Of a DNA stretch of 32,144 nt, positions 1-32,144 are shown piece after piece. Source of the DNA: Anaerolineaceae bacterium (GTDB lineage: Bacteria > Chloroflexota > Anaerolineae > Anaerolineales > Anaerolineaceae). The notes below the pieces were generated by a model. The model made no database searches, was not told where the DNA came from, and saw only the letters and a program-made list of their open reading frames with translations. The DNA is taken from the NCBI GenBank assembly GCA_016936755.1, contig JAFGXF010000113.1, forward strand, positions 1 to 32,144, given 5' to 3'. Each line of letters begins with the position of its first letter. Position 1 is the first letter of the stretch. Both the position numbers and the translations under genes were made by a program.

Positions 1-830
1 ACGTCGAGGGCTACATGCCCGGCAGAAATTTTGTCATCCTGGGTTCGGGCGACATCGGCATGATCATGGCGCGCCGCCTGACACTGGAGGGTGCCAAAGT
101 TGAGCAGGTACTCGAAGTGATGCCCTACCTGACCGGGCTGACCCGCAATTACGTGCAGTGCCTGATGGATTTCGGCATCCCGCTGCATTTATCCCACACC
201 GTCAACCGCATCATCGGCAACCGGCGCGTTGAGGCGGTTGAATCGGTCCAGGTCGACGAGCGCTGGCAGCCGGTGCCCGGTACTGCCCGGATCGTGCCCT
301 GCGACACCTTGCTTCTTTCGGTTGGTTTGATCCCTGAGAATGAACTCTCACGGAAAGCTGGCGTGAAGATCGACCCGATCACCGCCGGACCCTGGGTTGA
401 CGATGGCTTTGAGACCAACGTGCCGGGCGTCTTCGCCGCCGGCAACGTCGTGCATGTCTATGACCTGGTGGATTGGGTGACCGAGGCCGGTTATGCCGCC
501 GGTAAGAGCGCGGCGCGCTTCGCACTGCGCGAGCGCGAGAAGGAACGCCGCCACATCCCAATGATCGCCGGTCAGAACGTACGTTACATCGTCCCGCAGG
601 AGATCGACAAGGAAAACCTGAAAGATGGTGACATTCGTCTGCAGTTACGGGTCACCCAGCCGCTCGAGGAGCTGGTGTGGATCGAGGTTTCGGACGGCGA
701 AAACAGCATCACCCGCAAGGGCGCTCCCTACGCACGCCCGGGCGAGATCATCACCTTATCCATCCCGCAGCGAGCCTATGACCAGGTCGCCAAGGCTGGC
801 CAGCTGCGCGTGGATGTGACCAAAAGGTAA
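1..830 (+). CDS. NAD(P)/FAD-dependent oxidoreductase, C-terminal part (5' end outside window)
   Basis: The reading frame is open from the first bases of the window, with V-E-G-Y before the first internal Met at 15, so this is the C-terminal part of a longer protein. It has a GSGDIG dinucleotide-binding turn soon after that Met, and a GVFAAGNVV segment followed by a helix with EAGYAAGKSAA, which is the second FAD-contacting motif of the pyridine nucleotide-disulfide oxidoreductase class. About 85 further residues form a C-terminal beta-rich extension. The next gene encodes a DUF1667 protein. That pair is known from glycerol-3-phosphate dehydrogenase operons in Thermotoga and Firmicutes, where the two act with GlpA-like dehydrogenases. 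A role in glycerol-3-phosphate oxidation or electron transfer is therefore an inference from context. The exact substrate cannot be read from this fragment. Confidence 0.85.
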   Translation, partial: VEGYMPGRNFVILGSGDIGMIMARRLTLEGAKVEQVLEVMPYLTGLTRNYVQCLMDFGIPLHLSHTVNRIIGNRRVEAVESVQVDERWQPVPGTARIVPCDTLLLSVGLIPENELSRKAGVKIDPITAGPWVDDGFETNVPGVFAAGNVVHVYDLVDWVTEAGYAAGKSAARFALREREKERRHIPMIAGQNVRYIVPQEIDKENLKDGDIRLQLRVTQPLEELVWIEVSDGENSITRKGAPYARPGEIITLSIPQRAYDQVAKAGQLRVDVTKR

Positions 831-836
831 CCCGAC

Positions 837-1214
837 ATGAATAAAGAAGAAATCACCAAGCTGATCTGCATCACCTGCCCCAAAGGCTGTTTGCTGGAAG
901 TACACCACCAGGGCAGCACGGTGCTCAATGTGAAAAATGGCTGCAAGCGCGGGCATGAATATGCCAGGCGTGAGCTGGTTGACCCGCGCCGCATGATCTC
1001 CTCAACCGTGAGAATTACGGGCGGCGAGCATCCACTGCTTCCGGTATATACCGCTGAGGCCTTTCCCAAGCCGCGCATATCCGAATTAATGGCGGCACTG
1101 CGTGAACTGACGATCAAGGCACCGGTGCGCATGAACCAGGTGGTGTTGGAGGATGCACTTGGCAGCGGTATCAACATTCTGGCCAGCCGTGACATGGGCA
1201 AATCGGGCAAATGA
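837..1214 (+). CDS. DUF1667 protein, probable Fe-S partner of the upstream oxidoreductase
   Basis: This 125-residue protein has Cys11-x2-Cys14-Pro-x2-Cys18 and a further Cys36 in NGCKRGHEYA, the four-cysteine signature of DUF1667, expected to bind an iron-sulfur cluster. It starts six bases after the oxidoreductase stop and its own stop overlaps the next gene's ATG as ATGA, so the three genes are probably co-transcribed. In known genomes DUF1667 genes follow an FAD oxidoreductase and a glycerol-3-phosphate dehydrogenase, so an electron-transfer subunit role is likely. There is no signal peptide or membrane segment. The family call is secure. The function is inferred. Confidence 0.85.
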   Translation: MNKEEITKLICITCPKGCLLEVHHQGSTVLNVKNGCKRGHEYARRELVDPRRMISSTVRITGGEHPLLPVYTAEAFPKPRISELMAALRELTIKAPVRMNQVVLEDALGSGINILASRDMGKSGK

Positions 1215-2446
1215 TCAAACTTTTGCACTTCGCTGATGCGCATATCGACATGGCCAATTACGGGCGGCATGACCCGGTCAGCGGCATGCCGTTGCGTGTA
1301 CTGGATTTCCTGCGTGCGCTGGATGTGATTGTCGATGCTGCCATTTCGGAGAAAGTGGATCTGGTATTGTTCGCCGGGGATGCCTACAAGGATCGCAACC
1401 CGGCACCCACCTTCCAACGCGAGTGGGGCAAACGCATCATGCGTCTGTCACAGGCTGGCATCCGCACGCTGTTGCTGCTGGGCAATCATGATAGTGCGCC
1501 TGCGCTGGGGCGCGCGCATGCCATCCAGGAATTCGACACACTGCAGGTGCCGCACGTGCGCGTGGTGGACAAACCCACTTTCATTAAAACCGGCGAGTTT
1601 GAAGGACTGGACGCGCAGATCCTGGCCATCCCCTGGCTGTCACGCTCACGCTTGAGCGCAGAGTTGGGCGGCATGGACCGTGATGAAGCCCTGCAAAAGC
1701 TCGAGGAGCGTGTGGGTGAACTCATCGGCGTATGGCTGGAACAGGTCGACCCGAAGGTGCCTGTTATTCTATGTGCACATGCATCCATCCAGGGTGCCAC
1801 TTATGGAGGCGAGCGAACGATCATGCTCGGCTCAGACCTGGTGCTGGCCGGCTCGCTGGTCAAGGATTCGCGCCTGGATTATGTTGCCATGGGGCACATT
1901 CATAAAGCACAGGATCTCAACGAAGGCGCCAAGCCGCCGGTGGTTTATCCCGGGTCGATTGAACGGGTCGATTTTGGCGAACTGATGGATGAGAAGTATT
2001 TCGTAATCGCCCAGGTCGAGAAAGGCAATGCTTCTTATGAATGGCACCGGATCCCTGGCATCCGGCAGTTTCTCGAATATCATGTGCGCCTGGACCATTC
2101 TGATGAGATCACCCCCCAGATGGAAAAAGGATTGCCCTCAAGTGAAAAGATTCAGGATGCCATCGTCAAGGTCGTTTTGGAATACCCCGAGGTACTCGAA
2201 GCGCGTATCGATGAAGCCTGGTTGCGACACTGGGCACAGGGCAGCTTTGAATTCCACCTGAGAAAGAATCCACAGTTCGAATCACGCGTTCGCATCCCGG
2301 CTGGTGAGACGGTCAGCAGCATGGGGCCGATGGAACTCCTGGATATCTATTGGAAAGCCAGCCATACCCCGGCTGACCAGCAGGCACACTTGAACGACCT
2401 GGCGCAGCAGATCATCTCGGGGGAGGAAGAATCAACAGATCAATAA
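1211..2446 (+). CDS. sbcD: SbcD/Mre11-type metallophosphoesterase (DNA repair exonuclease subunit)
   Basis: This 411-residue protein has the five calcineurin-type phosphoesterase motifs in order: D9-x-H11 in FADAHID, G56-D57 with a following D61-R62, G91-N-H-D94, H190 in LCAHAS and G228-H-I-H231. The sequence PGSIERVDFGE after the last motif is typical of SbcD. These residues bind the two manganese ions of the SbcCD nuclease, which trims hairpins and double-strand ends. The start is the ATG overlapping the DUF1667 stop (ATGA). SbcD normally works with the SMC-like ATPase SbcC, whose gene usually follows. Here the stop codon is one base from the stop of the oppositely oriented vsr gene and no sbcC is present, so the partner is elsewhere or was displaced by the restriction cassette. 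Confidence 0.88.
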   Translation: MIKLLHFADAHIDMANYGRHDPVSGMPLRVLDFLRALDVIVDAAISEKVDLVLFAGDAYKDRNPAPTFQREWGKRIMRLSQAGIRTLLLLGNHDSAPALGRAHAIQEFDTLQVPHVRVVDKPTFIKTGEFEGLDAQILAIPWLSRSRLSAELGGMDRDEALQKLEERVGELIGVWLEQVDPKVPVILCAHASIQGATYGGERTIMLGSDLVLAGSLVKDSRLDYVAMGHIHKAQDLNEGAKPPVVYPGSIERVDFGELMDEKYFVIAQVEKGNASYEWHRIPGIRQFLEYHVRLDHSDEITPQMEKGLPSSEKIQDAIVKVVLEYPEVLEARIDEAWLRHWAQGSFEFHLRKNPQFESRVRIPAGETVSSMGPMELLDIYWKASHTPADQQAHLNDLAQQIISGEEESTDQ

Positions 2447-2447
2447 A

Positions 2448-2858
2448 CTAATTGATAAGGAATTTGTTTATTCGTTTGGTTAATAATTCGGGATTTTTTG
2501 TCCAGCATTCCCACACAATTAAGACTTTCCACCCCGCCTTTTTAAGGGCAGATATATTTCGTTTATCCCTTTTTACATTTTCAAGCCTTTTATTTTCCCA
2601 GAAATCTGCATTCGTGGCTGGTTTTACTCTTCCGTATTTACACTTATGCATGTGCCAATAACAACCATTGACAAATACTATCTTCTTGTGACGTGTTAAT
2701 ACCAAGTCGGGTTTTCCAGGCAATTTAGCATTATGGAGCCTGTACCTATAACCCATTCGATGGATGAGGGATCGAACAATGATCTCAGGTCGAGTATCTT
2801 TATTCCGAATTCTCGACATGTTAAATTTTCGTTGCTCGGGGGTTAATACATCTGTCAT
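2448..2858 (-). CDS. vsr: Very short patch repair endonuclease Vsr
   Basis: This 136-residue protein is the usual Vsr length. It carries D51 in PGKPDLVL (catalytic Asp), C66, H69, H71 and C73 in NGCYWHMHKC, and C118 in WECW, which correspond to the zinc and active-site residues of E. coli Vsr at nearly the same numbers. Vsr nicks next to T:G mismatches that arise when 5-methylcytosine deaminates in Dcm-type sites, so it protects against mutation caused by the neighbouring methyltransferase. Its ATG overlaps the stop of the endonuclease gene (ATGA at 2855-2858), so it is the last, translationally coupled gene of the restriction-modification operon. The gene is AT-rich like the rest of the cassette. 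Confidence 0.96.
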   Translation of the reverse strand: MTDVLTPEQRKFNMSRIRNKDTRPEIIVRSLIHRMGYRYRLHNAKLPGKPDLVLTRHKKIVFVNGCYWHMHKCKYGRVKPATNADFWENKRLENVKRDKRNISALKKAGWKVLIVWECWTKNPELLTKRINKFLIN

Positions 2859-4027
2859 TCTTGTATAAGCGACTCTCTCACAAAATTAAAAAAATCGTCA
2901 ATTGTAATTAATGAATCTCGAATTGAACTTGGATACTCTATATGAAGTTTTTTGGGTATTACAAGGGATACTGAAGCTCTTTCCATTTCTTCCAACTGTC
3001 TCGATGAGATACCCTTTTGCATTGTTAAAATATGTTTTTGTTTTATTCTGGGTGCCTCACTTATTACTTGGCGCCATCGATCTTTACATGTCATTTTTAA
3101 GGCTAGTATAAACAATTTTTCATCCGGATAATGTGGGTCATCATAAGATTCTTTATCTGGAATAATAATATCTGGTTCGGTTTTATCCACTTTAGGGCGC
3201 ATTTGATGAGGAATATTCGCCATTTTTAACAAATACTCTACATGATTTTCAAGAGATCGACCAGCTCTCGCTTTACGTCGTTGTAAAATGGTAAGAGCAG
3301 TTTTTAAAAAGTCATCTATCTCAGCAAATGACTTGTTTACAAGTGGGCCAGATAGTTTCCGCTCGACCCGTTTAAATAATTGGTATTCCTGATTAATTAA
3401 ACTTATTAGTTGCTCATCTGAAGTGATTATCGAAAAGTCTTTCTTGCATGACAATAAGGTATCTAATGTGGCTTTAGAAAAAATGTCTCCTGCTGGGAAA
3501 AAATCAATTTGATTAACAAATTCAATAAATTTACTGTTTATACATTCGTCTTCAGTGAATTCAATTAACTTGCCTTCTTCATAGGATGCCCAGTTTCCTA
3601 ATAGCTCGACACCAAGACTTGCTTGAATATCTTCTATATCGTCGTCATTATTTAATATATAAGCATTAAATTGACTGAGAGTAATAGGAATAAGTACTAG
3701 AAGACTTCCCACATTATCCTCAATTAAATATGGAAAATCGCGACCAAATCTAGTAAGTCGGTATTCACTTCTGGTTTTTTGGCCATACCAGATAACATTC
3801 GAATTAGTCAGTAGACCATTTTGCCACCGGATTGTAACATTACTACGATTGAGTGTGCCTTTTTCAGGTTTATTAGGTGTAAATAGGTGCCATACTTCTT
3901 TGGGTAAATAGAATCCATATTGATGTGCACCCGTAGCCCCAACATCATTTGATGAAATTAATTTTAAAATCGCTTTTTTATGAGATATTGCATCCTCTAT
4001 TGCTCTTTCGCAAATGTTTGATGACAT
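2855..4027 (-). CDS. EcoRII-family type II restriction endonuclease
   Basis: This 390-residue protein (EcoRII has about 404) has both EcoRII domains. The N-terminal effector-binding part shows SNDVGATGAHQYGFYLP (residues 26-42) and RSEYRLTRFGR (86-96). The C-terminal catalytic part shows RAGRSLE (254-260), PD at 285-286, Y295, ALK at 309-311 followed by TCKDRWRQ, and E324. The spacings D286-Y295-K311-E324 match D299-Y308-K324-E337 as I recall them for EcoRII, a PD-(D/E)xK-type nuclease. EcoRII is a type IIE enzyme cutting before CCWGG and needing a second site. The ATG is preceded by AAGGAGAA, 13 bases after the methyltransferase stop. The target CCWGG is inferred from this family and from the Dcm-like partner. 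All catalytic residues look intact. Confidence 0.93.
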   Translation of the reverse strand: MSSNICERAIEDAISHKKAILKLISSNDVGATGAHQYGFYLPKEVWHLFTPNKPEKGTLNRSNVTIRWQNGLLTNSNVIWYGQKTRSEYRLTRFGRDFPYLIEDNVGSLLVLIPITLSQFNAYILNNDDDIEDIQASLGVELLGNWASYEEGKLIEFTEDECINSKFIEFVNQIDFFPAGDIFSKATLDTLLSCKKDFSIITSDEQLISLINQEYQLFKRVERKLSGPLVNKSFAEIDDFLKTALTILQRRKARAGRSLENHVEYLLKMANIPHQMRPKVDKTEPDIIIPDKESYDDPHYPDEKLFILALKMTCKDRWRQVISEAPRIKQKHILTMQKGISSRQLEEMERASVSLVIPKKLHIEYPSSIRDSLITIDDFFNFVRESLIQE

Positions 4028-4040
4028 ATCCCATTCTCCT

Positions 4041-5216
4041 TCATGATGTTTTTAATAAACATCGTTTACTGGATTTATAATGATTGTCAATAACACGTAC
4101 TATTTCCTTCCCTATTGCTTCAACAACTTTTGGTACAACAGCATTTCCAAATTGCCTGTACGCTTGAGTATCTGATACCACAATCTCTCTATCCTCAAAT
4201 CCCATAAGGCGAGAGCATTCAAGGGGTGTAAGACGTCGAGGATTTTTGTTGGGTTGAGGGATAAGAATTTCAGAACCATCCTTATAATATCTTGCGCTTA
4301 ATGTTCTGGATATTTTGTTAATGTCTACTAAACCATAACCGAAACCATTACCTTTTGCTTTGTGCTTTTCAGCATATTTTTGTAAATAGTTCCATAAATG
4401 ATCTGTTAATGTATATTTATTATCCGGAGCATTTTCAAGTATGTCTGCAAAAATTGGATTTGATCCTGATTCTGGTACTGGGTAGACAAAATCAGGGCGA
4501 TCAGAAAATGTCCGTTTATCAAAGCAGACAATATAAATACGTTCGCGGTGCTGTGGTACCCAGCCTGAAGCATCAATAACTTTAGCATTCACCCAGTAAT
4601 CTAATTCCTCGAGTTTTTCTTTTATTACTTTCCATGTACGGCCATGATCATGTGATTTTAAGTTCTTTACATTCTCAAGAAATAATACAGGAGGACGTTT
4701 CACTCTAATAATATTCGCTAGGACAAAAAAAAGATTTCCTTGTTGAATATCGTCGAATCCATGAGCTTTTCCAAGGCTGTTTTTCTTCGATACACCTGCT
4801 ATTGAAAATGGTTGACATGGAAATCCTGCTGCGAGAATGTCATGATTAGGGATGCTTTCAGGATCTATTTGACGGATGTCGCCGAAGGGTAATTCATTAA
4901 ACCAGGCTTTGTAGGTTTTTTGGGAATACTTATCCCATTCAGATGAAAATATACAAGTTCCCCCCAATTTTGTCAGGGCAAGGCGAAATCCACCGATACC
5001 AGCAAATAGATCAATAAATGTAAAGGGCAGATAATTTGTGACTCCCACTACCTGTTTCGTTGAATTTGTCGTTAATGTTGGTTGATACACAGTAGATGCA
5101 TCTTTGAGGACGGATAAAACAAATTCCTGCTGTGTCATCTGATATTGTTGACGTTCCAATTCAATCCAGTTGCGTAAATCAGCAGGTATCTTTCTAACAA
5201 GAATATTATCGCCCAT
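4041..5216 (-). CDS. Dcm/M.EcoRII-type DNA cytosine-5 methyltransferase
   Basis: This 391-residue enzyme has all the main C5-methyltransferase motifs in order: [12 protein letters not shown] (I, SAM binding), GFPCQPFS (IV, catalytic Cys), ENVKNL (VI), QHRERIYIV (VIII), [15 protein letters not shown] (IX) and [10 protein letters not shown] (X). The target-recognition region, with [19 protein letters not shown] and GNGFGYG, closely resembles E. coli Dcm, so the predicted target is the inner C of CCWGG. The first 40 or so residues precede the catalytic fold and look like a strand plus two helices, reminiscent of a ribbon-helix-helix DNA-binding domain, which could repress the cassette's own promoter. 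It is the first gene of the cassette, as expected if methylation must come before restriction. Confidence 0.95.
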
Positions 5217-5453
5217 ATAGCCTCATCTCGGGGAAAAAATGATATCAAAGCAATAATACCAAATAACTATAATTAGTGCAAGTGTTCTAATAATCTTGTT
5301 CTATTTAAGAGACAATGAAACCAGATCTTTCATAAAGTTCACCCCTCTATAAAAATGTGTCATGGGGGATATAACGAGAGAGAATATTTATTCGGGTCAG
5401 TGTTCGGTCGTTTACATACATATTACAGGGGATATATTAAAATGTCCGTCAAA
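5217..5453. other. AT-rich intergenic region between the restriction cassette and the GNAT gene
   Basis: This 237-base gap stays AT-rich like the cassette, so the imported segment probably extends to about 5450. Apart from the candidate promoter near 5253-5281 it holds a 9-bp direct repeat GGGGATATA at 5365-5373 and 5428-5436. No convincing terminator for the GNAT gene, no tRNA and no inverted repeats of an insertion sequence were seen. Confidence 0.5.
5253..5281 (-). promoter_or_regulatory. Candidate sigma70 promoter of the restriction-modification operon
   Basis: On the minus strand a -35-like TTGCAC (5276-5281) is followed after 17 bases by TATTAT (5253-5258), one mismatch from the consensus -10. 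Transcription would start about 30 bases before the methyltransferase ATG, with GAGG at 5221-5224 as a close ribosome-binding site. The 8-bp palindrome TGATATCA (5240-5247) lies at the expected start site, and ACTA/TAGT arms (5266-5277) lie in the spacer. Both could be operator half-sites for self-regulation. The -35 match is weak (3 of 6). Confidence 0.5.
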
Positions 5454-5978
5454 TTACGCATTATCGAAAAATTCCTTCGCATATTCAATTTCCCCACTGA
5501 CACCTTTTAATCCCCCTTCGACCAGCTCCAATGCCATGAAAGCCTCATCCGGAACCTCAAAGGGTGCCGTGATATTCCACTGGCTGGCGAGTTGGTATCC
5601 AAATTTTGGGTAATAGGAGGGGTGTCCGACGACGACGACGGAACCATAACCCAGCTCTCTGGCAATGCGATGACCCGCCGCGATCAGCTTCCCGCCGACA
5701 CCACGGTTCTGGTATTCCGGCAGGACTGCCACAGGTGCCAGGGCCAGTGAATCATGTTCACCGATCTTCATGCGGGTGAACAGGATATGTCCGATGATCT
5801 TCCCATCGCCCTCAGCCACCAATGACAGCTCGGGGATAAACGCAGCGCTCTTTCGCAGGCGGTTGACCAGATTCTGTTCATTACCATCCGCCTGTTCCAT
5901 GGTTTCAAATGCCTTTTTTACCACCTGATAAACAGCGTTGTGATCATTTTCCTCTTCCTGCCGGATCAGCAAATCCAT
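5454..5978 (-). CDS. GNAT family N-acetyltransferase (YhbS-like)
   Basis: This 174-residue protein has the usual single-domain GNAT length. The acetyl-CoA-binding motif A is visible as LAPVAVLPEYQNRGVGGKLI near the middle, preceded by the strand IIGHILFTRM and followed by YGSVVVVGHPSYYPKFGYQ, typical of the YhbS (COG3153) group. It would transfer an acetyl group from acetyl-CoA to an amine. The acceptor cannot be read from sequence. GAGGTG lies 7 bases before the ATG. It starts nine bases after the stop of the upstream rRNA methyltransferase gene and is probably the last gene of that operon. No link to RNA modification is evident beyond proximity. Confidence 0.88.
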   Translation of the reverse strand: MDLLIRQEEENDHNAVYQVVKKAFETMEQADGNEQNLVNRLRKSAAFIPELSLVAEGDGKIIGHILFTRMKIGEHDSLALAPVAVLPEYQNRGVGGKLIAAGHRIARELGYGSVVVVGHPSYYPKFGYQLASQWNITAPFEVPDEAFMALELVEGGLKGVSGEIEYAKEFFDNA

Positions 5979-5987
5979 GTGAGCACC

Positions 5988-7214
5988 TCAATCCGAATGT
6001 TTCGACAAGAAGACCATCGACTCGATATGAAATGTCTGCGGGAAAAGGTCGAGCAGACAGACCTTTTCGATGTGATAACCACCCGCGACCATTTTTCCGA
6101 GGTCACGTGCCAGGGTGGCCGGGTCGCAGGAGATGTATGCGATCTGGGCCGGTTTTGCTGCCATCAGCGCTTCCAGCGCCTTGGGATGCAGCCCGGCCCG
6201 TGGCGGATCGAGGATGACGACATCCGCTTTGACCTCCAGGCGTGGCAATACGCTTTCCACCGCCCCCTCATAAAGGGATACATTGTCAAATTCATCCAGG
6301 TTGGCTGCAAAATCCAGACAGGCATCCGGTGACAGCTCCACCCCGATGACCTCTTTGACTTCACCTGCGAAGAAGGCGCTGAACAACCCGACCCCGCAGT
6401 ACAAATCCGCCAGGATGGTTTTCCCTGAATAAACCAGGTTTTCTTTCAGTGTGGTGATCATGGCCTCTGCCATGCGTGTGTTGACCTGGAAGAAAGAACC
6501 GCCTGAGACTTGGAAGCTGCGCTGACATACCTGCATGGGCAGTAAATCCTCCCCGGCCAGGATGATGCGACCACCCTGGCCAGCATACACTGCTGAAAGA
6601 CCGGCTTCCGTCTCAAATTCGGGGGCTGTTTCCGCAGAGCCTTCCAATGTGATCAACAACTCTCCGTCCATACCGCAGCGCAGTTCGATCTGTTCGATCC
6701 CGCTGTCTGCTTCCAGCTCGATGAATGGCCAGGCTTCCTGGATGGCTTTTTCCGGCAGGTGACATTCCGATACGGGGATGATCCGATCGGAGTGTGGAGC
6801 CCGGAAACCCAATTTTCCGGTATCGTTGATATGAAAGCGAAGATTATTGCGATACTGATATTGATTTGGAGATTGGATCACCTGAGGATTCGGCGGATCC
6901 GCCAACTTGCCGACCCGGGTGAGTTGTTCGGACAGGATGGCTGCTTTATATTCAAGCTGAGCTTCATAAGTCATATGCTGTGCATGACACCCACCGCAGC
7001 GGCCGAAATGCTTGCAGGTTGGTTCAATCCGCTTCGTTGAAGGCTCCAGTACTTTTACGAGCTTGCCACGCGCGAAGTTCTTGTTATCGGCGAGGATTTC
7101 AATCGCGACCTTTTCGCCGGGGATGCCGAAGGGAACGAAAACCACCCTCCCATCGGGCAGCCTGCCGAGGCAGTCACCGCCATATGAGAGGGTGGTTAAT
7201 GTCACTTCTGGCAT
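5988..7214 (-). CDS. TrmA/RlmD-family RNA m5U methyltransferase (TRAM domain, 4Fe-4S)
   Basis: This 408-residue protein has an N-terminal TRAM domain (about residues 1-58), cysteines C67, C73, C76 and C151 expected to hold a [4Fe-4S] cluster, the SAM-binding ADLYCGVGLFS (269-279), DPPR (336-339) and the catalytic Cys C363 in ISCDPATLARD. This family methylates C5 of uridine. RlmD and RlmCD act on 23S rRNA U1939/U747 and TrmA on tRNA U54. The TRAM domain and iron-sulfur cluster favour the 23S rRNA branch, but the exact site cannot be assigned. Its ATG overlaps the aminotransferase stop by one base (TAATG), so it is translationally coupled to it. Confidence 0.92.
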   Translation of the reverse strand: MPEVTLTTLSYGGDCLGRLPDGRVVFVPFGIPGEKVAIEILADNKNFARGKLVKVLEPSTKRIEPTCKHFGRCGGCHAQHMTYEAQLEYKAAILSEQLTRVGKLADPPNPQVIQSPNQYQYRNNLRFHINDTGKLGFRAPHSDRIIPVSECHLPEKAIQEAWPFIELEADSGIEQIELRCGMDGELLITLEGSAETAPEFETEAGLSAVYAGQGGRIILAGEDLLPMQVCQRSFQVSGGSFFQVNTRMAEAMITTLKENLVYSGKTILADLYCGVGLFSAFFAGEVKEVIGVELSPDACLDFAANLDEFDNVSLYEGAVESVLPRLEVKADVVILDPPRAGLHPKALEALMAAKPAQIAYISCDPATLARDLGKMVAGGYHIEKVCLLDLFPQTFHIESMVFLSKHSD

Positions 7215-8284
7215 TACATCTTGGCCAGGAACTCTTCCATGGCCTCCAGCAGGGTGTCGACCGCTTTCATATGGATCTCACCCATGTGAGCGATGCGGAA
7301 GGTTTTTTCCTTCAGGTCGCCGTAGCCGTTGGCGATGCGCATACCCCTGGTAAGCAGGAATTTGTTGAGAGCTGAAATATCCATGCCCCTGGTATTGTTG
7401 ATGGTCGAGACGGTCTTGGAGCGATAGCCTTCGGGTGCCAGGGGTTGCATGCCATGTTCGACGGCCCATTTTTGGGTGCGCTCGGCCATGGCAGTGTGTC
7501 GTGCAAAGCGATTCTCAAGCCCTTCGGCCAGGATGCGCTCGAGCTGGACATCCAGCGCAAATATGGATGCCATCGCAGGAGTCATGGGGGTGGAATCCTT
7601 GACGCGGTGTTTTTCCATCAACAGCAGGTCGAAATACCAGCCGCGGTTGGCGACTGTTTCTGCCTTGGCCATGGCACGTGCAGAAGCGGCAGCGAAGGAC
7701 ATGCCCGGCGGCAGCGCGAAGCATTTCTGGGATGAGGTGAGAATAAAATCCAGACCCCAGGCATCGAACTCGATCTTGACGCCACTTAACGAGGAAACCG
7801 CATCCACCAGGATGAGCGTATCCGGGCTGACCTGGTGCACGGCTTCGGCGATGGCTTTAACCGGGCTCTCAACGCCGGTGGAGGTCTCATTATGCACAAC
7901 CGTGATGGCTTCATAATGCTTCTTCTTGAGTGCATCCGCCACCTGTTCGGGGGTGATGGGTTGGCCCCAGGCGGCTTCGAGCCGGTCGGCCTGCTTGCCG
8001 TTGGCAACCGCCACCTTGTACCAGCGCTCAGCAAAAGCACCATTGATACAGGACAGCACACTTTCCTGAACGAAGTTGCGAATGCCGCCTTCCTGCATAC
8101 CCGAACCGGAAGCAGAGACCTGGTAGACTGGTTGTTCGGTGAAGAAAACCTTCTTCAGTCTTTCCTCGGTGCTCTTGAAGATCGCTTCAAAATCCTTGCT
8201 GCGATGAGGCAACATCGGTTTTGTTTGAGCCGTTAATACCTCGGGGGCGACATCAACCGGTCCCGGGACAAACATGGGTGACAT
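7214..8284 (-). CDS. Class V aminotransferase (alanine-glyoxylate / serine-pyruvate type)
   Basis: This 356-residue PLP enzyme opens with FVPGPVDVAPEV, typical of alanine-glyoxylate and serine-glyoxylate aminotransferases. It has D161 in LILVDAVSS (contacts the PLP pyridine nitrogen), the Schiff-base lysine K187 in TSSQKCFALPPG, and NETSTG at 132-137. The family moves an amino group between alanine, serine or glycine and glyoxylate or pyruvate. Some members instead act in phosphonate or aspartate metabolism, so the substrate stays open. An AGGAGAG stretch lies just before the ATG. The gene overlaps rlmD-like DNA by one base. Upstream, 31 bases away, is the small membrane protein gene, so the run from sortase to GNAT may be one transcript. 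Confidence 0.9.
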   Translation of the reverse strand: MSPMFVPGPVDVAPEVLTAQTKPMLPHRSKDFEAIFKSTEERLKKVFFTEQPVYQVSASGSGMQEGGIRNFVQESVLSCINGAFAERWYKVAVANGKQADRLEAAWGQPITPEQVADALKKKHYEAITVVHNETSTGVESPVKAIAEAVHQVSPDTLILVDAVSSLSGVKIEFDAWGLDFILTSSQKCFALPPGMSFAAASARAMAKAETVANRGWYFDLLLMEKHRVKDSTPMTPAMASIFALDVQLERILAEGLENRFARHTAMAERTQKWAVEHGMQPLAPEGYRSKTVSTINNTRGMDISALNKFLLTRGMRIANGYGDLKEKTFRIAHMGEIHMKAVDTLLEAMEEFLAKM

Positions 8285-8315
8285 ACTCTCTCCTTATATA
8301 TGTAAAATGATGATT

Positions 8316-8549
8316 TTAGCGAAGAATGAAGGTCAACGCGATCAGAATCACAAAGAAACTGCCGGCCAATACGCCGATGCGTTTCAGATCCTTCTTGACA
8401 GCCGTGTAATCCGGATTGAATTCTGCCGCGGCATAGCCACGCTGGGGTGACCAGCTGGATGCGGGGGCTTGTTGGTTGGGTGTTGCGGCCGGTTTGGTAA
8501 TGGCGGGCTGTTTACCTTTCGATACCCGTCTTTTTTGTCTTTTACTCAT
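8316..8549 (-). CDS. Small single-pass membrane protein, unknown function
   Basis: This 77-residue protein has a strongly basic first 20 residues (KRQKRRVSKGK), a Pro/Ala/Gln-rich low-complexity stretch to about residue 45, and one hydrophobic helix near the C-terminus (about 59-76). The topology is probably N-in, with a tail anchor. GGAG lies 8-9 bases before the ATG. It starts 21 bases after the sortase stop, so the two are probably co-transcribed, and it may work with the sortase at the membrane. I recognise no named family. The lack of an LPXTG-like motif means it is not an obvious sortase substrate. Confidence 0.7.
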   Translation of the reverse strand: MSKRQKRRVSKGKQPAITKPAATPNQQAPASSWSPQRGYAAAEFNPDYTAVKKDLKRIGVLAGSFFVILIALTFILR

Positions 8550-8570
8550 GCAACTATCTCCAGAAGAAAG

Positions 8571-9431
8571 TTATGGATTGCCCTGCAATTTTGCACTGAT
8601 GACAATCCGTTTGTTATCAACCATATAAGGATAACATGAAATCAGGGTTACTGTCGACCCCTCACTGGCATTCATGACCTGCACGTTGGTCGGCGCCACG
8701 ATTTGTGTGCCGGTGACGATGTAAACAAACTGGCCACTTGGGCTGAAAAGCACGATCGTGTCGCCGGGTTTCAACTTGTCGAGGTCGCGGAACAACTCGC
8801 CAAATACATCGTTATGTGCAGAGAGTACGATGTTACCGGGCTGACCCGGGTCAGGGGTGAAAGGATGCTGGCCGACCCCCTTTTTTAACTGCTCCCAGCC
8901 ATCACCCTGCACGACCGGGGCATCCACGCCAATGGCTGCGATCTGGATGCGAGTGGCTTGCCTGGCACTGGGTGTGGGCAGCGCCAGGCTGGCCATGGCC
9001 TGCATGACCGGCCGCAGGTGCTCGGGAATCTCTTCCTCATTGTAGCGGGCACCCCCGGCTGAATTGGGCGGGGTGTGTCCGGAGGGCAGAATGACCGCGC
9101 GGTAGAGTGGCGTTGGTGTGAGGGTCGGTTGCTGGATGGCGTTGATTACCTCACGGTTGAGGGTGCGGATCAACCCCACACCATTGGCCGTGATGATCAG
9201 CAAGCCGATGACGGCAGCGATCTCGATTCCCAGCAGCAGACGGTCCACCCATTTTCGACGCGGTTTACGCGATGAATTTGGCGTTCCTTCAACAATGGGT
9301 GGTGTGCCGACCACTCGACCAATGCGACGGTAGTGTTCAAGCCGCGCCTGATGTCGCGCGTGCTTCTGCTCTTTAAGCAGGCGTTGCAATTCACTTTCAC
9401 TGATCGGATTTTCAGACTTTTTGGGGTTCAT
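8571..9431 (-). CDS. Class D/E-like sortase, membrane-anchored cysteine transpeptidase
   Basis: This 286-residue protein has a charged cytoplasmic N-terminus, a membrane helix at about residues 63-86, a linker rich in Thr/Pro, and a sortase domain from about 160. The catalytic triad is H206 in LSAHND, C266 in TLISCYPY and R275 in NKRIVIS. Sortases cleave a sorting signal in surface proteins and join them to cell-envelope amines. In Chloroflexota, which mostly lack classical peptidoglycan anchoring, targets are poorly known. There is no LPXTG-type substrate gene or pilin nearby in this window, so this is an orphan sortase. The following small membrane protein is its only close partner. No clear ribosome-binding site precedes the ATG. 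Confidence 0.9.
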   Translation of the reverse strand: MNPKKSENPISESELQRLLKEQKHARHQARLEHYRRIGRVVGTPPIVEGTPNSSRKPRRKWVDRLLLGIEIAAVIGLLIITANGVGLIRTLNREVINAIQQPTLTPTPLYRAVILPSGHTPPNSAGGARYNEEEIPEHLRPVMQAMASLALPTPSARQATRIQIAAIGVDAPVVQGDGWEQLKKGVGQHPFTPDPGQPGNIVLSAHNDVFGELFRDLDKLKPGDTIVLFSPSGQFVYIVTGTQIVAPTNVQVMNASEGSTVTLISCYPYMVDNKRIVISAKLQGNP

Positions 9432-9476
9432 CTGCGTACATGATCCATAAATGGGTTCTTGCGTTGATTATCGTGT

Positions 9477-11087
9477 TCATTTGGCTGTTTGAAGCTCGAA
9501 AATAGCCGCCTGGCTGCTTTCCAGTTTTAATGTTGACAGTGAATCAGGAGCTTTTTGGAGTGTATGGGTGGAGAAGATTTCCACCCATTTATCGCTGCCT
9601 GCAAGGTCCAGTTTGACAATCTGTGGTCTCTGGCTGAAATTCAAAGCCACCAGCATGCATTGTTTTGTATGCTTGCGCTGGTAGACCAGGCAGTTCGGGT
9701 TGGATTGATTGATGAGTGCAAAATCCCCGCGTTGGAGTGCAATGGATCTGCGGCGTAAATCGATCAGTTTTCGATATACATTCAAAATCGAATGCTCATT
9801 CTTTGATTGGGCAACCACATTGCGGGTTTTATGGTTATGGTGCACCGGCAACCAGGGGCGTCCGGTGGTGAAGCCCGCCTGGGATGAGTCATCCCATTGC
9901 ATCGGACTGCGGCAGCCATCTCGACCTTTATAAAATGGCCAGTATTTTTTGCCGGGTGGATCCATGATATCGCTTCGTTTTAATTTAATATCACGCATGC
10001 CGATCTCTTCACCATAGTACAGGAAGGGCGTTCCACGCAGGGTCAGCAGCATGGTGGCTGCCAGTTTGGCCCGCCGATCATCCTCGTTATCTTTCCAGCG
10101 GGTGACGGTACGTGGGTTGTCGTGATTGTTCAGCACATAATTTGGCCACACCATTTTACCGGCCACCCGGTCCCATTCTTTGATGGCTTTCAGGTAACTT
10201 TGTGAATCCCATTTGCTTTCCAACATCGTAAAGTTAAAGGCTGCGTGCAGCCGGTCGTCACCGCTGTAAAAGGCGGCTTTTTCCGGTGTGGCATAGAAAG
10301 TTTCACCGACTGAGTAGCGTTCTGCATAGCGATCCATCAATTTACGAAACTGCTGTAACACCGGGATCATTTCAGGCTGGTCACCATCATAAATGTGATC
10401 CTGGCGTTCATAACCTCTCAATCCCCATTTGGTGCTCGGATTATCAGGCAGGTCTGGATGTTTGAAGTAAGCATTGAACACATCCAGCCGGAATCCATCT
10501 GTTCCGCGATCCAGCCAGAATTTCAACACTGCCAGGATGGCTTTCTGCACCTTTGGATTACGCCAGTTGAGATCGGGTTGCTTCTCATGGAAGAGGTGAA
10601 GGTAATACTGTCCGGTAGCCGGATCGAACTTCCAGGCTTTTCCACCGAAAATGGAATACCAGTTATTGGGCTCGTGTCCTCGTGGGGAGGGGTCACGCCA
10701 GATGTACCAGTCGCGATATGGATTGTCGCGTGACTTGCGTGATTCGATAAACCAGGGATGCTCATCCGATGTGTGATTCAGTACCAGGTCCATGATCACA
10801 CGAATCTTACGCTTGTGGGCTGCCCGGATCAAATTATCGTAATCTTTCAGGCTCCCGAAAACCGGGTCGATATCGACATAATTGCTGACATCGTAGCCGA
10901 AATCCGCTTGAGGGGATGGGTAAACCGGTGAAAGCCAGATGGCATCCACACCCAGATCATGCAGGTAATCCAGTCGGGCGGTGATACCGGGCAGGTCGCC
11001 GATTCCATCCTGATTGCTGTCTGAGAAGGAGCGCGGGTAAATTTGATATATGATGCCATCTTTCCACCATAAAAACTTGTCTTCCAT
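9477..11087 (-). CDS. GH13 alpha-glucosidase (oligo-1,6-glucosidase type)
   Basis: The 536-residue form starting at 11087 is preferred: its ATG has GGAG 7 bases upstream, whereas the longer TTG start at 11153 lies inside a good -35 box. The GH13 landmarks are a DSNQDGIGD calcium loop (23-31), DLVLNHTS (region I), nucleophile D202 in GFRLDV, acid/base E262 in SVGETFY and D323 in NNHDNPRT. The residue after the nucleophile is Val, which in this subfamily is linked to alpha-1,6 (isomaltose) rather than alpha-1,4 preference. There is no signal peptide, so it is a cytoplasmic enzyme releasing glucose from imported short oligosaccharides. No sugar transporter is adjacent. Confidence 0.93.
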   Translation of the reverse strand: MEDKFLWWKDGIIYQIYPRSFSDSNQDGIGDLPGITARLDYLHDLGVDAIWLSPVYPSPQADFGYDVSNYVDIDPVFGSLKDYDNLIRAAHKRKIRVIMDLVLNHTSDEHPWFIESRKSRDNPYRDWYIWRDPSPRGHEPNNWYSIFGGKAWKFDPATGQYYLHLFHEKQPDLNWRNPKVQKAILAVLKFWLDRGTDGFRLDVFNAYFKHPDLPDNPSTKWGLRGYERQDHIYDGDQPEMIPVLQQFRKLMDRYAERYSVGETFYATPEKAAFYSGDDRLHAAFNFTMLESKWDSQSYLKAIKEWDRVAGKMVWPNYVLNNHDNPRTVTRWKDNEDDRRAKLAATMLLTLRGTPFLYYGEEIGMRDIKLKRSDIMDPPGKKYWPFYKGRDGCRSPMQWDDSSQAGFTTGRPWLPVHHNHKTRNVVAQSKNEHSILNVYRKLIDLRRRSIALQRGDFALINQSNPNCLVYQRKHTKQCMLVALNFSQRPQIVKLDLAGSDKWVEIFSTHTLQKAPDSLSTLKLESSQAAIFELQTAK

Positions 11088-11124
11088 GAGTTCTCCAATG
11101 ATGATCTGATATTCCCTTGTAAAT

Positions 11125-11153
11125 ATACTACAGGACTTTCGGAAACCTTTCAA
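11125..11153 (-). promoter_or_regulatory. Candidate promoter of the alpha-glucosidase gene
   Basis: The minus strand reads TTGAAA (11148-11153), 17 bases, then TAGTAT (11125-11130), giving a start about 30 bases before the ATG at 11087. The -35 box overlaps the stop of the TPR gene. The -10 is 4 of 6 to consensus. This supports the shorter start of the glucosidase and its separate transcription. Confidence 0.45.
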
Positions 11154-12559
11154 CGAACGTGAAGTTGTTGCAACAGGTTGTCAGCTTCCAGATTACCCAA
11201 AGACGCCGCTTTGATCAATTCCTGCACCGCTTTGGCATTTTCACTGCGTTGAAATAACACCAAAGCCAGGTGCAAGTGAGCTTCAGCGTAGCGCGGGTTC
11301 AGGTTGATGGCTTTCCGCAGATAATCCTCTGCACTGGTCAGATCGGCAGAGGTCATGGCGGCTTGTGCTGCCAGGTCCAATGACCGTGGATCGTCAGGTG
11401 ATAACAGCACGGCTTTGCTGGCTGCTGGAATTCCGACCGATTGGACCTCGATCTGGTATGCCAGGCTGAATTCCGCCAGCGCCTGCCAGGCCGCGGCATT
11501 CTGTGGTTGCAGACGGGTCGCTTTTTGATAATCCAGCAGCGCCAGATCAGTCTGGCCCAGCAGGGTGTGCGCTTCTCCGATCGATATCAGCCACTGGGGG
11601 TTAGCCGGTTCCAATTCGGCGATCCGTTCCAGATGGGTGAGAGCTGCTTGCGGATTTCCCTGATGCATAAGCGCCAGCGCACTCAGCGCCCGAGCCAGAA
11701 CCGAATCTGGATTCAGAGATAAGGCATGATTAAATTCTTCCGTACCATCTTCACCCAGATGCTGTTGGGCTTCTCCCAACCATGCATGTGCTTCGGCATA
11801 TTCCGGATTTAACGCCACTGCGCTTGAAAATGCATATTGTGCCAATTCCCACTCCCCCAGGCTGCCATAAGCGCGCCCGATCTCCAGCGCTTGATATGCC
11901 GGGTCATCGCTTAACTGAGCCAGGTTAATGGCAGATTGCATGACGCGGTAATTCATCTCCATCTCAGGAGATAAGGTGATTGCTTTTTGTAATATGCTTA
12001 ACGCTTCTGCCGGGTCGATCAGTGCCAGATACAAGCCGTATGCGTAAATTGCATGTGGATCCGTGTTTTTTTGGTCAACCCAATGGCTGACAACCTGGAA
12101 TGCCTGATCATGCCGACCCAACCGCAGCCAGGCTTTGGCAAGCAGGATATGGGTGCCAGCAGGTGCCGTGTCTGTTCCAGTATGCGGTGAGAGAAGTTCC
12201 ACCGTATCCTGAAAACGCCCCAGTTCCATCAGACACTCAGCATATGGGATAAAGCTATCAGAAGCCAACCGGCTATTCTTTTCAACTTGCATGAATTCAA
12301 AAACGGATTGTTCACAATAGCCATTGCGGTGATCGAGGATGGCCATGCGTTCCCACAGGGCAGCGTTTTGGGGTTGCTGACTCAGGAAACGCGCCAGTAA
12401 CTGCCACTCGGTCAGATCTGCACCGCTTGCCCGCGCATTCTGGACAGCAATGATATCCGCAGTCGAGGGGAATGTTCCGCGATTGGGTGTGATGGCCAGA
12501 AGAAAAGCCAGCGCCACCGCGATCAGGACTGCTTGTGGATAATTGGGTCGGGGAGGCAT
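11150..12559 (-). CDS. TPR-repeat protein with N-terminal membrane anchor
   Basis: This 469-residue protein has a hydrophobic helix at about residues 8-24 right after a short PPRPN start, so it is probably anchored and faces outside. The rest is a chain of tetratricopeptide repeats. The best-formed repeats carry the A-x-x-x-L-G / A-x-x-x-Y/F-x-x-A-L-x-L-x-P pattern, for example LGEWELAQYAFSSAVALNP, YAEAHAWLGEAQQHLG and LGQTDLALLDYQKATRLQP. TPRs mediate protein-protein contacts and no enzymatic domain is present. It lies between glnA and the glucosidase on the same strand, 45 bases after glnA, so co-transcription with glnA is possible. The specific role is unknown. Confidence 0.85.
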   Translation of the reverse strand: MPPRPNYPQAVLIAVALAFLLAITPNRGTFPSTADIIAVQNARASGADLTEWQLLARFLSQQPQNAALWERMAILDHRNGYCEQSVFEFMQVEKNSRLASDSFIPYAECLMELGRFQDTVELLSPHTGTDTAPAGTHILLAKAWLRLGRHDQAFQVVSHWVDQKNTDPHAIYAYGLYLALIDPAEALSILQKAITLSPEMEMNYRVMQSAINLAQLSDDPAYQALEIGRAYGSLGEWELAQYAFSSAVALNPEYAEAHAWLGEAQQHLGEDGTEEFNHALSLNPDSVLARALSALALMHQGNPQAALTHLERIAELEPANPQWLISIGEAHTLLGQTDLALLDYQKATRLQPQNAAAWQALAEFSLAYQIEVQSVGIPAASKAVLLSPDDPRSLDLAAQAAMTSADLTSAEDYLRKAINLNPRYAEAHLHLALVLFQRSENAKAVQELIKAASLGNLEADNLLQQLHVR

Positions 12560-12604
12560 TTGATAGGATTATAACAAGAAGACCACCCCGACCCGTCTCC
12601 ATCA

Positions 12605-13942
12605 TCAGGACATTTCGAGGTATCTTTTAATTTCCCAATCCGTCACGGCGATTCGGTAGGCTTCCCATTCGTGCTGACGGGACCGCAGGAAAGCATCCTT
12701 CATTACACTGCCCAGCGCGGAGCAGACAATTTCATCTTTTTCCATATCGGCCATGGCCTCCATCAATGATCCAGGTAAAGAAATGATATTGTGTGATGCG
12801 CGTTCAGCCGCGTCCATTTCATAGACATTGATATCGTTGAGCGGTTCTGTCAGGGGATAGTGGTGATCGATGCCATCCAGCCCGGCAGCCAGCATCACCA
12901 AAAAAGCCAGGTAGGGATTGCTGGACGGATCGGGGCAGCGCAGCTCGGCCCGTACAGCCTTGTCCTTGCCGGGCGGCGCGAAGGGAATGCGGATCAGGGC
13001 GGACCGGTTGACCTGCGCCCAGCCGATGTAGACCGGAGCCTCGTAACCGGGCACCAATCGCTTATAGGAGTTGACTGTGGGTGCCAGGACGGCTGTCATG
13101 CCACGTGCGTGATTGAGCTGGCCGGCGATAAAGTCACGTCCCAGCTTCGACAACCGAAAAGGATCATCCGCGTCATGGAAACAATTATTGCCATTCAGGT
13201 CTGACAGGGATTGGTGGCAGTGCATGCCCGAGCCGTTTATACCGAAAACCGGTTTTGGCATGAAAGAGGCTACCAGTCCATGCCGGTCAGCGATGGCCTT
13301 GACTGTGGTTTTCATGGTGACCACATTGTCAGCGGTGCGCAGGGCATTGGTGAACTCAAAATCGATCTCGTGCTGACCGAGCGCCACCTCATGATGTCCA
13401 ACCTCGACCTCCAGTCCCATACTGCGCAACGCATGCATCAGTTCGGTACGCACCCGTACGGCCTCATCGTTTGGAGAGAAGTCGAAGTAACTGCCAACGT
13501 CGTGTGGAACGGGGTGAGTGCTGCCGTTATCATTACGCCGGAAGAGGAAGAACTCCGGCTCTGTACCGACATTGTAGATGTAACCACGTTTTTTTAGAGC
13601 TGCCAGGCTTTTACGCAGCATCCCGCGTGGATCACCTTCGAAGGGTTTCCCGTCGGGTGTGTAAATGTCACAGAAGAAGCGAGCCCGGCGCATTTCCTCG
13701 GGCGACCAGGGCAGGATGGCATAGGAATCAGGATCGATGCGCAGGTGCATGTCGCTTTCCTGGATACGCGAGAAACCTTCAACCGACGAGCCATCAAACC
13801 AGATCCCGTCATCCAGGGCAATTTCGAGCCGTTCGATGGGGGCATCCACACTCTTGACCACGCCGTTGATATCAACGAACTGGTAGGATATATATTTAAC
13901 CCCGTCTTCTTTTACTCTCTTGAGAATATCTTGATGATCCAT
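12605..13942 (-). CDS. glnA: Glutamine synthetase type I (GSI-alpha form)
   Basis: This 445-residue enzyme makes glutamine from glutamate, ammonia and ATP. Visible signatures are DGSSVEGF (50-57), GTEPEFFLF, NGSGMHCHQSL, APTVNSYKRLVPGYEAP, NRSALIRIP and RAELRCPDPSSNPYL. The short length and the region NVYEMDAAER, in place of the NLYDLPPEE adenylylation loop, point to the GSI-alpha type, as in Bacillus, usually controlled by feedback and repressors rather than adenylylation. The start chosen is the ATG at 13942, with GGAG 8 bases upstream. A GTG nine codons earlier has no such site. A perfect 26-bp palindrome begins 24 bases upstream of the start and may control expression. Confidence 0.96.
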   Translation of the reverse strand: MDHQDILKRVKEDGVKYISYQFVDINGVVKSVDAPIERLEIALDDGIWFDGSSVEGFSRIQESDMHLRIDPDSYAILPWSPEEMRRARFFCDIYTPDGKPFEGDPRGMLRKSLAALKKRGYIYNVGTEPEFFLFRRNDNGSTHPVPHDVGSYFDFSPNDEAVRVRTELMHALRSMGLEVEVGHHEVALGQHEIDFEFTNALRTADNVVTMKTTVKAIADRHGLVASFMPKPVFGINGSGMHCHQSLSDLNGNNCFHDADDPFRLSKLGRDFIAGQLNHARGMTAVLAPTVNSYKRLVPGYEAPVYIGWAQVNRSALIRIPFAPPGKDKAVRAELRCPDPSSNPYLAFLVMLAAGLDGIDHHYPLTEPLNDINVYEMDAAERASHNIISLPGSLMEAMADMEKDEIVCSALGSVMKDAFLRSRQHEWEAYRIAVTDWEIKRYLEMS

Positions 13943-13966
13943 TTTTCTCTCCGTAATTAAATTAAG

Positions 13967-13992
13967 CACAGGTATGCCTGGGCATACCTGTG
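13967..13992. repeat. Perfect 26-bp palindrome upstream of glnA (operator or leader hairpin)
   Basis: The arms CACAGGTATGCC (13967-13978) and GGCATACCTGTG (13981-13992) are perfect 12-bp complements around a TG centre, located 24 bases before the glnA ATG. As DNA it fits a dimeric repressor site; as RNA it is a strong hairpin in the leader. It is followed toward glnA by CTTAATTTAATTA, A/T-rich but not a clean U-run, so a simple terminator is less likely. The sequence does not match the Bacillus GlnR/TnrA site (TGTNA-type) as I know it. Confidence 0.8.
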
Positions 13993-14285
13993 TATGTTAA
14001 CAACTGGCTGCCCTTCCTTATAATAAAGAGGGTTTTCCTCATCACTGTTACGTTCTTGTCGCACTCGTCGCCGGGTGTTTTTCGTTCGCCACTTGTTGGA
14101 AGGGTGGTGGAAGCCTGTGATCAGGCTTCAGAGGCATCCGCTGATCGATCGATTTTTCCCGTTGCCGGGTTAGCATCCTCTTCGCAAAGGAGAACCTCTT
14201 CCTCGTCATCTCACCAGGTGAGATGCAGCCGCCGTATCCCTGTTATTCAGTTGTGTGTCAACCCCCGTAAATGAGTACCCCACCA

Positions 14286-14441
14286 TGCCGTGTGTAACGA
14301 AGTTTTGAACCTGCTTTCGCAGGTGTGGTTCGCCTCGTAAACGCCGCCTTGGCGCTGGCCTATCGCGTTGCTTACGTAAGAAGGAACCACTTTTAGATCT
14401 TGTTGGCTCAAAACCGAAAGCGTTACATCACGCACACGGTA
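14286..14441 (-). ncRNA. Candidate structured RNA of unknown class upstream of glnA
   Basis: About 155 bases fold into nested helices with perfect arms. CCGTGT/ACACGG (14288-14293 with 14434-14439) encloses GTAACG/CGTTAC (14294-14299 with 14421-14426), then TTTTGA/TCAAAA (14303-14308 with 14408-14413). Inside this are the hairpin ACCTGC/GCAGGT (14309-14314 with 14319-14324) and the helix GTGGTTC/GAACCAC (14325-14331 with 14384-14390), which itself encloses GTAA/TTAC and CGC/GCG pairings. On the minus strand the ACCTGC hairpin is capped by a GAAA tetraloop (TTTC on plus), so the minus strand is the likely RNA. It shares the direction of glnA and the MFS gene. It does not match tmRNA, RNase P, SRP, 6S or the glnA riboswitch as I know them. 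Confidence 0.45.
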
Positions 14442-14504
14442 GGGCCATTTCCTTATATCACATTTTACCAAACATGAGTAGGAGGTCTGGGTACTATTCA
14501 GGTA

Positions 14505-15713
14505 CTATTTTACGAATTTCCAAAATAGTAATCCTGCCAGCAGGCTCAACCCCGCACCGAAGAAAAACGGGGCGGGTGCACCGAAACCGGTCCAGGTTCC
14601 GACACCCTGCCACAACAAACCGGCAATGGCTGAAGCCGGCAGGGCGCTCAATCCGACCGCCATGGCATACAGTCCATAGGCCGTACCGCGTTTTTCATCC
14701 GGGACGAGATCAGCGATCAGGGCTTTTCCAGTACCCTCGGTGAAAGCATAAAAAATACCGTACAGGCCATAGAATGCCCAGATACCGGCACCGGTTTTGG
14801 ATAGGGCAAAACCAAAGTAGATCAATGCATACAACAGCCATCCGAATAAGATCATGCGGTGGCGGCCGATCTTGTCTGAGAGAATTCCAAGTGGGGTGGA
14901 AAGCAGCGAGTAGATGAAATTAAAAGTCAGGAGCATACCCATTACCTGTAGGAGAGACAGGCCGCGCTCCTGACCGCGCAGGACGATGAAAGAGTCGGAG
15001 GAGTTCCCGAGTGTGAACAGGATGGTAACACCCAGGTAGATGAGGAAACGCTTATCCATGCCCTTGAGAGACAGTGAGGGTTTGGTGGCGCCACCTTTCG
15101 GCTTGATGTCCTTCGCACCGATGGCCAGAATTAAAACCGCCAACACAGATGGGATGATGCTGACCAGAACCAAAGTCTGGAAAGTGGGGCGGGTCAGAAC
15201 AGCTGAGTTCTTCTGTGTAAAAGCAATGATCAACATTGCAACCAGAATACCGATGAAGGCCCCCGCCGTGTCGCCGGCTCGTTGAACGCCGAAGGCCATT
15301 CCGCGCTTTTCAGGATCGGTCGAGCCGGCCAGCAACGCATCCCGAGGAGCTGTTCGAATACCCTTGCCAACCCGATCGGTGAAGCGTATGCCCAACACGG
15401 CTCCCCAGGTTGTGGCCAGATAGTAAAAAGGTTTGGCGATGGTCGACAATCCATACCCTAACACGGCCAGCCACTTGCGTTGGTGCATGCGGTCGGAGAT
15501 GTATCCGGCGAAGATCTTGGTGATGCTGGCGGTTGACTCGGCGATGCCATCGATCAGGCCGATCAATGACGTGCGCACTCCCAGCACGTTATACAGGAAC
15601 AGTGGGATGATATTGGCCAGCATCTCGGATGAGATATCGGTCAACATGGAGGTGAAGGTCATCACCCACACATTACGGTGTAATTTGTTTTTGGGCGCTG
15701 ATTTTTGATCCAT
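14505..15713 (-). CDS. MFS transporter, 12-helix type
   Basis: This 402-residue integral membrane protein has about 12 hydrophobic helices. The MFS loop 2-3 motif is seen as GYISDRMHQRK, and its second-half counterpart as LGILSDKIGRHRM. The conserved stretch DRVGKGIRTAPRDALLA and the start with SMLTDISSEM match a group of MFS permeases annotated only as general transporters, so the substrate is unknown. Start choice: the ATG at 15713 has AGGAG 8 bases upstream. A TTG five codons earlier is less likely. A perfect TATAAT at 15737-15742 lies upstream on the same strand. Confidence 0.88.
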   Translation of the reverse strand: MDQKSAPKNKLHRNVWVMTFTSMLTDISSEMLANIIPLFLYNVLGVRTSLIGLIDGIAESTASITKIFAGYISDRMHQRKWLAVLGYGLSTIAKPFYYLATTWGAVLGIRFTDRVGKGIRTAPRDALLAGSTDPEKRGMAFGVQRAGDTAGAFIGILVAMLIIAFTQKNSAVLTRPTFQTLVLVSIIPSVLAVLILAIGAKDIKPKGGATKPSLSLKGMDKRFLIYLGVTILFTLGNSSDSFIVLRGQERGLSLLQVMGMLLTFNFIYSLLSTPLGILSDKIGRHRMILFGWLLYALIYFGFALSKTGAGIWAFYGLYGIFYAFTEGTGKALIADLVPDEKRGTAYGLYAMAVGLSALPASAIAGLLWQGVGTWTGFGAPAPFFFGAGLSLLAGLLFWKFVK

Positions 15714-15736
15714 GGGCACTCCTGTCAAGAAGTACC

Positions 15737-15742
15737 ATTATA
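15737..15742 (-). promoter_or_regulatory. Candidate -10 box of the MFS gene
   Basis: A perfect TATAAT is present on the minus strand, placing transcription start about 18 bases before the ATG at 15713. No good TTGACA lies 16-18 bases upstream, so it may be a weak or activator-dependent promoter. Confidence 0.4.
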
Positions 15743-15790
15743 TCGCTGAAGGAGAGAAAGTTGACCCTGACGGGGTGATCGAAGGCGGTA

Positions 15791-15799
15791 TGTTAAAAT
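15791..15799 (+). promoter_or_regulatory. Candidate extended -10 promoter of the RNA-modification operon
   Basis: TGTTAAAAT fits an extended -10 element (TGnTAAAAT, one mismatch in the hexamer). It would start transcription about ten bases before the lipoprotein ATG at 15817. A TTGACC at 15761-15766 is too far (27 bases) to serve as its -35. It is the only candidate seen ahead of this six-gene operon. Confidence 0.35.
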
Positions 15800-15816
15800 A
15801 AACGGACAGTCATTCC

Positions 15817-16479
15817 ATGAGTGTTAGATCAGCTATTCCCCTTTTTATTATTTTAATAGCCAGCCTGGCTTGCTCTCTGCCTGGTTTGGCTTGGTTGCCG
15901 TTCCTGTCATCTGATCCGGTTAATGTACCGGGAACCATCTATTACGATGATTTCTCCAATCCCAATACAGGCTGGTATACCCAGTACACGGATGACCATT
16001 CCGTGCTGTATGATTGGGGTGGATTGCGTTTCCGCATCAACCGCAGCCACTTTGATATGTGGTCCTACCCGGATGGGATATATGCAGATGCGATCATCTG
16101 GGTCGAAGCGGCCAAACTGGAAGGAACGGATGACAACACATTTGGTTTGCTTTGTCGTATTCAGAATGATGGGGATTTTTATGCTTTTTTGATCAGCAGT
16201 GATGGCTACGCTGGTGTAGCCCGTCGGCGGTCTGGCGAATATCATGTGTTGAGCGATGACAACATGACATACAGTGAATTGGTTGCTTCCCCGACAGGCC
16301 TTTTCAGGCTGCGGGCTGTGTGTGAGGGTAGTGAATTGGACTTCTTTGTTAATGACCTGCTGGTTGCCAGCGCCATTGATGATGGGTTGATATCTGGCAA
16401 AGTTGGAGTTCTGGCGGGCACCTATGCCCAGGCCGGCGTGGATATCTTCTTTGATAATTTCATTGTAACCGTACCATGA
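15817..16479 (+). CDS. Probable lipoprotein with LamG/DUF1080-like beta-sandwich domain
   Basis: This 220-residue protein has an N-terminal hydrophobic segment ending in IASLAC-S, a lipobox-like site with Cys19 as the likely lipidated residue. The mature part reads as a jelly-roll domain: YYDDFSNPNTGWYT at its start, GGLRFRIN, FGLLCRIQNDGDFYAFLIS and a closing GKVGVLAGTYAQAGVDIFFDNFIV. This is the pattern of concanavalin-like folds such as DUF1080 and LamG that bind or cleave sugars, but no catalytic residues can be named. It sits on the outer face of the membrane. Its stop overlaps the mtaB ATG (ATGA), so it is the first gene of the operon. A link to RNA modification is not obvious. Confidence 0.72.
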   Translation: MSVRSAIPLFIILIASLACSLPGLAWLPFLSSDPVNVPGTIYYDDFSNPNTGWYTQYTDDHSVLYDWGGLRFRINRSHFDMWSYPDGIYADAIIWVEAAKLEGTDDNTFGLLCRIQNDGDFYAFLISSDGYAGVARRRSGEYHVLSDDNMTYSELVASPTGLFRLRAVCEGSELDFFVNDLLVASAIDDGLISGKVGVLAGTYAQAGVDIFFDNFIVTVP

Positions 16480-17747
16480 ATGTCTATCTGGATATGGTTG
16501 GCTGCCGCCTGAATCAGGCGGAACTTGAGTCAATAGCGCGGCATTTACGGACTGCCGGCCATTGCCTGGTGTCAACAGCCGGTCACGCAGAGTTGGTCAT
16601 CATCAACACCTGCACTGTGACAGGTGAGGCAGCATCAGACTCGCGTCAGAAGATCCGCCAGGCTGCCCGTGCAGGTGCGCAGGTGGTGGTCACCGGCTGT
16701 TGGTCCGAACTCGAACCAGATGCAGCTGCCGCATTCCCTGGTGTCAGCCATGTTATTCCCAACGCGTTTAAAGATCAGCTGGTCGGAATGATTTTGGGTG
16801 ACACTGGAACTGTAAGACCTGCTATGGGACGTATCCCGCTGACTGGCAACCGCCAACGAACCCGTGCTTTTATCAAGGTGCAGGATGGTTGTGATAATCA
16901 TTGCACTTTTTGTGTAACACGCCTGGCCCGCGGCCGCAGCATTTCCCGCCCAATTGGCGATATCATCGATGATATCCGCCATGCCATTGCTGGCGGTGCC
17001 AGAGAGGCCGTACTGACTGGTGTTCAGATCGGTTCATGGGGACGTGAATGGGATCCGGCAGCAAAGTTGTCAACCCTTCTTGAAGTGATCCTGGCTGAGA
17101 CCGACATCCCGCGTTTGAGGATCAGCTCAATCGAACCCTGGGAAGTGGATGATGCTTTAATTGCCATGTGGCAGGAACCCCGCTTGTGCCGGCATATTCA
17201 CCTGCCGTTGCAATCCGGATCAGCATCACTTCTCAAACGCATGGCACGCAGAACCGATCCTGCAATGTATGGCAAACTGGTTGAGAAGATACGAAAAAGC
17301 ATTCCAGGCGTATCGATCACCACCGATGTGATCGTCGGATTCCCGGGTGAGTGTGAAAAGGAATTTGATGAGACGCGTAATTTCATTACAACTACAGGGT
17401 TCTCAGGCGGCCATGTTTTTCTTTTCTCAGGGCGACCGGGGACTGCCGCGGTGAACTATCCCGACCAGGTTCCACATGTCATACGACGTATCCGCAGCAA
17501 GGCATTACGAGACATATTTGACAACCAGGCGGCAGCTTTCCAGAAGGATTTCATCGGTCAGCAGCTGGATGTGTTGTGGGAGCGTTCCATTAATACCTCG
17601 TCAGGTTGGATCTCTGCCGGGTTGAGTGATAATTATTTGAAGGTAACTGCCGCTACGGCTGGCAACTGCATGAATACCATCTCACCAGTAATGATTCAGA
17701 GGATTGAGAACAGCAGGTTGATTGGAGAGATTGCGAAGAATGAATAA
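16476..17747 (+). CDS. mtaB: tRNA t6A37 methylthiotransferase MtaB
   Basis: This 423-residue radical SAM enzyme has an N-terminal UPF0004 domain with the auxiliary cluster cysteines C10, C46 and C75 and a radical SAM core with C139-x3-C143-x2-C146 (CDNHCTFC). HIHLPLQSGS and TTDVIVGFPGE are standard MiaB/MtaB motifs. The N-terminal MVGCRLNQAE and the CTFCVTRLARGRSRS-like stretch favour MtaB, which adds a methylthio group to t6A37 of ANN-decoding tRNAs, over MiaB or RimO. A C-terminal TRAM-like part follows. The gene overlaps its upstream neighbour by four bases and the tgt gene by eight, in keeping with a tightly packed tRNA/rRNA modification operon. Confidence 0.9.
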   Translation: MNVYLDMVGCRLNQAELESIARHLRTAGHCLVSTAGHAELVIINTCTVTGEAASDSRQKIRQAARAGAQVVVTGCWSELEPDAAAAFPGVSHVIPNAFKDQLVGMILGDTGTVRPAMGRIPLTGNRQRTRAFIKVQDGCDNHCTFCVTRLARGRSISRPIGDIIDDIRHAIAGGAREAVLTGVQIGSWGREWDPAAKLSTLLEVILAETDIPRLRISSIEPWEVDDALIAMWQEPRLCRHIHLPLQSGSASLLKRMARRTDPAMYGKLVEKIRKSIPGVSITTDVIVGFPGECEKEFDETRNFITTTGFSGGHVFLFSGRPGTAAVNYPDQVPHVIRRIRSKALRDIFDNQAAAFQKDFIGQQLDVLWERSINTSSGWISAGLSDNYLKVTAATAGNCMNTISPVMIQRIENSRLIGEIAKNE

Positions 17748-18843
17748 AAATACCATACGGTTACGCAACCAACCGGTAAAATTGCCGGTCTTCATGCCGG
17801 ATGCCACTTTAGGCATTGTGCGTTCGGTGGATGCTGCTGATCTCGAAGATTGTCATATCCAGGCGGTGGTGATGAACACTTATCACCTGATGCAACGACC
17901 CGGCTCGACCACCATCGATTCATTGGGCGGCCTGCATGATATGTGCGGTTGGCAGCGACCCATCGTGACCGATTCGGGTGGATTTCAAGCGTATTCATTG
18001 ATCCAGGAAAATCCCAAGTTTGGTTCGATTACTGAGAAAGGCATCCACTTCAGACCAGAGGGCACTGCGCGTAAATTCCTCTTAACACCGGAGAAGTGCA
18101 TCCAGCTTCAGTTTGGATATGGCTCAGATGTGATCATCTGTCTCGACCAGTGTACCCATGTGGATGCCCCCCTGGACCAGCAGCAACAGGCTGTCGAGCG
18201 TACGGTACGCTGGGCAGGGCAGTGTAAAGCCGAGTACTTAAATCAACTCGAACATGCCAAGATTCGCGGGGATGCACGCCCCAAACTCTTCGCGGTCATC
18301 CAGGGCGGTGGTTATCGTGATCTGCGTAAGGCTTGTGCTGAGCAACTGTTGGAGATCGGATTTGACGGGTTTGGCTTTGGTGGCTGGCCGCTGGACAAAC
18401 AGGGTGTGTTACTCGATGAAATACTCGCCTATACACGCAGCCTGATTCCATCGGATTATCCGATGCATGCGTTGGGCGTGGGACATCCCCGGAATGTTGT
18501 GGCCTGCCATGACCTGGGATATGCATTATTCGACAGCGCCATGCCGACCCGGGATGCGCGCCATGGGCGTCTCTATCGTTATAACCAGCCTGACGGGGAC
18601 CCTGGTGCTGGATTGATGGGTGACTGGATGCGATACATCTATATTGATGATAAGAAGCATATCAAGTTGGATAAACCCATATCGGATGGGTGTGATTGCC
18701 TTTGTTGCCGGCGCTATTCGCTGGGTTTTTTGCACCACCTTTTTAAGATCAACGATCATCTTTTTTATCGGTTGGCGACGATGCACAACCTGCGGTTTAT
18801 GAGTCAACTGGAAGAACGACTCAGACTTCGCGCAATTGGATAG
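17740..18843 (+). CDS. tgt: Divergent tRNA-guanine transglycosylase (Tgt family)
   Basis: This 367-residue protein (from the ATG at 17740, GGAGAG 10 bases upstream; overlaps mtaB by 8 bases) keeps the Tgt hallmarks: D78 in TDSGGFQ, D136 in CLDQC, Q188 in VIQGG, the nucleophile D265 in LFDSAMPTRDARHG, and the zinc site C318-x-C320-x2-C323-x25-H349. Tgt swaps guanine-34 of certain tRNAs for preQ1 or queuine. The loop normally reading GGLAVGE, which lines the pocket around the base's 7-substituent, is GGWPLDK here (214-220), and FDCVMPTR is FDSAMPTR. Activity looks intact, but base preference may differ. With a queuosine-precursor importer gene nearby, salvage of queuine or another deazaguanine is plausible. 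Confidence 0.85.
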   Translation: MNKNTIRLRNQPVKLPVFMPDATLGIVRSVDAADLEDCHIQAVVMNTYHLMQRPGSTTIDSLGGLHDMCGWQRPIVTDSGGFQAYSLIQENPKFGSITEKGIHFRPEGTARKFLLTPEKCIQLQFGYGSDVIICLDQCTHVDAPLDQQQQAVERTVRWAGQCKAEYLNQLEHAKIRGDARPKLFAVIQGGGYRDLRKACAEQLLEIGFDGFGFGGWPLDKQGVLLDEILAYTRSLIPSDYPMHALGVGHPRNVVACHDLGYALFDSAMPTRDARHGRLYRYNQPDGDPGAGLMGDWMRYIYIDDKKHIKLDKPISDGCDCLCCRRYSLGFLHHLFKINDHLFYRLATMHNLRFMSQLEERLRLRAIG

Positions 18844-18847
18844 GAAA

Positions 18848-19666
18848 ATGGAAACAGCGGATATCGAAGGCCAGCTTGACAAATTGGAGGAGCAAGTCCG
18901 CCGGGGTGATCGCTACCGTGATGTTCAGGACGACTTGATCAGAGGTATCGGTCGCCGGGAATTACTAAAACGGCGAAATCTGCGTGAGGCGGTCAAGGCC
19001 ACCCGCTCCAAACTGCACCAGGTGGGTGGTGCATACCTGCCTGCTCCGCCGGATTATGCCGACTGGGTGGCAAGGCTTGAACAACTGCCCACTGACCGTC
19101 AGTCACCTGAATTGAAAAAATACTGCCAGGAGGTCATGCAGGTGCATGCCTCTACTCGCGAGCGGCTGCCGATCCTGAAGTACTTTTATGCTGAAACGCT
19201 GGAAGGCATTGCGCCCATTCAATCTGTTCTCGATCTGGCATGTGGTTTGAATCCGCTGGCACTGCCCTGGATGCCACTGGCAGATAATGCCGTGTATTAT
19301 GCCTGTGATATCTATGCGGGCATGGTGTCATTTATCAGCCGGTTTTTTGCCCACCTGCGGCAGAATGGCCGGGTTTGGGGTTGCGATCTGAGTCATGGAC
19401 TCCCAGTCGAAAAGGTTCATTTGGCTTTATTGTTGAAAGCCATACCCTGTCTGGAACAGCTGGACAAGGGATTACCCATGCGTTTGCTGGAAGATATCCA
19501 GGCACAATATATACTGGTATCTTTCCCGGTAGCCAGCCTGGGCGGTCGCAGCAAGGGCATGCGGGTTAATTATGAAACCCATTTTATGCGGTTGGTGAGC
19601 AGCAAATCCTGGCATATCGAAAGGTTCGAGTTCGCCGGTGAAATGGCTTTTTTGATATCCAAATGA
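18848..19666 (+). CDS. Rmt/FmrO-family 16S rRNA methyltransferase homologue, copy 1
   Basis: This 272-residue protein resembles the aminoglycoside-resistance methyltransferases RmtB/ArmA (about 250 residues), which make m7G1405 in helix 44 of 16S rRNA. Seen here are KLHQVGGAY (55-63), HASTRERL (100-107), the SAM motif DLACGLNPLA (129-138), D154 in CDIY, D180, K197 in LLLKAIPCLE and VSFPVASLGGRSKGM (224-238). The last stretch and LHAST-ERL closely match RmtB as I recall it. The ATG at 18848 follows the tgt stop by four bases with AGGA ahead; a TTG at 18836 is less likely. Its stop overlaps copy 2 (ATGA). Whether it methylates G1405 and protects against aminoglycosides, or serves a housekeeping role, is not known. 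Confidence 0.85.
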   Translation: METADIEGQLDKLEEQVRRGDRYRDVQDDLIRGIGRRELLKRRNLREAVKATRSKLHQVGGAYLPAPPDYADWVARLEQLPTDRQSPELKKYCQEVMQVHASTRERLPILKYFYAETLEGIAPIQSVLDLACGLNPLALPWMPLADNAVYYACDIYAGMVSFISRFFAHLRQNGRVWGCDLSHGLPVEKVHLALLLKAIPCLEQLDKGLPMRLLEDIQAQYILVSFPVASLGGRSKGMRVNYETHFMRLVSSKSWHIERFEFAGEMAFLISK

Positions 19667-20478
19667 TTACATCTGATGAACAGCAGGTCAGGGAATTGAT
19701 GGATTCGGTGGGAAAAAAGGCCGCCTATCAGACCATGCAAATCCCGGAAGCCACCCTGCGCGACCTGGCGGTCAAGGCATTGGCGCGCCAACCTTCACGA
19801 CACCTGGCATTAAAAAGCATGCGGCGCAAATTACATCAAATCACCGCTCCTTATCTTGGTGACCCGGATTATGGTCAGGCAACCCATGAAATGCACGCCT
19901 TATTTCAAGAGGGTGATCCCGATGCCATACAAAAATTTTGCCGGATGATCATGGCCAGTCATGTTTCCACTCGTGAAAGACTGCTGGTCCTGGATGGCTT
20001 CTACCTGCGCTTGTTTGATGAGCATGGTGTGCCGGAATCGATCATCGATCTGGCATGCGGTTTGAATCCATTGAGCCTGCGTTGGATGGGTCTGGGAAAA
20101 AAAGCACGTTACCGGGCTTATGACATTCATGCACCGCGGGTGGCATTTCTAAACGCGTTCTTTCAAATGGAAGGTGTGGCTGGCCAGGCATTTATCCAGG
20201 ATATCCTGGTGAATCCGCCGCTGCATACCGCGGATGCCGCATTCCTGTTTAAAGAAGCACACCGCTTTGAGGAACGTGAGACCGGATGTAATCGGGACTT
20301 GTGGCGCGCATTAAAGGTAAAAATTATTTACGTTTCACTCCCACCGCTCAGTATGACCGGTCGCCACGATCTGACTGGAAAAAACCGCAAACTGATCGAG
20401 CGCATTATTGCCGGGCAGTCATGGCGGGTAAATGAGATCAACTTCCCCAATGAACAGGTGTTTGTGATAGAGAAATGA
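19663..20478 (+). CDS. Rmt/FmrO-family 16S rRNA methyltransferase homologue, copy 2 (divergent)
   Basis: This 271-residue protein aligns with copy 1 almost without gaps: KLHQITAPY (56-64), SHVSTRERL (99-107), DLACGLNPLS (129-138), YDIH (153-156), D180 in FIQDI and K197 in FLFKEAHRFE. The two arose by tandem duplication and then diverged strongly. It differs in the C-terminal motif: SLGGR-KGM of the Rmt family is replaced by SMTGRHDLTGKN (230-241). This region helps bind rRNA in the family, so copy 2 may have another target base, or act with copy 1 as a heteromer. It is coupled by ATGA overlaps to copy 1 and to the rsmF-like gene. The family call is firm; the target is unknown. Confidence 0.8.
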   Translation: MITSDEQQVRELMDSVGKKAAYQTMQIPEATLRDLAVKALARQPSRHLALKSMRRKLHQITAPYLGDPDYGQATHEMHALFQEGDPDAIQKFCRMIMASHVSTRERLLVLDGFYLRLFDEHGVPESIIDLACGLNPLSLRWMGLGKKARYRAYDIHAPRVAFLNAFFQMEGVAGQAFIQDILVNPPLHTADAAFLFKEAHRFEERETGCNRDLWRALKVKIIYVSLPPLSMTGRHDLTGKNRKLIERIIAGQSWRVNEINFPNEQVFVIEK

Positions 20479-21956
20479 AAAACAAAAAAGTGCCTGTTGA
20501 GCCGGCAAAAGTCGATCCGGCAGAAATTTTGGAACGCTACCGGGCGCTTGTCCCGGCGGGTACATTTACCTGCATTGCACAAGGGTTGGGTGAACCTTTA
20601 CCGCCGGCATTACGGGTGAACAGATTACAGGGTATTGATAAGGTCATCTTTTCACGCTGGCAGACCCGTTATGGTTGGGAAGTGCAAACAGTTCCATTCT
20701 GCTCATCCGGCTGGCAGGTTTTTTCTGCCGCCACACCACCCAGCCAGACGGTTGAGCATTTGATGGGCGCTTTTTACATACAGGAAGCCTCATCGATGAT
20801 TCCCCCTGAGATGTTCGATTATGACCCTTCGCATCCTGAGCTGGTACTTGATCTGGCCGCATCCCCGGGTGGTAAAACCACTCATCTTTGTGACAAAATG
20901 GGTGACCAGGGACTGGTGATCGCCAACGATGCCAGCCGCTCACGTATCCAGGCACTGCACATTGCGCTGGAACGATGGGGTGCGATCAATGCTGCCGTTA
21001 CCTGTCAACCGGGCGAGTATTTTGGAACCTGGTTCCCGGGTGTTTTTGACAAGGTCTTGATTGATGCACCCTGCAGTATGGAAGGTTTGCGTACAACTGA
21101 TTCCCATCCAATGCGCGCTATCAGCAAGCATGAACGTGACAGTCTGGCAAACCGCCAGATACGTCTATTGACCAGCGCGCTTCAAGCTGTGCGTAATGGT
21201 GGACAGGTGGTTTATGCCACATGTACACTGGCCCCGGAAGAAGATGAACTGGTACTGCTGGCCATCAAAAAACGCTTTGGTACTGCGGTTGAGATCCTTT
21301 CTCCCCATGTGGGTATCCAGGCACCAGCTTTACCGATTTCCCGGACAGCAGAATATCCAGATATTATGCATTCCCTGCGAATCTGGCCACATCTCTATAA
21401 CACAGCCGGATTCTTTGCAGCTTTGATCCGCAAGAATTCAGCCATCGACGATAAGGCCGATATCCGCCCACCCCGATGGAGTTCGGCACGACGGGGCTGG
21501 ACGCAGATGAATTCCAAGATGACTGGTGAACTGGCGGGAATCATGTTGGATCAATATGGATTTAACCTGACCGCAGTCGTTGAGCGTCAGAGGCTCACCT
21601 TTTGGAAAAGAGACCAGCGCATTCAGGCTATCCCGGAAATATTCCTGACCCGCTTCGCGGACTTCCCGGTCATCTCTGCCGGATTGGAAGTGGGCAGGTT
21701 AATCGCCGGGAACCTGCAACCCTCACACGAATGGGCAGCCCGTTTTAACCGCCAATTCAACAGCGGGCAGTTGATCTTGCCGGCTGAACAAACAGACAAC
21801 TGGATGAAGGGCAACGATGTACAGCTATCCATCCCGGGTGGAAATCACCAGGGGCGGGTGTTATGCTTGATTAATGAGGATGGCCAGTTTTTGGGGCGGT
21901 GCAAGGTGCTACCCGGGCGGATTAAGAATCTGCTGCCGCGCCGGCTGGTGGTTTGA
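20475..21956 (+). CDS. RsmF/NSUN-type RNA m5C methyltransferase with C-terminal RNA-binding extension
   Basis: This 493-residue protein has FYIQEASSM (100-108), the SAM motif DLAASPGGKT (126-135), motif IV DAPCSMEG with C200, and motif VI YATCTLAPEEDE with the catalytic C250. The two cysteines are typical of RNA m5C methyltransferases. The N-terminal RVNRL and the about 180-residue C-terminal part (LTFWKRDQ, PGRIKNLLPRRLV) fit the RsmF (YebU) layout, which methylates C1407 of 16S rRNA next to the Rmt site G1405. RsmB is less likely because its NusB-like N-terminus is absent. The ATG overlaps the stop of Rmt copy 2. Its last 35 bases overlap the convergent rsmE gene. Confidence 0.87.
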   Translation: MKNKKVPVEPAKVDPAEILERYRALVPAGTFTCIAQGLGEPLPPALRVNRLQGIDKVIFSRWQTRYGWEVQTVPFCSSGWQVFSAATPPSQTVEHLMGAFYIQEASSMIPPEMFDYDPSHPELVLDLAASPGGKTTHLCDKMGDQGLVIANDASRSRIQALHIALERWGAINAAVTCQPGEYFGTWFPGVFDKVLIDAPCSMEGLRTTDSHPMRAISKHERDSLANRQIRLLTSALQAVRNGGQVVYATCTLAPEEDELVLLAIKKRFGTAVEILSPHVGIQAPALPISRTAEYPDIMHSLRIWPHLYNTAGFFAALIRKNSAIDDKADIRPPRWSSARRGWTQMNSKMTGELAGIMLDQYGFNLTAVVERQRLTFWKRDQRIQAIPEIFLTRFADFPVISAGLEVGRLIAGNLQPSHEWAARFNRQFNSGQLILPAEQTDNWMKGNDVQLSIPGGNHQGRVLCLINEDGQFLGRCKVLPGRIKNLLPRRLVV

Positions 21957-22695
21957 GTTCTCCCAATTCATACATGACCAGTGCTGTAATAACCAGGGCA
22001 GCTGTTTCCATGCGCAGGATGCGTTGGCCGAGACTGATCGGTTTCCAGTCATGCGCCATTGCCTGATGGGCTTCGATATCACTTAATCCCCCTTCCGGCC
22101 CGATCAACACAGCCACAGATGGTATCGTTGTCGTGTTGAGGGATGACAGGCTTTCCTTCAAACCCAGGTTGGTCTCTTTTTCCCAGGCAGCCAGGCAGAT
22201 GGTGCAATTCTGTTTCCCATGTTCCAATGCCTGTAACAACGGCATCACAGGCAGCAGGTGGGGGATGCTTGTCCGCCCACTTTGTTCTGCCGCTTCCCGA
22301 AGAATACCCTCCCAACGTTCGGTTTTATGGGTGGTACTGTCAGTTTCTCTCACCAGACTCCGGCTGGTGATGACCGGTATGAATGAGTTCACCCCCAGTT
22401 CGGTGCCTTTTTGAAGAATCCATTCGAACTTCATGCGTTGGGTCATGGCGATATACAGCGATATGCGGATCTGTGGTTCGCTAAAAGCTTCTGTTTCAGC
22501 AATGATCTCGCCTTCCACTCGCTCCCTTTCGACCAATGTCAACCGTACCAAACGCTCGATCGGATTGCCATCCAGGACGGTGATGACCGTACCGGGGGTT
22601 AACCGTAATACCAGTTTGATTTGACGCGCGGTCTCACCTTGAAGGCGGACGAATGGGGGCTGGATACAAGCTGCCGGAATGAAAAACCGATGCAT
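21922..22695 (-). CDS. rsmE: 16S rRNA (uracil1498-N3)-methyltransferase RsmE
   Basis: A 257-residue form starting MHRFFIP at 22695 matches the usual RsmE start; a GTG 16 codons earlier is possible but lacks a ribosome-binding site too. The N-terminal part is a PUA-like RNA-binding domain. The C-terminal SPOUT domain shows QKGTELGV, REAAEQSGR, VLIGPEGGLSD and LGQRILRMETAAL, which form the knotted SAM site. RsmE makes m3U1498 in helix 44 at the decoding centre. The gene's 3' end overlaps the rsmF-like gene tail-to-tail by 35 bases. A TATAAT at 22735-22740 on the minus strand could start a transcript about 33 bases upstream. Confidence 0.93.
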   Translation of the reverse strand: MHRFFIPAACIQPPFVRLQGETARQIKLVLRLTPGTVITVLDGNPIERLVRLTLVERERVEGEIIAETEAFSEPQIRISLYIAMTQRMKFEWILQKGTELGVNSFIPVITSRSLVRETDSTTHKTERWEGILREAAEQSGRTSIPHLLPVMPLLQALEHGKQNCTICLAAWEKETNLGLKESLSSLNTTTIPSVAVLIGPEGGLSDIEAHQAMAHDWKPISLGQRILRMETAALVITALVMYELGELKPPAGAAADS

Positions 22696-22734
22696 GATTA
22701 AATAACTGCTATACTTTGGTTGAGATTCATGGTA

Positions 22735-22740
22735 ATTATA
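22735..22740 (-). promoter_or_regulatory. Candidate -10 box of rsmE
   Basis: A perfect TATAAT on the minus strand lies about 40 bases before the MHRFFIP start. The hexamer 17 bases upstream (ATGAGT) matches the -35 consensus at only three positions. It lies in the 69-base divergent gap shared with the plus-strand transporter gene. Confidence 0.4.
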
Positions 22741-22764
22741 CACACAGAGGACTAATCACTCATC

Positions 22765-23490
22765 ATGACTGCCAGGTTAGAAAACCGCCCATACCGTTTT
22801 TTGGATATCATCATGGCCTTGTTTGTCACCGTGTTGATCGTCAGTAACATTTCCTCTTCCGCCAAAATCATTGATTGGGGATTCTCCATCGCCGGTATCC
22901 CGATGGCATTTGATGCCGGGACGTTGCTTTTCCCGGTCAGCTACATCTTTGGCGACATCCTGACCGAGGTATATGGTTTTCGTCGGTCAAGGCGGGTGAT
23001 CTGGATGGGATTCTTCTGTCTGGCTGTCTCTTCCCTGGTATTGTGGATTGTGAAGATCCTCCCGGGCGAAGCCACCTGGCAGACCTATGCCGGACAGGAT
23101 GCTTTTGAGGCCATCCTGGGAGGTATGAGCAGTGGTGGTATCGTGCTCGCCAGCCTGCTGGCTTATTTGATTGGTGAGTTCAGCAACTCGGTTTTACTGG
23201 CGAAAATGAAAGTGGCCACCCGGGGGTCATGGTTGTGGACTCGCACCATTGGTTCAACCCTGGTGGGTGAGGGTATAGATACACTGGCTTTTATTGCCAT
23301 CGCATCATTATTTGGTGTTTTCCCGTGGGAGTTATTCTGGACACTGGTCATCACAAATTACCTGTTTAAAGTGGGGATTGAAACACTCATGACCCCGCTG
23401 ACGTATCTGGTTGTTGATCGTCTTAAACGAAGTGAAAAAGAAGACTATTACGATACCAACACCAACTTTTCCCCCTTCGCCCGATCTTGA
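22765..23490 (+). CDS. Queuosine precursor transporter (YhhQ/VUT family)
   Basis: This 241-residue membrane protein has about six helices and the family landmarks FDAGTLLFPVSYIFGDILTEVYG (first long motif, about residues 49-71), SVLLAKMKVATRG and LVGEGIDTLAFI. It belongs to the YhhQ group (DUF165), known to import preQ0/preQ1 in E. coli and related bases elsewhere. It is divergent to rsmE and lies 3.9 kb downstream of the tgt-like gene on the same strand, which supports a queuosine-salvage role. No QueA, QueG or preQ-synthesis gene is present in the window. The stop is one base from the convergent rsmI stop, leaving no room for a separate terminator. Confidence 0.9.
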   Translation: MTARLENRPYRFLDIIMALFVTVLIVSNISSSAKIIDWGFSIAGIPMAFDAGTLLFPVSYIFGDILTEVYGFRRSRRVIWMGFFCLAVSSLVLWIVKILPGEATWQTYAGQDAFEAILGGMSSGGIVLASLLAYLIGEFSNSVLLAKMKVATRGSWLWTRTIGSTLVGEGIDTLAFIAIASLFGVFPWELFWTLVITNYLFKVGIETLMTPLTYLVVDRLKRSEKEDYYDTNTNFSPFARS

Positions 23491-23491
23491 G

Positions 23492-24163
23492 TCACTGATC
23501 TGATTTACCGGCAATGACCACTGTGTATTCGCCACGGATGTTCTCGTCTGCAAATGCTTGATTGAGTTGCAACAAGCTGCCGCGCCTGGTGCTCTCGAAC
23601 AGCTTGGTCAGGTCGTTGGATATGGAAGCCTGCCGGTCACCGAAAACGTCCAGGGCATCTGCCAGAAAGGCTTTCAACCGGTATGGGCTTTCATAATAAA
23701 CCAACGTGTGGGGACTTTCCACATCGGCGGCCAGAAAATTTCGGCGCGCACCGGGTTTATGTGGTGGAAAACCCCGAAAGGTGAAACTGTGAAGCGGCAA
23801 ACCTGAGAGGGTGGCCGCCAAAATCACCGCAGCAGCTCCGGGCACCCCTGTTATTTCCAATCCACGATCTGCAGCAGCCTTAACCAATAAATAGCCTGGA
23901 TCTGAAATGCCTGGCGTTCCAGCATTGGTCACCAATGCGATGTTCTGGCCTTCCTCCAGAAGCATGATCAGCTTTCCGACTGTTCTCTGCTCGTTATAAG
24001 CATGGAATGAGACCTGAGGTTTGTGTATCTCAAAATGTTTTAAGAGAAATCCGGTTTTTCGAGTGTCCTCGCTGGCGATCAAGTCCACTGATTTCAGGAC
24101 TTCGAGCGCTCTCAAGCTGATATCCTGCAGGTTTCCGATGGGCGTAGCGACCAGATACAACAT
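23492..24163 (-). CDS. rsmI: 16S rRNA (cytidine1402-2'-O)-methyltransferase RsmI
   Basis: This 223-residue protein of the tetrapyrrole-methylase fold has [15 protein letters not shown] at its start, [29 protein letters not shown] (SAM-binding loop), [18 protein letters not shown] and YYESPYRL. These are RsmI landmarks; RsmI adds a 2'-O-methyl to C1402 in helix 44, next to the RsmH site. It lacks the extra C-terminal domain of some RsmI proteins, so at 223 residues it is on the short side (E. coli 286). It starts three bases after the DUF456 stop and is the third gene of the T-box-controlled serS operon. Confidence 0.93.
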
Positions 24164-24166
24164 GGG

Positions 24167-24670
24167 TTAATCAACAGCAAACAATGCCCAGATCAACCAC
24201 AACCAGGCCATGACCAGACAGATAAAGAATCGGACGACCATGGCGGTCATACAACCAACTGACATGCCGCCCATGGAATTAAAGGCTTTCTTAAGATCGC
24301 GAATGCGGATGGCTTCCACAATGAAAAGTGCGACCAGAGATGCCAGCAAGCCGACCAGCGGGGAGGCGATGAAACTGACCACGACCATGGTTAAGAAACT
24401 GACTGCAATGGCGATCCAGCTGGTGCCTTTTTGTCGTGCACCAGCACCCATCATTAAGTTATCGATCAGGTTTCCGGCTATCAGTAGAATGGTGATTACA
24501 GTGAAGATGACCCCGCTGCCCCAGTTAAACCCATGTATCAACCCATAGCCCAGTATTGCCAGCCAGGTTATTGTTACGGCCGGAAAAAAGGGGATAAAAT
24601 TTCCGAGTATCCCGATCAAAATGCCGATTACGACAATGGTGTCGAGAGATCCTTCCAAGATTGGATTCAT
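24167..24670 (-). CDS. DUF456 family membrane protein
   Basis: This 167-residue protein has about four hydrophobic helices and the DUF456 pattern: GILGNFIPFFPAVTITWLAILGYGL near the start, then a central NLIDNLMMGAGARQKG and a glycine-rich membrane hairpin with SPLVGLLASLVALFIVEA. The family is widespread and of unknown function. The ATG overlaps the serS stop (ATGA) with AGGAGAG ahead, so it is translated with serS and controlled by the same T-box. Confidence 0.82.
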   Translation of the reverse strand: MNPILEGSLDTIVVIGILIGILGNFIPFFPAVTITWLAILGYGLIHGFNWGSGVIFTVITILLIAGNLIDNLMMGAGARQKGTSWIAIAVSFLTMVVVSFIASPLVGLLASLVALFIVEAIRIRDLKKAFNSMGGMSVGCMTAMVVRFFICLVMAWLWLIWALFAVD

Positions 24671-25944
24671 GGTTCTCTCCTGATGACCTCGATCCCCCCC
24701 ATCCAGGGTTTTAAGACATCTGGAACCTTGACACTGCCATCCTGCTCCTGGTAATTTTCAATGATGGCGATCATGATTCGAGGTAAAGCCAGTCCCGAGC
24801 CATTGAGTGTGTGAACGAAACGCGGTTTACTGCCATCTGCAGGGCGGTAACGAATATTGGCACGGCGAGCCTGGAAGTCGCCCACATTCGATACAGAACT
24901 TACCTCCAACCATTCCCCACAACCGGGCGCCCAAACCTCGATATCGAATGTGCGTTGTGATGCAAAACTCAGGTCGCCTGTGCACTGTGCCACCACCCGG
25001 TAGGTCAGGCCCAATCCGGCCGCGGTATCCTCAGCATCTTTCAACAAGGCCTCATGTTCGGCGGTTGAGTTGTCTGGCAGGCAGTACTTGTACATCTCGA
25101 CCTTGTCAAACTGATGACCACGTTTAATTCCCCGTACATCTTTGCCCGCACTCATTTTCTCCCGCCGCCAACAAGGCGTATAGGCTGTATATTTTATTGG
25201 AAGCGAGGCTTCCTCAAGAATTTCATCGGAATGCAAGCCGGTCAAAGGCACTTCAGCGGTGGGCACGAACCAGAAATCCTCCTCCGCATCGTGATACAGG
25301 TTGTCGATGAACTTGGGCAGCTGCCCGGCAGCATACAGAATGTCTGAACGAAGCATAAAGGGTAGATATTTTTCGGTGTATCCCTGACGGATATGAAGGT
25401 CAAGCATCCAGGAGATGATGGCGCGCTGCAAACGAGCACCTGCGCCGCTCAACACGTAAAACCGTGTCCCCGATAACTTAGTGCCCTGATCGAAGTTGAT
25501 CAGTCCCAGCTCGGGTCCCAATTCCCAATGGGGCTTTGGGGTGAAGTTATACTCTGATTTCTTGCCAACAGTCTTTACCACTTGATTGTCCTGCTCACCA
25601 GCGCCGATCGGGACAGACGGATCGGGGATATTCGGCAGGCTGGAAAGGTTCTTATGCAATTGCTCATCAACCTGTCGGAGTTGTTCATCCAACCCGGTAA
25701 TGGCATCTCCTACAGCGCGCATGGCATCGATCTTAGATTGGCGGGCAGCAGCATCCTTCATCTGGCTGATCTCTTTGGAAACGGCATTGCGCTTCGCTTT
25801 CTGTTTCTCACTTTCGGTCAGCAGTTTGCGGCGTTCCACATCCAGTTTAAGGATCAAGTCCACGATGGCAGGCTCTTCATTACGCAGTCGCATGGCATCC
25901 CGTATGCGATCGGGATCATCTCGTATTAAATTAATATCGAGCAT
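24667..25944 (-). CDS. serS: Seryl-tRNA synthetase
   Basis: This 425-residue class II synthetase has an N-terminal antiparallel coiled coil (about residues 30-100, many K/R/E and heptads) that grips the long variable arm of tRNA-Ser. The class II core shows motif 2 YTPCWRREKMSAGKD with GIKRGHQFDKVEMY, and motif 3 HTLNGSGLALPRIMIAIIENYQ. The length is normal. The ATG at 25944 has GGGAGA upstream. Its 268-base leader holds a full T-box element, so transcription should rise when uncharged tRNA-Ser accumulates. DUF456 and rsmI follow in the same transcript. Confidence 0.97.
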   Translation of the reverse strand: MLDINLIRDDPDRIRDAMRLRNEEPAIVDLILKLDVERRKLLTESEKQKAKRNAVSKEISQMKDAAARQSKIDAMRAVGDAITGLDEQLRQVDEQLHKNLSSLPNIPDPSVPIGAGEQDNQVVKTVGKKSEYNFTPKPHWELGPELGLINFDQGTKLSGTRFYVLSGAGARLQRAIISWMLDLHIRQGYTEKYLPFMLRSDILYAAGQLPKFIDNLYHDAEEDFWFVPTAEVPLTGLHSDEILEEASLPIKYTAYTPCWRREKMSAGKDVRGIKRGHQFDKVEMYKYCLPDNSTAEHEALLKDAEDTAAGLGLTYRVVAQCTGDLSFASQRTFDIEVWAPGCGEWLEVSSVSNVGDFQARRANIRYRPADGSKPRFVHTLNGSGLALPRIMIAIIENYQEQDGSVKVPDVLKPWMGGIEVIRREP

Positions 25945-26212
25945 ACCAATTCTCCCATGGTATCAAAATAAACGCCCCCTCATCACAACAGGACGAAGGG
26001 GGTTCGTGGTGCCACCTGTTTTTACCTGATCAACTCAGGCCTCAAACTGGCGATAACGGTTGCCACCGGCATCCTTATGACATGAGCGATTGTCTCTGCG
26101 GATGCGTCCTCCCTTGCGGGAGCCGGAGTGGAATGGGTCATCTGGCCTGCTGGCTCGCACCAAGCGCCAGCTCTCTGTCTGGTTGCACAACCTGTATCTC
26201 CGGGCGAGGAAT
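25945..26212 (-). promoter_or_regulatory. T-box riboswitch leader of serS (serine type)
   Basis: On the minus strand the Stem I apex reads CAGAGAG-CTGGC-GCTTGGTGCGA-GCCAG (26149-26177), the AG-bulge and distal-loop pattern of T-boxes. AGGTGGCACCACG (26005-26017) is the T-box sequence. Its UGGC bulge would pair with the GCCA end of tRNA-Ser, whose discriminator base is G, so it fits serine. A terminator hairpin follows directly. A UCC at 26125-26127 inside ACTCCGG is the best candidate specifier codon, though the loop was not folded. Uncharged tRNA-Ser should stabilise the antiterminator and switch on serS, DUF456 and rsmI. Confidence 0.9.
25965..26002 (-). terminator. Regulated terminator of the serS T-box
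   Basis: The arms CCCCCT-t-CGTC and GATG-AGGGGG on the minus strand (25975-26002) form a ten-pair hairpin with one bulged T, followed by CGTTTATTTT. The T-box sequence begins just upstream (26005-26017), as needed for competition between terminator and antiterminator. The serS ribosome-binding site lies downstream. Confidence 0.85.
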
Positions 26213-26218
26213 ACCTGT

Positions 26219-26246
26219 ATTATACAGAGTCGATGCAGTGCGTCAA
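26219..26246 (-). promoter_or_regulatory. Promoter of the serS T-box operon
   Basis: On the minus strand TTGACG (26241-26246) is followed after 16 bases by a perfect TATAAT (26219-26224). Transcription should start near 26212, right before the T-box leader. The -35 box lies ten bases after the stop codon of the upstream gene. Confidence 0.8.
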
Positions 26247-26255
26247 GAGTGTCCT

Positions 26256-26921
26256 TTAGGCGGTCTTATCCTCCCATTTTTTTATCGCGTCATGCAGGAG
26301 TTGTTTAACGTCATCTTCCGGTACATCCTCAATATTCTCATATCGTTGCTTGTCGATCCAAACGCTGATAGTGTGTGCTGGTGTCTCAACCAATTTTAAT
26401 CCCCGCTCCACAAGCGGTGTGGAAGATATCATATCCTGGAGTATTTCATCAATTTCACCCACGATACTTAGTGGTTTGATGATTTCGGGAATGATCTGCT
26501 TGATTGCCTTCTTATCCATGATAACAGGCGCCTCCACAGAGATGGCTTCTGGTTGAGCTGTCTGTATCGGGGGTTTCCGGCCAGGTGGCTGGGTTACAGA
26601 AGCTGGTGCTGTGTATTCAGGTGTAAGATCCTGGCCACCCAGGAATCGTTTGAGTTGACCATAACAGGTTTCCAAACGCGCAAGCTGATCAGATCGCATC
26701 TGGTCTGATCTGGAAAAAGTTGATCCATCCAGGTCAACGACCAGACGCCCATTCTTCCGGTCATGCCACAGCAGGATATTGTCTATTCCACGGGTTGTTC
26801 CTTCAGGGGGTGATGATGATCGCTTGGATGAATCTCCACGAAGTGCATTGATCATAAACCCAAGTAATAAACCAATGACGATCCCGGCGCCTGCGATAAT
26901 GATAGCAAAGCTTGTGTCCAT
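26256..26921 (-). CDS. Membrane-anchored protein of unknown function
   Basis: This 221-residue protein has one hydrophobic helix at about residues 5-26 (IIIAGAGIVIGLLLGFMI), then a Ser/Pro/Lys linker and a polar cytoplasmic or external domain with a conserved-looking NILLWHDRKNGRLVVDLDGSTF and a C-terminal helical part (VPEDDVKQLLHDAIKKWEDK). A proline-rich stretch (about 105-130) separates the two parts. I do not recognise a named family. AGGAG lies eight bases before the ATG. It lies 40 bases after the ksgA stop on the same strand, and its stop is followed by the serS promoter, so it may end the ksgA transcript. Confidence 0.7.
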   Translation of the reverse strand: MDTSFAIIIAGAGIVIGLLLGFMINALRGDSSKRSSSPPEGTTRGIDNILLWHDRKNGRLVVDLDGSTFSRSDQMRSDQLARLETCYGQLKRFLGGQDLTPEYTAPASVTQPPGRKPPIQTAQPEAISVEAPVIMDKKAIKQIIPEIIKPLSIVGEIDEILQDMISSTPLVERGLKLVETPAHTISVWIDKQRYENIEDVPEDDVKQLLHDAIKKWEDKTA

Positions 26922-26961
26922 CTGAGTCGCTCCTGTATCAAGACGGCTTCATTTTCTCCTA

Positions 26962-27813
26962 TTATGCATCCAAATTCGGATTTTGACGAATGAATTCCTC
27001 GGTCAATGCTATCCATTCAGCAATATCTAAAGTCTGTGCTCGACGGGTGGGGTCGATACCAGCTGACTTGAAAAGATGTTCGCACGCCGGCTGGGTCAGG
27101 TGCATCCCGGCTGCAATCGTGTTCCGCAGCATTTTACGTTTCTGGCTGAATCCGGCTTTAACAATACGAAAGAAGTGGTCAGTATGTTCCTTCGGGATGA
27201 GTGGGGATGGGTGTGTGTGGATTAATACCACCGCTGAATCAACCTTGGGCATCGGATAAAAAGCCCCCGCCGGGATATTCATCGACAGTTGCGGCTCACC
27301 ATAAATCCTGACACTTACTGCCAACACACTTAATTCTCCCGGCTTGGCGCAAATACGCAGAGCGACCTCCTTTTGTACGGTCAGTGCCAGGCGGATTGGT
27401 TTCTGCCTGGTCTCCAGCAACTTGCGAATAACCGCAGAGGTGATGTAGTAAGGTAAGTTGGCTACCACTAGATATCCAACGCTACCCATCAGGGTATCCA
27501 GGTCCAGCTTCAGAACATTTGCGTGAACGATTTCGAGATTTGGATGGCTTGCGGCCAATTGTTCCAGAAGGGGAAGGAAACGGTCATCGAGTTCAATGGC
27601 AACAACCCGTCCGCCGCAGGCAACCAGACCACGGGTCATATTGCCCGGGCCGGCGCCGATCTCAAGCACTGGCGTCCGGGATGATATGCCAGCCAATTCA
27701 ATGATGCGGTGGATGATGTTCTCATCGAATATGAAGTTTTGCCCCAGGCTCTTCTTTGGTTGGATACCATGCTGGCGCAGCAGGTCTGGGAAATTGGACT
27801 TATTGGAATTCAT
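26962..27813 (-). CDS. rsmA: 16S rRNA (adenine1518-N6/adenine1519-N6)-dimethyltransferase KsgA
   Basis: This 283-residue form starts at the ATG at 27813, which overlaps the upstream stop as ATGA. In-frame ATG at 27825 and GTG at 27879 are alternatives. Landmarks are KSLGQNFIFDENI, the SAM motif VLEIGAGPGNMTRGL, VAIELDD, the catalytic NLPYYITSAV, QKEVALRI and FYPMPKVDSAVV. KsgA dimethylates A1518 and A1519 in the 3' hairpin of 16S rRNA, a checkpoint in 30S assembly; its loss gives kasugamycin resistance. It follows a YabE-like gene, as in Bacillus, but the rnmV (ribonuclease M5) gene that normally separates them there is missing. Confidence 0.95.
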   Translation of the reverse strand: MNSNKSNFPDLLRQHGIQPKKSLGQNFIFDENIIHRIIELAGISSRTPVLEIGAGPGNMTRGLVACGGRVVAIELDDRFLPLLEQLAASHPNLEIVHANVLKLDLDTLMGSVGYLVVANLPYYITSAVIRKLLETRQKPIRLALTVQKEVALRICAKPGELSVLAVSVRIYGEPQLSMNIPAGAFYPMPKVDSAVVLIHTHPSPLIPKEHTDHFFRIVKAGFSQKRKMLRNTIAAGMHLTQPACEHLFKSAGIDPTRRAQTLDIAEWIALTEEFIRQNPNLDA

Positions 27814-29189
27814 GGCAAAATCCATGGGATATTGGCAGGTACGGGGGTTAGAAAGTAGATGGTGACATTTGAGTGCCACGCCACATAATCAGCATCACTG
27901 TACGCCAGATCGATCCAATGCTTGCCCGCGATACCGCCACCGATATCGGCAATGATCGCGCTGCCATAACCCGGTATATAAATTTGCTGACCATTCATCT
28001 GATCATACCAGCTGCGAATAACCCCGACCACCCCTTGCTCAACTTTCATGCCGTTTGCGGTTCTATCAAGGCATTCATTCACGCCTGATCTGCATGGCGA
28101 GTAGGATGTGGCATAAACTGTTACGCTGCGCCAGTACTCAAGGTTTAATCCATCAACCTGGGCAGTTCGGATAACAACCTTTGTGCCATATCCGATGATT
28201 TGTGGACGGGGTTCCCGGGCAATCCATTCTGACTCGGCCTGGCGTGAGACTTCCTCTCCATCTTCGTAGCGTATCCTGATTTGTTGGATCTTCAGCCCGT
28301 ATTCGCCAGAATCAATCACTGTCTGATGGTCCAGTTCTGTATTCGCATCCGCCTGATATTCGATCGAGTTGGGAATGGGCGTTTGGTTCAGCAATACTTC
28401 CTCGCGAACACGTATCAGTTTGATAATCCCATTGGCAGGTACCAGCTGGTCTTCTGCCGGATCACAATAGTCCAATCCTTGCAGGCTTAAACCGGCATCA
28501 AGCAGGACATTCCCCACTGTTGATGCGCTTGAACGAATGATCTTGTGAACCCCACTGTCTATAACGGTCAATTCGCGACCGTGCTGATGGAAGACCGTAA
28601 TCGGTTTGTCCAGAGGTGTATTGAAGGGCGGATCGAGTGCATCACCGGGCTTTACTTGGATGCCCTGCTCCCACAGCGCTGCACCGACCGTCAAGGCCGA
28701 TGAGTAGAAATCCATGGAAAAACCGCCGTTGCTGTAATGCAGAGGAACAGCTTGGCGGTACTGCAGGGTATGCCGGCTGGCGGGGGGCAGTAATGTGTCC
28801 AGTGAAGCGGGTTGACCATCAGCCGCCAGGGAGTCAAATGGATAGAGGGGTATATCGGCCAGCAGGAGAAGATTGGCTGGACGGCGTTCGGTCGAGGAGA
28901 TGGTGGTTAACTCATCACCATTGAAGATATCCACATCCGCGCTGGTGATCAGGCTGATGTGACGCGTGAAGAGCATTGGCAGCCAGGCAGGTGGTTTCAA
29001 CTGATCATCGGGTCTGATTTCCATCCCCAGGTGATTGAGGAGTGATCCGGCGGTTATTCCATAAGCAGGTGTGTCAGTGGTTACACCATCAATCGTCAGT
29101 GTCACCGGTTGCAGGAGCATAAGCGCACAGAACAACACCCCGAGCAGGGTGGAACCGATCGCTGAACAAAGAAGCGTTTTCGTATTCAA
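27810..29189 (-). CDS. YabE-like secreted protein: DUF348 repeats, G5 domain, 3D domain
   Basis: This 459-residue protein has a signal or membrane helix at about residues 8-30, then DUF348-like repeats (VTLTIDGVTTDTPAYGITAGSLLNHLG; VDIFNGDELTTISS; ELTVIDSGVHKIIRSSASTVGNVL), a G5-like segment (QIRIRYEDGEEVSRQAESEWI) and a C-terminal 3D domain. The latter carries YATSYSPC, GYGSAIIADIGGGIAGKHWIDLAYSD with the conserved aspartates. Relatives (YabE, Rpf-like proteins) remodel the cell wall. The start is TTG at 29189, because no ATG precedes the membrane helix in this frame. It follows the tRNA-Phe terminator and overlaps ksgA. A TAAAAT at 29205-29210 could be a -10 box. Confidence 0.85.
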   Translation of the reverse strand: MNTKTLLCSAIGSTLLGVLFCALMLLQPVTLTIDGVTTDTPAYGITAGSLLNHLGMEIRPDDQLKPPAWLPMLFTRHISLITSADVDIFNGDELTTISSTERRPANLLLLADIPLYPFDSLAADGQPASLDTLLPPASRHTLQYRQAVPLHYSNGGFSMDFYSSALTVGAALWEQGIQVKPGDALDPPFNTPLDKPITVFHQHGRELTVIDSGVHKIIRSSASTVGNVLLDAGLSLQGLDYCDPAEDQLVPANGIIKLIRVREEVLLNQTPIPNSIEYQADANTELDHQTVIDSGEYGLKIQQIRIRYEDGEEVSRQAESEWIAREPRPQIIGYGTKVVIRTAQVDGLNLEYWRSVTVYATSYSPCRSGVNECLDRTANGMKVEQGVVGVIRSWYDQMNGQQIYIPGYGSAIIADIGGGIAGKHWIDLAYSDADYVAWHSNVTIYFLTPVPANIPWILP

Positions 29190-29240
29190 GGTATGAATAA
29201 GAGAATTTTACCCCAGCGTGAGGCTGGTAAGTAAGTCTGC

Positions 29241-29270
29241 TAAAAATGAAAACACCCCACCCGGGGTGTT
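29241..29270 (-). terminator. Intrinsic terminator after tRNA-Phe
   Basis: The arms AACACCCC (29251-29258) and GGGGTGTT (29263-29270) are perfect 8-bp complements around a four-base loop. On the minus strand they are followed by TTCATTTTTA, a U-rich tail (29241-29250). It lies 14 bases after the tRNA-Phe 3' end. Confidence 0.85.
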
Positions 29271-29283
29271 TGATCGAGAGGAG

Positions 29284-29356
29284 TGCCGAGAGACAGGATC
29301 GAACTGTCGACACCGCAATTTTCAGTCGCGTGCTCTACCAACTGAGCTATCTCGGC
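29284..29356 (-). tRNA. tRNA-Phe (anticodon GAA)
   Basis: The 73-base minus-strand sequence folds as a cloverleaf. The acceptor arms GCCGAGA (29350-29356) and TCTCGGC pair, with A as discriminator base at 29284. The D-arm is GCTC-AGTTGGTA-GAGC, the anticodon arm has loop CTGAAAA with GAA as anticodon (Phe), and the T-arm has GTTCGATCC. CCA is not encoded. A good promoter lies upstream and a terminator downstream, so it is a single-gene transcript. Confidence 0.97.
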
Positions 29357-29366
29357 GGGTCTGCTG

Positions 29367-29394
29367 ATTTTACCATAGCGGTTGGGAGTGTCAA
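29367..29394 (-). promoter_or_regulatory. Promoter of tRNA-Phe
   Basis: On the minus strand a perfect TTGACA (29389-29394) is followed after 16 bases by TAAAAT (29367-29372), one mismatch from consensus. Transcription should begin within a few bases of the mature tRNA 5' end at 29356. Confidence 0.8.
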
Positions 29395-29558
29395 GAAAAT
29401 GTATGAAATCAGTGCATGGAAGAATGTGGGCTGTTCCCTGATTAAGGAAATATAGGTGTGCTGATGATAAAATGAGGTCATATCGAATGTTTTGGTGGGA
29501 TTGTCTCGTTTGTTGGGGTGATAAATGTCCTGTAATTGGTGAAAGGACCCGATTTCCT

Positions 29559-29587
29559 TTGACAATCTACACCACGAACGCTAAAAT
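29559..29587 (+). promoter_or_regulatory. Promoter of the coaE-fusion gene
   Basis: A perfect TTGACA (29559-29564) is followed after 17 bases by TAAAAT (29582-29587). The start would be near 29594, about 37 bases before the GTG start at 29631. The rest of the gap from 29357 to 29558 holds only the tRNA-Phe promoter on the other strand. Confidence 0.8.
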
Positions 29588-29630
29588 GAGAGCATCTGGA
29601 TAGATAAATACGAGAACAAGCGGTGTATAT

Positions 29631-30776
29631 GTGAGCAGATGGGCAGGTAAATTCGTTATTGGTCTGACCGGCAACATTGCCACCGGAAAAAGTGTTGTTC
29701 GGCGCATGCTTGAGCACCTGGGCGCGTATGGTATTAATGCCGATGCCCTGACTCACCGTGTCTTGTCGCGAGGCGCACCCGGATATTCACCCGTGGTGGA
29801 GTTATTTGGTAAGCGAATCCTCAATTCAGAAGGTGAGATCGATCGGCAAAAGCTTGGCAAGGTGGTGTTCCATGACCCGAATGCACTCACTGACTTGGAA
29901 TCGATCGTACACCCTTTCATCCTGCAAGCGATTGATCTGCTGATTAAACGAGCACATCAAAAAGTGGTCGCGATCGAGGCTATTAAGTTGATTGAGAGCG
30001 GTTTGTCAGACTGGTGTGATTCTGTGTGGGTAACGACCATCTCGCCCGAATTGCAATATGAGCGTCTTACAAAGAAGCGCATGTTTAATCCCACAGATGC
30101 CCAGGAACGGATTTCAGCACAGAGTTCCCAGGCTGAAAAGATCAAGGTGGCTGATATCGTTATAAATAATGCCGGCAGTTTTGAAGATACCTGGACTCAG
30201 GTGATGGGGGGCTGGAAGCGCATCGTTACTGAAGAATGGGAGCCGCCATCTGTGCCGGTTGTAACCAAGCCGGTCTCAGCGCGGGAGGAATTTACTGTTG
30301 AACACGGACGGCCTTCTTCTGCCAGCGAGATCGCCGCCATGATCACACGTGTAGCCCGGGATGGTTTTCCGCGTACACGGGAAGATATTATGGAAGCCTT
30401 TGGCGAAAAAGCGCTTATCCTTCTGCGTCGTAATGGGCAGATCGTTGGTGTGGCCGGATGGCAGGTGGAGAATCTGGTTTCACGAACGACTGAATTGCAC
30501 TTGCAAAGCGACATTCCTTTTGAAAAAAGTTTGCCCATGCTTGTCAAGGAAATAGAAGGTTCTTCCAAGGAACTGCAGTGTGAGGTCTCGTTGATCTTTG
30601 TACCGACTGGTCTCGAAGTTGAACCACAGATATGGGAAAAGCTTGGCTATGTAATGCAAGTGCCTGAAAAACTTGACAGTTATGACTGGCAGCAGGCAGC
30701 ATTGGAATCCATGCCGGCAAAAGCCACCCTGTATTTTCGCCAATTGCGGAATGAACGAGTCCTGAGACCCATCTAG
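29631..30776 (+). CDS. coaE: Dephospho-CoA kinase fused to a GNAT-like domain
   Basis: This 381-residue protein (CoaE alone is about 200) has a P-loop at residues 11-21 (GLTGNIATGKS), INADALTHRVL, IVHPFI and the LTKKRM lid motif of dephospho-CoA kinase, which phosphorylates dephospho-CoA to CoA. From about 225 to 381 there is an extra domain with helix-strand order of a GNAT acyltransferase: EIAAMITRVARDGFPRTREDI, ALILLRRNGQIVGVAGWQVE, LHLQSDIPFEKSLPMLVKEIE and FVPTGLEVEPQIWEKLGY. The classical Q/R-x-x-G-x-G/A pyrophosphate loop of GNATs is not visible, so this domain may bind CoA without catalysis. The start is GTG; ATG out of frame at 29638 is not used. Confidence 0.85.
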   Translation: MSRWAGKFVIGLTGNIATGKSVVRRMLEHLGAYGINADALTHRVLSRGAPGYSPVVELFGKRILNSEGEIDRQKLGKVVFHDPNALTDLESIVHPFILQAIDLLIKRAHQKVVAIEAIKLIESGLSDWCDSVWVTTISPELQYERLTKKRMFNPTDAQERISAQSSQAEKIKVADIVINNAGSFEDTWTQVMGGWKRIVTEEWEPPSVPVVTKPVSAREEFTVEHGRPSSASEIAAMITRVARDGFPRTREDIMEAFGEKALILLRRNGQIVGVAGWQVENLVSRTTELHLQSDIPFEKSLPMLVKEIEGSSKELQCEVSLIFVPTGLEVEPQIWEKLGYVMQVPEKLDSYDWQQAALESMPAKATLYFRQLRNERVLRPI

Positions 30777-30835
30777 TATGGCTCCGAACATGCAACCGGA
30801 TCGTTTGTCGACCATCAATTTTCTGGGAATCATCA

Positions 30836-31732
30836 ATGTCTGAAATCCTGAGTAATATCCTTTTCACCTTTCAACGCCTGGACTGGCTCGCAGTATTTGA
30901 TATGGCGCTTGTCACGCTGATCTTTTTCATGATATTTAAGCTGATCCGTGGCACGCAGGCAGTTATTTTATTGCGAGGGATCCTTTTCGTTATTGTTCTG
31001 TTGCTGCTGATGACCAGTCTTTTCAATCTGCCTGCATTTCGATGGCTGGTTCAGTCTGCATTACCGGCGCTATTCCTGGCCATACCTGTCATTTTCGCCC
31101 CGGAGATTCGCCGGGGTCTTGAACGCCTGGGCAGGATGGGTTATGCCAGTATTTTCTGGCGTTCATCTAAAAAGCTTTCTCACGACCTCGAACATACCAT
31201 CCATGAAGTTGCTTTGGCAGCTGACCAGCTGTCAAATCGCAAGCATGGTGCTTTGATCGTCTTGCAACGCAACGACAGCCTGGATGAACAGATACAGACC
31301 GGTGTTCGCATGAATGCCGAGGTCACCGAAGAGTTGTTGCTTCAAATTTTTTATCCAAAGACGCCCTTGCATGATGGTGCCGCGATTGTGGTCAACAACC
31401 GCATCGTTGCCTCAGCTTGTGTATTGCCACTTTCCACTTCCAGTGAGGTATTAAACAAGATGCGTGACCGGCAAATGGGGCTGCGCCACCGGGCTGGCAT
31501 TGGGGTGACAGAGGTCAGTGATGCGGTGGTTGTGATCGTCTCGGAGCAAACCGGGCAGATCGCTGTGACCCATGCCGGACGTATGTTACATCGTCTGGAC
31601 ATCGAACGCCTTGAAAATATTTTATCCAGTTTTCTTCGTACTGATCAACCTCAGGCAAAGCTAAGCCGGTTTCAAATTAAACCCAAAAAGCGCAAAACGC
31701 CCCGTAAAACCAAAGATCGGAGGGCAGAGTGA
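30836..31732 (+). CDS. cdaA: Diadenylate cyclase CdaA
   Basis: This 298-residue protein makes c-di-AMP from two ATP. Three membrane helices lie at about 15-35, 42-60 and 70-89. The DAC domain follows, with D180-G181-A182 in LHDGAAIV and R217-H218-R219 in GLRHRAGIGVTE, the metal/substrate and phosphate-binding motifs. A basic tail ends the protein (KPKKRKTPRKTKDRR), which is longer than in Bacillus CdaA. It overlaps the following YbbR gene by four bases (GTGA), the classical cdaA-cdaR arrangement; CdaR tunes CdaA activity. c-di-AMP controls potassium and osmotic balance and wall homeostasis. Confidence 0.95.
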   Translation: MSEILSNILFTFQRLDWLAVFDMALVTLIFFMIFKLIRGTQAVILLRGILFVIVLLLLMTSLFNLPAFRWLVQSALPALFLAIPVIFAPEIRRGLERLGRMGYASIFWRSSKKLSHDLEHTIHEVALAADQLSNRKHGALIVLQRNDSLDEQIQTGVRMNAEVTEELLLQIFYPKTPLHDGAAIVVNNRIVASACVLPLSTSSEVLNKMRDRQMGLRHRAGIGVTEVSDAVVVIVSEQTGQIAVTHAGRMLHRLDIERLENILSSFLRTDQPQAKLSRFQIKPKKRKTPRKTKDRRAE

Positions 31733-32144
31733 CGAATTGGTTAAAGAAGTTATTAAAAGATCTACCAACCCTAATTCTCTCCTTCCTTTTATCGGTGGCA
31801 GTTTGGATATCAGCAGTAACGGCGGCGGACCCCAATGATACCCGTCAATATCCCCAACCAGTGCCTGTGGAAGTATTGGGTCTTAACCCAGACTTGTCAT
31901 TGAGTGGAGAAATACCAGACACGGTCAGTGTAACAATGAACGCACCCAGCTCAACCTGGACAAAGATACTTTCCACTCCGAATGTGATCAAAGCATACAT
32001 TGACCTGTCGGATAAAGTTGAGGGGGATTACGAGATAAAGATCAACATCCAGATAGAAGCCCGCCCTCTTGAGGTAATATTGATTGATCCGGCACTGGCA
32101 AGTGTCCACCTTGAATACTCTGCCAACGTTGACATGGCGATAGA
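31729..32144 (+). CDS. cdaR: YbbR-domain protein CdaR, N-terminal part (3' end outside window)
   Basis: The frame opens with GTG at 31729, overlapping the cdaA stop, with GGAGG at 31719-31723 ahead, and stays open to the window end (138 residues seen). A membrane helix at about residues 14-32 (LILSFLLSVAVWISAVTAA) is followed by YbbR-type beta-rich repeats: PVPVEVLGLNPDLSLSGEIP, DTVSVTMNAPSSTW and IKAYIDLSDKVEGDYEIKI. CdaR binds CdaA and modulates its diadenylate cyclase activity. In many Gram-positive genomes glmM follows; that cannot be checked here. Confidence 0.9.
   Translation, partial: MTNWLKKLLKDLPTLILSFLLSVAVWISAVTAADPNDTRQYPQPVPVEVLGLNPDLSLSGEIPDTVSVTMNAPSSTWTKILSTPNVIKAYIDLSDKVEGDYEIKINIQIEARPLEVILIDPALASVHLEYSANVDMAI

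Follow-up and report, generated by a model that had tools for sequence, protein, structure and literature searches.

6S RNA (SsrS, RF00013) is a well-known regulator of bacterial RNA polymerase, acting by open-promoter mimicry and pRNA-driven release. Nearly all known glmS ribozymes (RF00234) reportedly reside in glmS mRNAs, and extra core stems are said to occur in the glmS ribozymes of Deinococcus-Thermus; both statements are attributed to McCown et al. 2011. Glucosamine-6-phosphate (GlcN6P) is a product made from glutamine, and we know of no earlier self-cleaving riboswitch regulon for nitrogen assimilation. The open-access literature searched contained no report linking the glmS ribozyme to glnA or glutamine synthetase, or to Chloroflexi or Anaerolinea. 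The classical helix P2.2 of the glmS ribozyme consists of C4-G54, C5-G53, and a bulged nucleotide 6, at least 97% conserved (PMC7125110). In cyanobacteria, glutamine riboswitches control glutamine synthetase, glutamate synthase, and small peptides (PMC2864571).

The window, i.e., the whole analyzed stretch of 32,144 nucleotides from an Anaerolineaceae bacterium, carries two structured RNAs upstream of glnA on the minus strand, very probably a 6S RNA (14448 to 14273) followed by a variant ribozyme of the glmS class that occupies the glnA leader (14244 to 14037). The glnA gene for glutamine synthetase (12605 to 13942, minus strand) was assigned by Pfam domains Gln-synt_C (1e-122) and Gln-synt_N (7e-27) and starts with ATG at 13942, preceded by a Shine-Dalgarno sequence at 13952 to 13947. 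The 6S RNA alone is an ordinary further member of a known family. The ribozyme seems to be of greater significance, and was seemingly recruited from glmS to the control of nitrogen assimilation.

An earlier note, made from the sequence without database searches, had described a large nested-helix RNA of unknown class at 14286 to 14441. Its position was right, with the true element slightly longer (14273 to 14448), whereas the class is a known one: the minus strand from 14448 to 14273 matched RF00013 with 72 bits (cut-off 46.4) over model positions 1 to 187, which is the full length. We regard it as nearly certain that the element is the bulk of this 6S RNA, because the full-length match is above the cut-off, the gene is present in a single copy, all six helices covary, and both the fold and a conserved promoter agree with the family; no evidence was counted against this identity. 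The family search found one 6S copy in the genome of the window, and exactly one match in 52 of 61 genomes (own genome and 60 relatives), 48 of these above the cut-off. The minus strand of 14286 to 14441, favored in the earlier note, had a folding energy of -58.6 kcal/mol (z -3.8 against shuffles), with a weaker z of -2.4 for the plus strand, and with the true ends the energy reached -79.7 kcal/mol (z -7.35), a stability matched by none of 200 shuffles. Covariation, proposed in the note as a check, was found in an alignment of 30 Anaerolineales homologues, in which 95.0% of the cells were paired and 24 of 43 pairs showed two-sided changes. The covariation score was 0.244 compared to 0.141 for shuffled alignments, with no value as high in 500 shuffles, and slid partners, used as a control, gave at most 0.070. 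The structure is far beyond chance, as had been claimed. That the element represents a new RNA class or a decayed mobile element has a vanishingly small probability, as nothing beyond the fold is in its favor, and the 72-bit RF00013 match, the covariation with 6S homologues, the single copy, and the retention in relatives all speak against it. An origin from a mobile element or decayed repeat was rejected on account of the single copy together with the conserved family match.

The individual parts that had been pointed out were all recovered as parts of the 6S fold (all on the minus strand). The three long-range helices correspond to the closing stem (5' strand 14431 to 14445, 3' strand 14278 to 14294), its extension, and helix P2, formed by GUUUUGAGCC at 14405 to 14414 and GGUUCAAAAC at 14302 to 14311 and paired in 99% of the cells (n = 30). 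The 5'-central bubble (14391 to 14404) contains GAGCCAACA, almost invariant in the alignment. The GAAA-capped hairpin, ACCUGC-GAAA-GCAGGU at 14324 to 14309, is the 3'-central-bubble hairpin, which has a counterpart in B. subtilis 6S-1 RNA (PMC8876501), and the apical arm (14325 to 14390, helices 4 to 6 of the covariation test) accounts for the second multi-helix arm. Covariation was seen in the closing stem, helix P2, the apical arm, and the inner hairpins alike and backs the closing stem, central bubble, and apical stem expected of a family member. The absence of coding capacity was also borne out: the sole open reading frame of at least 90 amino acids in the nearby gap (13990 to 14274, plus strand) lies off the element, and it was rejected as a gene, having no Pfam match and overlapping the ribozyme.

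In length, rod fold, closing stem, P2, central bubble with 3'-central-bubble hairpin, apical arm, own promoter, and single gene, the RNA resembles SsrS with no difference that would exclude it from the family; what sets it apart is that it adjoins a ribozyme-led glnA here and in a few related genomes. A Sigma70-type scan of 14000 to 14700 gave no promoter, and the 6S promoter was recognized by comparison with relatives instead. In relatives, almost every aligned 6S RNA has the extended -10 element TGGTATAAG a few bases to its 5' side, and the window has TGATATAAG at the same position (14452 to 14460, minus strand), a conservation pointing to a promoter of its own for the 6S RNA. Terminators follow the 6S gene in many relatives. 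The earlier note had left two options, an RNA belonging to the glnA leader and a free small RNA. The latter is the most likely, and the 6S element is no cis-regulatory element of glnA.

By analogy with the family mechanism, the rod with its central bubble would imitate an open promoter and, when nutrients are short, would bind the housekeeping RNA polymerase holoenzyme. The polymerase would then transcribe the 5' side of the bubble into a short pRNA, whereby the 6S RNA would be released. Alignment with U44, which we take to be the pRNA start in E. coli, predicts a start opposite C14402 and a pRNA beginning with GUUGGCUCAAAAC.

The second RNA was found in a sensitive Rfam scan of 14000 to 14700, where the minus strand between the 6S RNA and glnA (14244 to 14037) matched RF00234 over model positions 1 to 167 with 28.6 bits and an E value of 9e-5, below the cut-off of 37; glnA-linked copies of relatives reach up to 42.9 bits. 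When a lineage model was built with the window sequence held out, its sole match in the window was this copy, at 14091 to 14244, with 128.5 bits (E 2.1e-38). There is little doubt that this RNA is a homologue of glmS ribozymes in a lineage-specific variant, given the full-length alignment to RF00234, the hold-out score, the placement of all Rfam-model matches in front of glmS or glnA, the covariation, and the P3.1 pseudoknot. Counted against it were the score of the window copy below the cut-off, G instead of the usual A at position -1, a P0 helix of just 4 bp, and a nonclassical P2.2. The location also departs from that of the family, as the window copy is upstream of glnA and glmS has a copy of its own elsewhere in the genome (G000:C25:14176-14396).

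The structure was analyzed on an alignment of 22 glnA-type sequences (A2), where P0, P1, P2, P2a, P2b, P3, and the pseudoknots P2.1 and P2.2 were paired in 95.7% of the cells, with two-sided changes in 22 of 42 pairs and a covariation score of 0.364 compared to 0.171 for shuffled alignments. The double pseudoknot core P1/P2/P2.1/P2.2 with the cleavage-site GCG and ACGAGG was present in all 22 sequences, P2.1 and P2.2 being paired in each. On the minus strand of the window, alignment to RF00234 and the 22 relatives predicts the self-cleavage site between G-1 (14233) and G1 (14232). The P1 hairpin spans 14208 to 14224, followed by the core GACGAGG (14201 to 14207), whose ACGAGG is invariant in 22 of 22 sequences and which includes the G at 14204, assigned as catalytic from the glmS ribozyme literature. 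The P2.1 5' strand (14205 to 14203) pairs with UCG at 14152 to 14150. Two extra hairpins are inserted in the P2 region, P2a (14176 to 14191; 100% paired, two-sided changes in four of five pairs) and P2b (14158 to 14169; two-sided changes in all five pairs). They may not be unique to the Anaerolineales variant, since extra core stems are reportedly found in Deinococcus-Thermus.

The peripheral domain P3-P3.1-P4 was recognized as well. The loop of the P3 hairpin (14110 to 14129) at 14121 to 14117 (AUCAC) forms the P3.1 pseudoknot with GUGAU at 14045 to 14041, and the P4 domain AAAAAC...GGCGAC...GACAAG (14055 to 14083) aligns to RF00234. An automatic fixed-window test for P3.1 gave nothing; support came later on the alignment, with 97.3% pairing and a covariation score of 0.312 compared to 0.124 for shuffled alignments. 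The helix P0 joins AGGG at 14238 to 14241, immediately 5' of the cleavage site, to CCCU at 14104 to 14101 in a segment after P3, and so spans the scissile site. It is weak in the window copy, and in relatives true partners fitted better than swapped ones, with permutation P values of 0.004 for the glnA type and <5e-5 for the glmS type; two-sided changes were seen in five of seven P0 pairs of the glnA-type alignment. A further helix possibly closes around P4 between CCCUUCC (14104 to 14098) and its complement GGAAGGG (14011 to 14017), the latter found in the majority of glnA leaders and in none of the glmS leaders compared. Permutation and fixed-window tests detected no covariation for this pairing, which is conserved with little covariation.

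A distinctive feature of the glnA type is the P2.2 helix, which departs from the classical arrangement of C4-G54, C5-G53, and a bulge at 6. In the window, its 5' strand at 14226 to 14231 (C2, G3, bulged G4, C5, U6, G7) pairs with 14139 to 14143 within the 3' strand UCAGCGG (14138 to 14144), the pairing being invariant in 22 of 22 sequences and the 3' strand invariant in the alignment. All 22 glnA-type sequences, and none of 55 glmS-linked copies, have G or A bulged at 4 followed by C5-G54, U6-A53, and G7-C52; this arrangement occurred with all non-glmS targets examined apart from G040 (GCGUAUG), the sole glnA-linked exception. Read directly, the P2.2 strings of G012, L093, and L135 were GCG[GA]CUG. 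The position-4 bulge is plausible for catalysis because the laboratory double mutant C4A+A6C of the classical ribozyme, which moves the bulge to 4, partly restored activity (PMC7125110). The glnA-type ribozymes are natural examples of a P2.2 rearrangement so far known from laboratory mutants.

Compared to RF00234, the window variant shares the cleavage-site GCG, P1, P2, the P2.1/P2.2 double pseudoknot, P3, P3.1, P4, and the core sequence, and it differs in preceding glnA instead of glmS, in the P2.2 bulge at 4 instead of 6, in the two extra P2 hairpins, in P0 across the cleavage site, and in a terminator-like hairpin downstream. The glmS-linked ribozymes of the same Anaerolineae have the extra P2 hairpins, P0, and core in common with it. 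They differ from it in their target, in a P2.2 of the GCGCAUG or GCGCCUG kind, in often having no visible P4 or P3.1, and in having no conserved terminator-like hairpin. In this family, many glmS-linked copies appear to be without P4 and P3.1, and the glnA-linked copies keep both.

The terminator-like hairpin CACAGGUAUGCC-CA-GGCAUACCUGUG (13967 to 13992, minus strand) is palindromic (GGCAUGCC...GGCAUGCC), and its U tract is weak in the window copy. It is conserved before glnA start codons, a similar hairpin being present in 12 of 16 glnA leaders compared to 4 of 33 glmS leaders. Antiterminator pairing with this hairpin was sought by eye and not found. A 2026 study that looked for expression platforms of glmS ribozymes saw no covarying overlap with terminators 3' of them (PMC13273304), a question that the glnA leaders with their conserved hairpin reopen.

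The Rfam model gave 50 matches in 41 genomes, all preceding either glmS (33) or glnA (17). Relatives yielded 41 glnA genes, 28 of which carried the glnA-type ribozyme 149 to 258 nt 5' of the gene match, and the lineage model had a match in 55 of 61 genomes, glmS-linked copies included. In a sample of 161 Chloroflexota, strong lineage-model matches were confined to the order of the window with one exception (G068). When 84,980 species genomes were scanned for the glnA-type pattern, 25 loci were returned, all titled Chloroflexota or its Anaerolineae lineages, among them the cultured Longilinea arvoryzae, Bellilinea caldifistulae, Levilinea saccharolytica, and Ornatilinea apprima, so that the ribozyme can be tested experimentally. 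These loci precede glnA (21), a glutamate synthase domain gene (2; PF01645 with 29.7 bits in the one gene scanned), or an open reading frame of 44 to 46 amino acids (2).

Other targets were observed among individual copies. A glnA-type ribozyme precedes a glutamate synthase (FMN) domain gene at L093, L095, and L143, confirmed by Pfam for L093. A second Longilinea glnA-type ribozyme at L086 (from about 786), L104, and L139 is followed by the open reading frame of 44 to 46 amino acids, which ends in ...ETIEILLxDxIATGG and has no Pfam family above threshold; it might serve as a small glutamine synthetase regulator. In family f12 (L137, L138, and L156 to L160), the ribozyme precedes an Ada-like gene (AraC plus methyltransferase), in several cases with an EamA-like transporter next and in G047 with glnA 2.1 kb later, and some copies have long inserts in P1 or P2b. 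At L135 (G043), a glnA-type ribozyme lies before a MOSC-like open reading frame, and at L136 (G001), no clear open reading frame was seen downstream.

From the conserved core, the glnA-leader ribozyme probably self-cleaves. High GlcN6P would most likely trigger cleavage at 14233/14232, upon which the glnA mRNA would be lost, expression of glutamine synthetase lowered, and glutamine saved. GlcN6P is rather likely to be the effector, because the core is common to glnA-linked and glmS-linked copies. Self-cleavage in response to another, nitrogen-related effector, e.g., an amine such as glutamine, is rather unlikely, and it is suggested by the targets, which are nitrogen genes and a small open reading frame as in the cyanobacterial glnA and Downstream-peptide RNAs (PMC2864571), and by a distinct P2.2 signature that segregates with the target. 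The analogy with these glutamine riboswitches (glnA, RF01739, and Downstream-peptide RNAs) lies in the target set, which comprises glutamine synthetase and glutamate synthase as well as small peptides, whereas their RNA fold is unrelated and they are not ribozymes. The core residues near the ligand and catalytic site (GCG, ACGAGG, AAAAUCG, CAGCGG, and GCC) are identical in glmS- and glnA-linked copies, which weighs against a different effector.

A noncleaving relic or scaffold, with the terminator-like hairpin alone controlling glnA, would fit the conservation of that hairpin in 12 of 16 glnA leaders, the shifted P2.2 bulge, and the score of the window copy under the Rfam cut-off. We consider it improbable, as all 22 sequences share an invariant core, covariation is strong, and activity was partly regained in the C4A+A6C mutant, which has its bulge at position 4 (PMC7125110). 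The broadest interpretation, somewhat less doubtful than the relic and still unlikely, is that a branch of the glmS ribozyme turned into a nitrogen-assimilation switch of Anaerolineales (glnA, the glutamate synthase domain gene, and the small peptide gene) with retuned cleavage chemistry (the P2.2 bulge moved, the scissile site spanned by a helix, and an attenuator coupled). The switch would possibly answer to an effector different from GlcN6P and, in certain genomes, also free the 3' end of 6S RNA from a joint transcript. If the preferred reading of a GlcN6P-responsive ribozyme on glnA is true, it links amino-sugar supply to glutamine production, and the conserved glnA-linked branch would be a self-cleaving riboswitch regulon for nitrogen assimilation without precedent, as far as we know.

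The distance between the 6S RNA and the ribozyme is 28 nt in the window, 14 nt at L094, 18 nt at L155 (G122), and 71 nt in G021. A joint 6S-glnA transcript is possible because gaps of 14 to 28 nt leave little room for a separate promoter. Cleavage by the ribozyme might then trim the 3' end of a 6S precursor and couple polymerase control to the nitrogen state, a tentative and rather unlikely scenario. It draws on the short gaps (28, 14, and 18 nt) without a terminator or good promoter in between and on the recurrence of the 6S-ribozyme order in at least two families; in the f12 genomes G047 and G060, the 6S RNA is upstream of the ribozyme that leads the Ada-like gene, followed in G047 by the EamA-like gene and glnA. 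Adjacency is, however, found in a minority of relatives, most of which keep 6S RNA and glnA apart. Relatives with wider gaps have a promoter-like site and sometimes a terminator between the two, the promoter-like site being seen in G021 and G060, and the window itself has TTGACA at 14261 to 14256, though without a good -10.

Elsewhere in the window, a radical SAM methylthiotransferase-like gene (UPF0004 and Radical_SAM) was located on the plus strand at 16476 to 17747, adjoined by a queuine tRNA-ribosyltransferase-like gene at 17722 to 18843.

Follow-up and report, generated by a model that had tools for sequence, protein, structure and literature searches.

Tandem Rmt-type methyltransferase genes and a divergent TGT paralogue in Anaerolineaceae: a probable decoding-site modification module

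To our knowledge, neither the chromosomal origin of the Rmt resistance genes nor the task that they perform in nature is settled. Members of this family methylate G1405 in helix 44 of 16S rRNA and give high-level resistance to 4,6-linked aminoglycosides. What, then, are two such genes doing side by side in the draft genome of an Anaerolineaceae bacterium (GCA_016936755.1)? The stretch of DNA that we analyzed, hereafter the window, comprises 32,144 nt (contig JAFGXF010000113.1, positions 1-32,144, forward strand). Within it, an FmrO/Rmt-type 16S rRNA methyltransferase gene encoding 272 residues, copy 1 (18848..19666, + strand), is followed by a paralogue encoding 271 residues, copy 2 (19663..20478, +). 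Both have ATG starts, and both open reading frames, first reported as two genes of 271-272 residues, proved to be real. Upstream lie an mtaB/MiaB-like methylthiotransferase gene (16476..17747, +; TIGR00089, 340 bits), taken here simply as a neighbor of the module discussed below, and, overlapping it by 8 nt, the gene for a divergent TGT-type transglycosylase of 367 residues that we call TGT2 (17740..18843, +; PF01702, 305 bits). Ahead of mtaB, positions 15817-16479 (+) encode a predicted lipoprotein-like product of 220 residues without a Pfam match. Downstream of the pair are an RsmF-like m5C methyltransferase gene of the NOP2/Sun family (20475..21956, +; PF01189, 130 bits) and three conserved neighbors, namely an rsmE-like gene for a 16S U1498 N3-methyltransferase (21922..22743, -; PF04452 and TIGR00046), a Vut_1/YhhQ-family transporter gene that recurs in many loci (22765..23490, +; PF02592, 166 bits), and rsmI, for the 16S C1402 2'-O-methyltransferase (23492..24163, -; TIGR00096, 217 bits against a cut-off of 168). 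YhhQ in other bacteria imports queuosine precursors. The first-pass annotation had described the pair as coupled by ATGA overlaps to both tgt and rsmF. Such overlaps do link the two copies with each other and copy 2 with the rsmF-like gene. Between the tgt stop codon and the start of copy 1, however, there is a 4-nt gap (TAG-GAAA-ATG).

Profile searches, a phylogenetic tree and predicted folds all upheld the proposed placement of both copies in the FmrO/Rmt family. Against Pfam FmrO (PF07091, cut-off 27 bits), copy 1 scored 172 bits and copy 2 scored 144 bits, and neither had any other Pfam match. The generic Rmt equivalog of NCBIfam (NF000466) was the top match of both, yet at 212.6 bits for copy 1 and 147.8 bits for copy 2 it fell below its cut-off of 250, a shortfall that counts against the interpretation offered below. 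The closest solved structure for each was Sgm (E-values of 4e-47 and 2e-27, respectively). AlphaFold2 models of copy 1 (mean pLDDT 96) and copy 2 (mean pLDDT 95) displayed a Rossmann fold and a helical N-terminal domain as in Sgm/RmtB, with TM scores to Sgm (3lcu) of 0.89 and 0.84. The two copies are 31% identical (BLASTP, 2e-41) and carry STRERL (102-107) and DLACGLNPL (129-137) at identical residue numbers, as had been noticed initially. The tree, for which support is quoted as paired values, resolved three clades: copy 1, grouping with single-copy Chloroflexota genes (98/97); copy 2 (100/98), joined at 100/99 by a form from f9, another family of the class; and the acquired enzymes RmtB, RmtC, RmtD, RmtE, RmtF and RmtG (99/94), outside of which both window copies fall. 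A separate tree gave a similar picture.

The gene immediately upstream had been taken for an ordinary tgt, and because of this the strongest association of the locus was missed. The canonical tgt resides elsewhere in the same genome (G000:C73, 509 bits). TGT2 scores 320.2 bits against TIGR00430, barely above the threshold of 306.75, and is therefore annotated as Tgt. In the numbering of the Zymomonas mobilis enzyme, its base loop reads GGWPLD, with W-P-L-D replacing L231-A232-V233-G234, and V45 is replaced by D. Among TGT2s of the family, W231, P232 and D234 are present in 77 of 77 and D45 in 76, the remaining sequence having a gap, and W231, P232 and D45 recur in all 11 TGT2s from other families; canonical TGTs of the same family have LSVGE and V45 (14/14). 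TGT2 retains D102, D156, Q203, G230, D280, R286 and R289, as well as the zinc ligands with few exceptions. It forms its own clade (100/100), and a TGT2 profile returned at least 513 bits for TGT2s and less than 288 bits for canonical TGTs. Judged by loop, profile and tree, TGT2 is a second, divergent TGT subfamily beside canonical tgt. In three genomes (G325, L148 4785-6015; G229; G323) the gene is interrupted by an in-frame stop or divided between two frames, which may reflect decay or sequencing error.

The distribution of TGT2 was surveyed in 399 Chloroflexota genomes besides the window's own, using the TGT2 profile at a strict threshold. TGT2 was detected in 69 of the 399 genomes, all of which are among the 76 that carry FmrO (Fisher 7e-70, a value that ignores kinship). 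The two genes are adjacent in 57 of these 69 genomes and lie within 2-9 kb of each other in five; in the other seven, which represent about four families, they are unlinked, lying 320 kb apart or on separate contigs. Single deletions of one locus can account for much of the co-inheritance seen within Anaerolineaceae. Seven genomes have FmrO without TGT2. Three of them (G053, G107 and G274) have FmrO at a contig edge, and two are highly complete: G176, in which the FmrO loop is degenerate, and G382, a clean exception. Across the phylum, orthologues of copy 1 adjoin TGT2 and often also rsmI.

The same partner accompanies acquired genes on plasmids. Using tblastn, we found TGT2-type genes, 43-50% identical to TGT2, directly upstream of rmtG, rmtD1/rmtD2 and rmtE2, the TGT2-type gene being truncated in the case of rmtE2; at rmtB2 the distance is one gene. 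D45 and GGWPL are present in the TGT2-type genes that accompany rmtG, rmtD2 and rmtB2, and the rmtE2 fragment has GGFP. The rmtG array runs rsmH-tgt2-rmtG-rsmI fragment (L301 3051-6117, NZ_CP021956.1); with rsmH and a piece of rsmI alongside, it suggests that the donor was a chromosomal operon for decoding-site enzymes. Further acquired loci with a TGT2-type tgt are those of rmtB2, rmtD and rmtE2 (L302, L303 and L304). TGT2 is the most faithful partner of FmrO/Rmt genes, both phylum-wide and beside several clinical plasmid genes. A review lists rsmH, tgt and 'rsmL' as accompanying rmtG (PMC9311965), and a genome paper places a 'tRNA ribosyltransferase' upstream of it (PMC3904158); the accessible portions of these two papers do not treat the rmtG-associated tgt as a separate subfamily. 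Short open reading frames that overlap the ends of rmtD1 (L306 4345-4728) and rmtE2 (L304 5561-5878) had no Pfam or NCBIfam match. As the first-pass annotation had supposed for the tandem, no report of an Rmt-type tandem, and likewise none of TGT2, was found in the open-access papers searched. Both the association of TGT2 with Rmt-type genes and the copy-2 subfamily are new, within known families.

RsmF, RsmI, RsmH and RsmE act around G1405, at C1407, C1402, C1402 and U1498, respectively (PMC12406665). The target GCCCGTCA around G1405 is intact in all 30 of the family 16S genes compared; a 16S rRNA gene was not found in the window's own draft genome. We consider it fairly probable that TGT2, copy 1, copy 2 and the RsmF-like gene constitute an inherited 16S helix 44 modification module, in which copy 1 would form m7G1405, copy 2 would act at another site and TGT2 would serve as a partner. 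Our best reading is that a decoding-site module of this kind is what the clinical Rmt genes were captured from. In such a module, the likeliest product of copy 1 is m7G1405, formed as an ordinary resident modification of the rRNA and expected to bring with it intrinsic resistance to 4,6-linked aminoglycosides. Copy 2, apparently an old duplicate that is still a SAM-dependent methyltransferase with an altered recognition motif and loop, would most probably modify a different nucleotide, within that stretch of rRNA or close to it. TGT2 would work together with copy-1-type enzymes on one RNA, most likely exchanging guanine, with the base or the RNA site differing from those of canonical TGT. In E. 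coli, RsmF is reported to be blocked at C1407 once Sgm or RmtC has methylated G1405 (PMC12406665), and therefore the order of action would matter; such a block is somewhat at odds with the presence of an RsmF-like gene in the operon unless the order or the target is different.

The part played by TGT2 can be read in two ways. It may act on a wobble G of some tRNA, in which case its link with rRNA methylases would reflect a shared tuning of decoding, and we regard this as a genuine possibility, although one that we lean against. Canonical TGT uses R286, R289 and the zinc site for tRNA, all of which TGT2 retains, and mtaB, whose product is directed at tRNA A37, adjoins TGT2 in the window. However, the genome already possesses a canonical TGT, and the partners that recur with TGT2 in independent settings are the rRNA helix 44 enzymes FmrO/Rmt, RsmI, RsmH, RsmF and RsmE. 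This repeated company, on chromosomes and plasmids, favors an rRNA substrate. TGT2 might be an rRNA transglycosylase that swaps a 16S decoding-site guanine, perhaps G1405 itself or m7G1405, in a pathway shared with the Rmt-type methylase, a specific proposal that we put forward tentatively and consider rather doubtful. Acquired Rmts function in hosts without TGT2, and therefore TGT2 is not needed for methylation. A role as a full eraser of m7G1405 was also considered, because a cationic base would be well accommodated by the W and D residues, but is unlikely: the rmtG and rmtD plasmids, which are annotated resistance plasmids, carry intact tgt2.

The two subfamilies were compared in alignments of 79 copy-1 and 73 copy-2 sequences. 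Copy 1 retains all hallmark motifs of G1405 (m7G) enzymes, including LLKxxPxLE and, as first noted, the SLGGRxKGM-type loop, with P200 and G237 in 79 of 79 sequences and K236 in 78. The SAM/catalytic positions R106, D129, D154, D180, K197 and E203 (copy 1 numbering) are kept in both subfamilies. Equivalents of Sgm R108, D156, D182, K199 and E205, which we take to be the catalytic and SAM-binding residues in the numbering of that enzyme, are present in both window copies and, bar D/E/N exchanges, in nearly all orthologues. All 73 copy-2 sequences are fixed for R159, E198, H200, R201, R205, G208 and L226, share an invariant motif of their own, KExHR..R..G, and lack G237 of the loop, bearing out the initial impression that the recognition region of copy 2 is different. 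The further statement that copy 2 has lost SLGGR holds for one glycine and the KGM part; the remainder stays and reads SMTGR in the window. An intermediate form, KEMPRFxRN, occurs in two f9 genomes and several further records, the gene lying beside rsmE. On the tree, copy 2 forms a long-separated sister clade, apparently the outcome of an old duplication. Since its differences from copy 1 are fixed and conserved, copy 2 is probably under selection as something else, and it has the appearance of a functional methyltransferase directed at a different site and not of a dead subunit.

Both copies could alternatively methylate G1405, with copy 2 as a diverged isoenzyme serving, for example, another condition. 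Copy 2 shares family and fold with copy 1, the window copy retains S-x-x-GR together with the K and E of LLKxxPxLE, and the positions equivalent to RmtC K20 and R50, presumably of functional importance, are mostly kept across copy 2. We nevertheless judge this unlikely, as every one of the 73 copy-2 sequences has H for P200, R for C201, E198 and R205 and no G237, compared with P200 and G237 in 79/79 of copy 1, and constant differences of this sort agree with a switch to another target. It appears more improbable still that copy 2 assists copy 1 as an inactive or regulatory subunit, as in a heterodimer such as Trm6/Trm61. The ATGA overlap and the maintenance of the genes side by side, the shortened recognition loop of copy 2, and the fact that no family genome encountered combines copy 2 with a certain absence of copy 1 would agree with such a partnership. 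Against it, copy 2 keeps the six SAM/catalytic positions listed above, with G133 and N135 varying only partly, which disfavors a dead protein; copy 1 stands without copy 2 in five of the loci read; and in f9 the copy-2-like gene lies away from copy 1, beside rsmE. The two-subunit enzyme suggested at first is thus unsupported.

Two further ideas about copy 2 were discarded. It does not seem to replace a lost helix 44 enzyme, as RsmH, the enzyme checked, is present in 18 of 18 genomes, pair or no pair. Nor does a 16S change track its absence, since the 1409-1491 variant belongs to genus g6 and not to the genomes lacking copy 2; three copy-2-less genomes, which are close kin, share a change further along helix 44. 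The variant itself, an A-U in place of a C-G pair at 1409-1491 of helix 44, a position that matters for aminoglycoside binding, was seen in three genus g6 genomes (L264, L267 and L268).

Finally, we examined how widely the arrangement is conserved. FmrO is present in 127 of 147 Anaerolineaceae genomes, usually in exactly two copies. Among 80 family loci read, the pair stands head to tail in 64, and the order TGT2-copy1-copy2-RsmF was found in 67 (61 contiguous and six with an insert between the copies). Five loci have only copy 1 between TGT and RsmF (L083, L096, L106, L125 and L141), and the remainder are mostly contig-end cuts or scattered genes. An RsmF-like protein scored above the cut-off in 122 of the 127 genomes with FmrO, against none of the 20 without it, and the latter generally have a single TGT. 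The near-complete family genome G176 (L152) lacks copy 2 as well as TGT2, and its single FmrO has the SLGGR loop in the degenerate form FPAPAAKAKRSG, as though the enzyme decays once the partner is gone. The GC content of copy 1 (52.4%) and copy 2 (50.5%) falls in the 50-53% range of all the genes from mtaB to rsmI, and that of the window is 50.7%. Since the tandem is conserved through the family, it is a resident and ancient arrangement, in agreement with the original view that the genes were not acquired. Although the family includes acquired Rmts, and homologues occur on plasmids, an acquired aminoglycoside-resistance cassette is scarcely credible and was rejected on family-wide conservation, together with the conserved operon, the host-like GC, the deep separate clades and the lack of any patchy distribution with plasmid-like flanks among the loci seen.

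In Chloroflexota, which have cultured members, Rmt-type enzymes would be ordinary, vertically inherited ribosome modifiers, making their ancestral role testable. The module adds a duplicated Rmt form of apparently different specificity and a tightly linked TGT paralogue, an uncharacterized enzyme hidden under the name Tgt and seen beside at least four acquired rmt types. Intrinsic gentamicin and kanamycin resistance is predicted for Anaerolineaceae. The kanamycin insensitivity of Thermomarinilinea (PMC4070665) was set aside as support because it is too indirect, the organism being a distant relative at about 88% 16S identity and streptomycin-insensitive too. For resistome surveys, PF07091 matches in sludge metagenomes may be resident genes. 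Were TGT2 to act on rRNA, base-exchange (7-deazaguanine-type) chemistry would enter ribosomes, and the clinical Rmt genes would be fragments of that pathway.

Among known systems, Sgm and the actinobacterial FmrO-type enzymes (G1405-N7) have the same catalytic residues as the window copies and provide their top structure match. Sgm serves for self-protection in an aminoglycoside producer, whereas in the window two such genes lie in tandem within a modification operon that includes TGT2. The acquired Rmt/ArmA enzymes (RmtB, RmtC, RmtD, RmtE, RmtF and RmtG) share family and fold with both copies, and rmtG, rmtD, rmtB2 and rmtE2 also share a TGT2-type gene in their upstream vicinity, but these genes are mobile and single, those tested form their own clade (99/94), and the KExHR motif of copy 2 was not seen in them. 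The rmtG operon, rsmH-tgt-rmtG-'rsmL' (PMC9311965), has the same kinds of partners, a TGT2-type tgt and C1402 methylases; the accessible portion of that review describes it as a plasmid gene context and does not link it with chromosomal modules. RsmF (m5C1407), RsmI and RsmH (C1402) and RsmE (U1498) are housekeeping enzymes acting around G1405, and genes of these kinds adjoin the window pair; none of the open-access papers searched reports RsmF, RsmI, RsmH or RsmE in a chromosomal operon with Rmt-type genes. Canonical TGT, as in Z. mobilis and T. maritima, matches TGT2 in fold family, in D102, D156, Q203, G230, D280, R286 and R289, and in the zinc residues, while the window TGT2 shares just 29-33% identity with the canonical TGTs found in its family and differs in having W-P-L-D and not L-A/S-V-G at 231-234, and D and not V at 45.
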